From NCBI RefSeq assembly GCF_013839445.1, contig NZ_JACDIT010000001.1, forward strand, positions 1 through 64,000: a stretch of DNA of 64,000 nt. The letters are read 5' to 3'. Under the pieces are notes generated by a model that worked only from the letters and a program-made list of their open reading frames with translations, was not told the DNA's origin and ran no database searches. The stretch is from Chthonobacter albigriseus. Lineage in GTDB: Bacteria; Pseudomonadota; Alphaproteobacteria; Rhizobiales; Pleomorphomonadaceae. The translations under genes and the position numbers were made by a program. This document shows, one piece after another, positions 1 through 64,000 of this stretch (within the stretch, counting starts at the first letter, position 1; the number at the start of each line of letters is the position of its first letter).

Positions 1-62
1 AGGCCGTCGACGCCGTGCTCCGGAAGAGCCCGGAAGTCGGCGACTACAACCAGACCATCTGA
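1..62 (+). CDS. C-terminal end of an unidentified protein (partial)
   Basis: Only the last 19 codons are in the window. The open frame begins at position 3, ends in DYNQTI and stops with TGA at 60-62. The stop lies 43 bp upstream of manC on the same strand, so the two genes may share a transcript and a role in sugar-nucleotide supply. Too little is present to name a family. Confidence 0.5.
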   Translation, partial: AVDAVLRKSPEVGDYNQTI

Positions 63-105
63 GGGCGGGACGCGCGGCGCCCCGATCCCCTGCAGGCAGC
101 AAGAC

Positions 106-1527
106 ATGACCGACAAGAAGATCGTTCCCGTGATCCTGGCCGGCGGCTCCGGCACCCGCCTCTGGCCGGTGTCGCGCGACGCCTTTCCCAAGCAGTTCCA
201 GCCGCTTGTGGGCAACCTCTCGACCTATCAGCAAACGCTGCGGCGGGTCAGCGAGCCGAGCCTCTTCGCCGAGCCGGTGGTGGTGACCGGCGACGCGTTC
301 CGTTTCTTCACGCGGCGGCAGGCGAGCGACATCGGCGTCGATGCGACCATCGTGCTGGAGCCGGCCCGGCGCGACAGCGCGGCGGCGATGGCGGCGGCGG
401 CGGTGTTCGTGGAGCGGCGCGCGCCGGGATCGCTGGTGATGGCGCTCGCCGCGGACCACGTGATCCTGGACGACGCCATCTTCCACGACGCGATCCGGCT
501 CGGCGCCAAGGCGGCGGAGGCGGGGCAGATCGTGGTGTTCGGCCTGGTGCCGACCGAGCCGAAGACGAGCTACGGCTACATCCGGCCCGGTGCGCCGATC
601 GACGGGGAGGAGGACCTCAGGGCCGTCGACGCCTTCGTGGAGAAGCCGAACGCGGAAACGGCCATCGAGTACATGCGGTCGGGTTTTCTCTGGAACTCCG
701 GCAATTTCCTGTTTCGCTCGGACGTGATGATCCGCGAGTTCGCGGCCTTCGCGCCTGACATCCTGCAGGCGGCCGAGGCGGCCGTGGTGGGCGCGCACGA
801 GGACCTCGGCTTCCACCGGCTCGACGAGGCGGCCTTCTCGGCCGCCCGCAAGACGTCGATCGACTATGCGGTGATCGAGAAGACGCGCGACATCGCCGTC
901 GTTTACGGCCGCTTCCGCTGGTCGGACGTGGGCGCCTGGGACGCGATCTGGCAGGTGACGGAGCAGGACGAGAACGGCAACGCGATCCACGGCAACGGCG
1001 TGGTGCGCGGCAGCCGGAACTCGCTGATCCATTCGGACGGGATCCTGACCACGGTGATCGGCGCCGACGACCTCGTGGTGATCGCCACTGCCGACGCGGT
1101 GATGGTGGCGCCGAAGGACAAGGCGCAGGAGGTCAAGGGCCTCGTCGACCAGTTGAAGGCCACGGGCCTCGACCAGGTGGCGGTGCACCGCCGCGACTAC
1201 CGGCCCTGGGGCTATGTGGAGGGGATCGATTCGGGGCCGCGCTTCGCCGTGAAGCGCATCGTGGTGGATCCGGAGGGGGTGCTGTCTCTCCAGCGCCATC
1301 TTCACCGGTCAGAACACTGGGTGGTGGTCCGCGGAACCGCGACGGTGACGATCGGGACGGAGGAACGCCTGCTGACCGAGAACCAGTCGCTCTACGTGCC
1401 GGTCGGGACGGTGCACCGGCTGGCCAACCATGGAAAGATACCGCTCGAGCTGATCGAGGTTCAGACCGGGGCCTATCTCGGCGAGGACGACGTGGATCGG
1501 CTCGACGACGTCTACAAGAGACGCTGA
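106..1527 (+). CDS. manC: Mannose-1-phosphate guanylyltransferase / mannose-6-phosphate isomerase (type II PMI)
   Basis: This bifunctional cytosolic enzyme makes GDP-mannose from mannose-1-phosphate and GTP and, through its C-terminal cupin, interconverts fructose-6-phosphate and mannose-6-phosphate. The protein is 473 aa, the usual length for the family. The N-terminal nucleotidyltransferase signature GGSGTRLWPVSR sits near residue 12, followed by FVEKP and WNSGNF. The C-terminal cupin starts at RPWGYVEG (about residue 365) and contains QRHLHRSEHW. The ATG has a weak AGGCAG-type ribosome site upstream. GDP-mannose is the substrate of gmd further along the locus, so this gene feeds the GDP-fucose branch. 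Family assignment is secure; the isomerase activity is inferred from the cupin. Confidence 0.96.
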   Translation: MTDKKIVPVILAGGSGTRLWPVSRDAFPKQFQPLVGNLSTYQQTLRRVSEPSLFAEPVVVTGDAFRFFTRRQASDIGVDATIVLEPARRDSAAAMAAAAVFVERRAPGSLVMALAADHVILDDAIFHDAIRLGAKAAEAGQIVVFGLVPTEPKTSYGYIRPGAPIDGEEDLRAVDAFVEKPNAETAIEYMRSGFLWNSGNFLFRSDVMIREFAAFAPDILQAAEAAVVGAHEDLGFHRLDEAAFSAARKTSIDYAVIEKTRDIAVVYGRFRWSDVGAWDAIWQVTEQDENGNAIHGNGVVRGSRNSLIHSDGILTTVIGADDLVVIATADAVMVAPKDKAQEVKGLVDQLKATGLDQVAVHRRDYRPWGYVEGIDSGPRFAVKRIVVDPEGVLSLQRHLHRSEHWVVVRGTATVTIGTEERLLTENQSLYVPVGTVHRLANHGKIPLELIEVQTGAYLGEDDVDRLDDVYKRR

Positions 1528-1616
1528 CGGACGACGCCTGTTCGCCGCTTTACGGGCGACCGGGCGATCCAACCGCGCGCTGACGGGGGGCTCAGGAGGC
1601 GCATGCATTGGAGTAG

Positions 1617-2471
1617 ATGGGTAACGCGCTGATGCTGAAGAAGCTGTCCCAGTTGATCACGACCCAGCGTCCGCAGTTGGTCCGCCCGGCGACGGCGCGC
1701 GACCGCCTGGTTCTGGAACCGCCCTACCCCGTCATCTATGCGATCGGCGACGTGCACGGCGCCTATACCGACATGCTCGACGCCGAACACGCCATCTACG
1801 AGGATGCCGCGGGCATTCCGGGCGACAAGCTGATCCTCTACCTCGGCGACCTCGTCGATCGCGGCCCGGCGTCGGCTCATGTGCTGGAGCACGTCCTTTC
1901 GCAGCCCCCGAAGGGATTCGCGCGAATGTGCCTCTGCGGCAACCACGAGGAAGCGATGCTGTCGTTCCTCAAGGCGCCTTCGCCGCAGCATCCCTGGCTG
2001 CTGATGGGCGGGGAGCAGACGCTGCAGTCCTACGGGTTGAACCGGTCGACCCTCTTCAAGGCGGGAAACCAGGCGAAGGTGGCGGAAGCGCTGATGGCCG
2101 GCATTCCGGAACGCCATCGCCTGTTCCTGGAGATGCTGCCGGTGATGATCGAGGGCCCGGGCGTCGCCTTCGTGCACGCGGGCATGCAGCCCGGCATCCC
2201 GCTGGAACAGCAGTCGGATTCGGACCTGATGTGGATCCGCGAGCCATTCCTGACGGTCGGCCCCGGCCTGCCGGTGATGGTGGTGCACGGGCATACGCCC
2301 CACGAGTTCCCGAGCGTGGGGCGGCTTCGGGTGGGCATCGACACACTGGCGCTCGGCGGCGCGCTCACCGTGGTGCGCTGGGCGAACGGACGCCTGGCCG
2401 TGATCTCCGGCTCGGACCGGACGCCGCTGCGGCTGACCGGACAGCAACGGCGGGCGCTGCTGCCGCGCTGA
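1617..2471 (+). CDS. Metallophosphoesterase, PPP-like (paralogue 1)
   Basis: A 284-aa calcineurin-type phosphoesterase. The metal-binding motifs appear in the expected order: GDVHG (about residue 44), GDLVDRG, GNHE, VHAG and HGHTP, so an active dinuclear-metal site is likely. The start at 1617 gives MGNALMLKK; an internal ATG at 1632 is an alternative. It is clearly homologous to the protein at 15362-16258, sharing AIGDVHG, VDRGP.SA.VL, FVHAG..PG.PL and VVHGHTP. Both sit in the EPS locus. Known relatives include serine/threonine and dual-specificity phosphatases and diadenosine-tetraphosphate hydrolases. The substrate cannot be read here. A role in dephosphorylating the Wzc-like kinase is only an inference, prompted by the absence of a Wzb-type phosphatase. 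Confidence 0.85.
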   Translation: MGNALMLKKLSQLITTQRPQLVRPATARDRLVLEPPYPVIYAIGDVHGAYTDMLDAEHAIYEDAAGIPGDKLILYLGDLVDRGPASAHVLEHVLSQPPKGFARMCLCGNHEEAMLSFLKAPSPQHPWLLMGGEQTLQSYGLNRSTLFKAGNQAKVAEALMAGIPERHRLFLEMLPVMIEGPGVAFVHAGMQPGIPLEQQSDSDLMWIREPFLTVGPGLPVMVVHGHTPHEFPSVGRLRVGIDTLALGGALTVVRWANGRLAVISGSDRTPLRLTGQQRRALLPR

Positions 2472-2611
2472 CGGCCCGGCGCGCCGCGCCATTTTTCCGA
2501 CGTGATGGGCATGACGGGACGCGGGGGATGCTCTGCGGGCCCGCGAATCCGCTCGGCCCTGCCGGCCGTGTGGCCGCCTCCGCTTGCCTTTGGCAACTCG
2601 ATCGACAGCGG

Positions 2612-2643
2612 CAAAAGAAAAGGGCCGCGGAATACCGCGGCCC
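2612..2643 (-). terminator. Intrinsic terminator of OPX gene 1
   Basis: On the minus strand a 9-bp GC stem (2622-2630 with 2635-2643, loop of 4) is followed by a T-rich tract, 26 nt beyond the stop of the polysaccharide export gene. Confidence 0.8.
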
Positions 2644-2660
2644 CCGTCTGATCCGATAGG

Positions 2661-3805
2661 TCCAGACCTCAGTCGCCGATCGAGCGGATCGCCGACTTGG
2701 CGTTGGCGACGTCGGCGATCGGGCCGGCGGTGCCGGAGGTGATCGTGTTGACGACGCTGAGGAACTTGGTGATCTCCACCGACTTGGCGTTGGAGACGAA
2801 CAGGATGTCCTTGTCCTGCATCGGGAACTGCTGCACGGCGAAGAAGGCCGAGGGATCGCGCAAGTTGGCGCGGAACACCACCGGAACCGTGTCCTCGGTG
2901 AAGCGCGTGACGTCGGCGCCGACCTTGGCCAGTTCCGCCTTGGAGACCTGGCGGTAGACCAGCACGTAGGTCGGATCGGCGCGCTCGTCGAGCAGGCCGC
3001 CGGCCTTGCCCAGCGCGTCGCCCAGCGTCAGGTTCGCCTCGGCGAAGTCGAAGCGGCCGGACAGGCCCGTCGCGCCGAAGGCCAGGTAGGTCCGACGCTC
3101 GCGGTTGATGTAGACCGTGTCGCCCGGCACCACGTAGACGTTCTCACGCGGGTTGGCGACGATGTCGTCGAACAGCACCGTTGACTGGCGGCCGCCGCGC
3201 TGCAGCGTGACGTAGGTCTCCACCCCCGGGGTGGCGAGGCCGCCGGCGCGGGAGATCACGTCGAGGATGCGCTCGCCGTTGGGGTTCAGCTCCAGCTTGG
3301 CCGGAGAGTTCACGTCGCCCAGCACCGAAACCTCGGCCGAGCGGCTCTGCAGCACGGTGACCAGCACCTGCGGCTCGATCGCGCGGTTGGCGAGCGCGTT
3401 CTCGATGTCGCGCTGGACCGCGTCGACGGTGCGGCCGGTCGCCTGGATGCGGCCCGCGTAAGGGACCGTCAGCGTGCCCGACTTGTCGATGCGCTGGTTG
3501 GGAAGAGTGATGAAGTTGCCGGGGCGCGAGCCCGCGTCGGCCGGGATGAACAGACCGCCGGCGCCCGCCTCGAACACGGCCACCGAGACCACGTCGCCCA
3601 CGCCGAGCGGCAGTTCGGGAGACCCGCCGCCACGCATGCCGAAGGTGGCGCTCGCCGGAGACGGCGCGGCCAGGACGTAGTTCATCAGCGACTTGTTGAC
3701 GTCGACGAGGACGTAGTCGATGCCGGTCTTGCCGCCGGGGTTGCCCAGCCGCGCGACCGCGCTGGATTCAACCGCGCCGCCGTCCGGACCGGACCGTGGG
3801 AGTGC
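2661..3805. repeat. 1145-bp perfect direct repeat, copy 1 (within OPX gene 1)
   Basis: Line-by-line comparison with 36862-38006 (offset 34201) found no mismatch, including third codon positions. Identity starts 8 bp beyond the stop codon and ends inside the signal-peptide region, where 3806 (G) differs from 38007 (C) and many synonymous differences follow. Both copies are on the minus strand. No transposase or inverted termini border it, so it is not an insertion sequence. Confidence 0.97.
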
Positions 3806-3877
3806 GGAACAACCGGCAACCGTCAGAAGAGCGGCCAGAACGCCGGTTACACGAAGTGTCTTTGAGCTGCGCAGCAT
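2669..3877 (-). CDS. Outer-membrane polysaccharide export lipoprotein (Wza/OPX family), copy 1
   Basis: Periplasmic and outer-membrane channel component that exports the polymer together with the Wzc-like co-polymerase. The 402-aa protein starts MLRSSKTLR and has a lipoprotein signal ending VAGC, so Cys23 is the predicted lipidated residue. A Poly_export domain begins near LPLGVGDVV (about residue 90), followed by two SLBB-type beta-grasp domains (about 185-245 and 270-330). The start is supported by a GGGTGG ribosome-site context shared with copy 2. The copy at 36870-38078 has almost the same protein: only residues 5-7 and their surroundings differ. The gene is transcribed away from the rest of the assembly genes, with LhgO upstream and a terminator downstream. 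Confidence 0.95.
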   Translation of the reverse strand: MLRSSKTLRVTGVLAALLTVAGCSALPRSGPDGGAVESSAVARLGNPGGKTGIDYVLVDVNKSLMNYVLAAPSPASATFGMRGGGSPELPLGVGDVVSVAVFEAGAGGLFIPADAGSRPGNFITLPNQRIDKSGTLTVPYAGRIQATGRTVDAVQRDIENALANRAIEPQVLVTVLQSRSAEVSVLGDVNSPAKLELNPNGERILDVISRAGGLATPGVETYVTLQRGGRQSTVLFDDIVANPRENVYVVPGDTVYINRERRTYLAFGATGLSGRFDFAEANLTLGDALGKAGGLLDERADPTYVLVYRQVSKAELAKVGADVTRFTEDTVPVVFRANLRDPSAFFAVQQFPMQDKDILFVSNAKSVEITKFLSVVNTITSGTAGPIADVANAKSAIRSIGD

Positions 3878-4159
3878 GCCCCACCCGTCTAGAACCTTGG
3901 ACTGGGAGGCATCATACGGAAACGGGCCGCGCGCGCCATGCGTGGCAGACGATCCGAGCGGCCCGCCCAGCCACTTTGGCGACCGGCTATTGCATCAATG
4001 CAACAGAAATGGGCGCGTAGCCCGAAAATTTAGCCAAGGTTTTGACGCAATTAGAGTTAATGGCGCGTGAACGGACCGCAGTCGGGCTTTGCGGCCGACT
4101 CACGGTCGGAAAACCCTCCGGAGTTTCACCAGGACCGATAGGTTCCTGAAGGTCTCCAG
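3878..4159. promoter_or_regulatory. Upstream region of OPX gene 1 with a perfect inverted repeat
   Basis: No gene is seen in this stretch. It contains TTGCATCAATGCAA at 3990-4003, a perfect 6-bp inverted repeat with a 2-bp spacer, about 113 bp upstream of the OPX start, in DNA less GC-rich than its surroundings. It may be a regulator site; the cognate protein is unknown. Confidence 0.35.
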
Positions 4160-5305
4160 TCAGGCCGATGCACGCAGCGCGGGCGCTGCCGTGACAGGCT
4201 GTGCGAGGCCGATCTCGTCGGCGACCACGTCGGCGATCGCGAGCGAAGAGGTGAGGCCCGGCGACTCGATTCCATAGAGGTGGACGAGGCCCTCGATGCC
4301 GTGGGTCGCCGGCCCCTGGATCAGGAAATCGGCGGCCGGATCCTTGGGACCGGAGATCTTCGGGCGGATGCCTGTGTAGCCCGGCATCAGGCGTCCGTCG
4401 GCGAGTCCGGGCCAGTAGCTGCGGATCGCCTCGTAGAAGCTCGCCACGCGGGACTCGTTGAAGGTGTAGTCGATCCCGTCGATCCATTCGACATCCGGGC
4501 CGAAGCGGGCGCGCCCGGCGAGATCGAGCGTGACGTGGACGCCGAGGCCGGCGTGCTCGGGGATCGGGTAGACCAGCCGGCCGAAGGGGGTCTTGCCGGC
4601 GAGCGTGAAGTAGACGCCGCGGGCGTAGTAGGCGGTAGGGGCGTGCGCGGGATCGTAGCCCTCGATCGCGCGGCCGACGTCCGGCGCCCAGAGGCCGGCG
4701 GCGTTGACGAGGTAGCGGCATTCCAGCGTGACGGGCTCGTCGCGGCCTGCGGTGACGCGGAAGCCGCCGGGGATGACCTCGGCGCGCAGAAAGGGCGTCT
4801 CGAAGGCGATCGCGGCGCCGTGGTCCTCCGCCTCGCCCTGATAGGCGAGCATCAGGCCGTGGCTGTCGACGATTCCCGTGCAGGGGGAGTGCAGCGCGGC
4901 GGCGCAGCGCACCTCGGGCTCCCAGGCGCGGGCGGTCTCGGCCGGGATCTCGACGATGTCGTCGACGCCGTTGGCAAGGGCCGTGCGGTGGATCTTCTCA
5001 AGCTGGCCGACCTGCTCGTCGGTGGTGGCGACGATCAGCTTGCCGGTGCGCTTGTGCTTGATGCCGTGGCTCTCGACGTAGCCGTAGAGGAGGTGGCGGC
5101 CGCGGACGCAGAGCTCGGCCTTGCGCGAGCCGGTGGGGTAGTAGATGCCGGCATGGATCACCTCGCTGTTGCGCGCGGAGGTGTGGGTGCCGATCGCCCC
5201 CTCCCCTTCGAGCACCACGACCTCGACCCCGGCCATCGCCATTCGGCGTGCCACCGCCAGGCCGACGACGCCGGCCCCGATGACGATGCAATCCACTCGT
5301 TCCAT
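4160..5305 (-). CDS. lhgO: L-2-hydroxyglutarate oxidase family FAD oxidoreductase (LhgO-like)
   Basis: A 381-aa flavoprotein of the DAO/LhgO family, which oxidises L-2-hydroxyglutarate to 2-oxoglutarate and passes electrons to the membrane quinone pool. The N-terminus has the FAD-binding GAGVVG motif at residues 11-16, then an acidic residue ending strand 2 (VVLEGE). The family pattern [16 protein letters not shown] follows near residue 42, and the C-terminus has a second dinucleotide-type motif ([13 protein letters not shown]). It is a metabolic enzyme between OPX gene 1 and an SDR gene and has no obvious link to polysaccharide. The ATG at 5305 is the natural start of the Rossmann strand. 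Substrate specificity is inferred from family resemblance. Confidence 0.88.
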
Positions 5306-5682
5306 GAGAAATTCCCAATCGCGCCCCAGCGGGCGCCAGTCATCAGATCACGACGAAAACGTATCATCCAATTCGCCAAAGAAACGGCAAACAGGGAGCG
5401 GGTGGCAACCCCTTTCGGCGGTCGACGTTAACGCCGACTCCAAAATGTCGCCGGATTTGCTGGCGAAGTTGGAGGTGGCGCTTCCATCCTGGCGGGCGGA
5501 AATGATACCAGTTGGCCGGTCAGCGCGTCCCCCGTGGACAAAGACGAAGGATGAGATCGGATTGCGATCAGTATCCTCGCCTTCATTGCGCCGAAATGGA
5601 CTGTTGCTTGTCTTGAGTAATTCCGGCCGGACGGCGTGTCTGCCGACAGGGTCGTCCCGTTAGCCTAGCATTCGAGGGTGTC
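5306..5682. other. Intergenic region between divergent lhgO and SDR genes
   Basis: About 377 bp with no convincing coding frame. Its position between divergent genes implies two promoters, but no clear consensus boxes could be picked out. Confidence 0.4.
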
Positions 5683-6756
5683 ATGCGGATTTTGATTACC
5701 GGAAACATGGGTTACGTTGGCCCGATCGTCGCCCGTCATCTGCGCACGGTGATGCCGCATGCGCACATCACGGGTCTCGACAGCGGCCTGTTCGCTCATT
5801 GCCTCACCAGCGTCGGCCTGCCGGAGCGCGTGCTCGACGAGCAGCTGTTCATGGACGTGCGCGACGTGAAGCCGGAACTGCTCGACGGCTACGACGCCGT
5901 GGTGGAGCTGGCGGCCGTTTCCAACGACCCGATGGGCAACCGCTTCGAAGCGGTGACCGACGACATCAACTGCCGCGCAGCGGTGCGGATCGCCGAGATG
6001 GCGGTCGCCCGCGGCGTCAAGAAGGTGGTGTTCGCCTCCTCCTGCTCGATCTACGGCGCGGCCGAGGGCGGCGCCAAGAAGGAGACCGACTCGCTTGCGC
6101 CGCTGACCGCCTACGCGCGGTCGAAGGTTGCCACCGAGCAGGCGCTGGCCCAGATGGACCGCGGCAACAGCGTCGTCACGGCGCTGCGCTTCGCCACCGC
6201 CTGCGGGTTCTCCGACCGGCTGCGCCTGGACCTCGTGCTCAACGACTTCGTCGCCTGCGCGCTGGTCAACGGCCAGATCCAGGTGATGAGCGACGGCACG
6301 CCCTGGCGTCCGCTGATCCACGTGGCCGACATGGCCCGCGCCATCGAGTGGGCGATCACCCGCGACAAGTCGCAGGGTGGCGACTACCTCGCCGTCAACG
6401 TCGGCACCGACGTCTGGAACTACCAGGTGAAGGACCTCGCGGAGGCCGTCGCCAAGGAAGTGCCTGGCACCACGGTGACGATCAACCTCGACGCGCCGGC
6501 CGACAAGCGCTCGTACAAGGTGGACTTCAGCCTCTACCGGCAGATCGCCCCGCAGCACCAGCCGCGCGTGATGCTGGCCGACGCGGTGCGCGACCTGCGC
6601 AGCGGCCTCACCGCCTACGGCCTGGCCGACAAGGACTTCCGCACCAACCCGCACGTCATCCGCCTGCGGACGCTGCAGCGCTGGATCGACGAGGGCCGCC
6701 TGTCGGATGCCCTGCGCTGGACCAACCCGGAAGCGCCGATCACCGCTGCGGCCTGA
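5683..6756 (+). CDS. NAD-dependent sugar-nucleotide epimerase/dehydratase (extended SDR)
   Basis: A 357-aa extended short-chain dehydrogenase acting on a nucleotide sugar in the cytosol. It has the N-terminal cofactor motif TGNMGYVG (residues 6-13), the serine region SSCSIYG (119-125) and the catalytic pair Tyr144/Lys148 in YARSK. It differs from RmlB, GalE and the typical CDP-glucose 4,6-dehydratase start. It lies convergently next to rfbF, so a CDP-sugar is the likely substrate by context. The ATG opens directly into the first Rossmann strand. An intrinsic terminator follows 44 bp after the stop. The exact reaction cannot be deduced. Confidence 0.85.
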   Translation: MRILITGNMGYVGPIVARHLRTVMPHAHITGLDSGLFAHCLTSVGLPERVLDEQLFMDVRDVKPELLDGYDAVVELAAVSNDPMGNRFEAVTDDINCRAAVRIAEMAVARGVKKVVFASSCSIYGAAEGGAKKETDSLAPLTAYARSKVATEQALAQMDRGNSVVTALRFATACGFSDRLRLDLVLNDFVACALVNGQIQVMSDGTPWRPLIHVADMARAIEWAITRDKSQGGDYLAVNVGTDVWNYQVKDLAEAVAKEVPGTTVTINLDAPADKRSYKVDFSLYRQIAPQHQPRVMLADAVRDLRSGLTAYGLADKDFRTNPHVIRLRTLQRWIDEGRLSDALRWTNPEAPITAAA

Positions 6757-6799
6757 CGGCCCTGGCAAGCGTCCCGGTAGCGGACGCCCGCATCAGAAG

Positions 6800-6826
6800 A
6801 ACCCGGCCCTTGCGGCCGGGTTTTTT
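6800..6826 (+). terminator. Intrinsic terminator after the SDR gene
   Basis: A 9-bp stem (6800-6808 with 6814-6822, loop CTTGC) runs into a T6 tract, 44 nt downstream of the SDR stop codon. Confidence 0.92.
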
Positions 6827-6853
6827 CATGCCCGGGGTTCCGGATGGAGGCGC

Positions 6854-6882
6854 AAAAAAGTCCCCGCTCGGGGGCGGGGACT
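6854..6882 (-). terminator. Intrinsic terminator after rfbF
   Basis: On the minus strand a 9-bp stem (6859-6867 with 6874-6882) is followed by six T residues, 48 nt beyond the rfbF stop. It faces the terminator of the SDR gene, so the two convergent units are insulated. Confidence 0.92.
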
Positions 6883-6930
6883 CGTATCATCGGGGATGCT
6901 GCGGTGATGGGCGCCCGAGCGGGCGCCTTG

Positions 6931-7704
6931 TCACCAGATCTTCCAGGGCGGGTTGCCCTTCTCCCAGAGCTGCTCGAGGACCATCTTGTCGCGCAGCGAA
7001 TCCATCGATTGCCAATAGCCCTTGTGCCAGAAGGACGCGAGCTTGCCGCGCTCGACCATGCGGTCCATCGGCTCCTGCTCCCAGACGGTCGGGTCGCCGT
7101 CGATCAGGTCGAACACCTGCGGTTCGCAGACGAAGAAGCCGCCGTTGATCAGGCCGCCGTCGCCGGCCGCCTTCTCGCGGAAGGCGCGGACCTTGGACAT
7201 GTCCTCGGTGAGGCCGAGCGCGCCGAAGCGGCCGGGCTGGCTGACGGCGGTGAGCGTTGCCCAGGCCTGCGACGCCTCGTGATGCTTGATCAGCGCGGGG
7301 ATGTCGACGTTGGCGACGCCGTCGCCGTAGGTGAGCAGGAAGCGCTCGTTGCCGATGATCTCGCGGGCGCGCTTGAGGCGGCCGGCCGTCATGGTCTCGA
7401 CGCCGGTGTCCAGCACGGTGACGCGCCAGTCCTCGGTTTCGGCGCGGCGCCACAGGATCTCGCCGGTTTTCAGGTCGACGGTGTAGTCGCTGTTGATGGC
7501 GTGATAGTTCAGGAAGTAGTTCTTGATGAACTCGACCTTGTATCCGCCCAGCACCACGAAATCGTTGAAGCCGTAGTGGGAATAGATCTTCATGATGTGC
7601 CAGAGGATCGGCTTGCCGCCGACCTCCACCATCGGCTTCGGACGAAGCGAGGTCTCCTCGCTGAGACGGCTGCCAAACCCACCGGCAAAGATGACGACTT
7701 TCAT
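6931..7704 (-). CDS. rfbF: Glucose-1-phosphate cytidylyltransferase
   Basis: A 257-aa enzyme that makes CDP-glucose from glucose-1-phosphate and CTP, the first step of all known CDP-hexose pathways. It starts at the ATG at 7704 with MKVVIFAGGFGSRLSEET, the family's nucleotide-binding signature; longer upstream frames lack family similarity. Other family motifs are RPKPMVEVGGKPILWHIM, LLTYGDGV and INGGFFV near residue 170. The length equals that of RfbF from O-antigen loci. No standard CDP-glucose 4,6-dehydratase (RfbG) is in the window. The partners may be the SDR gene next door and the RfbC-like and SAF-domain genes at 28235-30206. Confidence 0.96.
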   Translation of the reverse strand: MKVVIFAGGFGSRLSEETSLRPKPMVEVGGKPILWHIMKIYSHYGFNDFVVLGGYKVEFIKNYFLNYHAINSDYTVDLKTGEILWRRAETEDWRVTVLDTGVETMTAGRLKRAREIIGNERFLLTYGDGVANVDIPALIKHHEASQAWATLTAVSQPGRFGALGLTEDMSKVRAFREKAAGDGGLINGGFFVCEPQVFDLIDGDPTVWEQEPMDRMVERGKLASFWHKGYWQSMDSLRDKMVLEQLWEKGNPPWKIW

Positions 7705-7828
7705 GGTATCTCGCTCTTCTATGAACGCGGTACAAACACAGGGAGCGAAAGACGAGGCGTCTTCCGCGGGTTGATCACTCGGGTCGCCGCCGGAGCCCGG
7801 ACCGGCCGGACCCCTGCGGCGGGGACAT

Positions 7829-8857
7829 TCATGCGTCGGCCTGGAGCCGGAGCCCCGACTGGCGGCGCTGGCGGCTGCGCTCCAGCATCGCGCGATGGGC
7901 CTTGCGGTTGAAGTACTGGCGAACCTTGTGCGGGCCGAACCAGAACGCTGCCTTGAGGACGTCCACCCAGCCGGGCTTCCAGCCGAGTTCGGCGAGCGTG
8001 GCGCGGTGCTTGTCGAAGAGTTCCCGGCGGCCCTGCAGATAGCGCCAGGCGTAGAGCCGCAACAGGTACTTGCGCCGGTAGGTCTCGCGGGCCTCCTCGA
8101 ACTTCTCGGCGGTGAAGAAGTTGCGGCCGTAGCGCTCGAAGAAGACGTGCCACTCCAGCACACCGCGCTCGTCGTTCTTGGCGGTCGTGTTGGTCTGCGA
8201 CGCCGCGTGTTCGCGCACCCAGGCGACCGGCTCGTGTACGTAGGCGAGCGCGTGACCGGAGATGATGCGGAACACGACGTCGACATCGCAGCTGAGGACG
8301 GAAAGGTCGTAGAACGGATCGCGTTCGTCGATGAACCGGCGGCGCACCATGACGTGGTCGGAGCGGACGACGAGCCAGCCCAGCGTCATCATCGAGGCGC
8401 CGATCTCGGCGCCGGAGAAGATCGTGCGATCTTCCGGCAGGCCGCGGTTCGGGATGCCGCCGAGCGAACTTTCGACCTGCGAGGTGACGATGCCGACGTT
8501 GGCGCGGTTGCCGGCGGCGGCCACCATCTTCTCGATGGCGTCGGGGCGCAGGCGATCGTCGTGGCAGAGCAGACGCATCCACTCGGCCTCGGCCGGCGCG
8601 AGCTTGACGGCCGTGCTCCAGTTGGCCTGGAGCGACAGGACTTCCGGGTTGCGCGCGGTGACGATGGGGACGCGGCGGCCCAGGTTGGCCTTTATGATCT
8701 CGGGGGTAGCGTCCTTGCTGGCATTGTCGAGGATGACGTGAACCAGGTTCGGGTAGGTCTGCTCCTGGACGCTGTCGATCACTTCCTGCAGGAACTCCGC
8801 GCCGTTGTAGCACGGTGTCACGATGGCCACGAGCGGCTGATCCGACGCGAAGGGCAT
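7829..8857 (-). CDS. Family 2 glycosyltransferase
   Basis: A 342-aa GT-A-fold enzyme predicted to add a sugar to the lipid-linked EPS repeat unit at the cytoplasmic face of the membrane. The N-terminal GT2 pattern is VAIVTPCYNGAEFL, with LDNASKDAT at the nucleotide-sugar site and an acidic HDDRL motif near residue 98 as the likely metal site. The C-terminal 60 residues are very basic, which fits membrane association. It is in the same orientation as rfbF downstream (124-bp gap) and the Wzc-like gene upstream. Donor and acceptor are unknown. Confidence 0.9.
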   Translation of the reverse strand: MPFASDQPLVAIVTPCYNGAEFLQEVIDSVQEQTYPNLVHVILDNASKDATPEIIKANLGRRVPIVTARNPEVLSLQANWSTAVKLAPAEAEWMRLLCHDDRLRPDAIEKMVAAAGNRANVGIVTSQVESSLGGIPNRGLPEDRTIFSGAEIGASMMTLGWLVVRSDHVMVRRRFIDERDPFYDLSVLSCDVDVVFRIISGHALAYVHEPVAWVREHAASQTNTTAKNDERGVLEWHVFFERYGRNFFTAEKFEEARETYRRKYLLRLYAWRYLQGRRELFDKHRATLAELGWKPGWVDVLKAAFWFGPHKVRQYFNRKAHRAMLERSRQRRQSGLRLQADA

Positions 8858-8962
8858 GCGTACCTACTCCTCATCCGCCGACCACCCGCCCGAACAAAAC
8901 ACTCCGCGGGCTGCGATCGGCGCACGAAACTGATCGACCGAATAACCGGACCCGACGCCTTG

Positions 8963-8987
8963 AAAAGCTGCCCGTCCCTCGGGCGGC
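8963..8987 (-). terminator. Probable terminator after the tyrosine-kinase gene
   Basis: On the minus strand an 8-bp stem with one G-U pair (8967-8974 with 8980-8987) is followed by four T residues, 41 nt past the kinase stop. The short T tract makes this a moderate call. Confidence 0.55.
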
Positions 8988-9027
8988 GTAGAGTCGAGGA
9001 CGGCCCCCGGAGGAGCCGTCCGATCCG

Positions 9028-11439
9028 TTACCGCGACGTGCGGTAGTAGTAGCTCTTGTAGTTGCCGACGTAGTTCTCGGTGTCCTCGAAGTTCTGATAC
9101 TTCCCGAGGCGGCGCGGGTCGGCCATGTTGAGGACGACGCCGAGGCACTTCTCGTTGACCGTGTCCTCGGCCCGCAGGATCGAGCGGACCAGACGCCGGG
9201 AGGTGAGGCCCCAGGCCACGACGAAGACGAAGCCGTCGATCTCGTGGGCCACGGCGCGCACGTCGATGACGGGGGCGAGCGGCGGCAAGTCGACGATGAC
9301 GTAGTCGTATTCGGTGCGCGCCCAGGCGAGCAGGTCACGCATGCCGCTGGAAGCCAGCACGTCGCTGGTGTGGAAGAGGCGGCGGCGGACGACGCCCGGC
9401 AGGAAATGCAGGCCGGTGTCCTCCTCGATCTTCACCACGTCCTTGACCGGACGGTTGTTGACGAGGACGTCGATGATGCCTTCCTCGGCATCGCCGCCGA
9501 TCGAGCGGGTCAGGCCGGGGTTGCGCAGGTCGGCGTCGATCAGCAGCGTCTTGGAGCCGCCGCTGGCGATCAGCGAGGCGAGGTTCTTGCTGACCGTGGT
9601 CTTACCTTCCTTGGGCAGGCACGAGACCATGCCGATCACCTTGGAGCGGCGATCGTGGAAGGAGATGTCGGCGGTCAGCTTGATGCTGCGCAGCGTCTCG
9701 GAGAAGCCCGACATGGGATTCTCGATGGCGTGGCGGTAGACCGACGACAGCGGGCGGAGCGAGCGGTTGCGGCCGTTCTCGTCGAGCTTGGTCTCGGCCG
9801 GGCGCAGGCGCTTGACGGGCACCTTGGTGAGCACGCCGAAGAACTCCTGGTCGAGCTCCTGGCGGACCTGGGTGCCGTTGCGGAACGCGCGGTCGTTGAA
9901 CTCGCGGAGGAAGCCGAGCGCGACGCCCATCGTGCCGCCGATCAGCACCGCGAAGGCCATCACGAACATGCTGTTCGGGCTGCTCTTCTGGGTGGGCGGG
10001 GCGGCCTGCGTGATGACGCGGCTGTCGGTGATCGGGAAGGACTGCTGCTGGACGGCTTCCTGGTAGCGCTGCAGGAAGAGCTCGTAGAGGTTCTTGTAGG
10101 TGGTCGCCTCCCGCTCCAGCTGGCGCAGGGTGACCAGGGTCTGGTTGTCGGCGGCGTTGGAGCCGACGAGCGCCTGCAGGCTGGCGGAAAGCGCGATCTC
10201 GCGCTGCTTGGCGATGTCGTAGTCGCTCTTGTAGCTCTCGGCGATGCGGCGCAGCTCGTCGAAGATCAGGCGCTGCGATTCCTTCATGTCGTTGCGCAGC
10301 TGGACGACGCGCACGTGGCCGGAGCCGAGGCGAGGCTCCAGCTCGTTCAGCTGGCGCGAAGCCTCGAGGAACTTCTGGCGGAGGTCGCTGATCACCGCGT
10401 TGCCAATGGATTCCGACACGGCCGCCTCGGTCTGGCGGCTCTCGATGATGTTGCGGATCCGGTTGTAGCGGGCCTCGTTGCGCGAGGTGTCGGTGCGGGC
10501 GACGACGAGCTCGCTGTTGATCTCGGCGAGCTGCTGCTCGTTGATTGTGCGGCCGTCGGCGGAGATCAGGCCGTTCTCGGCCTTGTACTTCTGCACCGCG
10601 AGGTCGGCGGAAAGCGACTGCTGCTTCAGCTCCTCGATGCGGGTGGAAAGCCAGGAGCCGGCACGCCGAGTGGCCTCGTACTTCGCCTCCAGCTGGTCGG
10701 TGAGATACTGGTTGGCGACCGCGTTGACGAGGTTGGCCGAAAGCTGGGGATCCGGCGAGGTGTAGCGGATCTCGATCACGTAGGTGAGACGGATGCGCGA
10801 GACGAGCAGGCCGCGGCGGATCGATTCCATGATCGCGAGCTTGGCCTTGTCCTCCGGATCGATGGAATCGATCAGCTCCAGCGGGGCTTCCGGGTCGGTG
10901 CGGGCGGCTTCCGGGGCGGGCGTCGCCGCTTCGTCGGGCAGCGGCTCGTCCGTTGCCTCGATGCCGGTGAGGCCGCGCACGGAGTTCCAGAGCGAGGTGG
11001 TGAGTTCGCGCGCGGAGCCGATGGCCTCGCTGACCGTGCTGGCGGCCGCGTTGCGACCGGTGGAGGAGTAGACCGGGTGATTCGTGAGGTCGAGCTTGTC
11101 GATGACGGCCAGGAGCACGTTGTTCGACAGCATCACCTCGACCTGGCTGTCGGCGACCGAGCTGTCGATGCCGCCGCCGGTCTGGGGATCGTAGCTGGTG
11201 TCGACACGCGGCACGTTGCGGCTGTCGATCAGGACGCTGGCGCTGGCGGTGTAGAGCGGCTGTGAGGAGGAGAGATAGAACACACCCAGGGCGGCCCCCA
11301 GGAGCGTGCAGATGACGACGAGCAGCCACTGGCGGCGGGCGAAGGCCAGCAGGTTCTCCACCCCGGCGCTCTCCACCGACTGATGGGGGATGCCAGTCCT
11401 GCGAACGACCTCGGGTCGCTTGCTCATCGTATTAAGCAT
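9028..11439 (-). CDS. Wzc-like polysaccharide co-polymerase / BY-type tyrosine autokinase
   Basis: An inner-membrane protein of 803 aa that controls chain length and couples polymerisation to export through the OPX channel. The first transmembrane segment is about residues 37-57. A Wzz domain with a Pro/Asp/Glu-rich insertion (about 160-195) comes next, then a long coiled-coil/GNVR region (about 250-470) and a second transmembrane segment (about 490-512). The cytosolic kinase follows with Walker A PKEGKTT (about 608), Walker A' LLIDADLRNP (about 631) and Walker B VIVDLPPL (about 713). The tail carries six tyrosines within the last 25 residues, the autophosphorylation cluster. An AAGGGA site precedes the ATG at 11439. 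No Wzb-type phosphatase lies nearby. Confidence 0.96.
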   Translation of the reverse strand: MLNTMSKRPEVVRRTGIPHQSVESAGVENLLAFARRQWLLVVICTLLGAALGVFYLSSSQPLYTASASVLIDSRNVPRVDTSYDPQTGGGIDSSVADSQVEVMLSNNVLLAVIDKLDLTNHPVYSSTGRNAAASTVSEAIGSARELTTSLWNSVRGLTGIEATDEPLPDEAATPAPEAARTDPEAPLELIDSIDPEDKAKLAIMESIRRGLLVSRIRLTYVIEIRYTSPDPQLSANLVNAVANQYLTDQLEAKYEATRRAGSWLSTRIEELKQQSLSADLAVQKYKAENGLISADGRTINEQQLAEINSELVVARTDTSRNEARYNRIRNIIESRQTEAAVSESIGNAVISDLRQKFLEASRQLNELEPRLGSGHVRVVQLRNDMKESQRLIFDELRRIAESYKSDYDIAKQREIALSASLQALVGSNAADNQTLVTLRQLEREATTYKNLYELFLQRYQEAVQQQSFPITDSRVITQAAPPTQKSSPNSMFVMAFAVLIGGTMGVALGFLREFNDRAFRNGTQVRQELDQEFFGVLTKVPVKRLRPAETKLDENGRNRSLRPLSSVYRHAIENPMSGFSETLRSIKLTADISFHDRRSKVIGMVSCLPKEGKTTVSKNLASLIASGGSKTLLIDADLRNPGLTRSIGGDAEEGIIDVLVNNRPVKDVVKIEEDTGLHFLPGVVRRRLFHTSDVLASSGMRDLLAWARTEYDYVIVDLPPLAPVIDVRAVAHEIDGFVFVVAWGLTSRRLVRSILRAEDTVNEKCLGVVLNMADPRRLGKYQNFEDTENYVGNYKSYYYRTSR

Positions 11440-11845
11440 CTCAATCCCTTGCTTGCACGAGCGTACTTATAAATATGAACGATCCGTCCATCGTTCTTCA
11501 TATGGGGATGAACGGATCATCCCGAATGTGGCGTAAATTCGCCGAACTCGATCTGACACCCACAAGTTTCGGCCCAGTCCGGATCTCGAAAAGCCTGTGT
11601 TGTTTCCATGAAACAACAGGAGTCTCGGGATCATGGCCGACCGCTTCACGGGGCACCGCATTCCAGCGGTACCGCATGGACCTGCACATAGCGTTAGCAG
11701 CGGCTTCGGGAGCCCCCTGCAAACGAAAGCTGCTTAACGATATGCAAATCCGTTCGGATACAAACACCACAATTCGACGGCGGATCGCAACGGCGAACTC
11801 TCGGGCTGGTAAACGAACGGCACAGGATGGGAGGCCGGTTTCCGT
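11440..11845. other. Intergenic region upstream of the tyrosine-kinase gene
   Basis: About 400 bp between the Wzc-like and Wzy_C-type genes, both on the minus strand. It is less GC-rich than its neighbours and no credible gene was seen. It probably holds the kinase promoter and the operator-like repeat annotated separately. Confidence 0.4.
11481..11518. promoter_or_regulatory. Operator-like 12-bp inverted repeat upstream of the kinase gene
   Basis: GATCCGTCCATC (11481-11492) and GATGAACGGATC (11507-11518) form an inverted repeat with one mismatch and a 14-bp spacer, 42-79 bp before the kinase ATG. The size and position suit a dimeric regulator. No T-run follows, so it is not a terminator. 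Confidence 0.45.
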
Positions 11846-13270
11846 TCAGTCCTGCGCCGCGGACGCGGCGCCGGTGGCGCCGGGTGCAACGGTGACGGCA
11901 GGCCCCGCCGCGACCCTCTGGCCGGAGCCGGGCTGGCGGGCGAGCGAGACGGACGCGCCGCTTCCAAGGACCGCCGCGACGAACACCGCCAGACCGGGAT
12001 ACTGGAGCGGGAAACCCAAGGCGGCATGGACGATGAGCATCGCCAGGATGCCGAGGCAGGCGATGGGGAATACCCGCAGGCGCTGCCGCGAACCGACGCC
12101 CGCCACGAACACCCTGCCGGCGACCGCGATGACGAAGGCCACGGCTGCCAGGCTGACGAGGCCGCCGGAGGCGATGACGGCGAGATAGAAGTCGTGCGGG
12201 ACCAGCGCGTTCGGCTCCTGCAGGCATTCGCTGGTCTGATAGAGCTGGAAGATGTCCCTCGCGGTTCCGAATCCGCTGCCGAGGAACAGGTTGGCCTTGG
12301 CCGCCTCCCAGGACGCCGACCAGCGGCAGGCGGAGGCGACGCCCTCGTTGGCGATCATCATGCCGAGAAGGGCGATGGCGATCACCAGGAGCACGAGCGC
12401 GCGCGTGGTCCAGGTGCCGGTCAGGCGCTGGGCGGTGCTGGCACGCTTCACCGCGTAGATGGTGGAAACGACGAGCAGCCCGATGACGACGGAGAACTGG
12501 CCGGCGAGCGAACCCGTCCACGCCAACGCCGCGAGGAAGATGACGAAGAAGCCGCCGAGCAGGAAGATCGATGCCTTCGTCTCGGGCTTCACGCTCACAT
12601 AGGCGGAGTAGCGCATCGCATCGGCTTCGGAGCGCAGGCGCGAATAGCGGTAGCGGAGCAGCGCGAAGGCCACGAGCGCCAGGACGCCGTAGTAGCAGGC
12701 CGCAGCATCGCGATCCGTAAAGGGGCCGATGGCGGCCGGCCCGAGCCGCAGGCCGGGGCCGCCCCACCAGCCGCCGATAAGCGCGGCCAGCGTCAGGCCG
12801 ACGAGGATGACGCCGGCGAGCATGACGAGGCCGAGCCAGAGCATGAAGAAGCTGTTCTCGTCGCGCGTCAGGTTCATGGCGAGAAGGAATGACAGCGCGG
12901 CGGCGACGATTGCGCCGAGCGCGACCAGCGGGCTGCCGCGGTGGACGCCGAGGGCGCCGGAAACTCCGTCGAGCGCGTTGCCTGCTTCGGTCCAGATCGG
13001 GTCGGCGAGGCCGAGGGGAAGCCGGACGGTCTGCAAAACGGCGAGGACGGAGACCACGGATACGGCTAGCACCACGCGTCCGGACAGCCGCGCCATCGGC
13101 TTGAGGTCGGACGACGGCAGCGAGACGAACACCATGAGGCCGAGGAGCGCGCAGGCGACCGGCGCCGCGTAGCCGGCCCCCCAGTCGGCGGTGAAGGTCG
13201 CAAGGGTCACGATCCCGCTGAAGAGCGAGAGCAGGACGGCGTGCTTGGCTGGCGGGTCCTTCAGGGCCAT
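11846..13270 (-). CDS. Wzy_C / O-antigen-ligase-like membrane protein (paralogue 1)
   Basis: A polytopic inner-membrane protein (474 aa, about 10-12 hydrophobic segments) of the O-antigen ligase/polymerase superfamily. It is predicted to polymerise or transfer undecaprenyl-linked glycans in the periplasm. Its C-terminal half aligns with the protein at 39768-41162: both have G(S/T)GF.T....F..Y....C, then an H before a hydrophobic segment, GR.F..G, and H.A..F.LQ..G followed by AAVLG. The N-terminal loop pattern P.W.E is also shared. The start is uncertain: ATG at 13270 (chosen), or GTG at 13318 adding 16 residues. It is divergent from the two-cysteine protein gene at 13453. Confidence 0.85.
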   Translation of the reverse strand: MALKDPPAKHAVLLSLFSGIVTLATFTADWGAGYAAPVACALLGLMVFVSLPSSDLKPMARLSGRVVLAVSVVSVLAVLQTVRLPLGLADPIWTEAGNALDGVSGALGVHRGSPLVALGAIVAAALSFLLAMNLTRDENSFFMLWLGLVMLAGVILVGLTLAALIGGWWGGPGLRLGPAAIGPFTDRDAAACYYGVLALVAFALLRYRYSRLRSEADAMRYSAYVSVKPETKASIFLLGGFFVIFLAALAWTGSLAGQFSVVIGLLVVSTIYAVKRASTAQRLTGTWTTRALVLLVIAIALLGMMIANEGVASACRWSASWEAAKANLFLGSGFGTARDIFQLYQTSECLQEPNALVPHDFYLAVIASGGLVSLAAVAFVIAVAGRVFVAGVGSRQRLRVFPIACLGILAMLIVHAALGFPLQYPGLAVFVAAVLGSGASVSLARQPGSGQRVAAGPAVTVAPGATGAASAAQD

Positions 13271-13452
13271 CGGGCATCCGAACCGGTTTGGGGGTCGACG
13301 CTGAACCAAGGTTGCCACGTCCCGTCAACCAGGACCAGAACCGAGACTGGCGCGAATGTGCACACGGCAGAGGAAATGATCGGCATCGTCAGCCGGTCAA
13401 CGTGGTTGCCGCGGTCCTTGGTTGGCGCTTAGATTGGGGCAAAGGGAATGGA

Positions 13453-14223
13453 ATGCCGCGAATTTCGCAGAAAACGAGCGACATGCTCGGACGCCAGCCG
13501 CTGATCAGATCGGAGACTGTGTCTCGGCACGGGCTGCAGTCGCTGGCGCTGCTCGCGCTCGTCTGGGCGGGAGGGATGGCCTACGTGGAGTCGTCGGGCG
13601 GTGCGAGCGCCGGCGCCGCGCGGACGGATATCGCCTCGGCAGTGAAGCCCGTTCCGCCCGAGGCACTCGGGCTGGCCGAGGCAGCCGACGGCGCCGCCTG
13701 GTCGTGCCGTCCGGATGTGCTCGCTACCAGCGACAGCATCCGCGTGGATTTCCTGCTCGCCGACTTGGTGGCCGGCCGTACGCCCACCCCCGCTTCGGTG
13801 ACAGCCGCCGAAACGGTGGCGCGTCGTTCGATCGGCTGCGCGCCGTTCGAAGGCACGGCGTGGCTGCTGCTGGCGATGGCGCGGCACCTCGGCGGGGACA
13901 AGGGCGACGGCGTGCGGCGGGCGCTGGAGATGTCGTCGTTCACGACGCCCAACGAACCCGCGGGGATTTTCCGCCGGGTGATCTTCGCCGACGCCTTTGT
14001 GACGAGCGGAGCCAAGGACTTCCTGCCGCCGCTGAAGGACGACGTGCGCCGGTTGGTGGTTTCCGGCGCCGACGAGGCGATCGCGATCGCCTACCGCGAC
14101 GGTTCGCCTGACCTGCGCGGCATCATCCGGGAAACGGTGGCGGCGCTCGCCGACCCCGTAAGGAAGGCGGCGCACGCCACCGTTTTCGACCGGATCGACA
14201 AGGCTCCGCCAATAAAGCCGTGA
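13453..14223 (+). CDS. Membrane-anchored protein of unknown function with two spaced cysteines (paralogue 1)
   Basis: A 256-aa protein with one N-terminal hydrophobic segment (HGLQSLALLALVWAGGMAY) and an otherwise soluble, probably periplasmic, helical domain. It contains CRPDV and, 44 residues later, a second cysteine in RRSIGC. The protein at 38246-39004 has the same plan: hydrophobic N-terminus, CRPDV, then RRALSC 45 residues later followed by an aromatic-rich helix. Both are neighbours of Wzy_C-type genes. Cysteine spacing suggests a disulfide in the periplasm. The ATG at 13453 has AAAGGG upstream. No named family was recognised. Confidence 0.8.
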   Translation: MPRISQKTSDMLGRQPLIRSETVSRHGLQSLALLALVWAGGMAYVESSGGASAGAARTDIASAVKPVPPEALGLAEAADGAAWSCRPDVLATSDSIRVDFLLADLVAGRTPTPASVTAAETVARRSIGCAPFEGTAWLLLAMARHLGGDKGDGVRRALEMSSFTTPNEPAGIFRRVIFADAFVTSGAKDFLPPLKDDVRRLVVSGADEAIAIAYRDGSPDLRGIIRETVAALADPVRKAAHATVFDRIDKAPPIKP

Positions 14224-14287
14224 GAGCGAGACCGGAGGTCCGCCCCGACCGGGCCGGACCGCGATGGGTGCTGCCTCAGGCCGGATG

Positions 14288-15244
14288 TCAGGCGACACCG
14301 CGCAGGGCGCGACGGTTCTCCAGGAACCACTGGTAGGTGGTGCGGATGCCGTCGTCGAGCGGGATGCGCGCCTGCCAGCCGAGCGCCTTCATACGGTCGA
14401 CGTTCATCAGCTTGCGCGGCGTGCCGTCGGGCTTGCTGGTGTCGAACACGAACTCGCCGCGGTAACCCACGGTGCGGGCGATGCTTTCGGCAAGCTCGCG
14501 GATGCTGACGTCGACGCCGGTGCCAAGGTTGAGGTGCTCGGCGCCGGAGTAGGACTTCATGATGAAGACGATGCCGTCGGCGCAGTCGTCGACGTGCAGG
14601 AACTCGCGGCGCGGGGTGCCGGTGCCCCAGACGGGAACCGTGGGCGCGCCCGAGGCATGGGCGTCGTGGATCTTGACCATCAGCGCCGGCAGCACGTGAG
14701 AGGACTGGAGGTCGAAGTTGTCGTTCGGGCCGTAGAGGTTGGTCGGCATCGCGCTGACGTAGTCGCGGCCGTACTGCTTGCGATAGGCCTGGCAGAGCTT
14801 GATGCCGGCGATCTTGGCGATGGCGTACCACTCGTTGGTGGATTCCAGCGGGCCAGTGAGCAGCGCGTCCTCGGTCATCGGCTGCGGCGCAAACTTCGGA
14901 TAGATGCAGGACGAGCCGAGGAAGACGAGGCGGTTCACGTCGTTCTGGTGCGCGGCGTGGATGATGTTCGCCTCGATCATCAGGTTGTCGTAGAGGAACT
15001 CGGCCGGACGGGTGTCGTTGGCGAGGATGCCGCCGACCTTGGCGGCCGCGACGACGATCGCGTCGGGCTTCTCGTCGGCGATGAAGCGCTCCACGCTGTC
15101 CTGGCGGCGCAGATCCACGCGGCCGCGGACGGCCGTGACGATCTCGCAGGACTCGGTCGCCAACCGTCGGACGACGGCCGAACCGACCATGCCGCGGTCG
15201 CCGGCGACCCAGATGCGCTTACCCTTCAGATCGAAACCAGCCAT
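14288..15244 (-). CDS. fcl: GDP-L-fucose synthase
   Basis: An NADPH-dependent cytosolic SDR enzyme (318 aa) that epimerises and reduces GDP-4-keto-6-deoxymannose to GDP-L-fucose, the product needed by a fucosyltransferase. Family motifs are WVAGDRGMVGSA near residue 12, AAAKVGGI, the serine region LGSSCIYP and the catalytic YAIAKIAG (Tyr and Lys). PTNLYGPNDNFD near the middle is also typical. It works after gmd (20109-21176) and manC. It is followed on the same strand by no further gene; the convergent two-cysteine protein gene ends 64 bp away. Start ATG at 15244. Confidence 0.97.
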   Translation of the reverse strand: MAGFDLKGKRIWVAGDRGMVGSAVVRRLATESCEIVTAVRGRVDLRRQDSVERFIADEKPDAIVVAAAKVGGILANDTRPAEFLYDNLMIEANIIHAAHQNDVNRLVFLGSSCIYPKFAPQPMTEDALLTGPLESTNEWYAIAKIAGIKLCQAYRKQYGRDYVSAMPTNLYGPNDNFDLQSSHVLPALMVKIHDAHASGAPTVPVWGTGTPRREFLHVDDCADGIVFIMKSYSGAEHLNLGTGVDVSIRELAESIARTVGYRGEFVFDTSKPDGTPRKLMNVDRMKALGWQARIPLDDGIRTTYQWFLENRRALRGVA

Positions 15245-15361
15245 GTCGTCATCTCCTGGGGGACTTGACGCGGGAGGTGGTGCGTCGGTCCTGTCGGCCG
15301 CGGCCGAGCGAGGGCGTCCCGTTGTTGGGAAAGCCTGCCGGCATCGACAGGCGCACGAAAC

Positions 15362-16258
15362 TCATCCGGTCCGGCGCGAGGCGCGGCGGCGCGGCGCCTT
15401 GCCGATCGGCACCACCGGGGCCGCTTCCACCGGCGCCGCCTCCAGAGGCGGGACGACCTGGGGGACGCGGTCCGACATGAAGACCTTCGGAGGCCCGGCA
15501 TTGAGCCGAACCGCCGACAGGCGGCGCGAATGATATACGCCGGTGTCGACGCTGATGCGAGACGGGGCGATCTCCGGCTCGTCCACGGGCGTGTGGCCGT
15601 GCACGACGGTGTAGCCGATGTCGACCGGCGCCCGCAGGAAATCGTTGCGGATCCAGAGCATGTCGGCCGCGGCCTGGTCGGCCAGCGGCACGCCCGGACG
15701 GACGCCGGCGTGGACGAACAGATACTCGCCGAGCACCAGCGACATGGCGGTCATCTTGAGGAACCGGCGGTGGCTGGCCGGGACGCATTCGAAGAACTCG
15801 TCGAGCACCGCCTTGAGCTCGCCGCGGGAGTTCATCTCCTCCGGCACGTCGACGCCGTAGGAGCGGATGGTCTCCAGGCCGCCGAAACTCAGCCAATCCA
15901 GGTTGTTGAGCGGATCCTCCAGGAAGCCGAGCATGGCGACTTCGTGGTTGCCGGCCAGGCAGATGCGCTTGAAGCCCGCGGGCGGCGGCATGGTCAGGTG
16001 GTCGAGCACCTCGGCGGACTGCGGGCCGCGGTCCACATAGTCGCCCAGCATGACGATCAGCTTGGGGGCCTCGAAGGCCTTGGCGTCTTCGGCGATCATC
16101 GCCTCCAGCTTGCGCAGCTGCTCCATGCAGCCGTGCACGTCGCCGATGGCGTAGACGATGGTGTCGGCCAGATCGAACTCAAGCCGGGCGCGACCGTCGT
16201 TGACGGCAGGGGCGGATGCCGTGAGGGCCTTCAGGAGATTGCCGAGGAGACGCCTCAC
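15362..16258 (-). CDS. Metallophosphoesterase, PPP-like (paralogue 2)
   Basis: A 298-aa calcineurin-type phosphoesterase with a complete metal site: GDVHG, GDYVDRG, GNHE, VHAG and HGHTP in order. It is homologous along its length to the protein at 1617-2471 but has a longer, proline-rich and basic C-terminal tail (about residues 260-298). Upstream of fcl on the same strand with a 117-bp gap, it may be co-transcribed with GDP-fucose synthesis. Possible substrates are phosphoproteins such as the Wzc-like kinase, or nucleotide by-products of glycosyl transfer. The sequence does not decide between them. Confidence 0.85.
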   Translation of the reverse strand: MRRLLGNLLKALTASAPAVNDGRARLEFDLADTIVYAIGDVHGCMEQLRKLEAMIAEDAKAFEAPKLIVMLGDYVDRGPQSAEVLDHLTMPPPAGFKRICLAGNHEVAMLGFLEDPLNNLDWLSFGGLETIRSYGVDVPEEMNSRGELKAVLDEFFECVPASHRRFLKMTAMSLVLGEYLFVHAGVRPGVPLADQAAADMLWIRNDFLRAPVDIGYTVVHGHTPVDEPEIAPSRISVDTGVYHSRRLSAVRLNAGPPKVFMSDRVPQVVPPLEAAPVEAAPVVPIGKAPRRRASRRTG

Positions 16259-16745
16259 GAGCCCCTCCCCTTCAGCCCGCCGCGCAGGGCGGCGCCGCCG
16301 GTGCGACCGAGCGATGGAGACGACGATGGAAACCGCTGGAACCTACGCAACATCGGCCTTACTCAATCACGAACGACGCCTGCCAAACAGCAGGACCGAA
16401 CCCGCCGGCGGATCAACGTCACGGGATCACGCTTCTCGCTGGTAAGCGAGTGCTGGATAAGCCCGTGTTAAGTTGATCTGCACCGTCAGCGAAGCAGTAA
16501 ATAAAAGCATTACAATCGAGTGCTCAATTTAAGCTCGAATTGGCGCAGCGCACAACAGATTTCGCCGACAAGGATGGAAAATGGTGAACCGCCGCACGAC
16601 CGTGCTGTGCGGTCCGGACAGGCTCCAGCCTGCGCTTGCACGGGGACGGCTGCGGATTCACGCTCTTTTGGCGTTCCTGTGGACATGATCGGGAAACTTC
16701 GGAATCACTGCACCGCCGCATCGGGTCGGCAGGCCAAGGACAACC
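16259..16745. promoter_or_regulatory. AT-richer divergent promoter region
   Basis: About 487 bp between the metallophosphoesterase (minus) and a glycosyltransferase (plus). The middle (about 16440-16550) is clearly richer in A+T than the genes. No supported small gene was found. It most likely contains both promoters, but no consensus boxes can be assigned with confidence. Confidence 0.45.
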
Positions 16746-17954
16746 ATGCGCATTCTGCACGTCATTCCCTCGATGAACCCGCAGGACGGCGGCCCGGTGG
16801 AGGGCGTTCTCCAGCTCGCCGCGGAGTGGGAGCGGATGGGCCACGTGACGGAGGTTGTCAGCAAGGACGATCCGCGCGATCCGTGGGTCACCGGGTCGGC
16901 CGTGACGATCCACGGCATGGGGCCGAACACGAAATCCCTGACGGTGCTCGGGCGACGCCCTCCCCTTGCCGGTTATGGCTACACGCCCCGGCTGGCGCCT
17001 TGGCTGGCGGCCAACGCCGGGCGCTATGACGGGGTGATCGTCAACGGCCTGTGGAACTACCTGTCGCTCGGCGCGCATCGCGGCCTGATGCAGGCCGGCG
17101 TGCCCTATCATGTGTTCACGCACGGCATGCTTGACCCCTGGTTCAAGGAAAGCATGCCGCTGAAGCACCTGGCCAAGCAGGCGTTCTGGCTGTTCGCCGA
17201 CGGCCCGCTGCTGAACGACGCGGCCGCCGTGCTGTTTACCACCGAGGAGGAGCGGGAGCTCGCGCGCAACCAGTTCCGCCCCTACCGGATCCGCGAGAAG
17301 GTGGTGGGCTACGGCACCGCCGACGTGGAGGGCGACCCGGAGCGGCAGGTGGAGGCCTTTCTTGCGGCGCAGCCGCAGCTGCGGGGCAAACGCACCCTGC
17401 TCTTCCTCAGCCGCATCCATCCGAAGAAGGGCTGCGACCTGCTGGTCCAGGCGTTCGGACGGATCGCTGCCGAGCATCCCGACGTCGACATCGTGATCGC
17501 TGGACCGGACCAGGTGGGCATCAAGGCCTCGTTGGAGGCCCTGGCGCGGGAAGCGGGCGTCGCGGACCGCATCCATTGGCCGGGCATGCTGACGGGCGAT
17601 GCCAAGTGGGGCGCGTTCCGGCACGCGGAGGCGTTCATCCTGCCCTCGCATCAGGAGAACTTCGGGGTGGTGGTGGCGGAGGCGATGGCGCTCTCCAAGC
17701 CGGTGCTGATCACCAACAAGGTCAACATCTGGCGGGAGGTGGAGGCGTCCGGCTCCGGCATCGTCACCACCGACGACGTGGACGGCGCCGTGGCGCTGAT
17801 GCGGCGCTTCCTGGCGCTGAGCAGCGCCGAGCGGGAGCGGATGGGCGCGCAGGCGCGCGACACGTTCCTGAAGTGCTTTCACGTCACGCAGTTCGCCAGG
17901 AACGTGCTCGCCGTGATCCGGGAAGGCTTGCCGCGGGCGGCCGATGTCGCGTAG
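16746..17954 (+). CDS. Family 4 (group 1) glycosyltransferase
   Basis: A 402-aa GT-B-fold enzyme predicted to act at the inner face of the cytoplasmic membrane on the EPS repeat unit. The N-terminal domain starts MRILHVIPSMNPQDGGP, with a GGP loop typical of GT4. The C-terminal domain has FLSRIHPKKGCDLLVQAF, the donor-binding SHQENFGVVVAEAMA (an E-x7-E motif) and SKPVLIT. The gene is followed after 106 bp by a Wzy-type polymerase on the same strand, probably one operon. Sugar donor not determinable. Confidence 0.93.
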   Translation: MRILHVIPSMNPQDGGPVEGVLQLAAEWERMGHVTEVVSKDDPRDPWVTGSAVTIHGMGPNTKSLTVLGRRPPLAGYGYTPRLAPWLAANAGRYDGVIVNGLWNYLSLGAHRGLMQAGVPYHVFTHGMLDPWFKESMPLKHLAKQAFWLFADGPLLNDAAAVLFTTEEERELARNQFRPYRIREKVVGYGTADVEGDPERQVEAFLAAQPQLRGKRTLLFLSRIHPKKGCDLLVQAFGRIAAEHPDVDIVIAGPDQVGIKASLEALAREAGVADRIHWPGMLTGDAKWGAFRHAEAFILPSHQENFGVVVAEAMALSKPVLITNKVNIWREVEASGSGIVTTDDVDGAVALMRRFLALSSAERERMGAQARDTFLKCFHVTQFARNVLAVIREGLPRAADVA

Positions 17955-18060
17955 GACGTCGGCACGCCCAGCCGTTTCCGTCGTCCGGGAGACCGCACCA
18001 ACACCTTGTGGTAAGCGTCCTCTGTCATAAAGGTCGCGTGGACCACGAAAGTCGCTGCCT

Positions 18061-19314
18061 ATGTTCGTTCCGCAGATCCTGATGATCCCTTTCATCCAGC
18101 TGGGCTTGTCCTACTGGATGTCGGTCGCGACGCTGATCGCGGTGACGATGCTGTGGTTCTGGCGCCGGACGCTGATGACCGGGTTCGTCGAAGACTTCGG
18201 ATACCGGCCATTGCTGTTCGTGATGATGACCCTGGTTCCGATCATCACCTCGCCGCTCGCCTCGGACATGCAGGCGGCGCTGCGGACCGGCCGCGAGGCG
18301 CTGATCTTCTTCGCCATCACCTTGCTGTTCGGGCGGATGCTGGTCTTCATGGACCGCAAGCTGATCGACCGTTCGCTGAACGCCACGCTGTTCGTGACGG
18401 TGTGCCTGACGATGCTGGCGATCGTGCAGGCCTACTACTTCGCACGAAGCACCTATTTCGGCATTCCGCACGAGTACTTCATCGCCAACTCCAACACGCT
18501 GCCGAACCAGCTGGACCTGATCTACTCCAAGATCCGGCCGATGGGGACGTTCGGGGAACCCTCCTACTTCGGGTTCGTGCTGTTCTCGTTCTTCTACGCC
18601 TTCTCGCCGCTGCTCGACGAATGGCGGCGCGCGTGGGTCCTGCTGTTCTTCATCGCCGTGGTGATGCTGCTGTCGCAGAGCCTGTCGTTCTTCCTGTCGA
18701 TGGGCGTCTATATCAGCTACTACGCGCTGGAGAAGCGCTACATCACCCCGGGCAAGTTCGTGCTTTCCGGGGTGCTGGTCGGCTCGATCCTGCTCGGGAG
18801 CGGCCTGCTCGACCACTATGTGGAGCGCATCACCAACATCGCGGACCAGAGCCAGGAGCTTTCCGGCTTCGTGCGCATCGTCGGCCCACTCCTGCTGCTG
18901 CCGGAGTATCTGGCGCGCTTCCCGTTCGGTAATTCGTTCGAGAACATGGAGTATACGCTGGCGCCGATCGTGACCTATCCGATCAAATGGGGCGAGTTCC
19001 TGAACAACGGGTTGTGGAACTTCTTCTTCGGCTACGGTTTCGTCGCGATCATCCTGGTGCCGGTGCTGTTCCTCAGCATCCGGGAGAACGCGACGCGCGT
19101 CTACATCTTCATGTGCCTGTTCTGCAACGGCGGCTTCCTGTCGATCGACAAGGCCGGCGTGTTCCTGATCGCGGTAGGGCTCTATCGCTCGCTGACCTAC
19201 TCCGTCCCGCTGATCAAGCAGGAGGAGGAAGAGGCGGAAGAGGAGGCGGAGTCCATGATGGTGACGCCGCTCGACCAGGTCCTGCAGCGCGCGCCGGGGC
19301 CCAAGGCGCTCTGA
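18061..19314 (+). CDS. EPS polymerase-like membrane protein (Wzy type)
   Basis: A 417-aa polytopic inner-membrane protein with roughly 10-11 hydrophobic segments, predicted to join repeat units in the periplasm. The loop RPMGTFGEPSYFG (about residues 159-171) matches the R..G.F.EPS pattern seen in many exopolysaccharide polymerases. The C-terminal tail is cytosolic, with an unusual run of glutamates (EEEEAEEEAE). It is not obviously related in sequence to the two Wzy_C-type proteins in the window. It follows the GT4 gene, and a convergent acetyltransferase ends 46 bp beyond its stop. Confidence 0.82.
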   Translation: MFVPQILMIPFIQLGLSYWMSVATLIAVTMLWFWRRTLMTGFVEDFGYRPLLFVMMTLVPIITSPLASDMQAALRTGREALIFFAITLLFGRMLVFMDRKLIDRSLNATLFVTVCLTMLAIVQAYYFARSTYFGIPHEYFIANSNTLPNQLDLIYSKIRPMGTFGEPSYFGFVLFSFFYAFSPLLDEWRRAWVLLFFIAVVMLLSQSLSFFLSMGVYISYYALEKRYITPGKFVLSGVLVGSILLGSGLLDHYVERITNIADQSQELSGFVRIVGPLLLLPEYLARFPFGNSFENMEYTLAPIVTYPIKWGEFLNNGLWNFFFGYGFVAIILVPVLFLSIRENATRVYIFMCLFCNGGFLSIDKAGVFLIAVGLYRSLTYSVPLIKQEEEEAEEEAESMMVTPLDQVLQRAPGPKAL

Positions 19315-19360
19315 CCGGCGCCGCCGGGCAGGCGGCGGCCGGCGACCGGCTCCGGTCCGC

Positions 19361-19960
19361 TCAGGTCGTTTCCAGGAAATTGCGGCGCTTGCGAAGCGGC
19401 TTAGCTGGGTTGCCGCCGTAGACCGTCCAGGGCTCCAGGTCCTTGAAGGTCGCCCCGCAGCCGCCGAGCACCGACCCCTCGTGGGCGGTCACGCCCGGGC
19501 CGACGAAGGCGTTGGACGCGATCCAGGCGTAGCGACAGATCCGGATCGGCTTGGTGTAGAGCTGGAAGGTCGGACTGTCGATGTCGTGGGTGCCGGCGAC
19601 GAGGTGGCTGTACTGGGAAACGATGGCGTAGTCCTCCAGCACCACCTTGTCCTGGTTGTAGCAGACCACGTCCCAGCCCATCACCGCGTAGTCGCCCATC
19701 TCCAGGTTGGGCGGATACCAGATCCGGGCGCTGCCGTAGACGCGCGCGCGCCGGCCCATTCTCGCGCCGAAGGCCTTCAGGAGGAGACGCCGCCAGGGAT
19801 GGAGGGGCGGAGGCGTCCAGGAGGCGAGCAGCAGCCAGGTGACGCCCCAGACCGCCCGCCGCATGCGATGGGCCAGCGAGAAGCTGGCGCCGCCGCGCAG
19901 CGCGTCCGTCTCGGAGGCGTCGAGGATATCAAGGCGTTGGTCGGGGGTCTTGTCCGTCAT
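19361..19960 (-). CDS. WcaF-like sugar O-acetyltransferase
   Basis: A 199-aa left-handed beta-helix (hexapeptide) acetyltransferase related to the colanic-acid enzyme WcaF, using acetyl-CoA to acetylate a sugar of the repeat unit. Family traits are LHPWRRLLLKAFGA, YGSARIWYPPNLEMGDY, the catalytic-region TKPIRI...WIASNAFVGPGV, and the terminal VYGGNPAKPLRKR. An extra 20-30 residues precede the usual start. It lies between the polymerase and gmd, fitting decoration of a fucose-containing polymer. Confidence 0.9.
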   Translation of the reverse strand: MTDKTPDQRLDILDASETDALRGGASFSLAHRMRRAVWGVTWLLLASWTPPPLHPWRRLLLKAFGARMGRRARVYGSARIWYPPNLEMGDYAVMGWDVVCYNQDKVVLEDYAIVSQYSHLVAGTHDIDSPTFQLYTKPIRICRYAWIASNAFVGPGVTAHEGSVLGGCGATFKDLEPWTVYGGNPAKPLRKRRNFLETT

Positions 19961-20108
19961 CGCTTCATCCGAACCGGCAAACCGGATCCAAACCGGCGGG
20001 GGCCGAAGGGCCGGGCCGCCCGTCTGATGCGAAAACGCGAGACTCCGGACAACCGAAGCCTCGCGCCTCCAAGGTCAGGCAGGCGGCCGGGAGGGCCGCC
20101 CGATGCGA

Positions 20109-21176
20109 TCACTCGGTGCCCATGCGGCGCGACAGCGCCTCGCGCGCGACGACCTTGATGTCGGACTGGACCATGTCCTTGACCAGCTGCGGGAACGGCG
20201 TGGAGTGGCTCCAGCCGAGCTGCTTGCGGGCCTTGGCCGGATCGCCGAGCAGCAGATCCACTTCGGTCGGGCGGAAGTAGCGCGGGTCGATGGCGACCAG
20301 CTTGCGGCCGTTGGCGGCGTCGTAGCCGACCTCGTCGACGCCTTCGCCCTTCCACTCCAGATTGACGCCGACTTCCTTGAAGGAGAGCTCGACGAACTCA
20401 CGGACGGTGTGCGTCTCGCCGGTGGCCAGGACGTAGTCGTCGGGGTTGTCCTGCTGCAGGATCAGGTACATGCCTTCGACGTAGTCCTTGGCGTTGCCCC
20501 AGTCGCGCTTGGCGTCGAGGTTGCCGAGCCACAGCGTGCTCTGGAAGCCGTGGTGGATGGCGGCCACCGCGCGGGTGATCTTGCGGGTGACGAAGGTTTC
20601 GCCGCGGGTCGGGCCCTCGTGGTTGAAGAGGATGCCGTTCGAGGCGTGCATGCCATAGGCCTCACGGTAGTTCACCGTGATCCAGTAGCCGTAGAGCTTG
20701 GCGGCGGCGTAGGGGCTGCGCGGGTAGAAGGGGGTGGTCTCCTTCTGCGGCGTCTCCTGCACCTTGCCGTAGAGCTCGGACGTGGAGGCCTGGTAGAAGC
20801 GGACCTTCTTCTCCAGCTTCAGGATGCGGATCGCTTCCAGCAGACGGAGCGTACCGATACCGTCGGCGTTGGCGGTGTATTCCGGGGTCTCGAAGGAAAC
20901 CTGCACGTGGCTCTGGGCGGCCAGGTTGTAGATCTCGTCCGGCTGGGTTTCCTGGACGAGACGGATCAGGTTGGTGGAATCCGTCAGGTCGCCGTAGTGC
21001 ATGAAGAAGGAGGTCCGTCCTTCATGCGGGTCGCGGTAGAGATGATCGACGCGCTCGGAGTTGAACGACGACGACCGGCGCTTCACGCCATGTACTACAT
21101 AGCCCTTGGCGAGCAAAGACTCGGCGAGAAGAGCACCGTCCTGGCCCGTGACGCCGGTAATCAAAGCAACTTTCAT
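20109..21176 (-). CDS. gmd: GDP-mannose 4,6-dehydratase
   Basis: A 355-aa SDR enzyme that converts GDP-mannose to GDP-4-keto-6-deoxymannose, the first committed step to GDP-L-fucose. The NADP-binding [13 protein letters not shown] is at the N-terminus, followed by the RR-loop region [16 protein letters not shown] typical of the tetrameric enzyme, the [12 protein letters not shown] motif and the catalytic [10 protein letters not shown]. One oddity is [15 protein letters not shown], where most family members have [15 protein letters not shown] (Ser to Gly and Arg to Thr). The rest of the protein is canonical. The acyltransferase gene lies 232 bp upstream on the same strand. Confidence 0.97.
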
Positions 21177-21408
21177 CGATTCTCACCTAAAATTGTGTTC
21201 CGGTCGGGAGGCTAGCGGCAGGGGCCGCCTTCATCAAGACCCTACCGCCGAGAGACGAGATCGTCGTTAACGCGGTGCAGCATATTTGCCGGAACCGATT
21301 TCGACTTAGGATATAATGAACTTCGCATTAAACTGCTTGTCGTTCCGCGGCTTCCGGGTAAGCGGGCCGGGCGGTTCGGTCTTGTCCGATCCACCCGGCC
21401 GAGCCGCG

Positions 21409-22536
21409 TCACGCGGTACGGGCCGACGCCGCGCGGGGCGCGAAGTGGGCGTTGAGGAAGGCGATCAACGGCTTCTCCACCAGGAAGTGCATGATCACCC
21501 CGCCTGCCGTGGCGAGCACGGTGACGCCGGCCAGCACGACGTAGACGTTGGTGTCGGGAAGCACCTTGGCCCAGACCGTGAGGAGGATCGAGATGATCGC
21601 GGGGTGGATGAGATAGACCGCATAGGAGGCGTCACCGAGCACGTGGGCGAGACGCTCGATCGGGTTGGCGCAGCGGGTGACCCCCAGTCCGACGAAGAGG
21701 ATCAGCGCCGACATGCAGCCGAGAACAAGCACGTCTCGCAGCACGCCGATCTCCAGGCCGAGGACATAGGTCGCCACCATCAGCAGCGACGACAGGCCGA
21801 CCAGCACGGGCAACTGCAGCCTGCCGGGCAGAACCGGGATCGAGCCGTTGCGCAGCAGCAGGTTGCCGAAGATCAGGCCCAGACCGAACTCCACGTTGGC
21901 CGGGTTGCAGAAGAAGTCGAGCAGGCGCGCCTCGTAGAAGCCGACGTAGCCGAGATCGCGGAGCGGCACGTAGACAAGCGGGGACGCGCACCAGAGCACC
22001 AGGATCCAGGTGCGGCGGACGGCCATCAGCATGGTCAGGCCGAAGACGATGTAGAACAGGAACTCGTGGCGAAGGGTCCAGATCTGGTCGGGCTTCACCT
22101 CGCCGACCGGCCACAGCAGGATCGCGCGCCAGTAGGGCAGCAGGTCTTCCGGAGCGCCGCGGCCGAGGACACGCAGACCCAGGTAGACCAGGATACAGAC
22201 CCACATGAACGGGATGATGCGGATGAACCGCTTGATCATGAAGTCGACGAAGCCGAGCCGCGCCGTGTAGGTGCGGCTGTCAAAGGTGGCGTAGCTGATG
22301 ATGAAGCCGCTGATGACGAAGAACAGGTCGACGCCGACCCAGCCCATCTCGAAGAACTTGCCCGGGCTGACGCCGAAGTACTTCGGAAAGGCGATCATGC
22401 CGGCGGCGTGCGTGATCACGACCATCAGCGCCGCCAGGCCGCGGAGGTACTGGACACCGACGATATCGCGCCGGGCGGCGCTCGGCGCCGGCACCACGGC
22501 CGCGGTCGGAAGAATGGTGGGTGTGGGGACGTCCAT
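21409..22536 (-). CDS. Acyltransferase 3 family membrane protein
   Basis: A 375-aa polytopic inner-membrane protein of the acyltransferase-3 (OafA/ExoZ) family, which transfers acetyl or other acyl groups to extracytoplasmic glycans. The family start pattern VQYLRGLAALMVVITHAAG includes the key His, and VGVDLFFVISGFI follows near residue 67. About ten hydrophobic segments are present, with a family-typical R.IRIIPFMW near residue 108. It has no C-terminal SGNH domain. It would decorate the EPS made by this locus; the target sugar is unknown. Confidence 0.93.
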   Translation of the reverse strand: MDVPTPTILPTAAVVPAPSAARRDIVGVQYLRGLAALMVVITHAAGMIAFPKYFGVSPGKFFEMGWVGVDLFFVISGFIISYATFDSRTYTARLGFVDFMIKRFIRIIPFMWVCILVYLGLRVLGRGAPEDLLPYWRAILLWPVGEVKPDQIWTLRHEFLFYIVFGLTMLMAVRRTWILVLWCASPLVYVPLRDLGYVGFYEARLLDFFCNPANVEFGLGLIFGNLLLRNGSIPVLPGRLQLPVLVGLSSLLMVATYVLGLEIGVLRDVLVLGCMSALILFVGLGVTRCANPIERLAHVLGDASYAVYLIHPAIISILLTVWAKVLPDTNVYVVLAGVTVLATAGGVIMHFLVEKPLIAFLNAHFAPRAASARTA

Positions 22537-22816
22537 CGCCGCTTTCCTCTAACGCACACGCTCCGATAGCCGCCGTGGTCGGCAGGTCCGCCGAGGGCAA
22601 AGGATCCCGGATCCTTCGCGCGGTGGCGCGAAAGACATGGATCCGCGCCAGGGCCGGCATCGGACTTCGATTGAAGTTGAATGTGGATGGCCGGCTTTTA
22701 GCCGGCGTGAGCTTCGACTACAGCTTACGCTGTCGTGTAATCACTTACTTCACAGCAGATGGACACTTCGGGCCTCCGTCGGTGTTTTTTAACCATCTAC
22801 CCCAAATCAACCGCCG
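22537..22816. other. AT-richer intergenic region with small hairpins
   Basis: About 280 bp between the beta-helix and acyltransferase genes, both on the minus strand. It has a 6-bp hairpin (GCCGGC arms, 22691-22706) and a 5-bp hairpin (22720-22734), neither followed by a T tract on the minus strand. No gene seen. Confidence 0.4.
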
Positions 22817-24832
22817 CTAATCGAGTAATTTGAAGTAAATCATATCTTGCATTATGCGACGGCGCTCGGCGAGGTCAAGCGACAGGCCCTTCAAAGTATC
22901 GTTTAGCTTAATAACGTTGTTTACCAACTCACCGTCATCGTCACTTTTGACGGGGGGTGTGTCGGCGGGAAGCTCTATATTGCCTTCTTCCGTGAGATAA
23001 CTACGGATTGCCGGATCGGTGAACTCGAGCAGGGGCTTGCCAAATGCGGCATTCCCTATGATTCGGTTGCCCTTGGGCACACCAAGCTCATCGTCGAGGA
23101 TGTTGACGAGTTCAGGATAGCGGCTCTTCCAGGGCTCGGTCGCATAAGGCATCGCGTCGAGGTTCTGACGCAGCTGGCCGCCGGCGGTCATGTCCTTTTG
23201 CCAGTTGAGGCCCCGGTCGTCGAAATGGATGGCGGGGCGGCGCGTCCAGAGGAAGACGTTGTTCTTGATCAGGTGATCACGGCCACCGCCGAGGACGACG
23301 GCGCGGTGCACCCGCACGAAGACGTTGCGGGTGAGCTCGACGCCGCTGAACTGGTCGTCGAAGTAGACGCCCGTGACGAAGGCCTGCTCCGGCGCGCCCC
23401 AGCCGATATCGTGCAGGTAGTTGCCGGTGATCACGTTGCCGCGCATCGTCCAGTCGCGGCCCATGTAGATGGCGCCGGCGTCGTTGGTTTCGCGCAGGAC
23501 GTCCTCGATCTCGTTGTTCTCCACCCGGTGGTCGTTGCCGCCGAGGACGACGGCCGAGTGGGGCCCGTGCGCCAGGTAGGAGCCGCGCAGGGTGTTGCCG
23601 ACGCCGTGCAGTTCAACGCCCGGCCGGTAGGTGGGGCTGTCCTGGCCGAAGCGGACGACGGCGCTGTTGGCGATCACGACGTCGCCGCGGCCGAGCGACG
23701 GCCGGTCTCCGGAGTAGACGGTGATGCCGGTCTCGGCAGTGTCGGCGACGACGCAGCGCTCGACGGTCAACCGGCGGGAACCCTCCACCATGACTCCGCG
23801 CGAGCCGGTGTTGCGGATGCCGCAGTCGCGCAGGGTGATGTCGTCGCCGCCGGTGAAGGCGACGACATCGCCGAGGGTGTTGGCGAGTTCCAGCTTCTCG
23901 ATCAGCAGATTGTTGCTGCCGTTCACCGCGAAGATGCTCTTGGTGACGGCGACCTCGACGGGCGCGCCGGGATCGAGCGGGAGGAAGATGGCGCGATCGG
24001 CGGCCGCATCGAGGTAGTACTCGCCGGGCTGGTCGAGCGCCGCGATCGCGTTCACCGCGGCGATGCGGAAGGGCATGTCCTCGCGCAGGTCGAGCGGGGC
24101 CTGGAAGCGGCCGATCCGCAGGCTGTCGCCGTCCGGCTCGCCCGGCAGGATCGGGACCGTTTCGTAGGCCCAGTCGGACACGAAATAACCGGCGAGCAGC
24201 GTGTTGGGGTCGCGGGCCCAGGCCGCCGCGTGCTCCGGCGGGACGGTGACGCGGTAGCCGTCGGGGTCGGCGGTGGCTGTCGCCTCGCTCCAGTAGCCCT
24301 CGTCCGGCCAGCGGGCGGGGCGGAAACGGCGGCCGTTCTGGACCAGCTCGAAAGCCGAATCCGGCGTGCCGACATAGGCGCCGCGCGGCCGCAGCTTGCG
24401 ATCGCCGGGCAGGCCGAGGTCCTTGAGATCGACGACCAGCGCCTTGCCGAGCAGCGCAGGGGCAACGTCAGGCGCAGCGGCCAAATCGGCCTCCGCAACG
24501 GGACGGGTGGGGGCGGCGACTGAGCCCAGGACGGAAGTGGATCCATCGGCTGCGCCGCGGATGACGAAGGGTGTCCCCGGCACACCGGACTCGGCTCGGG
24601 TCAGGGAGATGATGCGGTCGACCCGGTGGACGCCGGATACGAGTTCGATGGCGATCGGCTCGTCGGGCGCGTCCTTGCGGATCTCACGGGCACGATCCAC
24701 CGCGGCCGTCAGGCTGCGGACCGAAGCCGGCGTTTCCTGCGAAAGGGTCGGATCCACGAGGATGGTCGCCGCCGGCGCGGGATGGCCGGCCAGCATCACG
24801 GCCGCTAGGCCGCCCAGAGGAAGGTATCGCAT
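22817..24832 (-). CDS. Secreted right-handed parallel beta-helix protein
   Basis: A 671-aa exported protein. The signal peptide ends near HPAPAA (about residue 22), and most of the mature chain consists of parallel beta-helix coils seen as repeated short N/D-G-containing turns (for example NGSNNLLIEKLEL, GSRRLTVERCVV, GGNDHRVENNEI, GGGRDHLIKNNVF). This fold is shared by pectate-lyase-like polysaccharide lyases, epimerases and hydrolases. In an EPS locus a role in trimming or modifying the polymer in the periplasm is plausible, but no catalytic site could be identified. The last 50 residues are coded by AT-richer DNA than the rest. Confidence 0.85.
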   Translation of the reverse strand: MRYLPLGGLAAVMLAGHPAPAATILVDPTLSQETPASVRSLTAAVDRAREIRKDAPDEPIAIELVSGVHRVDRIISLTRAESGVPGTPFVIRGAADGSTSVLGSVAAPTRPVAEADLAAAPDVAPALLGKALVVDLKDLGLPGDRKLRPRGAYVGTPDSAFELVQNGRRFRPARWPDEGYWSEATATADPDGYRVTVPPEHAAAWARDPNTLLAGYFVSDWAYETVPILPGEPDGDSLRIGRFQAPLDLREDMPFRIAAVNAIAALDQPGEYYLDAAADRAIFLPLDPGAPVEVAVTKSIFAVNGSNNLLIEKLELANTLGDVVAFTGGDDITLRDCGIRNTGSRGVMVEGSRRLTVERCVVADTAETGITVYSGDRPSLGRGDVVIANSAVVRFGQDSPTYRPGVELHGVGNTLRGSYLAHGPHSAVVLGGNDHRVENNEIEDVLRETNDAGAIYMGRDWTMRGNVITGNYLHDIGWGAPEQAFVTGVYFDDQFSGVELTRNVFVRVHRAVVLGGGRDHLIKNNVFLWTRRPAIHFDDRGLNWQKDMTAGGQLRQNLDAMPYATEPWKSRYPELVNILDDELGVPKGNRIIGNAAFGKPLLEFTDPAIRSYLTEEGNIELPADTPPVKSDDDGELVNNVIKLNDTLKGLSLDLAERRRIMQDMIYFKLLD

Positions 24833-24897
24833 CCCAGCTCCGATTGTCGTCCAGCGTGAACGCCCCCGCAGGGACGCTTATTCCGCCCCCGTTCGCC

Positions 24898-26208
24898 TTA
24901 TTTGTGAACGAGCTTCGACGTGTCGGAGTGGATCGGCGCGATGACGCGCGTCGGAGCGGCAGTTGCCGGTGCTTCGGCCCGAAGCTCGGTTTCGAACAGC
25001 AGGCTCTCGAACTGCGCCAGCGCTTCCGGCTTGGAGAGGCGACGGGCCAACCGCAGGCGCGACTCGGCGGTGCCGGCTTCCTCCGGATTGGTGACGAAAC
25101 GCTCCATGGCGGCCGCGAGCGCGATCGCATCGCCGGGAGGAACGATGACCGCCGCGTCCTTCAGGAAGGCGGCGAGCTCGGTACCCTCCTGCGCGGTGAC
25201 CAGGATCGGCTTGCCGGAGGCCAGCATGCCGCCGAGCTTGGACGGCAGCACCAGGTCGGCGACGTCGGCCTGCTGCGGCAGCAGGTGGAGATCGGCCAGC
25301 GCCAGGAATTCGCCCAGCCGCTCGTAGGGCTGGAACGGCAGGAAGCGGATGTTCGGCAGAGCGCCGAAGCGGTCCATCAGGGCCTGCTTGGCGGGCCCTT
25401 CGCCGGCGATGACGAAGGTCATGTCGATCTTGCCGCAGACGCGCGCGACCGCTTCCAGCAACACGTCGAGACCCTGCTTGACGCCGATGTTGCCCGAGTA
25501 GAGGCCGACCACGGTGCCGTCGGGAATGCCCAGTTCGGCCCGGTAGGGGCTCGGTCCGGCCATCGGCTTGATGTGGTCGAGGTCGACCCAGTTGCGGACG
25601 ATGGACAGGCGGCGCGGGTTGACGCCCTTGCGCAGCAGCTTCTCCGACATGCGGTCGCCGATGGTGACGACGCGCTTGAAGCGGCGGACGATGAAGCGGT
25701 CGAACATTTCGCCGACGCGCTTGGACAGGCCGCGGCCCTCCAGGTGACCCATGGCGAAGGCCGCCTCGACCTCGAGATCCTGGACATGCAGCACCGAACG
25801 GGCGCCGGTCAGCTTGGCCATGAGGAGGGCCAGCGGCGTGACGAACAGCGTCGGCTCGACACAGATGATGGTGTCGGGACGCTTGCGCAGCACCTGCCAA
25901 ACGAAGGCCGGAGCCGAGGTGACCGCGAAGCTCAGCGGCGCCAGCATGCGCCAGATCCCCTGCATCGGCTTGCGCAGAAGCAAAGGACAGCGGATGACGT
26001 GCACGCCAGCAAGGTTTTCAGAGGTGAATCCGAAGGTGGAGTAGTCGCCCGTGATGGTCCAGCCAGGATAGTGCGGAGGCGTGGTAACGACCGTCACGTC
26101 AACGCCCTGCCCTGCGAGAAATTCGCCGAGTTCACCCGTGCAACGACCAGCACCCGCAATTTCCGGCGCATAATTGATAGCGTACACGATAGCGCGTCTG
26201 GTCATCAC
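24898..26208 (-). CDS. wcaI: WcaI-type glycosyltransferase (family 4)
   Basis: A 436-aa GT-B enzyme resembling the colanic-acid fucosyltransferase WcaI. It starts with AIVYAINYAPEIAGAGRCTGE, followed by VTVVTTPPHYPGW and LHVQDLEVEAAF (the family's VQDL.PDAA-like segment). The C-terminal domain has GLYSGNIGVKQGLDVLLEA and the donor-site LLPQQADVADLVLPSKLGGMLASGKP. In this locus, which makes GDP-L-fucose, transfer of fucose is a reasonable inference. The C-terminal 30 residues (Ala/Pro-rich) are an extension. The beta-helix gene follows on the same strand after 65 bp. Confidence 0.9.
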   Translation of the reverse strand: MMTRRAIVYAINYAPEIAGAGRCTGELGEFLAGQGVDVTVVTTPPHYPGWTITGDYSTFGFTSENLAGVHVIRCPLLLRKPMQGIWRMLAPLSFAVTSAPAFVWQVLRKRPDTIICVEPTLFVTPLALLMAKLTGARSVLHVQDLEVEAAFAMGHLEGRGLSKRVGEMFDRFIVRRFKRVVTIGDRMSEKLLRKGVNPRRLSIVRNWVDLDHIKPMAGPSPYRAELGIPDGTVVGLYSGNIGVKQGLDVLLEAVARVCGKIDMTFVIAGEGPAKQALMDRFGALPNIRFLPFQPYERLGEFLALADLHLLPQQADVADLVLPSKLGGMLASGKPILVTAQEGTELAAFLKDAAVIVPPGDAIALAAAMERFVTNPEEAGTAESRLRLARRLSKPEALAQFESLLFETELRAEAPATAAPTRVIAPIHSDTSKLVHK

Positions 26209-26784
26209 AAATCCCTTGAAATACTTACGCTGGACTCAACTACGGCTCGAGCCGAACAGCTTCAATTAGACAGGGCCATCCTCGAAACAATTTTTGTTAT
26301 ACTTACTTGGGGTCGCTGGACCTGGCATGATGGTGCGCGGCGAAAATAGGCCTGCGCGCGTCAAACATACCCTAACATCACATCTACAATTCTCATCATC
26401 ATCGAAAAGCGGTTGGACATCAATCTCCTGTTTGCGGGGGGCGACAGGTTCGCACCGCCAGAATGGCTACACTTTTCCGTGTAACCTTTTCAAGCGGCTG
26501 AAGGTTCCGGGCCATTCACCATATGATTAGAAATCAGAGTTGTAGCAGGGTGAGGCTTTTTGAACACGCCGCGCGTCCAGCTGCAAAGTCGTTGACGGTG
26601 GATAACCATACCGCGTCAAACGGCTTGCCCTCGCGCCGCCCCCTGCGTAGTTTCATGCCGCGCCGCACACAACGGCTCGGCCCATCATGGAACGTTGTGG
26701 ACGAGACACCGTTCGGTTTCGCAGCTGCGGATCGTGAAGCAAACCGATAAGTATTCAGTCCCAATTTACCCGAGCCATTGATAA
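26209..26784. promoter_or_regulatory. Long AT-richer divergent intergenic region
   Basis: About 576 bp between wcaI (minus) and the flippase gene (plus), the longest non-coding stretch in the EPS locus. It is markedly less GC-rich than the genes. Short open frames occur but lack codon bias and ribosome sites. It probably carries two promoters and their control sites; no specific site is claimed. Confidence 0.45.
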
Positions 26785-28128
26785 ATGCCATCCGAGAAGC
26801 GGTCAGTCCGGTCCTACCTCGCCCGTGTCGATCGGCGATTCCTGGAGTCATCCGCGGTGATGGCGATCCAGATCCTGGGACTGGCGATCGCCTTCATGAC
26901 CACGGTGATCGTGACGCGGCATCTGGATACCGATGGTTTCGGCCGCTTCAGCGTGCTTCTGAACGCCATCGTGATCATCTCGTCGGCGGCCAACCTCGGC
27001 TTCCACTACGTGCTCCTGCGCGAGACCAGCAAATCCCAGAGCGAGGATGAGGCGGCCGTCGCGCGACGGAAGGTCGCCGCCGCCTCGATCGCGGTGACGG
27101 GGGTCTCGGCGGTCGTGTCGCTGGCGTTCGCCGGCTTCATCATCGCGACGATGACGATCACCGCGATGTCGGCGCTCCTGATCGGCCTGCAGATCGCCGG
27201 CGTGGCGATCGGCGACGCGTTGTGCGGCGCGTTGCGCGGCTTCGGCCACAACCTCCTCTACCAGACCGTCACGCTGACCCGCACCGTGCTGATTTTGGCG
27301 GGGGTCGTGGTCTACACGCAGGTGAGTCCCGAGCATGCGACCATGGAAGGGATCCTGTGGATCTACACCGCGGGGGCCTTCGCAATCATTCCGGTGGTGG
27401 CGCTCTACCTACGCCGCGCGGGCATGGCGCTGCGCGATTTCGGAACCGAGCTGATCTGGCCGGTGATGAAGGAAGGCGGCCCGTTCATCATCACGGTGAC
27501 GCTGAACCTGGCGAACCGCCGCGTCCTGACGGTGCTGATGCCGCTGTTCGTGTCGCTGAGCGAGGTCGGCGTGTTCGCGCTGGCGCTGACGCTGTTCAAC
27601 GCCTACACGACGCTGGTCTACGCGCCGGTGGTGACGATCACGGCGCGGATGGGCCAGGCGATCGGCGCCAAGGACATCCCGGCGCTGCAGCACCAGATGA
27701 ATTTCGGTGCGCTCTTGAGCGGGGTGATGGCCATCGCGGGCGTCGCCGGCGTCCTGGTGGTCGGGCCGTTCCTGCTCGACCTGCTTTTCGGGCCGAACTT
27801 CGCGGGTGCGAAGTGGCCGCTGTTCTTCCTCTGCGCCGCGCTGGTGGTGGACTCCTGCTTCGGGCCGACCGGCGAGGTGCTCTGGCTGTCCAACCGCATG
27901 CGGCTGGCGGTTCTCCTGGAGGCGAACCGCGGCGCGATGGTGCTGGTCGGAACGTTCATCCTCGTCCCGATCTACGGTATCGCCGGCGGCGGGCTCGGGT
28001 TCCTGTTCGGCGTGCTGATCGCCGACTGCATCCAGGCCTATATCGTCTGGAAGGAAGTGGGCGTGAAGCCCGCCATCTTCGCCCTGGCACCACGCATGTT
28101 TCCGTGGCTGCGCCTGCGCACTCTTTGA
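26785..28128 (+). CDS. Polysaccharide flippase (Wzx / MOP superfamily)
   Basis: A 447-aa inner-membrane protein with 12-14 hydrophobic segments, predicted to flip the undecaprenyl-linked repeat unit to the periplasm. The first segment region (FLESSAVMAIQILGLAIAFMTTVIVTRHLDT, quoted in part: GLAIAFMTTVIVTRHL) and DGFGRFSVLL match the Polysacc_synt family start, where a glycine-rich loop follows the first helix. A second half begins near MKEGGPFIITVTLN. It is the only flippase seen in the window. Downstream on the same strand follow the RfbC-like, SAF-domain and GT2 genes, probably one unit. Confidence 0.92.
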   Translation: MPSEKRSVRSYLARVDRRFLESSAVMAIQILGLAIAFMTTVIVTRHLDTDGFGRFSVLLNAIVIISSAANLGFHYVLLRETSKSQSEDEAAVARRKVAAASIAVTGVSAVVSLAFAGFIIATMTITAMSALLIGLQIAGVAIGDALCGALRGFGHNLLYQTVTLTRTVLILAGVVVYTQVSPEHATMEGILWIYTAGAFAIIPVVALYLRRAGMALRDFGTELIWPVMKEGGPFIITVTLNLANRRVLTVLMPLFVSLSEVGVFALALTLFNAYTTLVYAPVVTITARMGQAIGAKDIPALQHQMNFGALLSGVMAIAGVAGVLVVGPFLLDLLFGPNFAGAKWPLFFLCAALVVDSCFGPTGEVLWLSNRMRLAVLLEANRGAMVLVGTFILVPIYGIAGGGLGFLFGVLIADCIQAYIVWKEVGVKPAIFALAPRMFPWLRLRTL

Positions 28129-28234
28129 TGATGTGTACTACTTCGTATTAAGTCCGCTCCGCTATAAAAGCCGGACTCCAGACTTGGATCCACCTTCGTC
28201 CGGTACATCGCAAGCGGTTTCATCGGGAACTGAA

Positions 28235-28801
28235 ATGATCTTCACGAAATCTCCCCTCGACGACGGCTACACCATCGACCTGGAACCCCGCACCGACGAC
28301 CGCGGCTTCTTCGCTCGCGTTTTCTGCGAGAACGAGTTCGAGAAGGCCGGCCTGGAAACCCGCTACGTCCAGGCCAACAACTCGCTGAGCCGGATCAAGG
28401 GCACCCTGCGCGGCATGCACTACCAGCTGCATCCGGCAGCGGAAGTGAAGGTCGTGCGCTGCATCCGCGGCAGCCTGTGGGACTGCATCGTCGACCTGCG
28501 GCCGCAGTCGCCGACGTTCGGCAAGTGGTTCGGGGCGGAACTCTCGGCGGAGAACCGGCGCATGATGTACGTGCCGCGCGGCTTCGCCCACGGGTTCATC
28601 ACGCTCACCGAGGATGCCGAGGCGCTCTATCTGGTCAGCGCGTTCTACTCGCCCTCGCACGAGCGGGGCTTGCGCTGGAACGATCCGCGGTTCGGCATCG
28701 AATGGCCGATCGAGCCCAAGGAAATTTCCCAGAAGGACGCGAACTGGCCGGATTTCGATCCCACGCTGCACGGCGTCGACGCCTTCCGCGACCTGCCCTG
28801 A
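28235..28801 (+). CDS. RfbC/RmlC-like sugar-nucleotide 3,5-epimerase
   Basis: A 188-aa cupin-fold epimerase of the dTDP-4-dehydrorhamnose 3,5-epimerase family. The catalytic-base region LRGMHYQ has His62, and the family segment LYLVSAFYSPSHERGLRWND.RFGIEWP keeps the Tyr and the Asp partner. The chosen ATG at 28235 has GGGA upstream; a longer open frame from 28133 lacks family similarity. The window has no RmlA, RmlB or RmlD, so the usual dTDP-rhamnose route is not present here. Linkage with a SAF-domain oxidoreductase and an rfbF gene suggests a CDP-linked 4-keto sugar as substrate. That is inference. Confidence 0.88.
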   Translation: MIFTKSPLDDGYTIDLEPRTDDRGFFARVFCENEFEKAGLETRYVQANNSLSRIKGTLRGMHYQLHPAAEVKVVRCIRGSLWDCIVDLRPQSPTFGKWFGAELSAENRRMMYVPRGFAHGFITLTEDAEALYLVSAFYSPSHERGLRWNDPRFGIEWPIEPKEISQKDANWPDFDPTLHGVDAFRDLP

Positions 28802-28862
28802 CCTTTCTCAACACGCGTCCCTTCGCGGACGCCGCATCACGCGATACCAGGAATTCCCACCG

Positions 28863-30206
28863 ATGATCATCGTCGATACCGCCATCAAGCAGCGTGAAGC
28901 GACCGGCAAGCCCGTCATGGTCGGGGTGTTCGGCAGCGGCTTCATGGCCACCGGCGCCATCGTCCACGCCGAGCGCAACATCCCCGTGCTGCGCTACGCC
29001 GCGATCTGCAATCGCAACGTGGAACGGGCGATCGCCTCCTTCATGAAGGCCGGGATCTCCCGCGACGACATCGTCGAGCCGAAGTCGCAGGACGCGTTCG
29101 AGGATGCGCTCGCCCGCGGCAAGCGCGTGGTGACCGACGACCCGATGCTGATCGTCCGCTCGCCGGCGATCGAGATCGCCTTCGAGACGACCGGCGCGGT
29201 GGAATACGGGGCGCACGTGATCAGCGCCCTGATCGAGGCCGGCAAGGACATCGTCTCGCTCAACGTCGAGCTCGACGCCACGGTCGGCCCGCTCTTGAAG
29301 AAGAAGGCCGACAAGGCCGGCGTGATCCTGACCGGCGCCGACGGCGACCAGCCGGGCGTGACGATGAACCTCGTCCGCTACGTGCAGTCGATGGGGCTTC
29401 GGCCGATGGTCTGCGGCAACATCAAGGGCCTGCAGGACACCAAGCGCAACCCGACCACGCAGGCCGGGTTCGCCAAGCAGTGGAACCAGACGCCGTCGAT
29501 GGTGACGAGCTTCGCCGATGGCACCAAGATGACCGCCGAGCAGGCGATCGTCGCCAACGCGGTGGGACTCAAGGTTCCGCAGCGCGGCATGTTCGGGCGC
29601 GACATGCCCGGCGGCCACGTGGACGAGATGGTGAGCTTCTACGACTTCGACCAGGTGAACGCCCTCGGCGGCATTGTCGACTACGTGGTCGGCGCCAAGC
29701 CGAGCCCCGGCATCTACGTGCTGGCTGCCACCCACGAAGGCGATGACAACGCGGCCTTCTACCTCGACCTTGGCAAGCTCGGAAAAGGCCCGCTCTACAG
29801 CTTCTACACGGCCTGGCATATGACCACGCTGGAGTTCGGCATCTCGATCCTCCGGACCGCGCTCTGCCGCGACGTGATCATCGCGCCGAAGGACGGGCCG
29901 TGCGTCGACGTGGTGGCCACCGCCAAGGTGGACCTGAAGCCGGGCGACGTGATCGACTGCATGGGCGGCTACCTCACCTACGGCGTCGGCGAGAACTACG
30001 AGACGAGCCGCGCCGAGAACCTGCTGCCGATGGGCCTTGCCGAAGGCGCCCGGCTGAAGCGCCCGGTGCCGGTCGACCATGTGCTGACCTACGACGACGT
30101 GGAACTGCCGGCCGATACGCTGATCTGCAAGCTGCGCGCCGAGCAGGACGCCATGTTTCCCGTCGCCGGTTTGAGCGAGCCGATCCGCCGTTCGGCGAAC
30201 GCCTGA
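28863..30206 (+). CDS. NAD(P)-dependent oxidoreductase with C-terminal SAF domain
   Basis: A 447-aa cytosolic protein. The N-terminus is a homoserine-dehydrogenase-like Rossmann domain (GVFGSGFMATGAIVHAE, about residues 21-37, then an IEIAFETTGAVEYG segment). The C-terminal third (CVDVVATAKVDLKPGDVIDC, about residues 345-364) has the SAF-domain pattern seen in sialic-acid synthases and FlgA. Such proteins occur in O-antigen and EPS loci of proteobacteria, but their reaction is not established as far as I know. The gene follows the RfbC-like gene by 61 bp and precedes a GT2 gene by 18 bp, so it very probably builds the same sugar. The ATG at 28863 was chosen over an upstream frame without homology. 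Confidence 0.85.
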   Translation: MIIVDTAIKQREATGKPVMVGVFGSGFMATGAIVHAERNIPVLRYAAICNRNVERAIASFMKAGISRDDIVEPKSQDAFEDALARGKRVVTDDPMLIVRSPAIEIAFETTGAVEYGAHVISALIEAGKDIVSLNVELDATVGPLLKKKADKAGVILTGADGDQPGVTMNLVRYVQSMGLRPMVCGNIKGLQDTKRNPTTQAGFAKQWNQTPSMVTSFADGTKMTAEQAIVANAVGLKVPQRGMFGRDMPGGHVDEMVSFYDFDQVNALGGIVDYVVGAKPSPGIYVLAATHEGDDNAAFYLDLGKLGKGPLYSFYTAWHMTTLEFGISILRTALCRDVIIAPKDGPCVDVVATAKVDLKPGDVIDCMGGYLTYGVGENYETSRAENLLPMGLAEGARLKRPVPVDHVLTYDDVELPADTLICKLRAEQDAMFPVAGLSEPIRRSANA

Positions 30207-30224
30207 ACCCCGGAAGGGTGTGCC

Positions 30225-31100
30225 ATGTCCGAGTACAAAGCCTCGATCGCGGTGTTGATCACCTGCTTCAACAGGCGGGAGACCACCCTCGCCTGCCTCG
30301 AAGCCCTGCACCGGTCCGTGCCGGACGACGTCCACGCCAAGGTTTTCCTTGTCGATGATGCGAGCACGGACGGGACGGCGGCGGCGGTCGCCCGGCGTTT
30401 TCCGCACACCACCATCATCCACGGGGACGGGAACCGGTTCTGGAACGGCGGCATGCGGCTCGCCTGGCAGCACGCGATCCCCAGCCAGCCGGATTTCTAT
30501 CTCTGGCTGAACGACGACCTGGCGATGGCGCCCCACACCATTTCGACGCTGTTGAAGGGCTATGCCGCAAAGGCGGCGGAGGTGGGCCGGAAGGTGATCA
30601 TGGTGGGCCGCACCACCGATCCGGTCACCGGCAAGACGACCTACGGCGGCTATGCCCGCGCTCCCGGCGTGTCGCGGCTTCGCTACCGTCTGCTGGAGGA
30701 CGGCGAGAGCGAGTGCTACACGATGCACGGCAACTGCGTGCTGATCCCGGCGCAAGCCGTGAAGGACGTCGGCATCCACGACGAGGCCTACACGCACGCC
30801 TTCGGCGACGTCGACTACGGCCTGCGCGCCGGCAAGGCCGGGTACCGGATCTTCCAGTGCGAGGAGCCTGTCGGCCAGCAGGAGCACAACGAGGCCTACG
30901 TCCACAAGACGTCGGTGCTGACGCTCGCCAACTGGCGCTTCATCCTGTTCAGCCCGAAAGGTGTTCCCCTGAAGGAGTGGCTCCACTTCTGCCGCGAGCA
31001 CGGCGGCGGTCTGTGGCCGGTGAACTTCCTGACCCGCTACGCCAAGATGATCCGCATGGGGCTTTCCTCCGGCCGTGCGCTGACGCCCACCACCAAGTAG
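30225..31100 (+). CDS. Family 2 glycosyltransferase
   Basis: A 291-aa GT-A enzyme of the rhamnosyltransferase-like GT2 group. It has AVLITCFNRRETTLACL at the N-terminus, VDDASTDGTAA at the nucleotide site, NRFWNGGMRLAW, and the metal-binding LNDDLAM near residue 100. The acceptor-side GDVDYGLRAGKAGYRI is also typical. The start is only 18 bp after the SAF-domain gene, so this enzyme is the best candidate to transfer the sugar made by the RfbC/SAF pair. An intrinsic terminator lies 23 bp downstream and closes the unit. Confidence 0.92.
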   Translation: MSEYKASIAVLITCFNRRETTLACLEALHRSVPDDVHAKVFLVDDASTDGTAAAVARRFPHTTIIHGDGNRFWNGGMRLAWQHAIPSQPDFYLWLNDDLAMAPHTISTLLKGYAAKAAEVGRKVIMVGRTTDPVTGKTTYGGYARAPGVSRLRYRLLEDGESECYTMHGNCVLIPAQAVKDVGIHDEAYTHAFGDVDYGLRAGKAGYRIFQCEEPVGQQEHNEAYVHKTSVLTLANWRFILFSPKGVPLKEWLHFCREHGGGLWPVNFLTRYAKMIRMGLSSGRALTPTTK

Positions 31101-31123
31101 GCGGCACGGCGCCCGCAGGTTCG

Positions 31124-31149
31124 AAAGGCCGGCTCGCGCCGGCCTTTTT
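31124..31149 (+). terminator. Intrinsic terminator after the wzx-rfbC-SAF-GT2 unit
   Basis: A 10-bp stem (31124-31133 with 31138-31147, loop TCGC) ends in a T5 tract, 23 nt past the glycosyltransferase stop. Confidence 0.92.
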
Positions 31150-31275
31150 CGTTTCAATGCCCACCCTCTCGCCTCTGTCGACCCGGTCTTAAAGCCTCGT
31201 TCAACCGTCCTATCGTAGAAATCCTTATCCGATGGCGAGGATCGCCATTGTGCACGGGTTTAGGGGGAATGGGCG

Positions 31276-32457
31276 ATGCTGCTGGATACGCGGGATCTGC
31301 CGCTCGGACCGGCGGCGTTCGACCGGTCCGTACGGGCCGAACCGCTCACAGTCCGTGTCGAGGCGCTGGACCGGGCCTTGGCCGGCCGGCTCTGGACGGC
31401 GATCGAAGCCACTGGGGGATGTCCGGCGACCGTTTTCCAGAGCCGCGCCTTCGTCGAGGCCGCCCTCGGGCTGCCGGCCCAGGGGCGGTCCGTCGTGGCG
31501 ATCGCCGAACGCGGCGGGCGGCCATGCGCCCTGCTCGCCCTCTCGGTGCGACGGGAGGCGGGGGTGCGCATCGCACGCGGCCTCGGCGCGCCCTATGCCC
31601 AGTATGACGATGTGATGGGAATTCCCGGCGACATCGATGCCGTGTCCGGCATCGTCGCCGCGGCGCTCGGGTCGGGCGCGTTCGACGTCCTGCTGCTGCG
31701 CCGGGTCCGGGCCGACAGCGCCCTCGCCCCTGTGCTCGCCGCCCGGCGCGCGCCATACGCCAGCGATGGCGCGCCGGTGCTCGATCTTGCCTCGCACCGC
31801 ACCTTCGAGGCCTTCCTATCGAGCCTTCCCGCCAAGAAACGGCAAAATCTGAGACGCGGCCGGCGTGACCTTGAGGCGGCGGGTCCGGTCACGTTCGCGG
31901 TCCACACCGGGCGAGACGCGCGTCGGCCGGCGCAGGTTGCGCTGGAACTCAAGCGTCGCTGGATCCGCGACACGGGGCGCCTGTCGCCGGCTCTTGCAAG
32001 CGGCGCGGCCGATGTCCTGCTCGGTGAACTCGCGGAGGCTGGCGACGACCAGATGGCTGTCTCCGTCCTGGCCGTGGCGGACCGGCCCGTGGCGATGGAG
32101 ATCGGCCTGCGCGTCGGCACGTCCTATGCGGCGTTCCTCGGCGCGCTGGACATGGACTTCTCCCGCGCCAGCCCGGGCAGCGTTCAGATGGCCGAAACCA
32201 TCCGCTGGTGCTTCGAGAGCGGGCTGACGCACTACGACCTGCTGCCGCCGCTCGATCCCTACAAGGCGCGGTGGACGTCGACGTGCGTGGCCGTCGCGGA
32301 CACCGGCATCGCAGCGAGCGCTGCCGGGCGTCTCTGGCTGGAGCACTGGCACCTCGGCCTGCGGCCGCGCCTCAAGGCACTGACCGAGCAAGCGGTCTCT
32401 GCAGTCCCACGCCTGTTGCGCCGGACGGCCCCGAACCGCGCCGAACCGGAAGCTTAA
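31276..32457 (+). CDS. GNAT-type acetyltransferase (BioF2-like / CelD family)
   Basis: A 393-aa cytosolic protein of the double-GNAT BioF2-like family often found in cellulose and EPS loci. Recognisable traits are FQSRAFVEAAL near residue 56, the basic LPAKKRQNLRRGRRDLEA near residue 188, a second domain with VAMEIGLRVG.SYAAFLGALDMDFS, and the final GLTHYDLLPPLDPYKARW, a family hallmark. It probably acylates a sugar precursor or carrier before export. The ATG at 31276 is preceded by AGGGGG. It lies after a terminator, so it is its own transcription unit, convergent with the MBOAT gene. Confidence 0.82.
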   Translation: MLLDTRDLPLGPAAFDRSVRAEPLTVRVEALDRALAGRLWTAIEATGGCPATVFQSRAFVEAALGLPAQGRSVVAIAERGGRPCALLALSVRREAGVRIARGLGAPYAQYDDVMGIPGDIDAVSGIVAAALGSGAFDVLLLRRVRADSALAPVLAARRAPYASDGAPVLDLASHRTFEAFLSSLPAKKRQNLRRGRRDLEAAGPVTFAVHTGRDARRPAQVALELKRRWIRDTGRLSPALASGAADVLLGELAEAGDDQMAVSVLAVADRPVAMEIGLRVGTSYAAFLGALDMDFSRASPGSVQMAETIRWCFESGLTHYDLLPPLDPYKARWTSTCVAVADTGIAASAAGRLWLEHWHLGLRPRLKALTEQAVSAVPRLLRRTAPNRAEPEA

Positions 32458-32498
32458 GGCCGTTGGTCGCAGCCGGTCCGGAAGGTGCGAAGGGCCGC

Positions 32499-34046
32499 CT
32501 AGAACTGGAAGTAGACGAAGGCTTTCACGTCCGACATGCGCGAGAGCGCCACCAGGAGAAGAAACGCCGTGGCGGCCGCCCAGGTGTGCGTGGGGCGAAA
32601 GGTCGGCACGGAGAGGCGCGGCATCAGCGGGCGGCGACCCTCCGGCCGGTCAAGGATCTCCTGCGAGTTCGGCAGGAACAGCGCGATGCCCGCCCCCACC
32701 AGCAATACCGCTTCCGGATAGGCCTCGGCGAAGCGGCGCAGGCCGCGGATGGCGATCTCGTTCCAGGGCCGTTCCAGAAGGGGCGTTACGGCACTGGCGA
32801 CCGTTTCCGGCGGCAGCGACGGTGGCAACGGGTTGAGGCCCAGGAGGCCGACGATCATGACGCCGGCATGGTCAAGCGTCGGCGCACGGAAGAAGATCCA
32901 AGCAAAGCCGACCGCACCCATGGTGATCGCCCAACCGAGCACGGGGCTGACGACGATCGGACGCCCCCTCGTAGCGGCGATCTCGGTGAAGTGGCGCCAG
33001 CGGTGGTTGACGATGAGGTAGAGGCCGTGCAGGCCGCCCCAGATCACGAAGGTCCACCCGGCCCCGTGCCAGAGGCCGCCGACCAGCATGGTGATCATCA
33101 GGTTCAAGTGGCGCCGCCAGCGGCCCCTCCGGTTCCCGCCGAGGGGGATGTAGAGAAAGTCCCGCAGCCAGGACGACAGGGTGATGTGCCAGCGCTTCCA
33201 GAAGTCGACGATCGAGGTGGACTGGTACGGCGAGGCGAAGTTGTAGGCCACACGGATGCCGAACATCCGGGCGAGGCCGACGGCCATGTCGGAGTAGCCG
33301 GAGAAATCGAAGTAGAGCCCGATCGAGAAGGCCAGGACCGCTGTCCAGGCGGCTGCCATGGTCGGCGGATTGACGAGGGCGCCGTCGAATACGGGGTCGG
33401 CAAGGACCCCTACGGTGTCGGCGATCAACAGCTTCTTGGCGAGACCGATGATGAAGAAGCAGAGCCCGACCGCGAAGTCCCGCGGCCGGAACCGGTAGGT
33501 GCGCGGGTTCTCGATCTGCGGGATGATGTCGGCGTGATGGACGATCGGTCCGGCGATGAGCTGCGGAAAGAATGTGACGAACAGCGCGTAGTCGACCAGC
33601 GTGTAGGGCCGCGTCTGACTGCGCCAGGTGTCGATGAGATAGGCGATCTGCTGGAAGGTGTAGAAGGAGATCGCCAGCGGCAGCACGATCGAATGCACCG
33701 TGTAGTCGTAGCCGGTCAGCACCGAAACATTGTCGACGATGAACGTCGTGTACTTGTAGTAGGCCAGCAACGCGACGTTGGCGGCGACGCCGGCCAGCAT
33801 GATCTTCTTCGCCCGGTCCGGCGCGTCCGTCCGCAGGCGAGTGATGGCGGCACCGATGCCGTAGTTGGCGAGGATCGAGACGATCAGCAAGCCGAGATAG
33901 AAGATGTCCCAGTAGCCATAGAAGGCGAAGGACGCGAAGAGCAGGAACAGCCGCGCCCATGGCGGGCTCCAGCGGCCGAGGCTGAAGAAGACCAGCAAGG
34001 TGACCGGCAGGAAAACGAGGACGAAGGCGTAGGAATTGAAAAGCAT
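32499..34046 (-). CDS. MBOAT-family O-acyltransferase (AlgI-like)
   Basis: A 515-aa polytopic inner-membrane protein that passes acyl groups from the cytosol to a periplasmic partner for O-acylation of exported polysaccharide. AlgI-family motifs are LFNSYAFVLVFLPV at the N-terminus, ASFAFYGYWD, FYTFQQIAYLID, DFWKRWHITLSSWLRDFLYI and GGLWHGAGWTFVIWG, which includes the invariant histidine. Its partner is the SGNH-like protein encoded 15 bp upstream, matching the AlgI/AlgJ-AlgX arrangement. The ATG at 34046 has GAGG upstream. Function in acetylation is well supported; the polymer is inferred from context. Confidence 0.95.
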   Translation of the reverse strand: MLFNSYAFVLVFLPVTLLVFFSLGRWSPPWARLFLLFASFAFYGYWDIFYLGLLIVSILANYGIGAAITRLRTDAPDRAKKIMLAGVAANVALLAYYKYTTFIVDNVSVLTGYDYTVHSIVLPLAISFYTFQQIAYLIDTWRSQTRPYTLVDYALFVTFFPQLIAGPIVHHADIIPQIENPRTYRFRPRDFAVGLCFFIIGLAKKLLIADTVGVLADPVFDGALVNPPTMAAAWTAVLAFSIGLYFDFSGYSDMAVGLARMFGIRVAYNFASPYQSTSIVDFWKRWHITLSSWLRDFLYIPLGGNRRGRWRRHLNLMITMLVGGLWHGAGWTFVIWGGLHGLYLIVNHRWRHFTEIAATRGRPIVVSPVLGWAITMGAVGFAWIFFRAPTLDHAGVMIVGLLGLNPLPPSLPPETVASAVTPLLERPWNEIAIRGLRRFAEAYPEAVLLVGAGIALFLPNSQEILDRPEGRRPLMPRLSVPTFRPTHTWAAATAFLLLVALSRMSDVKAFVYFQF

Positions 34047-34061
34047 GCGACCTCAACCCCT

Positions 34062-35003
34062 TCAGAGCACGGCCGGATCGAGCCGGTCGACAAGGGCCCG
34101 CGTGAAGCGCGGGACGGCGGGGGCGAGCAGATGGACCGCGTCGGCGTAGTCGTCGTCCGTGCCCTCGAACGCGTCGGAGCCGATGAAAAGGGTGGACGGG
34201 TTCTTCAAGCGGCCCCGGATTTCGCGCTCGAAACCGGCGATGAAGCGGCCGCCGGGGTTGAAGCGCTTCGACCAGGAGGGACTCAAGGGAAAGCTGACCA
34301 CGATCAGCCTCGCCCCGCGGGCATTGACCACCGTCTCAAGCGCGGCCATGCCGTCCATGCAATCGGGATCGACAACGGGCGGCGGCTCCCAGGCCTGCTT
34401 GGCCTTCAGGAAGCTGGAGCCATACTCATCCATGGCGAGCTTGTCCCCCGGTCCGCCGCCCACCGTCCAGCGGCGGATGACGGATTCGGCGAAGGACACC
34501 GGCCGCAGGTTGGCGCCGTAGATCCATTCGAACCGGTCTCGGCCGAAGATGAAGCCCTCCAGGACCGTGCGGTCGGCGAAGGCATCGACCGGACCGTCGC
34601 AGACCTCGAAGTCCCGCGGGGCAACGACGGTCAGCACCGTGCGCACCTGTGGCAGGTTCGCCAGGAGCACGTCGGCGAAGAAGGCGGCCTGGCTGGTGTA
34701 GAGGTAGCAGGGCGCGGTGTTGAACGGCTTCACGGCGAGCCGCTGCTCGACCTCGCGGAAATCCAGGTTGCGCCAGGTGACCGACGAGCCGACAGTGATC
34801 AGGTCGCGGTCGGCCAGTTCAGCGTTTCTCAGCAGAACGAATTTTTCGTCGAGACATTCCGTGCCGGTGAACGGCGGTGGGGGAAGCGCTCTCGCCCAGT
34901 TCAGGGCGGCGAGCAGGCCAGCATATCCGGCGATGAAAGCAAAGCACCACGCTGCGACGCGGATGAGAAACACGCGATAGGCACGATGTCCCGAACGAGG
35001 CAT
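34062..35003 (-). CDS. Membrane-anchored SGNH-like O-acyltransferase partner of the MBOAT protein
   Basis: A 313-aa protein with one N-terminal transmembrane anchor (about residues 10-33) and a periplasmic SGNH/GDSL-like domain. VGSSVTWRNLDF near residue 71 supplies the nucleophile-serine block, and DYADAVHLL near residue 287 supplies the catalytic Asp-x-x-His block. The pairing with an AlgI-like gene 15 bp downstream matches known two-component acetylation systems. Overall similarity to AlgJ/AlgX is low, so the assignment rests on the motifs, anchor and neighbour. Confidence 0.78.
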   Translation of the reverse strand: MPRSGHRAYRVFLIRVAAWCFAFIAGYAGLLAALNWARALPPPPFTGTECLDEKFVLLRNAELADRDLITVGSSVTWRNLDFREVEQRLAVKPFNTAPCYLYTSQAAFFADVLLANLPQVRTVLTVVAPRDFEVCDGPVDAFADRTVLEGFIFGRDRFEWIYGANLRPVSFAESVIRRWTVGGGPGDKLAMDEYGSSFLKAKQAWEPPPVVDPDCMDGMAALETVVNARGARLIVVSFPLSPSWSKRFNPGGRFIAGFEREIRGRLKNPSTLFIGSDAFEGTDDDYADAVHLLAPAVPRFTRALVDRLDPAVL

Positions 35004-35384
35004 CGTCTACTCCACAAAACCGCGCGACCTCTCCATGAGTTTCGCCTGCACAAGGCCCCAACCACCCTCTCCGCGAGAAAGATCCAAGCCAGCGAGCTTC
35101 ATCGAAAAAGATGAAACTCGACGCCGACTCGAAGGGCGAAGGACGCCCATCTCACTTCAAGCGAGTGACAAACGTATCCGCAATGGAGAACCGCCGGACG
35201 AGAAACGCCGGCGCGTCGCTAGGGTTATCCCGGGGATAGGCGCCGGGCTGAGCCACCCGGACAAGATCCGGGTCCATTCGAACTTATGCAGTATGGGAAA
35301 TGTTTGATCAGAGCGCAAGCCGCCATCAGAACCGTCGCTGCCATGCAGCAAAGTCCTTCAACCGCACCGCTCATCCGATCGCGC
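35004..35384. promoter_or_regulatory. Intergenic region with a hairpin upstream of the acyltransferase pair
   Basis: No gene seen. At 35093-35120, CGAG-C-TTCATC and GATGAA-A-CTCG form an 11-bp imperfect inverted repeat around GAAAAA, about 90 bp before the SGNH-gene start. Without a T tract it is not a terminator; it could be an operator. Confidence 0.4.
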
Positions 35385-35666
35385 TCAGCAGCCCGGCTGG
35401 TTGCGCACGGTGCCCGGCTGCTGGTTGGCCGGCTTCGGACCGCAGGGCGTCTGGGCGTTCTGGTTGATCTGGTTCTGCCGGTTGGTGTTGAGGTTCCGGC
35501 GGATGTTGCCCGGGCGAACCGCGTCGCGGCTGTTGGCGTTCGGCGCGTAGGGTTCCGGGCACGGCGTGGTGGTGCCGTCACAGATGTAGTTCGGCGTCGC
35601 GCTGTCGGCCGAGGCGGGCGGAACGGCGGCGATCATGGCCAGGAGGAAGACGGTGGCTGTTTTCAT
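35385..35666 (-). CDS. Small secreted Asn/Gln-rich protein with four cysteines
   Basis: A 93-aa protein with a clear signal peptide (MKTATVFLLAMIAAVPPASA, cleavage near residue 20). The mature 73 residues are rich in N, Q and P (NRQNQINQNAQ) and have four cysteines in CDGTTTPC, PCGPKP and a terminal GC, suggesting two disulfides and an extracytoplasmic location. No family was recognised. It ends the leftward second locus after another secreted protein; the intervening terminator (35819-35853) suggests its own promoter. Confidence 0.65.
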   Translation of the reverse strand: MKTATVFLLAMIAAVPPASADSATPNYICDGTTTPCPEPYAPNANSRDAVRPGNIRRNLNTNRQNQINQNAQTPCGPKPANQQPGTVRNQPGC

Positions 35667-35818
35667 GGTGTCCGGATGTCCTGACGGGATCGGCGAAGCG
35701 ACAGCGTCATGCTGAGCCCGGATGGGCTTCGGCGCCGCGGGGCCTGGATCGATCGTTGTACTGGTCAAATGGCCCCGGTCGGCCCGGCAGGCAAGCGCGA
35801 CCTTCGGCGCGGCGCACG

Positions 35819-35853
35819 AAAAAGGCCGGGCGCGTTCGAACGCGGCCCGGCCT
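35819..35853 (-). terminator. Intrinsic terminator after the secreted protein gene
   Basis: On the minus strand a 12-bp stem with one bulge (arms 35823-35834 and 35841-35853, loop TTCGAA) runs into a T tract, 27 nt downstream of the stop at 35880. Confidence 0.9.
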
Positions 35854-35879
35854 GAAGTCATTCGTGCTGTCGACCAACC

Positions 35880-36635
35880 TTAGAGCGGGTTGACCGGGCT
35901 CACGTCGGCGTTGCCGTTGGAGGCATCGAGACCGACGGTGAAGTTGCCGGTGCGGCGGTTGATCGGGAAGTTGCCGGAGCGGTTCGGGTTGGACTCGTCG
36001 CCCTCCACCGAGTTGCTCGGGCCCGGGTTGCCGACGCCACCGAGCGCCGGGGCGCCGCCGACGAAGCCGCCGCCGCCCGCCGCGCCGAGAGCCGCGGTCT
36101 CCAGGTCGTTGGAGGCGGAGAGGAAGGCGGTGAGCAGGTCGTCGTTGGCGAGCTCGGCCACCTTCTGCTGGATCAGCTGGGCGTAGGCCGCGCTGGACGG
36201 GGCGCAGGCCATGGCGGCGCGGGCGAGGCCCGAGCCGATCGCGGCGCGCTGGTCGAGGTTGGCGGTGGCGATGAGCGCGAGCAGCGGATCGAGCGTGGCG
36301 GCGTCGGATCCGGCGAGCGCGCGGACGCGGCTCGACATCTGGATGCCGCCTTCCGGATAGTCGTTCAGCATGGCGCCGGGAGCGGCCAGGAATTCGGAGA
36401 CGTCAGCGGACGAAAGCTTGATCGGCGGCAGGAAGCAGGCCTGCGCGGTTTCGCCGCCGCCCACGTCCGCCCCGCCGACCGTACCGGTGACGAGCGGGTC
36501 GGTCTGCCCGGTGGCGGGCGCTGCCGCATCGGGAGCCACGTCCTGGGCCGCGGCGCCGGAAACCGAAAGCGTGGCCAGCGCGATGAAAGACGCGCCGAGG
36601 AGCGAGTTACGGAAGGAAGCGATCGAGCAACGCAT
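35880..36635 (-). CDS. Secreted protein of unknown function
   Basis: A 251-aa exported protein. The signal peptide is MRCSIASFRN.. to SGAAAQ (cleavage near residue 31). The mature protein has a helical central domain with two cysteines (ACFLPP and MACAPS) and a Gly/Asn/Pro-rich C-terminal third (GGGGFVGGAPALGG, SVEGDESNPNRSGNFPINRRTG). The ATG at 36635 has GAGGT upstream; an earlier ATG at 36647 and a longer frame are less likely. It follows OPX gene 2 on the same strand. No known family was recognised; a structural or polymer-associated role is only a guess. Confidence 0.75.
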   Translation of the reverse strand: MRCSIASFRNSLLGASFIALATLSVSGAAAQDVAPDAAAPATGQTDPLVTGTVGGADVGGGETAQACFLPPIKLSSADVSEFLAAPGAMLNDYPEGGIQMSSRVRALAGSDAATLDPLLALIATANLDQRAAIGSGLARAAMACAPSSAAYAQLIQQKVAELANDDLLTAFLSASNDLETAALGAAGGGGFVGGAPALGGVGNPGPSNSVEGDESNPNRSGNFPINRRTGNFTVGLDASNGNADVSPVNPL

Positions 36636-36861
36636 TTGAGACCTCATCGACGAATAAGCCGAGCAACGTGAATTCAAGCTAACCAGCCCGATGCGTATTC
36701 ACAAGGCTTTAACGATGTTTTCGCGGCGTCCTCTCAAATGTTGATTAACGCCGCAACGCTCCGTTTACCAGTCGGGATGCTAACGAAACGTTAAGCAACC
36801 GACCTTCGCCCTGGGTGCGGAAGCGCGGTTTGCCGCGCTCCCGAAGTGTCGAGTTCAGCGT

Positions 36862-38006
36862 TCCAGACCTCAGTCGCCGATCGAGCGGATCGCCGACTTG
36901 GCGTTGGCGACGTCGGCGATCGGGCCGGCGGTGCCGGAGGTGATCGTGTTGACGACGCTGAGGAACTTGGTGATCTCCACCGACTTGGCGTTGGAGACGA
37001 ACAGGATGTCCTTGTCCTGCATCGGGAACTGCTGCACGGCGAAGAAGGCCGAGGGATCGCGCAAGTTGGCGCGGAACACCACCGGAACCGTGTCCTCGGT
37101 GAAGCGCGTGACGTCGGCGCCGACCTTGGCCAGTTCCGCCTTGGAGACCTGGCGGTAGACCAGCACGTAGGTCGGATCGGCGCGCTCGTCGAGCAGGCCG
37201 CCGGCCTTGCCCAGCGCGTCGCCCAGCGTCAGGTTCGCCTCGGCGAAGTCGAAGCGGCCGGACAGGCCCGTCGCGCCGAAGGCCAGGTAGGTCCGACGCT
37301 CGCGGTTGATGTAGACCGTGTCGCCCGGCACCACGTAGACGTTCTCACGCGGGTTGGCGACGATGTCGTCGAACAGCACCGTTGACTGGCGGCCGCCGCG
37401 CTGCAGCGTGACGTAGGTCTCCACCCCCGGGGTGGCGAGGCCGCCGGCGCGGGAGATCACGTCGAGGATGCGCTCGCCGTTGGGGTTCAGCTCCAGCTTG
37501 GCCGGAGAGTTCACGTCGCCCAGCACCGAAACCTCGGCCGAGCGGCTCTGCAGCACGGTGACCAGCACCTGCGGCTCGATCGCGCGGTTGGCGAGCGCGT
37601 TCTCGATGTCGCGCTGGACCGCGTCGACGGTGCGGCCGGTCGCCTGGATGCGGCCCGCGTAAGGGACCGTCAGCGTGCCCGACTTGTCGATGCGCTGGTT
37701 GGGAAGAGTGATGAAGTTGCCGGGGCGCGAGCCCGCGTCGGCCGGGATGAACAGACCGCCGGCGCCCGCCTCGAACACGGCCACCGAGACCACGTCGCCC
37801 ACGCCGAGCGGCAGTTCGGGAGACCCGCCGCCACGCATGCCGAAGGTGGCGCTCGCCGGAGACGGCGCGGCCAGGACGTAGTTCATCAGCGACTTGTTGA
37901 CGTCGACGAGGACGTAGTCGATGCCGGTCTTGCCGCCGGGGTTGCCCAGCCGCGCGACCGCGCTGGATTCAACCGCGCCGCCGTCCGGACCGGACCGTGG
38001 GAGTGC
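36862..38006. repeat. 1145-bp perfect direct repeat, copy 2 (within OPX gene 2)
   Basis: Identical to 2661-3805 at every position compared. It ends where the signal-peptide region begins to differ by synonymous changes. The 5' and 3' flanks (38007-38245 and 36640-36861) show no similarity to those of copy 1. Confidence 0.97.
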
Positions 38007-38078
38007 CGAGCAGCCGGCAACCGTGAGCAGTGCCGCCAGAACGCCGGTGACACGAAGGAGATTTCTAGAACGCAACAT
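36870..38078 (-). CDS. Outer-membrane polysaccharide export lipoprotein (Wza/OPX family), copy 2
   Basis: A 402-aa OPX lipoprotein, the same as the product of 2669-3877 except for MLRSRNLL in place of MLRSSKTL at the N-terminus. It has the lipobox ending VAGC (Cys23), a Poly_export domain and two SLBB domains. The start at 38078 is preferred over an in-frame ATG at 38138 because the GGGTGG ribosome-site context matches copy 1 and because the longer N-terminus would bury the signal peptide. The gene sits in the second locus with a two-cysteine protein, a cysteine peptidase and a Wzy_C-type protein, so it probably serves a different polymer. Confidence 0.95.
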   Translation of the reverse strand: MLRSRNLLRVTGVLAALLTVAGCSALPRSGPDGGAVESSAVARLGNPGGKTGIDYVLVDVNKSLMNYVLAAPSPASATFGMRGGGSPELPLGVGDVVSVAVFEAGAGGLFIPADAGSRPGNFITLPNQRIDKSGTLTVPYAGRIQATGRTVDAVQRDIENALANRAIEPQVLVTVLQSRSAEVSVLGDVNSPAKLELNPNGERILDVISRAGGLATPGVETYVTLQRGGRQSTVLFDDIVANPRENVYVVPGDTVYINRERRTYLAFGATGLSGRFDFAEANLTLGDALGKAGGLLDERADPTYVLVYRQVSKAELAKVGADVTRFTEDTVPVVFRANLRDPSAFFAVQQFPMQDKDILFVSNAKSVEITKFLSVVNTITSGTAGPIADVANAKSAIRSIGD

Positions 38079-38245
38079 GGACCACCCGTCGTTTCCCCGA
38101 TTCTCATTTTGATTACGATAAGAGCACGGGGATTCCAAACCCTTAAATTCTAGGCGAATTGAAATGAGTCGCGCCGCGACTTTTGTGTCGCAGTTCTCCG
38201 GGCTTTTTTGTCCGATCGATGCTGTGGGGAGGGAGTCCCGGACGG

Positions 38246-39004
38246 TCAGTGGGGCGGCGGCCGGTAACCTTTCGAGGAGAGGTCCCTGAGGCGGGATGCC
38301 GGCAGGTCGCGGGAGGCCTCTGCGAGGTAGGGCACCGCCGCATCGGGGAGCGCGGTCAATAGCCGCGCCGCTTCGTCCGCACGCATGAAGCGAGCGACCG
38401 CTGCGAGGTCGGCGCGGAAGGTCTCAGCCGCCGCCGGATAGACGTCCGGCGCCGTGCGCCAGACCGCGAAGCGGGCCTGCACCGCAGCGTAGGTGCTCGG
38501 CGCGCGCACCTGCGACAGGGCGAGCAGCCGGGCCGTCTCGGCCCGGTTCGCCGCGACCGAACGGCGGACGGCGGCGTAGCGGGCCCACAGATCCCCGTCG
38601 CCGGGATTGCAGGAAAGTGCGCGCCGCAGAACGGTCAGAGCGTTGCCGGCGGTCTTCTCCCAGCGGTCGTAGTCCGCGGCTGGATCCTGGCGATCGAGAT
38701 GGGTCAGTTGCGCGGTGACGGCGGCATCGACGACATCCGGACGGCAGGTCACGGCCGTCCAGGCGAGCCCGGTGGCCGCATGACGCTGCACCCGGTCGTC
38801 CGCCACGGGAGCGCCCTGCTGGAGGGCGGTGGCGGCCGTGCGGAGCGGTTCGCTCTGGAGATCGACGAGAAGGGAGAAGCCGGCGAGCGGGACGAGCCCG
38901 AGCGCGGTGAACGCCGACAGCAGGCGGACGGCAAGGCCCCCGCCGGTGCGCACCCTCGGCGCGCGGTCCTCGCCCGGTTCCCGATCCACGCGGTTCCCCT
39001 CCAC
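38246..39004 (-). CDS. Membrane-anchored protein of unknown function with two spaced cysteines (paralogue 2)
   Basis: A 252-aa protein with a charged cytosolic N-terminus (about 25 residues), one hydrophobic segment (LLSAFTALGLVPLAGFSLLV) and a helical periplasmic domain. VTCRPDV and RRALSC place two cysteines 45 residues apart, as in the protein at 13453-14223, followed in both by a W-containing helix (GDLWARYAAVRR here). Beyond this the two have diverged. It is encoded between OPX gene 2 and the cysteine peptidase, 70 bp after the peptidase stop. No known family was recognised. Confidence 0.8.
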   Translation of the reverse strand: MEGNRVDREPGEDRAPRVRTGGGLAVRLLSAFTALGLVPLAGFSLLVDLQSEPLRTAATALQQGAPVADDRVQRHAATGLAWTAVTCRPDVVDAAVTAQLTHLDRQDPAADYDRWEKTAGNALTVLRRALSCNPGDGDLWARYAAVRRSVAANRAETARLLALSQVRAPSTYAAVQARFAVWRTAPDVYPAAAETFRADLAAVARFMRADEAARLLTALPDAAVPYLAEASRDLPASRLRDLSSKGYRPPPH

Positions 39005-39074
39005 CGGATGAGGAACCGTTTTCGCGCGTTATGGTAAACAACCCGTTGAGATGTCGGCCGGCCGGCGGTTCGCC

Positions 39075-39677
39075 TCAGAGCGAAACCCAGCGGCGCGGAT
39101 CCTCGGGCGACTGCATCTTCACCCAGGACAGGCCGGCCTCGCGCCACGGGCGGATCCGGCTGGTCCGGTTGTCGAGCACCACGTCGCCGTCGCTGGTGCG
39201 CACGACGAGCACCGCGTGCCCCTCGCCGTCGGAGGTGCGGGCGACCGCCAGCAGCAGCGCCGAACTGGGGATGCCCTGCGCCATCAGGCGGTGACGCTTG
39301 GTGATTGCGAAATCCTCGCAGTCGCCTTCCCGCGGGGCGAGGCTCCAGATGTCCTTCATCGGGCCCTTGGGGCGGTCGGCCTTCGGGCGGATCGACTTGT
39401 TGACGTCGCGGTTCACCTGGTCGAGCAGCGCAACCATGCCGTCGTCGAGCGAAACCACATCGGCACTGCCGCCGGTGCGGGCGCATTCGCCGGGGTTCTT
39501 GGAGCAGAAGATCACGTAGGCCATCGGGGCCAGCGTCGCCTTCTTAGGGTTCATCGGCGCCATGGAAGCCGCCTTGAAAGCGCCGGCGATGGTCGCCGGG
39601 CCGGCCCAGGCGGGCGCCAGGCTGGAGGTCAAAAGGCCGAAGGTCAGGACCACGGTCGCGAGTGCAGAACGCTGCAT
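39075..39677 (-). CDS. Periplasmic transglutaminase-like cysteine peptidase (BTLCP/LapG family)
   Basis: A 200-aa exported protein (signal peptide ending APAWAG near residue 26) of the bacterial transglutaminase-like cysteine proteinase family. The catalytic triad is visible as Cys120 (EGDCEDFAITKR), His154 (GEGHAVLVV) and Asp169 (VLDNR). The characterised relative LapG cleaves a surface adhesin under control of LapD, but no LapA- or LapD-like gene is seen here. In this locus it could process a protein linked to polysaccharide export. The gene is 90 bp downstream of the Wzy_C-type gene and probably shares its transcript. Confidence 0.92.
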   Translation of the reverse strand: MQRSALATVVLTFGLLTSSLAPAWAGPATIAGAFKAASMAPMNPKKATLAPMAYVIFCSKNPGECARTGGSADVVSLDDGMVALLDQVNRDVNKSIRPKADRPKGPMKDIWSLAPREGDCEDFAITKRHRLMAQGIPSSALLLAVARTSDGEGHAVLVVRTSDGDVVLDNRTSRIRPWREAGLSWVKMQSPEDPRRWVSL

Positions 39678-39767
39678 CTCGGTCTCCTCTTGGGATGCGA
39701 TGAAGGCACCCTACCGGAGCGCGTGTTGCAGCCGGGTTCGAACCGAGGGCAGAAATAAAATCGAATT

Positions 39768-41162
39768 TTAACGGAATCCGGGCGCCGCGGACCGCCCCCT
39801 GGAGAGGCCGGCCAGGGCTCCGAGCACGGCCGCCGCCATCATTGCGACGCCGTGGATCTGCAGCGAGAAGTCCACCGCCGAGTGGGCGAGCATCACCGCG
39901 AGCACGGCAAGACCGGTGGCGCCGGCCCAGCGGAAGCGGTTGCGCTGCTTCAGGCCGCGCAGAAAGGTGCGCCCCAGAAGGAGGACGACGACCGCGAGCA
40001 CCAGAACGAACGGCAGGCCCAGCGTGATCAGACCCTCCATGTAGCCGTTGTGGGCGCGCTCCAGCACCCCGGTGAGGCCGCAGGCCACGTCGCGGTAGGG
40101 CTCGAAGGCGAGCTTGAAGGTGGCAAAGCCGGTGCCGAAGGGCTGGTTGTCGGCCGCGGCACGGGCGAGCGAAGGCAGCAGGCAGTAGCGCAGGTCTTCC
40201 ACGATGCTCACCTGCTGGGCGCGTTCCAGCACCCGGCCGCCGAATACGGCGAGCACCAGAGCGATGATCCCCGCGCCAACGAGCACGGCCCTGCGCAAGC
40301 CGCCGGCCGGCGGTTCGCCCTCCAGGTCCAGCCCGGGACGGCGCCGGGCGAGCGCGGCGATCAGCACGAGAACGCCGAGGGCCGAGGCGGCGATGCCGGC
40401 GCGGGACTCGGTGAGGAGCAGGGAGAGGCCGACGACGGCGATCGGCAGCGCCTGCACGAGCACTCCCCACTCGCGGCGGGAAAGGCCGCCGCGCCCCGGC
40501 GTCGTCAGGCGCGTCAGCATGGACGGCCAGTTCACCGTCGCTCCGGCGCCGGCCATGCGCCCGATCAGCACCACGAGCGTGATGCCGAGGAAGGTGGCGG
40601 TGGTGTTCCGGTTCACGAACACGGAGGTCAAGGTGCTGAAGAAGTAGCGGCGCTGGAAGTAGAGCTGCTTGTCCGGCATGAAGAACAGCTGGAACAGCCC
40701 ATAGAGCGCGACGATCAGACCGAAGGCGGCGAGCGCGCGCAGCAGACGGTCGGCCGACCTGTCTTCACGCGCCGCGGTGACGGCGACAGCAAACAGCAGG
40801 AAAGGGGCGACCAGGGCGCCGATCCCGGCGATGCTGGCGGCCGGATCGATCGAGATGGACCGGCGGGCCGCCCCGGTGATCGGGGCCGTCTCCTTCCACA
40901 TGGGATGGGTGAAGGGATTGTCGGGAAGGTCGAGCGCCTGGAAGGCGACGTAGGCGGCGAGAAGCACGGCCAGCACCAGCGCGGTGCGGGAGAGGTCACG
41001 GGCGCCGATGTGCTCGCGCCAGAACACGGTCACCACGACGTAGACCAGCGCCGTGAGGAGGACGCTGAGGTCGAGCGCCGTCTGCGACACGCTGCCGAGC
41101 GGGATCACCGCGACCGCGACCACGGTCACGACCAGCCAGCGCGGCACGCCCAGCCTCGACAT
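39768..41162 (-). CDS. Wzy_C / O-antigen-ligase-like membrane protein (paralogue 2)
   Basis: A 464-aa polytopic inner-membrane protein with about 10-12 hydrophobic segments. The periplasmic loop YFFSTLTSVFVNRNTTATFLG (residues cited in part) resembles the G..F.NRN..A..L motif of O-antigen ligase/Wzy_C proteins. The C-terminal part parallels the protein at 11846-13270 (G.GF.T..., GR.F..G, H.A..F.LQ..G.A). It is predicted to polymerise or attach glycan in the periplasm. It heads the leftward group Wzy_C, cysteine peptidase, two-cysteine protein, OPX. Whether it acts as polymerase or ligase cannot be told from sequence. Confidence 0.88.
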   Translation of the reverse strand: MSRLGVPRWLVVTVVAVAVIPLGSVSQTALDLSVLLTALVYVVVTVFWREHIGARDLSRTALVLAVLLAAYVAFQALDLPDNPFTHPMWKETAPITGAARRSISIDPAASIAGIGALVAPFLLFAVAVTAAREDRSADRLLRALAAFGLIVALYGLFQLFFMPDKQLYFQRRYFFSTLTSVFVNRNTTATFLGITLVVLIGRMAGAGATVNWPSMLTRLTTPGRGGLSRREWGVLVQALPIAVVGLSLLLTESRAGIAASALGVLVLIAALARRRPGLDLEGEPPAGGLRRAVLVGAGIIALVLAVFGGRVLERAQQVSIVEDLRYCLLPSLARAAADNQPFGTGFATFKLAFEPYRDVACGLTGVLERAHNGYMEGLITLGLPFVLVLAVVVLLLGRTFLRGLKQRNRFRWAGATGLAVLAVMLAHSAVDFSLQIHGVAMMAAAVLGALAGLSRGRSAAPGFR

Positions 41163-41337
41163 GGTCCCCCTACCCTCCCACGCTTCCGGCAGAATCAGCG
41201 CTCGGCCGGCAGTATCCGCGAAGGCGGTCGATCATGACAGCGGATGCTTGAAGCGGGGACGGGGCATGCCTACTGTCGTGGCCTGATCGCTCCATGGTCA
41301 AATCTTCGCACGAACCCCGCGATTCGGGAGACCGCCC

Positions 41338-42084
41338 TTGCGCCTCACGTTCGGCTTCCTGGCCTGCCTGCTCGCCGGGCTCGGCTCCGCAATCGCAGCG
41401 GAAGGCGTCATCGGGCGTGACGACCGGGTCGCCACCGAACCGGATGTCTGGCCGCTGATGACGGTCGGCCGGCTGGTGTTCAAGACGGGGGGTTTCTGCA
41501 CGGCGACGCTGGTCGCGCCGGATGCGATCCTGATGGCCCGCCACTGCATCCCGAAGGCCAAGGGCCAGTCCGGGCCGCCGCGCGCCCGGCTCACCCTGTT
41601 CGTGGCCGGCTATTCGAAGGGCCGGCACAAGGGCACGGCGGAGGGCCAGTCCTACGTGCTCGGGTCGGACCATCCGACCGCCATCCCCGCGACGATGCAG
41701 GGCGGCGGACTGGCGTCGTCGTTCGACGACTGGGCACTGGTGAAGGTGACGTCCTACGACGGTTCCCTGAACGGGATCGAACCGGCCGTCCCCTTCGAAG
41801 GCGATCTTTCCGACCTGGTCAACAAGCCGATCATGCTGGCCGGCTACCACCACGACCGGCCGTCGGTGCTTTCGGTCCAGAAGAACTGCCGCGTGCTCGG
41901 CGTGGCGCCCGGCACGCCGCTCTTCCTGCACGACTGCGACCTGAAGGGGCGGGCGAGCGGGTCGCCGATCTTCATCGGCGACGGCAAGGACACGCGGCTG
42001 ATCGGGATCGCGCTCGCCTATTCCAAGCTCGCCGACGGGTCGACCGTCGGGATCGGGCGGGCGGTGCCGGCGCTGAATCCCTGA
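41338..42084 (+). CDS. Secreted trypsin-like serine protease
   Basis: A 248-aa exported S1-type protease. The signal peptide ends near AIAA (residue 21). The triad is visible as His69 in MARHC, an Asp at 130-131 in SFDDWALVKV, and Ser207 in GRASGSP, which replaces the usual GDSGGP. Cysteines at 54/70 and 184/200 could form the classical disulfides. The start is a TTG codon at 41338 with GGGAG upstream, which directly precedes the signal peptide. It is the only rightward gene within the second locus, divergent from the Wzy_C-type gene. Its substrate is unknown. Confidence 0.82.
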   Translation: MRLTFGFLACLLAGLGSAIAAEGVIGRDDRVATEPDVWPLMTVGRLVFKTGGFCTATLVAPDAILMARHCIPKAKGQSGPPRARLTLFVAGYSKGRHKGTAEGQSYVLGSDHPTAIPATMQGGGLASSFDDWALVKVTSYDGSLNGIEPAVPFEGDLSDLVNKPIMLAGYHHDRPSVLSVQKNCRVLGVAPGTPLFLHDCDLKGRASGSPIFIGDGKDTRLIGIALAYSKLADGSTVGIGRAVPALNP

Positions 42085-42096
42085 CCGGCCCTCGGC

Positions 42097-43158
42097 CTAT
42101 TCGGCGGCATCAACGGGGGACCGGAGCGGAGCGGAGGCCGATCCAATGAGCCCGACAGCGAAGGCGGTGTCCTTGGCGAGCGCCTTAAGGCCGAGACCGC
42201 CGGTGATCCGTCCGGTATAGCCACCCATCACCACCTGACGCGCCACTCCCGCCATCCGCTCGTGCAGCGCCTGCGACCGATAAAGGGCGGCGCGGCGGTG
42301 GAGGTTGGCCGCAAGGCGGGCGTAGCGCCGCGCCGCCTTCAGGCGGCGACCCTCAAGCACCGCGTCGGCGAACGGGCCGGCTTGCGCCAGCACGCGCGAC
42401 CGGTCGGCGGCGATGCGGCGCAGCCAGTCGTATCGATCCGCACCGGCGGCCGCGCTGTTGCGGAGCGCCTCGATCGCGGCGGCGCCGGCAGCGGGGGCGC
42501 CCACCACGTTCGAGCCGTGCTGACGATAGAGGGCGAGCGGTTCGGCGATGGCGACCGTGAAGCCGAAAGCATCGGCGAGAAAGCGCGTCCACTGGTCGTG
42601 CGCCATCACGTTGTACTCCGGGAAGAGGTCGCCCGGTCGACGCGCAGGGTCGATCAGCGTCAAGACGGTGCGGCGGATCGCGGTGGAGAAGCCGAAGTCG
42701 ATGTCGAAGGGATCGCGGGCGAGCGGGCTGTAGCGCGCGTCGTCCGTCGGCCCGAGGCGGCGGCCCGGCAGCGGATGGAGCGATGCATCCACCACGGTGG
42801 CGGCGTGCACCACGCCGGCCACCGCCGGATCGGCGAAGGCCGCGTTCAGCCGTTCCAACTTGTGCGGCAGCCAGACGTCGTCCTGGTCGCAGAGCGCGAT
42901 CACGTCGCCGGAACACCGGGCGAAGGCGCCGAGGAAATTGTCGGCGAATCCGAGCCGCCGTTCGTTGTGGACGACCCGCACCGGGAAGGCCGCACGGGCG
43001 GCGAAAGCCTGGACGATGGCAAGGGTGTCGTCCGTGGAGCCGTCGTCCGAGACGACCAGTTCGTCCGGCGGAAGGGTCTGCCGCGCCAGACTGTCCAATT
43101 GTTCGTCGATGAAGCGCGCGCCGTTGAAGGTCGCCATCGCCACGGAAATCGTCGGCAC
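42097..43158 (-). CDS. Family 2 glycosyltransferase
   Basis: A 353-aa GT-A enzyme. ISVAMATFNGARFIDEQLDSL at the N-terminus (cited as VAMATFNGARFI), SDDGSTDDT at the nucleotide site and CDQDDVWLPHKL as the metal-binding region are typical of EPS and O-antigen GT2 proteins. A mid-protein HDQWT segment fits the acceptor side. The C-terminal 90 residues are basic and helical. It converges on the serine protease gene with only 12 bp between stops. It is the only glycosyltransferase of the second locus. Confidence 0.9.
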   Translation of the reverse strand: MPTISVAMATFNGARFIDEQLDSLARQTLPPDELVVSDDGSTDDTLAIVQAFAARAAFPVRVVHNERRLGFADNFLGAFARCSGDVIALCDQDDVWLPHKLERLNAAFADPAVAGVVHAATVVDASLHPLPGRRLGPTDDARYSPLARDPFDIDFGFSTAIRRTVLTLIDPARRPGDLFPEYNVMAHDQWTRFLADAFGFTVAIAEPLALYRQHGSNVVGAPAAGAAAIEALRNSAAAGADRYDWLRRIAADRSRVLAQAGPFADAVLEGRRLKAARRYARLAANLHRRAALYRSQALHERMAGVARQVVMGGYTGRITGGLGLKALAKDTAFAVGLIGSASAPLRSPVDAAE

Positions 43159-43444
43159 GTCGGTCCCCCTCGCCTCCCTGCCGGCGCCGGCGGAATCATG
43201 CTGGCTTCATGGAGCTGCCACGCAGTCTTCACCAACAATCGCCGGATCAATTCGCGCGACCATCTAAGCTCATTTTGATGATGAATTCGGATCCTCCCAG
43301 TTCAACAATTGTCTTTATTGAAGCAATGGTCCGTTTACCAAAACCGCGTCCGGCCGGATCTACACAGCGTTTCTATGGTTTCTGTAGAGGGACGGATAAC
43401 CTTCATGCGCGCAGTGTCGAGCGAAGACAGGGAGAAAGACTCTG
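43159..43444. other. Intergenic region upstream of a small membrane-protein gene
   Basis: About 286 bp, AT-richer between 43250 and 43400. It separates the divergent GT2 gene and the 49-aa protein gene and should hold promoters for both. No specific site is claimed. Confidence 0.4.
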
Positions 43445-43594
43445 ATGCAGAGCTCGTCCATCGCCGCCCGCCGCGCCGCCAAGGCAGCTGCGCATACCGG
43501 AGCGGCCATCCCGCGGGGCTGGTACTTCGTCGGCGCCCTCGGTGTTTCCGGCCTGATGTGGGCCGTGGTCCTGCGCACGACCGGCCTGATCTGA
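43445..43594 (+). CDS. Small single-pass membrane protein (49 aa)
   Basis: A short open frame starting ATG at 43445 with AGGGAG about 12 nt upstream. The N-terminus is basic and Ala/Arg-rich (SIAARRAAKAAAH), followed by one transmembrane segment (GWYFVGALGVSGLMWAVVL) and a short end. Codon use is GC-rich at third positions like the neighbouring genes. No family was recognised. It lies 305 bp before the TolC-like gene and could be independent. Confidence 0.55.
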   Translation: MQSSSIAARRAAKAAAHTGAAIPRGWYFVGALGVSGLMWAVVLRTTGLI

Positions 43595-43899
43595 GGCGGT
43601 CGCAACTGCCGGCGCGACGCCTAGACGTTATCCGGCCTCTCACCTCGACATGAGCCTGACAGGCCCTGGGCAGGCCGTCACCGAACCTCGACAGGCGAGG
43701 TTAACCATTCGTTGTTGCCGATATGCCATGGCCGCGGGATTTGGTTTCCGCTCACGGTTCTGTCAGTCCGGCTCCCCTTGATCGCCCGGTCGAACAGCCT
43801 TTACCTCTGTTCACGCACCGCTGCTGCTTCGCCCTGGATCGTGGTTCCGATTCCGATGCGACCGAGCACGGGCGATCCGTTCCGACCAAGGGGTATGTC
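43595..43899. other. Region upstream of the TolC-like gene
   Basis: About 305 bp with no supported gene. An open frame in phase with the TolC-like gene extends into it but lacks a signal peptide and ribosome site, so it is treated as leader and promoter DNA. Confidence 0.4.
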
Positions 43900-45258
43900 G
43901 TGGCGTCGAACCGGGCACTTCTTCTTTCCGCGGCATTGTTCCTTGCGACCTCGCTGGCACCGGCAAGGGCCGACAGCCTGACCGAGGCGCTTGCCGCCGC
44001 CTATGCAAACAACCCCACCCTGAACGCCGCCCGCGCCTCGACGAGGGCGACGGACGAGGGCGTTCCCCAGGCGCTCGCCGGCTACCGCCCGTCGATCAGC
44101 GCCTTCGCCGATGCCGGCGTCACCTCCACCGACACGACGGCCGGTTCCGGCCAGCTTCGCTCGGCGTCCGCCGGCATCACGCTCACGCAGCCGATCTTCA
44201 GCGGCTTTCGCACGGTGAACGGCACGAAGGCCGCGGAAGCCGCCGTGCGGGCCGCGCGCGAGTCGCTGCGCAACACCGAGCAGAACGTGCTCCTCGACGC
44301 CGCCACCGCCTACATGGACGTGGTGCGCGATCAGGCGATCCTGCGGCTGCGGCAGCAGGACGTACGCTTCCTTCAGGAGCAGGTGCGCGCCGCCGACGAC
44401 CGGCTGACCGTCGGCGAAGGCACGCGGACCGACGTTGCCCAATCCGAAGCGCGGCTGGCCTCCGCCAGTTCGGCCGTGTCGCTCGCCCAGGCCAACCTGG
44501 AGGCCTCCGCCGGCACCTACCGGCAGGTCATCGGCCGCGACCCGCGTGGGTTGCAGCGGGCGAAGGTGCTGAACGGCGTGCTGCCGCGCTCGCTCGACCA
44601 GGCGATCGCCCAGTCCCGCGCCGAGCATCCGGCGATCCTCGCCTCGCAGTTCAATGCCGACGTGGCTTCGTTCAACGTCCAGGTGGTGGAAGGCGAACTG
44701 CTGCCGACCGTCTCGCTCGAGGCGACCGCGCAGCGCTCGTGGGAAGACGGTTTCGGCGCGCGCACAGGCAACAGCGCCCAGGTGGTGGGCCGGATCAACA
44801 TCCCGATCTACGAGGGCGGCCAGGTCTATTCGCGCGTCCGCGAGGCCAAGGAGATCCTCGGCCAGCGCAAGATCGAGGTGGACGTTTCGCGCGACCAGGT
44901 CCAGGCGGCGCTCGTTGCAGCCTGGGGCGGGCTGCAGGCGGCCCGCTCGCAGGTGACCGCGGCGCGCTCGCAGGTCGAGGCCTCTCAGCTCGCGCTGGAG
45001 GGCGTGACGGAGGAGCAGCGCGTCGGCCAGCGCACCACGCTGGACGTTCTCAACGCTCAGGCGGAAGTGACGTCGGCGCAGATCTCGCTGGTCCAGGCCG
45101 AGCGCGACGTGGTGGTGGCGAGCTACGCGGTCCTGTCCGCCGTCGGCCGTCTCTCCGCCACCGGCCTCGGTCTCAAGGTCGCCGCCTACAAGCCGGAGCA
45201 GCACTACCAGCAGGTCCGCGACAAGTGGTTCGGCCTGCGCACGCCCGACGGCCGGTAA
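43900..45258 (+). CDS. TolC-family outer-membrane efflux / type I secretion protein
   Basis: A 452-aa outer-membrane channel protein. From the GTG at 43900 (AAGGGG upstream) the protein begins with a signal peptide ending APARA, then DSLTEALAAAYANNPTLNAAR, the classic TolC start. Two repeated OEP halves follow, each with coiled-coil stretches (NTEQNVLLDAATAYMDVVRD; then EEQRVGQRTTLDVLNAQAE). A longer frame to 43723 would add 59 residues without a signal. No ABC transporter or membrane-fusion partner lies next to it, as is common for shared TolC genes. Palindromic repeats follow the stop. Confidence 0.94.
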   Translation: MASNRALLLSAALFLATSLAPARADSLTEALAAAYANNPTLNAARASTRATDEGVPQALAGYRPSISAFADAGVTSTDTTAGSGQLRSASAGITLTQPIFSGFRTVNGTKAAEAAVRAARESLRNTEQNVLLDAATAYMDVVRDQAILRLRQQDVRFLQEQVRAADDRLTVGEGTRTDVAQSEARLASASSAVSLAQANLEASAGTYRQVIGRDPRGLQRAKVLNGVLPRSLDQAIAQSRAEHPAILASQFNADVASFNVQVVEGELLPTVSLEATAQRSWEDGFGARTGNSAQVVGRINIPIYEGGQVYSRVREAKEILGQRKIEVDVSRDQVQAALVAAWGGLQAARSQVTAARSQVEASQLALEGVTEEQRVGQRTTLDVLNAQAEVTSAQISLVQAERDVVVASYAVLSAVGRLSATGLGLKVAAYKPEQHYQQVRDKWFGLRTPDGR

Positions 45259-45281
45259 CCAGGTAGCCGAGGGGACGCAGT

Positions 45282-45442
45282 CCTGGTCCGCGACGCCGGA
45301 CCAATCACGGCTTCTCTGTCGCAAGCACCTGCTACCGCCGTCATGGTCCGCGCAGGCGGACCACTCCCGCATTTTCCTTCGCGTTCCGCCCGGCTGATCC
45401 GACAAAGTCGTGGGTGGTCCGCCTTCGCGGACCATGACGGTT
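45282..45442. repeat. REP-like palindromic repeat cluster A
   Basis: Three related units after the TolC gene. Unit 45338-45375 has a hairpin built on GGTCCGCGCAGGCGGACC followed by ACTCCCG and AT-rich bases. Unit 45407-45442 is the same element inverted, with GGTCCGCCTTCGCGGACC. A degenerate unit lies at 45282-45309. The same element recurs at 57893-58174. Inverted pairing of units resembles the BIME arrangement of REP sequences. Confidence 0.85.
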
Positions 45443-45546
45443 AAGAGGGAAGACGAGGCGAGGATCGGGCGGGTGGCCCCGCATTCCTTTTTTGCAGGCC
45501 ACCTACCCGCCGTCATGGAACGGCGGCTGCCTCCCCGGCCCTGCCG

Positions 45547-46044
45547 TCAATGCCGCGCCGTGCTCACCATCTCGGGCTCTCGCGCCGCGCCGCGCATGGC
45601 GTTCGGGGACTGCGGGAAGCCGGAACGGTCGGCGTAGTCGCGGCGGCTGCGGTGGTCGTCTTCCTTGCGGGCGAGGCCGTCGGCGCACAGGTAGTCGAGG
45701 AGAGCCACGCCCGCGACCGCCCCGATCGCCATCAGCACGTAGGGGCGCTGCGGGTTGCGGGGATCGGCATTCGGCGCGAGGGTGGCCAGATCGAGCGCGT
45801 CGCCGATGACGCGCGCCCAGATCCAGGGCGTCGGGTCGCGGGCAGCCAGGATGCCGATGCCGGAGGCGATCTCGCGGGCACCGTAGGCCTGGATCGCGCC
45901 GCTCTCGTGCTGCATGCCGAGCGCGTCCCCCACGCGGCGGGGCGCCAGCAGTTCCAGCGCGCCGAGCGCGATCGAAAACCAGCCGAGGCCGCGGGCGAGC
46001 CTCTTCGCACCGGCATAACCGAGCATCGTCTTCATCCGGGTCAT
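45547..46044 (-). CDS. Small membrane protein linked to the zinc alcohol dehydrogenase
   Basis: A 165-aa protein with three to four hydrophobic segments (GLGWFSIALGALELLAP, IASGIGILAA, YVLMAIGAVAGVALLDYL) and a basic soluble tail. It starts 10 bp after the stop of the zinc dehydrogenase gene, so the two form an operon. Similar small membrane proteins accompany this type of dehydrogenase in other Rhizobiales; the function is unknown. The N-terminal pattern RLARGLGWFSIALGALEL is characteristic of that group. Confidence 0.8.
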   Translation of the reverse strand: MTRMKTMLGYAGAKRLARGLGWFSIALGALELLAPRRVGDALGMQHESGAIQAYGAREIASGIGILAARDPTPWIWARVIGDALDLATLAPNADPRNPQRPYVLMAIGAVAGVALLDYLCADGLARKEDDHRSRRDYADRSGFPQSPNAMRGAAREPEMVSTARH

Positions 46045-46054
46045 GGGTTTCTCC

Positions 46055-47224
46055 TCATGGCTTCAGCACGACCTTGATGCAGCCGTCCTTCTTGTCGCGG
46101 AAGGTCTTGTAGAACTCCGGTCCATCCTCCAGCCGCGCCGTGTGGGTGATCACGAAGGACGGGTCGATCTCGCCCTCCTCGATCCGGCGGAGAAGGTCGT
46201 CGGTCCACTTGTTGACGTGGGTCTGGCCGGTGCGGATCGTCAGACCCTTGTTCATCAGGGCGCCGAAGGGGATCTTGTCGATCAGCCCACCGTAGACGCC
46301 CGGGATGGAGAGCACGCCCGCCGGGCGGCAGACGTAGATCATCTCGCGGAGCACGTGCGGACGGTCCGTCTCCAGCATCAGCGCCTGCTTGGCGCGGTCG
46401 TAGAGGCTGTCGACGGAGCCGGAAGCGTGGGCCTCCATGCCCACGGCGTCGATGCACTTCTCCGGACCCTTGCCGCCGGTCAGGTCGTTGAGGCGTTCGA
46501 CCACGCTCTCCTCGTCGAAGTTGATGGTGATCGCACCGCCGGCCGCGGCCATCGACAGGCGTTCCGGGACGTTGTCGATCATGATCACCTGGCGCGCGCC
46601 GAGCAGGACCGCGGAGCGGACAGCCATCTGGCCGACCGGACCGGCGCCCCAGATCGCGACCGTATCGGTCGGCTCGATGTCGCACTGGATGGCGGCCTGC
46701 CAGCCGGTCGGGAAGATGTCACCAAGGAAGAGCACCTGCTCGTCAGTGAGCGTGCTCGGTACCTTGACCGGACCAACGTCGGCGTAGGGCACGCGGACGT
46801 ATTCGGCCTGGCCGCCCGGATAGCCGCCGGTCAGGTGGGTGTAGCCGAACAGCCCGGCCGTGGTGTGGCCGAAGGCCTTGTCGGCGAGATCCTTGTTGCG
46901 GTTGGTGCGCTCGCAGACGGAAAAGTTGCTGCGGCGGCACTGATCGCAGTCGCCGCAGACGATGGTGAAGGGCACCACCACGCGGTCGCCGACCTTGAGC
47001 TTCTTGTTGCCGGAGCCGACCTCGACCACCTCGCCCATGAACTCGTGGCCCATGATGTCGCCCGACTTCATGCCCGGCATGAAGCCGTCGTAGAGGTGGA
47101 GATCTGAACCGCAGATCGCGCAGCTCGTCATTCGGATGATCGCGTCGCGCGGCTCCTCGATGCGGGGGTCGGGCACGCTGTCGCAGCGGATGTCCTCCTT
47201 GCCGTGCCAGCAGAGAGCTTTCAT
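46055..47224 (-). CDS. Zinc-dependent alcohol dehydrogenase, formaldehyde-dehydrogenase-like
   Basis: A 389-aa medium-chain dehydrogenase of the FdhA-like group, oxidising an aldehyde or alcohol with NAD(P). The catalytic zinc ligands are in [13 protein letters not shown] and [12 protein letters not shown]. The structural-zinc cysteines are in [15 protein letters not shown], and the cofactor motif is [10 protein letters not shown]. The C-terminal [14 protein letters not shown] is typical of the group. The ATG at 47224 with GGAGG upstream is chosen; a longer frame has no homology. The leader contains an attenuator-like terminator. Substrate may be formaldehyde or another short aldehyde; this is not decided by sequence. 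Confidence 0.92.
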
Positions 47225-47301
47225 CGGGTAGGCCTCCGTTTCGTCGTGTTCCTGGTAGGGACGTACTGGCAGGGACCGCCGTTGTTCCGAGGCCTCGTCG
47301 C

Positions 47302-47404
47302 AAAAAACCCGATGCGCCGAGCGCATCGTCGGCAGCCGCCAACTGTCCCGACCTTTGCCCGTCGCTTGAAGCGCATCGATCCCGGCACTCGCCGGAGACC
47401 GGCG
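47302..47404 (-). promoter_or_regulatory. Attenuator-like structured leader upstream of the zinc dehydrogenase
   Basis: In leftward transcripts a perfect 8-bp stem (CGATGCGC/GCGCATCG, 47310-47328, loop of 3) is followed by GGG and six T residues. It ends about 78 nt before the ATG, where no upstream gene on that strand needs terminating. The 5' arm is repeated exactly at 47371-47378, so an alternative pairing with the 3' arm is possible. A further perfect hairpin (CGCCGG/CCGGCG) is at 47390-47404. Confidence 0.55.
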
Positions 47405-47420
47405 GTTCGCGGTGCGACCC

Positions 47421-47435
47421 ATGCAATCGTTGCAT
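47421..47435. promoter_or_regulatory. Perfect inverted repeat in the divergent promoter region
   Basis: ATGCAATCGTTGCAT has 6-bp arms around TCG. It lies between the zinc dehydrogenase (minus) and the 53-aa protein gene (plus) in an intergenic region of 341 bp (47225-47565). A partly similar TGCATTGCAACATC occurs near 47480. A regulator site is likely; its protein is unknown. Confidence 0.4.
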
Positions 47436-47565
47436 CTTCCTTACCAGATGTCGGCCTTCCTATGCGTCAGGCGCATTTGTGCATTGCAACATCACCTCTG
47501 CCTGAACTGAGAGGAACGGGCCATATTCCGCTCATCAACAACGACCAGACACAGGAGCTTCTCCG

Positions 47566-47727
47566 ATGTTCGCTCCCCTCAAGCGGGCCGCCCGGGTCTT
47601 CAAGGGAATGACTGCCACCGAGCGCGAGCTCGCCTATCTCAACGAGTCGTCCGACCGGATCGACCTGGAATACCGCCAGCGCGAGATCGATCGCGGCATG
47701 TTCCGTCCGCGCAGCTACGGTTTCTGA
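47566..47727 (+). CDS. DUF3563-like small protein (53 aa)
   Basis: The ATG at 47566 has AGGAG 8-10 nt upstream. The protein contains ERELAYLNESSDRIDLEYR followed by QREIDRGMF, the pattern of the DUF3563 family of 50-60-residue proteins common in Rhizobiales and Burkholderiales. The function is unknown. It is followed by a GlsB-type gene, consistent with a stress-related setting. Confidence 0.78.
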   Translation: MFAPLKRAARVFKGMTATERELAYLNESSDRIDLEYRQREIDRGMFRPRSYGF

Positions 47728-47794
47728 TCGGCCGCGGTCCGAACAAAACAGGCTCCTGCTGGTTGTCTCCGCATCAACATCGGAGACAGCCCTC

Positions 47795-48067
47795 ATGAGC
47801 ATCATCTGGACCATCATCATCGGCTTCATCGCCGGCGTGATCGCAAAGTTCCTGACCCCCGGGCGCAACGAGCCGAGCGGGTTCATCCTGACGACCATTC
47901 TCGGCATCATCGGCGCCTTCGTGGCCACCTATCTCGGCCAGGCCCTCGGCTGGTATGGTCCCAACGACGGCGCCGGCCTGATCGGAGCCATCGTCGGCGC
48001 CGTGATCGTCCTCGTCATCTGGGGCATGATCGCCGGGCGCAGGAACACGAACACGCTGAATCGCTGA
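47795..48067 (+). CDS. GlsB/YeaQ/YmgE-family stress-response membrane protein
   Basis: A 90-aa protein of the transglycosylase-associated (YeaQ/YmgE) family. It has three hydrophobic segments, with Gly-rich helices (IIIGFIAGVIAKFLTPG at the start, TTILGIIGAFVATYLG in the middle, GLIGAIVGAVIVLVIWG near the end). Members are induced by stress in enteric bacteria; the molecular role is not known. It lies 68 bp after the DUF3563-like gene and 64 bp before the PAP2 gene. Confidence 0.92.
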   Translation: MSIIWTIIIGFIAGVIAKFLTPGRNEPSGFILTTILGIIGAFVATYLGQALGWYGPNDGAGLIGAIVGAVIVLVIWGMIAGRRNTNTLNR

Positions 48068-48130
48068 GGAGCCGTCCATGCCATCGGCTGCAGAGAACCG
48101 GGCCGTCGATCGTCACGGCGTCGCCTGCCG

Positions 48131-48877
48131 ATGAACTGGATCTCCGCAACCCTCCGGCAGCCCCTTGTTTCGCGCTGGGCCCAGATAGCCCGGCGCGAAG
48201 CCAAGGTTCTCCTCGGGACCACTCTGGTGGCGGGGTTCCTGCTCGCCTTCATCGGCATCGCCGACGAGGTGATGGAGAACGAGACCCACGGCATCGACCG
48301 CATGGTCCTCCTGTCGCTGCGGTCGGCCGCCGACCCGTCGGATCCGATCGGGCCCGCCTGGCTGGAGCGGTCGGCGGTGGATCTGACCGCGCTCGGCGGG
48401 TTCCCCGTGCTGGCGCTGATCACGTTGCTTTCCGTCGGTTATCTCCTGATCACCCGCCGCAAGGGCGCCGCGGTGCTCGTCGCCCTTTCCATCGCGGGAG
48501 GGGCGCTGCTCTCAACCGGGCTGAAGCTCGTGTTCGAGCGCGACAGGCCGGACGTCGTGCCCCACCTCGTGGACGTGCAGACCGCCAGCTTTCCGAGCGG
48601 CCACGCCATGCTGAGCGCGGTCTGCTACCTGACTCTCGGCGCACTCCTGATGCGCGTCCAGGGCGCGCGATCGGCGCGGATCTACGTCTTCGCCGCGGCC
48701 GCGGGCATCGCCTTCCTGGTCGGGCTCAGCCGCGTCTATCTCGGCGTCCACTGGCCGACGGACGTGCTGGCCGGATGGCTGGTCGGCTCGGCCTGGGCCG
48801 GCCTCTGCTGGACCGTGGCACTCGTCCTGCAGCGCCGCGGGGAGATCGCCGGGCCCGCCGAGCCGCCGGGCAATTAA
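48131..48877 (+). CDS. PAP2-family membrane phosphatase
   Basis: A 248-aa inner-membrane phosphatase. The three catalytic motifs are present: KLVFERDRP, PSGHAM and SRVYLGVHWPTD. Hydrophobic segments flank each. Such enzymes hydrolyse lipid phosphates or undecaprenyl diphosphate in the periplasm. A link to undecaprenyl recycling for EPS or wall synthesis is possible, but the gene lies outside the EPS locus. About 65 residues, including a hydrophobic segment, precede the domain. Confidence 0.93.
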   Translation: MNWISATLRQPLVSRWAQIARREAKVLLGTTLVAGFLLAFIGIADEVMENETHGIDRMVLLSLRSAADPSDPIGPAWLERSAVDLTALGGFPVLALITLLSVGYLLITRRKGAAVLVALSIAGGALLSTGLKLVFERDRPDVVPHLVDVQTASFPSGHAMLSAVCYLTLGALLMRVQGARSARIYVFAAAAGIAFLVGLSRVYLGVHWPTDVLAGWLVGSAWAGLCWTVALVLQRRGEIAGPAEPPGN

Positions 48878-48989
48878 CGCTCCGTTAGGAATTTCATTCC
48901 GGGGGAGCCCGTGCCGCGGGCAAAGCGTGCCACGATCCCGCCGCAATATGGAATGGACAAAGACGACCAATCCTATCGAGAATAGGGCC

Positions 48990-49229
48990 ATGTCCAACGG
49001 CACAGAGGCCCTGTCCATGAGCACCTTCGACACGCCGCTCGGCCCCGTCGGTTTCACCGCTCCCCGGACCCGCCATCTCTCGGCCCGCACCGCGCGCGAA
49101 CGCGCCCGCGCCGTTCTCGACGTCGTCTTGATCGTCGCGGTGTTCGGCTTCATCGCCGCCACCACGATCGCCGGCAGCGGCGCGTTCCACACCCCCGTCT
49201 CCGTGGCAACCAGCACCTCCCAGCCCTGA
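48990..49229 (+). CDS. Small single-pass membrane protein (79 aa)
   Basis: The soluble N-terminal half is followed by one hydrophobic segment (VLDVVLIVAVFGFIAATTIAG) and a short polar end. The ATG at 48990 has only a weak ribosome site (TAGGG); an ATG nine codons on is an alternative, and a GTG at 48927 would lengthen it. No family was recognised. GC-rich third positions support coding. Confidence 0.55.
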   Translation: MSNGTEALSMSTFDTPLGPVGFTAPRTRHLSARTARERARAVLDVVLIVAVFGFIAATTIAGSGAFHTPVSVATSTSQP

Positions 49230-49291
49230 GCCCGGCGGAACAACTGCACGAAGCTTCGGTTGGTCACCATCCGCAACGAGATGGCGACCTC

Positions 49292-49471
49292 ATGAACATC
49301 GAAAATCAGATACGCGAGGCGCTCGCGGCCGAGTTGCAGCGCCAGTTGTCGGACGGCAACGGCGACTACCGTCCCGACCCCGACAATCCGGACAAAATCG
49401 CCCTCGCCGGCCGAATCGATCTCGATGAACTGACGATGGCCGTTGTCGGCTCGGTCGCGGGCGGGCCTTAA
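49292..49471 (+). CDS. Small acidic protein (59 aa), hypothetical
   Basis: The open frame starts ATG at 49292 and ends TAA at 49469-49471. The product is soluble and acidic, with an amphipathic helix (NIENQIREALAAELQRQL), a polar loop (DGDY-like, PDPDNPDK) and a short C-terminal helix (LDELTMAVVG). No ribosome site of note and no recognised family, but codon bias resembles neighbouring genes. The 236 bp up to the esterase gene contain nothing recognisable. Confidence 0.5.
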   Translation: MNIENQIREALAAELQRQLSDGNGDYRPDPDNPDKIALAGRIDLDELTMAVVGSVAGGP

Positions 49472-49707
49472 CACTCTCTTCATCTTTTTCAGCAGGTCGC
49501 TGGAACCAATCGCCTGGACGGGCGTTTTGCGTCCGATGAGGTGCGTAGCGACAGGCTGCGCGGATAGCGGCTGGCCAAAACGCCCGAAGCGAAAACCGAC
49601 AGGTTTCGCGAGGGGGCCATTTTTGCTCTTCTCCGCCCGTGCGGTGGCGGACAATTCAAAGACAATCGAAGACGCGACCGTCCGAAAACATTGCTTTCGG
49701 AGCACCC

Positions 49708-50739
49708 ATGCGCGTTCTTCTCAAGACCACGGCCTTTCTCATGGCCGGCACCCTCCCGGCTTTCGCCGGTACCGTCACCTACCGGTCGTTCGACCTTCAG
49801 GCTCTCGATACGCCGATGAACACGGCGGTCTACACGCCCGACGGCACCGCGCCCTTCGAGGGCTGGCCGGTGGTCTACCTCCTTCATGGCCACAATGGCA
49901 CCGAGCGGTCCTGGACCGACCTCGGCGATGTGGAAGCGACGCTCGACCGCATGATGGCGGACGGCGAGATCCGGCCGGCCGTGATCGTGATGCCGGACGC
50001 CAAGAACAGCTGGTACGTCGACAGCGCCGAGCGCGGCGGGCCCGGCGACTACGAAACCGCGATCACGCGCGACCTGCGCAAGGCGATCGAGGCGAGCTAT
50101 CCGGTGCGGCGCGACCGCGAGGGCCGGGCGATCGCCGGCTTGTCGATGGGCGGCTTCGGCGCGCTGCGGCTCGCCCTCGCCCACCCCGATCTCTACGTGG
50201 CGTCGGCCAGCTTCTCCGGCGCGATCTGGCAGAACGTGCCGAAGGCCGACCTGGAGAAGACGCCCGACGATCTGAAGGAAGCGCAGCACGCCGCCTTCTT
50301 CCAACGCCAGGATGCAGCGACGGTGACCGCCGGGGTGATCCTGCCGGCCGTCGGCGACCATTACTCCGGCTCGTTCGGCAAGCCCTTCGAGGGGCGCTAC
50401 TTCAACGCCGACAACGTGTTCACGCTGCTTGCCATGCGGCTTCAGGAGAAGGCCGAGCTGCCGGCCTTCTACATCTCCTGCGGGGACGACGACGGCTACG
50501 CCTTGTGGCGCGGCGCCTTCGCGCTCTACACGATGATGGAGGACAGCGGCGTCTCGGCCGAGTTCCGCGTCACCGACGGCGCCCACGTCTGGTCGCTGTG
50601 GGCCCGCGAGATCGAGAACGGCCTCGCCTTCATCGACAAGCACTTCCAGACCGCACCCGCCGTGGCCGAAGCGCCGGATCCCCTCCGCGGCAAGGCAGAA
50701 CTCGCCCTGGACGGCGACGAGGCAGTGAAGACGCAGTGA
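49708..50739 (+). CDS. Secreted alpha/beta-hydrolase-fold esterase (esterase D-like)
   Basis: A 343-aa exported hydrolase. The signal peptide ends near PAFAG (about residue 20). The fold motifs are YLLHGHNGTERSW (oxyanion region), GLSMGGFGALRLA (nucleophile serine), SCGDDDGY (acid) and DGAHVWSLW (His). It belongs to the esterase D/tributyrin-esterase group, which cleaves carboxylic esters. A periplasmic role, for instance removing acyl groups from glycans, is possible but unproven. The ATG at 49708 with GGAG upstream is preferred over a longer frame that lacks a signal peptide. Confidence 0.9.
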   Translation: MRVLLKTTAFLMAGTLPAFAGTVTYRSFDLQALDTPMNTAVYTPDGTAPFEGWPVVYLLHGHNGTERSWTDLGDVEATLDRMMADGEIRPAVIVMPDAKNSWYVDSAERGGPGDYETAITRDLRKAIEASYPVRRDREGRAIAGLSMGGFGALRLALAHPDLYVASASFSGAIWQNVPKADLEKTPDDLKEAQHAAFFQRQDAATVTAGVILPAVGDHYSGSFGKPFEGRYFNADNVFTLLAMRLQEKAELPAFYISCGDDDGYALWRGAFALYTMMEDSGVSAEFRVTDGAHVWSLWAREIENGLAFIDKHFQTAPAVAEAPDPLRGKAELALDGDEAVKTQ

Positions 50740-50842
50740 GGGCGGCGAGCGGTGGGCGCCGTCCGGTCAGCCGGCGGTACCCACCCTTCCTGACCGCTCG
50801 ACTAGCAACTTCTGTATTCTTCTCGTTACTTTTGTCATCCCC

Positions 50843-51928
50843 TCACACTGCCACGCCACGCTCGTCGAACAGGTAGACGTACTCCGGGGCGACGCCGACG
50901 GTCAGGGTCTCGCCCGGCGTGATCTTGGGGCGGCCCTGGGCGACGATGGTGATCATCTCGCCGTCCTTGGGCTGGGTGTAGATCTGGGTGGCGCCGCCGA
51001 GGTTCTCGGCGAAGTCGGTGCGCAGCTGGAGGGCGGGCGTCGGGCTGGCGAGATCAAGGTGTTCCGGGCGCAGGCCCACGATCACCATGTCGCCCACCTT
51101 GGGCACGCCGCCGCGGCGCGGGCGGATGACGAGCGAGCCGCCGACGAAGTTGGCGTTGGCGACCATCACGCGGCCGGTTTCGGCGGCGGTGACGGTGCCG
51201 GTCAGGAAGTTCATCTTGGGCGAGCCGATGAAGCCGGCGACGAAGGTGTTGGCCGGGTTGTCGTAAAGCTCGGTCGGCGCGCCCACCTGCTCCACCAGGC
51301 CGGCGCGAAGCACCACGATGCGGTCGGCGAGCGTCATCGCCTCGATCTGGTCGTGTGTGACGTAGACCATCGTGGCGCCGATGTCGCGGTGGAGGCGGGC
51401 GATCTCCACGCGCATCTGGGTACGCAATTCGGCGTCGAGGTTGGAGAGCGGTTCGTCGAACAGGAAGAGCTTGGGGTTGCGCACGATCGCCCGGCCGATG
51501 GCGACGCGCTGGCGCTGGCCGCCGGAGAGCTGGCGCGGCTTGCGCTCCAGGAGCGGCTCGATCTGCAGGATCCGCGCGGCCTCCTTGACCCGGCGCTCGA
51601 TCTCCGGCTGCGGCGTCTTCACCATCCTGAGGCCGAAGGCCATGTTCTCGAACACGCTCATGTGCGGGTATAGCGCGTAGGACTGGAACACCATCGCGAC
51701 CTGGCGGGCGGCGGGCTCCACGTTGGTGACCACCGCGCCGTCGATGGAGACGTCGCCTTCGGTGATGTCCTCCAGCCCGGCGATCATGCGCAGCAGGGTG
51801 GACTTGCCGCAGCCGGATGGGCCGACGAAGACCACGAACTCACCCTTCTCGGCGCCGAAGCTGACGCCGTTGATGACCTTGTGGTCGCCGTATCTCTTGA
51901 CGACGTTGTCCAGACGCAGAAACGACAT
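50843..51928 (-). CDS. Sugar ABC transporter ATP-binding protein (UgpC/MalK type)
   Basis: A 361-aa ATPase that powers the uptake system of this operon. Walker [10 protein letters not shown] (about residue 37), Q-loop [10 protein letters not shown], signature [14 protein letters not shown], Walker [13 protein letters not shown] and the H-loop THDQIEAM are all present. The C-terminal TOBE domain (about 235-360) is of the MalK/UgpC type. The ATG at 51928 lies 1 bp after the kinase stop, which implies translational coupling; a longer frame would overlap the kinase gene. It is the last gene of the leftward operon. Confidence 0.96.
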
Positions 51929-51929
51929 G

Positions 51930-53534
51930 TCAGGCGGCTCCTTGGGCATGGGTTGGCGCCGCGGACTCGATCCGGCGGGCAGCCGCCTCGATCTCGTTGC
52001 GTACGGCGAAGAGCTTGAGATAGGCGCGGTAGGCGTCCTCATGGGCCGCCTTCCAGGCCGGGTCGGCCTTCTCAACACGCTGCTCGGGCGCCATGGCGTC
52101 GAGGGCGGCGAAGAGGTCGGCGTGGGTACCGGCGGCGACGGAGGCGACCATGGCGGTGCCGAGCAGCACCGGTTCGGCGGTGTCGCTGATGACGAGGTCC
52201 GCGCCGAGCGCGTCGCGGTAGAGGCGGACCAGCAGCGGGTTGCGCAGGTGGCCGCCGGAGAGGGCGACGCGCTCGATGGCGAATCCGTGGGCGTTCAGGT
52301 GCTCCAGGATGTGGCGGCTCTGCAGCGCGAGCGACCGGGCCGTGGCGTAGTAGGCCTCCAGGAAGGAGCGGCGGCCGGTTTCCGTGCCGACGCCGGTGAG
52401 GAGCGCGCGGACGCGGCCGTCGCCGAGCGGGGCGCGGTTGCCGAGCCAGTCGGGCACCACGTGGCGGCGGGCGCCGAAGGCCGGACCCTCGGCCTCGAGC
52501 GCCTCGAACACCGCCTTGGCGGTCTCGGCGTGGAGTTCGGCGGAGGGCTTGCCCGGGCTTGCGGGATGATCGGCGAGGACGGCGTCGAGTGCGGCGCCGG
52601 ACAGGCTCTGCCCGGCCTCGTGCATCCAGAAGCCCGGGAAGACCGCGTCCTTGAACGGACCCCAGACGCCGGGAATGCGCCGCTCATCGACCGCGAAGGG
52701 CATGTAGCAGGTGGAAGTGCCGCCGATCATCGGCAGCGTACCGTTCATGCGATCGCGGAAGCCGCGGCCGAGCACGCCGAGGGCGCCGGCTTCCGCGTCG
52801 ATCAGGCCTACGGCGACCGGGATGCCCGGCGGCACGCCGAGCGCGGCTGCGCCGTCAGCAGACGTGCGGCCGTGCACTTCGCCGACGCGGCCCGGCCGTT
52901 CAGAAAGGCGACCCATTGCGGTGAGTTCGCCGAGGCCGAGACGGTCCAGGAGATCCTGGCACCAGGGCTCCGGGTCGTTCGGCAGGTAGGGCCATTTGCA
53001 GGCGAGGCCGCAGACGGAATGGCGGTCGACGCCGGTGGTGCGATGGGCGAGCTCGTCGCAAAGGTCGCGCGCGGCGGTGACCTTGCCCCAGGTGGCCGGA
53101 CGGTGGCGCTTCAGCCAGAGCAGCTTGGGCAGGTTCATCTCCGGAGAGATCGCGCCGCCGACGTTGTCGAGGAAGCGGTGCCCGGTAGCGTCCACTTCCG
53201 ACGCCTCGTGCTCGCCGCGGTGATCCATCCAGCAGATCACGTCGCCGCCGCCGTCGAGCGGGGCGCCGTCGGCCGTCTCCACGTAGAGCGAAGAGGTGGC
53301 GTCGAAGGCGATGGCGGCCACCTTGGCGCCGGCGCCGGGCACGCGGCCGAGGCAGTCGGCGGCGGCCGTGGTCACCGCGCGCCAGATGTCGGCCATGCGG
53401 TAGGTGACGTGGTGTTCGGCCGGGCGCATCAGCTCGAAGCCGCAGGACGCGGCGGCGTAGAAGCGACCGGAGGCGTCGAACAGCCCGGCGCGGGCCGAGA
53501 GGGTTCCGACGTCGATGGCCAAGAGGTAGGTCAT
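51930..53534 (-). CDS. FGGY-family carbohydrate kinase (pentulose/ribulokinase-like)
   Basis: A 534-aa cytosolic kinase. The N-terminal [17 protein letters not shown] is the phosphate-binding motif, followed by [21 protein letters not shown] and [10 protein letters not shown]. The C-terminal domain has [10 protein letters not shown] and [17 protein letters not shown] (adenosine site). The CKWPYL segment is close to the D-ribulokinase (YDR109C/FGGY pentulose kinase) subgroup. It would phosphorylate the ketose produced by the dehydrogenase or epimerase of the operon. The exact sugar is not determined. It is coupled to the ATPase gene downstream. Confidence 0.92.
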
Positions 53535-53554
53535 GGGCAGTCTCCGGTCTTGGC

Positions 53555-54535
53555 TCAGAGCATTTCTTCCGCGGTGTCCTCGTCGGTCACCACGCGCTTG
53601 ACGTATCCGGCCTTCAGGATCGCCCGCACGATCGGGGCCTTGTGCAGGCCGCCGGAGGCAAGGATCGTGGAGGGGATCGCTTTAAGGTCGGTCGGCGGCA
53701 GCGCCATCACCCGCTGGTTCAGCGGATGATCCACCGGCTTGCCGTCCGCATCGAGGAAGACACCGAGGAGGTCTCCGACGGCGCCGGACTCCTTGAGGCC
53801 CGCGAGGTTCTCCGAGACGATCTGCGTGGAGGCGAGCAGCGATCGGCTGGAAAGGTCGCCGCAGGAGACGAGCGCCACGTCGGCGAGACGGGCCCGGCGC
53901 AGCGCCTCGGCGAGGCCGTAGTGCACCAGTAGCGCCTGCCGGCTCTCCTCGGAGGGGAAGTAGATCGGCGCGGCCACGTAGTAGCACTCCGCGCCGAGCA
54001 CGCGGGCGAACTCGGTGGAGACCTCGAAGGTGTTGGTGCCCGAGCCGCGCGTCAGCCCGCCCATCAGCGTGGCCACCCAGGCGCGGGAGAAGCGTCGCGG
54101 GGTCAGGCGCTTGATGGCAGCGGAGAGGGTCCGGCCCCAGCCGACGCCGAAGCCCTGGCCGTCGAGGAGCAGCGGGTCCAGCATCGCGCCGGCCGCCTCG
54201 CCGATGACGCGCTGGAGATCCTGGGTGTCGTCGATCGCGGGCACGACGCGGGCGTCGATCAGCCCGAAGCGGTCCTTCAGCTTCTCCTCCAGCGCAACGC
54301 AGCGGGCGAGCGGCAGTCGGATGTCGATCTGGACGGAGCCGTCGGTGCGCACCTGCCCGACGATCCGGTTCACGCGCAGGCGGGTGATGCCGATGCGGTC
54401 GGCGATCTCCTGCTGGGTGAGGCCGCCGACGTAATAGTACCAGGCGACCCGGGCGCGGATGTGCTCGGCGTCTGCGTCGGGCGGATCGCCCGCAACGTCC
54501 CTCATCACGCGCTCGTTCAAGGGGCCCTCACGCAA
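53555..54535 (-). CDS. SorC-family sugar-binding transcriptional regulator
   Basis: A 326-aa regulator with an N-terminal helix-turn-helix (LTQQEIADRIGITRLRVNRIV, cited in part: LTQQEIADRIGITRLRV, about residues 39-55) and a C-terminal sugar-phosphate-binding domain of the SorC/DeoR type (GWGRTLSAAIKRL, ASGGLHKAPIVRAIL). Its effector is probably the phosphorylated ketose of the pathway. The start shown is a TTG overlapping the upstream epimerase gene by 8 bp; an ATG at 54505 is an alternative. It lies within the operon it probably controls. Confidence 0.92.
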   Translation of the reverse strand: MREGPLNERVMRDVAGDPPDADAEHIRARVAWYYYVGGLTQQEIADRIGITRLRVNRIVGQVRTDGSVQIDIRLPLARCVALEEKLKDRFGLIDARVVPAIDDTQDLQRVIGEAAGAMLDPLLLDGQGFGVGWGRTLSAAIKRLTPRRFSRAWVATLMGGLTRGSGTNTFEVSTEFARVLGAECYYVAAPIYFPSEESRQALLVHYGLAEALRRARLADVALVSCGDLSSRSLLASTQIVSENLAGLKESGAVGDLLGVFLDADGKPVDHPLNQRVMALPPTDLKAIPSTILASGGLHKAPIVRAILKAGYVKRVVTDEDTAEEML

Positions 54536-55427
54536 AAGCGGGTTTCAGGATCTCGATCGAGCGCTTCACCGCCGCCAGGATGGACGCGTCGTCCCGCTCG
54601 AAGGGATAGAACACTTCAAGGAAGACGGGGCGGTCCGCAAGCCCGGTGCGCTTCAGGAGGGCGGCGGCGGCGGCAGGATCCACCGCGCCGGCTTCGGTGA
54701 AGTCCCAGTGGCGGTCGTACTGGTAGTCGGTCTGCTGAATGTGGACAGCGCCGATCTCCGGCCCGATCGCCTCGAACCAGCTCTCCATGGTGCCGCGGTA
54801 GCGGCCGTAGAGCGGCTCGAAGGTGCCGTGGCCCCAGTCGACGCAGAACTTCCAGGGCACCGGCGAGGCCTTGGCGTCGGCGGCCATGCGGCGGGCCTGC
54901 TCGATCGTCCACGGCCATTCCCGGCGCATCGGGGTCGGCTCCACGTAGAGCTCGACGATGCCGGCCTCGCGCGCCGCGGCGCCGAGACGGAGCATGCGGG
55001 CGAGGAGGTCCTGGTAGTCGGCCTCGGAGATGCTGTCCGGCTCCACCCCGTCGATGCGGGAAGCGATCGCGCCCAGCGGCCCGCCAACGCGGGTGATGCC
55101 GGCGCTGGCGGCAAAGCGGTAGGCCTTGACGAGCCACGCCTCGGCGAGGTCGCGGACGCGCGGGTTCGGGTGGAGCATCTGGTTGAAGGTATAGTGGGCC
55201 AGGCCGATGAAGGCGCTGTGCACGGTCACGCCGTGGCGGTCGGCGGCGGTGCGGATATCGCGGGCGGCGCCGGCCAGCACGTCGTCGGGCCAGGTCGGGT
55301 CGACCAGGTCGAAGGAGAACTGCACGAGGTCGAGGCCCAGCGTGTCGCGCACCACAGGCGCCCAGAGCTCCGGGGTGACCCAGCGCTTGACGCAGAACGA
55401 CAGGTTTATGCCCAGCGGCGTTCCCAT
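54528..55427 (-). CDS. TIM-barrel sugar (phosphate) isomerase/epimerase
   Basis: A 299-aa protein of the xylose-isomerase-like TIM-barrel superfamily (AP endonuclease 2 fold). Metal-site residues are visible around VELYVEPTPMRREWP, KFCVDWGHGTFEP and IGAVHIQQTDYQYDRHWDFTEAG; a catalytic glutamate in FLEVFYPFE ends the barrel. Relatives epimerise ketoses (tagatose/psicose 3-epimerases) or sugar phosphates. The ATG at 55427 has an excellent GGGAGGGA site; a longer frame runs into the permease gene. In this operon it probably interconverts ketoses before or after the FGGY kinase. Confidence 0.88.
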   Translation of the reverse strand: MGTPLGINLSFCVKRWVTPELWAPVVRDTLGLDLVQFSFDLVDPTWPDDVLAGAARDIRTAADRHGVTVHSAFIGLAHYTFNQMLHPNPRVRDLAEAWLVKAYRFAASAGITRVGGPLGAIASRIDGVEPDSISEADYQDLLARMLRLGAAAREAGIVELYVEPTPMRREWPWTIEQARRMAADAKASPVPWKFCVDWGHGTFEPLYGRYRGTMESWFEAIGPEIGAVHIQQTDYQYDRHWDFTEAGAVDPAAAAALLKRTGLADRPVFLEVFYPFERDDASILAAVKRSIEILKPAFA

Positions 55428-55489
55428 GGTCCCTCCCACCTTGCTGTTGTTGTTCGTCGGGCCCGTCCGCCCGTTCCTCCTGATGCCTT

Positions 55490-56311
55490 CTATTTCGTCG
55501 CGCCCATGGTCAGGCCGCGGACCATGTGCTTGGAGACCAGCAGCGCGAAGATGATCACCGGCAGGACGATCACCGTGCCCGTGGCCATGATCTTCCCCCA
55601 GGGCAGCTCGTAGCCGGACATGAAGCTGGTCGCGATCACCGGCGCGGTCTGTACGGTTCTGCGAGTCAGCACAAGCGCATAGAGCAGCTCGTTCCAGGAG
55701 AAGATGAAGGAGAAGATCGCCGACACCGCGATGCCCGGGATGCCGAGCGGCACGTAGATCTTGCGGAAGATGATCCACTGGTTGGCGCCGTCCAGGCGCG
55801 CGGCCTGCTCCAGCTCCTTGGGGATGGAGCGGAACTGGTCGGTGCAGATCCACACCACGATCGGCAGGTTGAACGTCAGGTAGATCAGGATCAGCACGAG
55901 GTGCGTGTCGAGGAGCTTCACCTGCAGGGCCAGCAGGTAGACCGGCAGCGCCAGCACGATCGGCGAGATCATCCGGTTGGAGATGAACCAGAACCAGAGG
56001 TCCTGCTTGCCGCGGAACTCGAAGCGGGCGAGCGCGTAGGCGGCCGGTGCGCCGAGGAGCACGGCGAGCGCCGTGGTGGAGACCGAGACGATCAGCGAGT
56101 TGATGACGGCGTTCACCACCTTCTGGTCGGCGAAGATCTCGCCGTAGTGCTCCAGCGTCGGCACGAACAGCCACACCGGCGGCGAGGCGAGCAGGTCCGA
56201 CTGGTCCTTCAGGCTGGACGTCACCATCCAGTAGAAAGGGAACATCGTGAACAGGATGACCAGCGTCAGCCCGAGCGCGTGCAGCGTTCTTCCGAGCGTC
56301 GTCTGCATCAC
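55490..56311 (-). CDS. Carbohydrate ABC transporter permease (MalG type)
   Basis: A 273-aa inner-membrane protein with six hydrophobic segments. The EAA loop EQAARLDGANQWIIFRKIYV near residue 170 contacts the ATPase. It overlaps the MalF-type permease gene by 4 bp (ATGA). The two permeases, the binding protein at 58253 and the ATPase at 50843 form a complete CUT1-type importer. Confidence 0.95.
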   Translation of the reverse strand: MMQTTLGRTLHALGLTLVILFTMFPFYWMVTSSLKDQSDLLASPPVWLFVPTLEHYGEIFADQKVVNAVINSLIVSVSTTALAVLLGAPAAYALARFEFRGKQDLWFWFISNRMISPIVLALPVYLLALQVKLLDTHLVLILIYLTFNLPIVVWICTDQFRSIPKELEQAARLDGANQWIIFRKIYVPLGIPGIAVSAIFSFIFSWNELLYALVLTRRTVQTAPVIATSFMSGYELPWGKIMATGTVIVLPVIIFALLVSKHMVRGLTMGATK

Positions 56312-57261
56312 TCGATCTCCCGGTAGAGCAGGCGGATGTAGAGCCGGCTGAGCACGATGGTCATGATGAGGAGCAGGATCGCCTGTGCGGAGGCCAGCCC
56401 CATGTCGAAGACGCGGAAGCCGACGCGCTGGATGTAGACCGAGACGAGGTCGGTGGCCGAGCCCGGGCCGCCGCGGGTCATTACGAACACCATGTCGAAC
56501 AGCTTCAGCACGTCGGCGGAGCGCAGGATCAGCACTGCCGTCAGGCCGGGCAGCAGGTAGGGCAGCTGGACGTAGCGCAGCATGGCGAGCTTGGAGGGCG
56601 TCTCCAGGCGGGCCGCCTCCTCGATCTCAACCGGCACCATGGAGAGGCCGGCCAGGAAGATCAGCGCGCAGAAGGGCGTCCACTGCCAGATGTCCATCAC
56701 CGCGATGGCGATGAAGGCGCCCGTGGGCGAGCCGAGCCAGTCGAAGCCGGGGATGCCGAAGGCTTCGATCAGCTGGTTGGCGACGCCGAAGTCGCCGTTG
56801 AAGATCAGACGGCCGACGAGGCCGACCACCGCGTAGGTGGTGGCAAGCGGCACCACCAGCGACACCCGGGCGAGCGCGCGGAGCATGCCGAGGCCCGGCC
56901 GGTGCAGCATCAGGGCGATCAGCACGCCGAGGGCGAGCTGGAACGGGATCACCGTCATGAAGAAGCGGGCGGTGAGGCCGAGGGTCGCCCAGAAGGTGCT
57001 GTCGGTGAGGACGTTCAGGTAGTTGTCGAGGCCGACGAAGGGGAAGCCGTCGCGCGGGCGGGTGATGTTGTACTGCCGGAACGAGGTGACCAATGCGAAG
57101 AGGGTCGGGTAGATTCCGATCGCCAGGAGCACGAACACGGCTGGCGCCAGGAACCAGAACGGCGTCCAGCGGCGGTAGCCCGGGTTGGACCTCGCCCGCC
57201 CGCCCGACGGCACGGCGGCCGGCAGCGTTCCATCCCGTGTTGCTTCAGCACCGCTCGGCAT
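56308..57261 (-). CDS. Carbohydrate ABC transporter permease (MalF type)
   Basis: A 317-aa inner-membrane protein with six predicted segments after a 25-residue polar N-terminus. The EAA loop is EEAARLETPSKLAMLRYVQL, cited at about residue 225. It starts 6 bp after the SIS-gene stop and overlaps the second permease by 4 bp, so the three genes are translationally coupled. Confidence 0.95.
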   Translation of the reverse strand: MPSGAEATRDGTLPAAVPSGGRARSNPGYRRWTPFWFLAPAVFVLLAIGIYPTLFALVTSFRQYNITRPRDGFPFVGLDNYLNVLTDSTFWATLGLTARFFMTVIPFQLALGVLIALMLHRPGLGMLRALARVSLVVPLATTYAVVGLVGRLIFNGDFGVANQLIEAFGIPGFDWLGSPTGAFIAIAVMDIWQWTPFCALIFLAGLSMVPVEIEEAARLETPSKLAMLRYVQLPYLLPGLTAVLILRSADVLKLFDMVFVMTRGGPGSATDLVSVYIQRVGFRVFDMGLASAQAILLLIMTIVLSRLYIRLLYREIE

Positions 57262-57267
57262 CGGGTC

Positions 57268-57819
57268 TCATTCCAGGTTGGTGTGATTGGCGCGCATGGC
57301 GTCGGGGGTGACGCCCAGGCGCTCGCGCAGCTTCAGGATCATCACCTCGAAGAGCACATATTGCGCGCCTTCGAAGAGGGAACCCATCGGCAGAACCGAC
57401 GTGGAGGGACCCTGGTCGTCGGCCATGGTCTGCGCCGGGATCACCAGCACATGGTCGGCGCGGCGGGCAGCCGCCCCGTTCGGCTGGGCGGTGACGACCA
57501 GCGTCTTCGCGCCGTCCTCGCGGGCGACCTCCATCAGGCCGCGCACGGTGGAGAAGTCGCCGGGACCGGCCGACACGATCAAGAGGTCGCCCTCCCCGAC
57601 CGGCGGCGTGGTCATGTCGCCGACCATGGCGACTTGACGGCCGAGGTGGAACAGGCGCATCGCCAGTCCCTTGATCTGCAGCCCCTCGCGGCCGACGCCG
57701 TAGCAGGCGATGCGCCGCGCCTTCGCGATCGCCTCGACCGCGGCGTCCACGCCGGCATCGTCGATGCGGTCGAACACGGCGCCGAGTTCGCCCAGCGCCC
57801 GGTGATAGAGATCGGACAT
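57268..57819 (-). CDS. SIS-domain sugar-phosphate isomerase (6-phospho-3-hexuloisomerase-like)
   Basis: A 183-aa single SIS-domain protein. The segment YGVGREGLQIKGLAMRLFHLG near residue 40 (cited as GVGREGLQIKGLAMRLFHLG) and DMTTPPVGEGDLLIVSAGPG match the 6-phospho-3-hexuloisomerase (HxlB/PHI) group, which makes fructose-6-phosphate from 3-hexulose-6-phosphate. No hexulose-phosphate synthase lies in the window, so a C1-assimilation role is not indicated. It more likely isomerises the phosphorylated sugar of this operon. The ATG at 57819 follows GGAGGAAAT. Palindromic repeats lie just upstream. Confidence 0.88.
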   Translation of the reverse strand: MSDLYHRALGELGAVFDRIDDAGVDAAVEAIAKARRIACYGVGREGLQIKGLAMRLFHLGRQVAMVGDMTTPPVGEGDLLIVSAGPGDFSTVRGLMEVAREDGAKTLVVTAQPNGAAARRADHVLVIPAQTMADDQGPSTSVLPMGSLFEGAQYVLFEVMILKLRERLGVTPDAMRANHTNLE

Positions 57820-57892
57820 GGATTTCCTCCCAAAAGATCCGGTGTCCACGGTCCGGCGCAGGCTCACGCTATCGCGCTGCTCACCTGCCCTA

Positions 57893-58174
57893 CCGTCATG
57901 GTCCGCGAAGGCGGACCACCCACGCATTTTTCACGCGCTCGCCACCCTCACCCACGAACTCGTGGGTGGTCCGCCTGCGCGGACCATGACGATCGCGGGG
58001 AAGTGCACGGAATAGCCGAGCTTCGATCTGCCGCCCGCCCGCACCTCCGTCCACCCCCACTCAACCCCCCTCGCCGTCATGGTCCGCGAAGGCGGACCAC
58101 CCACGCATTTTTCCGCCCGCGCCACCTCCACCACGAACTCGTGGGTGGTCCGCCTGCGCGGACCATGACGATCG
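57893..58174. repeat. REP-like palindromic repeat cluster B (two inverted pairs)
   Basis: Two composite elements, 57893-57994 and 58074-58174, each consist of a hairpin unit with GGTCCGCGAAGGCGGACC and CACCCACG, a spacer of about 24 bp, and the same unit inverted (CGTGGGTGGTCC, then GCGGACCATGACG). The two composites are nearly identical, so this is a tandem copy. The family also occurs at 45282-45442. It sits between the binding-protein gene and the rest of the operon. Confidence 0.92.
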
Positions 58175-58201
58175 GGGGAGTGCGATGGATCGGTCGAGAA
58201 A

Positions 58202-58236
58202 CAAAAGGCGGCGGACGCCGGGTGGGCGCCCGCCGC
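58202..58236 (-). terminator. Terminator-like hairpin after the solute-binding-protein gene
   Basis: On the minus strand a 12-bp stem with one mismatch (58208-58219 with 58225-58236, loop of 5) is followed by TTTTGTTT, 17 nt past the stop at 58253. It lies inside the operon, so it would reduce but not abolish read-through into the isomerase and permease genes. Confidence 0.8.
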
Positions 58237-58252
58237 AGGTTACGGCCTCAGC

Positions 58253-59602
58253 TTACTGGAGGAGAGCCTTCTTGCCGTCGTAATAGCCTTCCTTGGCCAG
58301 GATCTCTTCCATGCGGGTGCCGATCTCCTTGGCGCCCTCTTCGGTCGAGACTTCGCCGAGCTGGATCTTGGTGCCCCATTCCGCGACCACTTCCGAGATC
58401 GCCGGCCAGGCCGGGAACCGCGGACGGAATTCGGGAACGCCCTTCTGCCAGGAGGCGACCATCGGCTCGACGAACTTGTACTTCGTCTTGATGTCGTCCT
58501 GCTCGTAGATCGACATGCGGCCGGAGACGCCGCCGGCTTCCACGTAGGCGCGGGCGATCTCTTCGGACGTCGCCCACTGGATGAACAGCCAGGAGGCCTT
58601 CTTCTGCTCCTCGGAGGCCTGCGAGGCGACCGCGAGCGAGAAGCCGCCGAGCGCGGGCAGACGGCCGGCCGGGCCTTCCGGCTCCGGCGCGACGGCCAGG
58701 CAATCGCCCAGCTTGGAGGTCGCCGGGTCGGTCAGCGTGCCGTAGAAGGCGGACCACTCGGTGATCATCGCCACCTGCCCCTGCGCGAGGGCGTTGACCG
58801 CCTCGGCGTGGTCGAAGGAGACGATGCCCTCTGGCATGTACTTGGCGAGATCGTTGCGGAACTTGAGGCCGGCCTGGCTTTCGGCGGACATCAGGTTCGA
58901 CTTGAACTCCTTGTTGAGGAGCGATCCGCCGAACGGCCACAGCACGCGCATGAAGCTGTCTGCCGACTGGGTCTCGCCGCGGCGGGACTGCAGCGCGAAG
59001 GCGTACTGGTTCTTGGAAGCGTCGGTCAGCTTGGGACCATAGACGTTCATCACCTCGTCCCAGGTCGCCGGCGGCTTGTCGAAGCCGGCGTCCTTCAGCA
59101 TGCAGCTGTTGTAGAAGAGGAGGCCGGAGTAGTTGTCGAAGGGAAGACCGTAGACCTTGCCGCCCCAGGACCCGAAGGCGTCCAGGAGAAGCGGGAAGAA
59201 GCCTTCCAGCTTCAGGTTCGGGTCGGTGATCGAGGCGTCGGCGGTGAAGGTCTCGATCGGATCGATCCAGCCGTTCTCGGCGAATTCGCCGATCCAGACG
59301 AGGTCGACCAGGGCCAGCGTCAGGTCACCCTGCGAGGTGAAGTTCAGCACCTGCTTCTCGCGGGTGTTCTCGTAGGGGACGATCTCGTAGTTGACCTTGA
59401 TGCCGGTCTTCTGCTCGAACTCCGGCAGCAGCTTGATGATCGCGCGGTAGCCCGGACGATCGAGGAAGATGCCGTTGATCTCAGTGCCCTTCAGCGGGGC
59501 GGCCGCGTCGGCCAGCCAATCGGCCTTGGCCACCGAGGGCAGCGAAGCGGATCCGGCGAGCACGGCGAATGCGCTCAACGATGCAAGAAGGAATTTCCTC
59601 AC
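58253..59602 (-). CDS. Extracellular sugar-binding protein of the ABC importer
   Basis: A 449-aa periplasmic protein. The signal peptide (cleavage near VAKA, about residue 28) leads into a family-1-type binding protein with the segments [34 protein letters not shown] and [16 protein letters not shown]. The start codon is GTG at 59602 with GGAGGTTAGG upstream. It follows the zinc dehydrogenase gene by 21 bp. Ligand not determinable; the operon suggests a polyol or rare sugar. Confidence 0.94.
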
Positions 59603-59623
59603 CCTAACCTCCCATGTTGCTTT

Positions 59624-60652
59624 TCAAGTCAGTCCATTCGGGTAGATCAGACTCTTGATCACGCCAGGCGCGTTCTCGGCGTGCCGCCGGAAAGCGTCTG
59701 GTGCCTCGTTCAGGCCGACCTCGTGGGTCACCATGGTGACCACGTCGACCTTGCCCCTCTCGACGAGTTCGATGGCGCGCGGGTAGACCTCCCCCATCCG
59801 GCGAGCGAACTTGATCTTGAGGCCCCTGCGGCGGGCTTCCGCCGCCGGCAGGGTATAGGTGTCCCCATCGGGGATGCCGACGAGAACCACTCGTCCGCCG
59901 ATCTTGGAGGCGAGCACAGCGTCCCGGAATCCTTCCGGGGCGTTGGTCGCCTCCACGACGAGCGGGCATCCTTCACGGGCCGTCATCTCGCGGAGGTCCT
60001 CCACGGATGCGCCCACGCGATCGGCTCCAAGGCTGGTGGCCATGGCGCGGCGATGCTCCAGCGGGTCGACAGCGATGATCTCGCCGGCGCCCGCCGCCTT
60101 CAGAACCTGCAGAATCAGCAGCCCGATGGGCCCGCAGCCGATCAGCCCCACCCGCTCCAGCAGGCGCGGCTTGGCGAGGTCCACCGCGTGTATGGCAACG
60201 CCGAGCGGCTCCAGCATCACAGCCTGAAGCGGCGTGAAGCCGGCCGGCAGCGGCACCACCTGGGACGTCGGAACCCAGATCCGCTCGGTCATCGCGCCAT
60301 CGAAGGGCGGTGCGCCGATGAACTCCACGTTCGGGCAGAGATTGGGGTGGCCGCGCTCGCAGAACTCGCAGTGGCCGCAGGCCTTGTTGGGATCGACCGC
60401 GACCAGGGCTCCGGCCTTCAGGCCCTTCTCCGGCACATCCTCGCAGAGGTAGCCGCCGAACTCATGGCCCGGCACGAAGGGTGCCTTGATCACGGCCGCG
60501 CCGATGCCGCCGTCCTTGTAGTAGTGCAGGTCCGAGCCGCAGAGCCCCACCGCCGCCACGTCGAGCAGCGTCTCCCCGGGCATGCCTTCCCGAAGGTTGA
60601 ACGGCGCGACCCGTGCGTCGTAGGCGCCGTGGATGAAAAGGGCTGTGGACAT
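59624..60652 (-). CDS. Zinc-dependent polyol/sugar dehydrogenase
   Basis: A 342-aa medium-chain dehydrogenase of the sorbitol/xylitol/galactitol-phosphate type. The catalytic zinc region is GLCGSDLHYYKDG and GHEFGGYL, the structural zinc site CGHCEFCERGHPNLC, and the cofactor motif GLIGCGPIGLLILQV. The protein probably oxidises the imported polyol to a ketose using NAD. It is the first gene of the leftward operon; the ATG at 60652 has GAGAGG upstream. The substrate is inferred from neighbouring kinase and epimerase genes. Confidence 0.92.
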   Translation of the reverse strand: MSTALFIHGAYDARVAPFNLREGMPGETLLDVAAVGLCGSDLHYYKDGGIGAAVIKAPFVPGHEFGGYLCEDVPEKGLKAGALVAVDPNKACGHCEFCERGHPNLCPNVEFIGAPPFDGAMTERIWVPTSQVVPLPAGFTPLQAVMLEPLGVAIHAVDLAKPRLLERVGLIGCGPIGLLILQVLKAAGAGEIIAVDPLEHRRAMATSLGADRVGASVEDLREMTAREGCPLVVEATNAPEGFRDAVLASKIGGRVVLVGIPDGDTYTLPAAEARRRGLKIKFARRMGEVYPRAIELVERGKVDVVTMVTHEVGLNEAPDAFRRHAENAPGVIKSLIYPNGLT

Positions 60653-60734
60653 CGCCTCTCGCTGGCAAACCCGTTGACTGATCGAGCCGGACGATACAGA
60701 TGTATTTTGGTTCTTTCAATAGTATGATCGCACG
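60653..60734. promoter_or_regulatory. Divergent promoter region with an inverted repeat
   Basis: An 82-bp AT-richer gap between divergent genes. It holds a TTGACT hexamer (60674-60679) and ATACAGATGTAT (60694-60705), a perfect 5-bp inverted repeat with a 2-bp centre. It is the only place for the operon promoter and a SorC-type operator, but boxes are not assignable with certainty. Confidence 0.45.
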
Positions 60735-62213
60735 ATGATGACCGGAACCGTTTCGCCCTCCCCTCATTCCGCTCCTGGCGGCTGGTCCGCAGCCCTCGAC
60801 CACCTCGCCGCGATTGTCGGAAGCCGGCACGTGGTGACCGACCCCGACACGCTCGCGCCGCACCTCACGGAGTGGCGCGGGCTCTACCGCGGCCGGACGG
60901 CGGCGCTGGTGCGTCCGGGGTCGACGGAAGAGGTCGCGGCGGTGATGCGGCTTGCAAACGAGCTCGGACTGCCCGTGGTCCCTCAGGGCGGCAACACGGG
61001 GCTCGTCGGCGGGCAGATCCCCTTCGAGACGGGCGCGGAGATCATCCTTTCCACGCTGAGGCTCAACCGGGTCCGCGCCGTCGACCCGGCCAGCGACACG
61101 ATCACCGTGGAGGCCGGCGTCACGCTCGCCGCGGTGCAGGCGGCGGCCGAGGCGGCGGGGCGGCTGTTCCCGCTGTCGCTTGCGGCCGAGGGCTCCTGCA
61201 CCATCGGGGGAAACCTTGCCACCAACGCCGGCGGCACCGCGGTTCTGGCCTACGGCAACACCCGCGACCTGACGCTCGGGCTGGAGGTCGTGCTCGCCGA
61301 CGGCCGGGTGCTCGACGGGCTGACGGGTTTGCGCAAGGACAACACCGGCTACGACCTGAAAAATCTGTTCATCGGCTCGGAAGGCACGCTCGGCGTCATC
61401 ACCGCCGCGGTGCTGAAGCTGTTTCCGAAGCCAAGGGCGATCGCGACGGCGTTCTGCGGCGTGCCCTCCCCCGCCGCGGCGCTGGACCTTCTTGCGCTCG
61501 CCAAAGCTCACGCCGGACCCGCCGTGACGACGTTCGAGCTGATGGGCGACACGGCGCTCGACTTCGTGCTCCGGCACGCCCCAGGCGCCCGCCCGCCGAT
61601 CGAGACGCCGACGCCCTGGACGGTGCTCCTGGAGCTCTCCAGCCCGGTGGAGTTCGGCCTCTCGGAGGCGCTGGAGGCGATCCTGTCCGAGGCTTTCGAA
61701 AGCGGGCTTGTGGAGGACGCCACGATCGCCAGCTCGCTCGACCAGCGCGCCGCCTTTTGGCGCCTGCGCGACATGATGTCGGAGGTCCAAGGACACGAGG
61801 GCGGCTCGATCAAGCACGACATCGCCGTGCCGCTCTCTGCCCTGCCCGCCTTCGTGGACGAAGCCACCGAGGCGGTGCTCGCCCTCGTGCCGGGATGCCG
61901 GCCGGCCGTGTTCGGCCACGTTGGCGACGGCAACCTCCACTTCAACGTCTCGCAACCAGTCGGCGCCGACAAGGCGGCCTTCCTGGCGGGCTGGGAGGCG
62001 ATGGCGGACGCCGTCCACCGCATCGCGGCGCGGCACGGCGGCTCGATGTCGGCGGAACACGGCATCGGCCGTTTGAAGCGCGACAGCCTGCCCGACTACA
62101 AGCCGCCGGTCGCGATGGACCTGATGCACGGCCTGAAAACGCTTCTCGATCCGCGCGGTATCCTCAATCCGGATAAAGTGCTAGTGAGCCGACAACCCGC
62201 CCGAGGCCCCTAA
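60735..62213 (+). CDS. FAD-linked D-2-hydroxyacid dehydrogenase (GlcD/D-2-hydroxyglutarate type)
   Basis: A 492-aa flavoprotein of the VAO/GlcD family. The FAD-binding PVVPQGGNTGLVGGQIP near residue 76 and GSCTIGGNLATNAGG near residue 155 are typical. The C-terminus has HVGDGNLHFNVSQP and SAEHGIGRLKRD, the metal-binding and substrate region seen in D-2-hydroxyglutarate and D-lactate dehydrogenases. It would oxidise a D-2-hydroxyacid to a 2-oxo acid. The stop overlaps the start of the next gene by one base (TAATG), so the two are coupled. Substrate not certain. Confidence 0.92.
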   Translation: MMTGTVSPSPHSAPGGWSAALDHLAAIVGSRHVVTDPDTLAPHLTEWRGLYRGRTAALVRPGSTEEVAAVMRLANELGLPVVPQGGNTGLVGGQIPFETGAEIILSTLRLNRVRAVDPASDTITVEAGVTLAAVQAAAEAAGRLFPLSLAAEGSCTIGGNLATNAGGTAVLAYGNTRDLTLGLEVVLADGRVLDGLTGLRKDNTGYDLKNLFIGSEGTLGVITAAVLKLFPKPRAIATAFCGVPSPAAALDLLALAKAHAGPAVTTFELMGDTALDFVLRHAPGARPPIETPTPWTVLLELSSPVEFGLSEALEAILSEAFESGLVEDATIASSLDQRAAFWRLRDMMSEVQGHEGGSIKHDIAVPLSALPAFVDEATEAVLALVPGCRPAVFGHVGDGNLHFNVSQPVGADKAAFLAGWEAMADAVHRIAARHGGSMSAEHGIGRLKRDSLPDYKPPVAMDLMHGLKTLLDPRGILNPDKVLVSRQPARGP

Positions 62214-63025
62214 TGACCGTTCCGTCCGCCCAGCCCGCTGCTTCAACGACCGAAATCGCGCGGCGCGCCGAAGCCGCGGCGCGGATCGCCGAGAATGCCG
62301 GCCGCAGCGCCATGGCCTTCTTCGAAGCCCGCGACAGCCTGGTGGTCGAAACCAAGGAGAGCGCGCAGGACTTCGTCTCGCGGGCCGACCGGGAGGTGGA
62401 GGAGGAGATCCGGCGGGCGGTGGCGGCCGAGTTCCCCGAGGATGGACTGCTCGGCGAGGAGTACGGGCTGGAGACCGGCCGATCGGACTTCGTCTGGGTG
62501 ATCGACCCCATCGACGGCACCGCCGCCTTCGTATCCGGGCAGGCCAACTGGTGCATCTCGATCGCAGTGAAGGGGCCCGATGGCGTGGTGATCGGGGTGA
62601 TTGCCGCCCCGGTATTCGGCGAAACCTTCTTCGCCGTGCGCGGCGGCGGCGCCACGCTCAATGGGCGGCCGATCGCGGTCGATCCCAAGGCCTCGCTCAC
62701 CTCCGGCAACGTCGCCTTCGGCGCCACGCAGAAGTCGCCGGCAGCGACCTCGGCGGCGTTCGTGCAGCGGCTCTACGAAGAGGGCGGCGTGCTGTTCCGC
62801 ATCGGATCCGGCGCGCTGATGCTGGCCTACGTCGCCTCGGCGAGGCTGGCCGGCTACTACGATCCCTACATCAACGCCTGGGACTGCTACGCCGGGATCG
62901 TGCTCGTGGAGGAAGCGGGCGGCGCCGTCGACTTCCGCGGCTCCGACGACATGATGACCGGCGGCCCGCTCTACGCCGGCACCGCCTTCGTGACGCGCGA
63001 GCTTCGACGACTGGCCGAGGGCTGA
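62213..63025 (+). CDS. Inositol-monophosphatase-family sugar phosphatase
   Basis: A 270-aa metal-dependent phosphatase. The family signatures are GEEYG (about residue 81), DPIDGTAAFVSG (98-109) and the C-terminal WDCYAGIVLVEEAGG. All metal ligands (Glu82, Asp98, Asp101, Asp of WDCYAG) are present. Members hydrolyse inositol phosphate, sugar phosphates, histidinol phosphate or PAP; the sequence does not distinguish them. Translational coupling to the D-2-hydroxyacid dehydrogenase and divergence from the polyol operon suggest a related catabolic function. Confidence 0.92.
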   Translation: MTVPSAQPAASTTEIARRAEAAARIAENAGRSAMAFFEARDSLVVETKESAQDFVSRADREVEEEIRRAVAAEFPEDGLLGEEYGLETGRSDFVWVIDPIDGTAAFVSGQANWCISIAVKGPDGVVIGVIAAPVFGETFFAVRGGGATLNGRPIAVDPKASLTSGNVAFGATQKSPAATSAAFVQRLYEEGGVLFRIGSGALMLAYVASARLAGYYDPYINAWDCYAGIVLVEEAGGAVDFRGSDDMMTGGPLYAGTAFVTRELRRLAEG

Positions 63026-63028
63026 CGG

Positions 63029-63214
63029 CTATTCGGCAGCGTCGGCATCGCGTGGTCGTGGCGGCGCACCGGGGTCTCGCGCCCGCGCTGCGGCGTCCTT
63101 CACGCGCTCGATCAACCGCGTCTTTTCGACCGGGTCCGAAACGACCCGAACACCGTCATAGACGTTCGGACTTACGTAGTGCGCGAAATCGGGGGGCTTC
63201 TTTGGTGCGCCCAT
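63029..63214 (-). CDS. Small hypothetical protein (61 aa)
   Basis: The ATG at 63214 has AGGA 8 nt upstream. The product is hydrophilic, with PDFAHYVSPNVYDGVRVVSD followed by a charged helix and a proline-rich end (segments cited separately). It begins 9 bp after the stop of the 63224-63751 gene, so both are likely one small operon. The family is unknown. Confidence 0.6.
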   Translation of the reverse strand: MGAPKKPPDFAHYVSPNVYDGVRVVSDPVEKTRLIERVKDAAARARDPGAPPRPRDADAAE

Positions 63215-63223
63215 CAGCTGTTC

Positions 63224-63751
63224 CTAATCTACGTCGATGACGGGGGTATTCCGCATCATAACCCAGAAATGGCGCCCTAGCCTATCCAAACCTTCTCTGG
63301 ACGAGACATAGCCATCCTCAACAAAACGCAATGTGATCAGGTTGTGTTTTTCGATCATCCTTGGTGCCGGGAACCTCGATTTTGTCACCCTGTACACGAT
63401 TGCCGGACGAACGGTCTTCAACAGCAGTGACAAGGATTGAAGAACCAGAGGCATGATCAAGGGACGTATCTCGTCGTCCAAATACGGTCGGCAAATCCTC
63501 GGATCCTGGCTCGCGAAGGACTCAGTGTTCGAGAACGGATCGACGACGAGAACGGAAAAGGTAAACTCGTGGAAGCTAACGAGACCGGCCTCACTCAGAT
63601 TGTCCTGTCCCGGCAGCAGGTTGCAGCTGATCGACACGATACGACCGTCTACCCGGTCCTCGGCTACCGGGGTCACGACGGAGAACTCGCCATTTGCCTC
63701 TTCGAAGACATCGATCTGCGTAGGAATGGAGCTTAGAAGAGGGCGAAACAT
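63224..63751 (-). CDS. Hypothetical protein in AT-richer DNA
   Basis: A 175-aa protein from the ATG at 63751 (a TTG at 63814 would add 21 residues; neither has a good ribosome site). It is a soluble alpha/beta protein with segments such as SISCNLLPGQDNL, FTFSVLVVDPFSNTESF and a C-terminal RHFWVMMRNTPVIDVD. The DNA is visibly poorer in G+C than the flanking genes, and codon use is less biased. The adjacent 61-aa gene follows after 9 bp. No family was recognised; horizontal acquisition is likely. Confidence 0.65.
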   Translation of the reverse strand: MFRPLLSSIPTQIDVFEEANGEFSVVTPVAEDRVDGRIVSISCNLLPGQDNLSEAGLVSFHEFTFSVLVVDPFSNTESFASQDPRICRPYLDDEIRPLIMPLVLQSLSLLLKTVRPAIVYRVTKSRFPAPRMIEKHNLITLRFVEDGYVSSREGLDRLGRHFWVMMRNTPVIDVD

Positions 63752-63836
63752 CAGGGCGGGCTTCAGTTGAAACCCATTGCTACACCGGCTGGATCTTCTT
63801 GTTAAATATACCAATCCATATACTTAGAAGGACGCC

Positions 63837-64000
63837 CTACCCCCCGATCGGCCAGACGAAGGCGATCAGCGGGACGCCGACGGCAAGCACCAGCACCGAC
63901 AGCGGCAGGCCAAGGCGCCAGTAGTCGCCGAAGCGGTAGCCGCCGGGGCCCATCACCAGCATGTTGCACTGGTGGCCGATGGGGGTGAGGAAGTCGCAGG
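63837..64000 (-). CDS. C-terminal end of an SLC13-type anion permease (partial)
   Basis: The last 53 codons of a leftward gene; its start lies beyond the window. The end CDFLTPIGHQCNMLVMGPGG followed by YRFGDYWRLGLPLSVLVL is the characteristic last loop and helix of SLC13/DASS transporters (motif TPIGHQ.N.LV.GPGGY.F.DY..LG.PL). Such proteins import dicarboxylates, sulfate or related anions with sodium. The stop is TAG at 63837-63839. Confidence 0.88.
   Translation of the reverse strand, partial: CDFLTPIGHQCNMLVMGPGGYRFGDYWRLGLPLSVLVLAVGVPLIAFVWPIGG

Follow-up and report, generated by a model that had tools for sequence, protein, structure and literature searches.

Two polysaccharide export genes of Chthonobacter albigriseus with identical bodies and diverged signal peptides: a probable case of recent gene conversion

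How can two copies of an export gene be identical over almost their whole length, silent sites included, and yet differ in their first codons? The question is raised by a surface-polysaccharide region of this soil bacterium, approximately 43 kb long, which holds both OPX genes and lies within the window, i.e., the whole stretch of 64,000 nucleotides analysed here. The two copies and their parts are as follows.

2669-3877, minus strand: OPX_A, Wza-like polysaccharide export lipoprotein, 402 aa (PF02563, 1.8e-14; SLBB_2, 3e-15; phmmer to Wza 2j58, 3.5e-23)
36870-38078, minus strand: OPX_B, the second copy, 402 aa, ATG at 38078, same Pfam families as OPX_A
2661-3805, unstranded: identical tract, copy A, from 8 bp beyond the stop to codon 25, 0/1145 mismatches
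36862-38006, unstranded: identical tract, copy B, 0/1145 mismatches
3806-3877, minus strand: diverged signal-peptide codons 1-24 of A, 19/72 differences to B
38007-38078, minus strand: diverged signal-peptide codons 1-24 of B, 19/72 differences to A
3878-3889, minus strand: RBS-side 12 bp of A, 10/12 alike with B, unrelated farther upstream
38079-38090, minus strand: RBS-side 12 bp of B, 10/12 alike with A, unrelated farther upstream
2620-2645, minus strand: terminator-like hairpin just after copy A, weak (2 sites found vs. 1.2 expected by chance)

Both OPX domains score above their curated cut-offs (Poly_export 54.1 bits, cut-off 28; SLBB_2 56.5 bits, cut-off 27), while NCBIfam gave only sub-cut-off matches for OPX and none for the small neighbor genes tested. 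The Pfam scan covered 50 translations from the window, some of them probably in the wrong frame; for OPX_B it was run from the second codon (38075), and the ATG at 38078 was picked by homology to A. The lipobox, LTVAGC, was read by eye in both copies with its Cys at codon 23. Sequence similarity to Wza, the capsule and colanic acid OPX of E. coli, is low (85.5 bits), however, query residues 87-381 match Wza residues 63-342, and like Wza the product is a predicted lipoprotein with a Wzc-type partner in the region. The phmmer match, which is one of sequence only, extends to residue 342 of the 359 of Wza (2j58); the product may or may not share the helical outer-membrane pore that Wza-type OPX proteins have at the C-terminus. 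Unlike the E. coli system, two identical OPX copies occur in one region and Wzc is adjacent to neither. The search that detected the hairpin after copy A found none just after copy B, and promoter scans returned nothing at the start of either gene.

In a direct alignment, all 1145 bases of 2661-3805 match those of 36862-38006 and no extension is possible at either end. The tract runs from 8 bp beyond the stop codon into the gene, where identity ceases between codons 25 and 24. Codons 25-402 are thus without a single difference between A and B, fourfold sites included (0/249), placing body divergence at such sites below approximately 1.2% by the rule of three. This is the sole direct-repeat family of at least 60 nt listed by the repeat finder within the window, and the whole genome (4,644,500 bp) holds two good matches only, the remaining two being 38 and 52 bp long. 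A profile search of the genome at E 0.001 likewise returned OPX_A and OPX_B alone, and a broader Poly_export search added one further match, a short 196-aa frame on contig 15.

The 5′ ends are a different matter. Counted from the ATG, codons 1-24 comprise 11 with silent changes, three with replacements and 10 unchanged, and the Cys (codon 23) and the Ser that follows it (codon 24) differ silently only. Fourfold sites differ at 8 of 17, a count that rests on those 17 sites only. The contrast between signal region and body is strong both over all sites (Fisher p = 4e-25) and when silent changes in codons 8-24 are set against those in the body (Fisher p = 2e-12). As the differences are confined to the signal peptide and to silent changes in the Cys and Ser codons, the mature proteins of OPX_A and OPX_B should be identical. 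Beyond the RBS-side 12 bp, likeness between A and B over 180 bp of upstream sequence is near chance level. Judging 24 codons too short for trees, we compared the signal region by pairwise identity: A and B are 73.6% alike, whereas six family sequences, taken from five relatives, reach 33-45%. Hence the signal region, too, goes back to copying within this lineage, by duplication or conversion, at an earlier date than the body. The initial annotation had described identical copies at these positions, synonymous sites included, flanked by signal regions coding nearly the same residues with many synonymous differences and, beyond these, by unrelated sequence; the first two statements are borne out by the counts above, and so is the third, apart from the short RBS-side likeness.

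The congener (G001, of the same genus as the genome under study) has a single OPX of this subfamily. Between copy A and this gene, 67 of 172 fourfold sites differ and 115 codons carry replacements: the OPX body is free to change rather than frozen. The two signal regions are separated by a distance (47% of 17 fourfold sites) comparable with that between the species (39%). In a protein tree of eight family sequences and 17 of 80 named loci, hand-picked for spread and with the named rows starting at the match rather than at the start codon, A and B pair and then join the congener.

Among 20 genomes of the family, nine match at E 0.001, and six of these, with scores near 700 bits or more, represent this subfamily. 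Two of the six carry two copies, the present genome and G006, and the pairs are nearly identical in both. A second OPX subfamily (287-337 bits) was seen in G001, G002, G003, G004, G006, G007, and G017, and in the family genome scan it was absent from the present genome and G019. One OPX of G007 (L038 9047-10195) ends 15-20 residues short of its relatives, and its profile match was flagged with two internal stop codons. Across the order, 39 of 397 genomes match at 1e-100 and five have two matches: the present genome, G006, G264, G284, and G355. The G284 pair is 65% alike over 661 bp only, and those of G264 (354 and 342 bits) and G355 (411 and 348 bits) were assessed by score only. In the family of G290, taken as Rhizobiaceae in the wide GTDB sense since two match positions coincide with those of the named loci L052 and L058, 46 of 394 genomes match at 1e-110, with a second match in 0 of the 46. 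At most four candidate places were scored per genome in these two scans, and second copies could be missed; still, one strong match in every G290-family genome with any suggests that two copies are not generally needed. A pair in Rhizobium cremeum W16 (L073, L074) was set aside: at least 20,395 bp including OPX are 100% alike and both copies come from contig ends, which we read as an assembly or segment duplicate.

The G006 copies lie approximately 870 kb apart in opposite orientation on one contig of 5.33 Mb. Their first nine codons are almost unrelated, codons 10-24 hold three mismatches and the remaining body another three, one of them a replacement; the likeness continues for approximately 125 bp beyond the stop with few differences and two gaps. 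One copy (L035 8961-10181) adjoins a pyruvate kinase gene and a Bmp-type transporter, with no polysaccharide gene recognized among the 10 neighbors scanned, and the other belongs to a polysaccharide locus that contains an additional OPX. As a test of descent from the same ancient duplication, these contexts were compared with those of A and B, and they match neither. An independent duplication appears more likely, although it is possible that the G006 pair reached its present contexts by relocation. The pair fits conversion and also a recent plain duplication.

What kind of event leaves such a pattern? We think it very probable that the bodies of the OPX paralogues were recently homogenized by homologous recombination, i.e., by gene conversion. 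Two age strata are present in one gene pair. The identity tract ends sharply inside a homologous, diverged gene, at a boundary that immediately follows the codons of the lipobox Cys and its neighboring Ser (codons 23-24); silent sites are homogenized between A and B (0/249) though free to change (67/172 between A and the congener); and the duplication is older than the tract, with 8 of 17 fourfold sites differing in codons 1-24. The tuf genes of the same genome (L196, L199; contig 12) share an exact run of 1189 bp, 18.4 kb apart and ending at the gene edges, while the tuf pair of G006 has one mismatch in 1194. As tuf is a textbook conversion pair (PMC5485169, PMC6053082), this exact run means that the OPX pair resembles the best-known bacterial conversion pair as found in its own genome. 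Like tufA/tufB (EF-Tu), the OPX genes are dispersed paralogues with gene-length exact identity and unrelated flanks. Unlike tuf, a core translation gene for which concerted pairs are described in 29 orders (PMC6053082), OPX pairs occur in two of 20 family genomes, and the homogenized tract stops 24 codons inside the gene. In Salmonella, tuf conversion is reported to occur approximately once in 1e5-1e6 generations, to abort at gene ends and to be greatly reduced in recA strains (PMC5485169), and by analogy a 5′ region of 74% identity would act like a tuf gene end. The proposal that one paralogue had converted the other, made when the locus was annotated, is therefore well founded in the two age strata, the sharp boundary, the one-copy congener, the similar pair in G006 and the tuf signature.

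Other origins for the identity must be weighed against conversion. The 71 bp with which contig 1 begins recur in reverse complement at the very end of contig 3 (105,445 bp), a graph fork, and with this shared terminal run the assembly looks to be a short-read one. A 1145-bp repeat would be a single edge in such a graph, and copy A lies 2.7 kb from the contig end. Slightly differing bodies might thus have been merged into one consensus and placed twice, and it is possible that a few true base differences inside the repeat are hidden in this way. As an account of the whole pattern, however, we find an assembly artefact quite unlikely. Merging needs near-identical copies and should not hide divergence like that of the signal region, i.e., a 26% difference should not become zero, and the 5′ ends of both copies enter the body in frame. 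The 1189-bp tuf copies were placed on one contig in the same assembly (merging being possible there too), and a contig of the congener with tuf at either end is collinear with the DNA that separates them, which backs the placement of gene-length repeats rather than their base-level identity. The G006 pair, moreover, lies in a contig of 5.33 Mb.

Alternatively, the body may simply have been duplicated in recent times, one copy gaining its 5′ end from imported DNA or from the start of a different OPX gene that was already present. Such an origin would suit the single copy of this subfamily in the congener and the almost unrelated first nine codons of the G006 pair. We nonetheless hold it to be very improbable, as the homology between the two 5′ ends in the window reaches the RBS side, 11 of the 24 codons differ silently, and here A is nearer to B than either is to the six sequences compared. 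In addition, the in-frame fusion of a body to a homologous resident start is in effect ectopic replacement, which is to say conversion. That the bodies have stayed alike through nothing more than strong selection on their DNA or protein sequence seems scarcely credible: the SLBB and Poly_export core is indeed conserved among relatives, but the absence of fourfold differences between A and B contradicts this explanation when set against those to the congener.

If conversion is the process, which machinery do the two genes serve? The following features of the region bear on this.

4160-5305, minus strand: FAD oxidoreductase upstream of OPX_A, a homologue of which adjoins the single OPX of G001 (PF01266)
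9028-11439, minus strand: Wzc-type PCP with tyrosine-kinase domain (Wzz, GNVR, AAA_31; TIGR01005 over cut-off; PF02706 genome scan)
11846-13318, minus strand: weak candidate for a Wzy-like polymerase or ligase (Wzy_C 20.5 bits vs. a cut-off of 31.7)
26785-28128, plus strand: Wzx-like flippase (PF01943)
35880-36677, minus strand: g35880, which adjoins OPX in several relatives (synteny)
38246-39004, minus strand: gene upstream of OPX_B whose counterpart in relatives often lies beyond Wzc (synteny)
39075-39677, minus strand: BTLCP cysteine proteinase, often near OPX in relatives (PF06035, 6e-52; synteny)
39768-41162, minus strand: Wzy-like polymerase, often upstream of OPX in relatives (Wzy_C 47.9 bits; synteny)

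Among named relatives, which are the best 80 of 127 found and include some loci cut by contig ends, the anchor directly after OPX, of 15 tested, is a Wzc on the same strand in 67 of 80 (hand count), whether or not g35880 intervenes; Wzy is often upstream of OPX and BTLCP near it. Around B the order Wzy, BTLCP, the 38246 gene, OPX, and g35880 is kept, with Wzc 25 kb away. Wzc lies approximately 5 kb from A, on whose other side are a phosphoesterase-like gene (by homology) and manC. The congener carries manC, an epimerase, the FAD oxidoreductase, its one OPX, a distant Wzy match and Wzc within approximately 21 kb. From gene order we infer that, in a locus conserved among rhizobia, the ancestral OPX position is filled by copy B and that copy A is the extra one; the two appear to mark either end of a single locus that has expanded. 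With B in the conserved slot and A approximately 5 kb from the single Wzc, both copies may feed one machine. An MBOAT acyltransferase near OPX_B (32499-34046), with a sub-cut-off DltB match, may acylate the polymer.

Among the translations scanned, the window holds one PCP (9028-11439 being the only Wzz-domain protein found), one recognized flippase and, with one scoring below its cut-off, two polymerase-like genes. This gene content does not support two complete systems, so that the initial annotation, in which conversion would keep one channel protein serving two polysaccharide systems, is well supported in its first part and not in its second. It is possible that two polymers share parts, or that one copy has a separate PCP among the five further Wzz-domain proteins located elsewhere in the genome by the PF02706 scan.

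Under the conversion reading, OPX_B would hold the ancestral slot and the additional copy, OPX_A, would be old, dating from roughly the time when this species and the congener parted. RecA-dependent conversion, probably repeated, would copy the body between A and B, whereas the short 5′ end, once diverged, would block strand exchange and so escape. The outcome would be one mature channel protein expressed from two loci with separate upstream regions. Given one strain with both copies, repeated conversion and a single event fit alike. Either copy may have been the donor and either the recipient. Our preferred guess for why such an arrangement is tolerated or favored is that A and B both have to match the single Wzc of the region and to enter a common octamer. 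Mutation of the Wza-Wzc interface is described as abolishing colanic acid production in E. coli (PMC12881504), and by analogy with that contact OPX and Wzc would be functionally linked here. A broader reading joins these points and is offered tentatively, since as a whole we find it doubtful: OPX of Pleomorphomonadaceae would be under tuf-like concerted evolution in at least two genera, selection would keep the mature channel identical at two separately controlled loci because the copies co-assemble and dock on one Wzc, and recombination between the direct repeats could also remove the 34.2-kb block while an intact OPX stays behind, which might serve to switch the whole locus on or off.

Gene conversion between paralogues is a well-known process, and the best-known examples of gene-length homogenization in bacteria concern core machines, such as tuf and rRNA. 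The present pair is a sound and tidy case of this process in an unusual gene, and we found no earlier report of OPX gene conversion in the open-access literature, covered mostly at abstract level. One survey gives 26 prokaryote genes under long-lasting concerted evolution (PMC6053082), and like that set the OPX paralogues are closer within the genome than orthologues are. Neither of the two tables of that survey contains a polysaccharide export gene, and the word “polysaccharide” does not occur in its main text (PMC6053082). Its criterion for recurrence is a syntenic concerted pair in five or more species (PMC6053082), and the OPX pair was found in two of 20 family genomes and in differing gene contexts. 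If a surface-polymer export channel does belong to the class of tuf and rRNA, this would suggest that the fit between OPX and Wzc, not the sugar, limits its divergence. Additionally, trees of OPX paralogues can mislead on the assignment of channels to polysaccharides.

The OPX repeats are in direct orientation, 34,201 bp apart (3806-38006). Recombination across them would delete Wzc, Wzx, and many sugar genes, and one intact OPX would remain. A separate repeat beyond OPX_B consists of 64-nt inverted arms at 45401-45464 and 58050-58113, which are 78% complementary and 12.6 kb apart.
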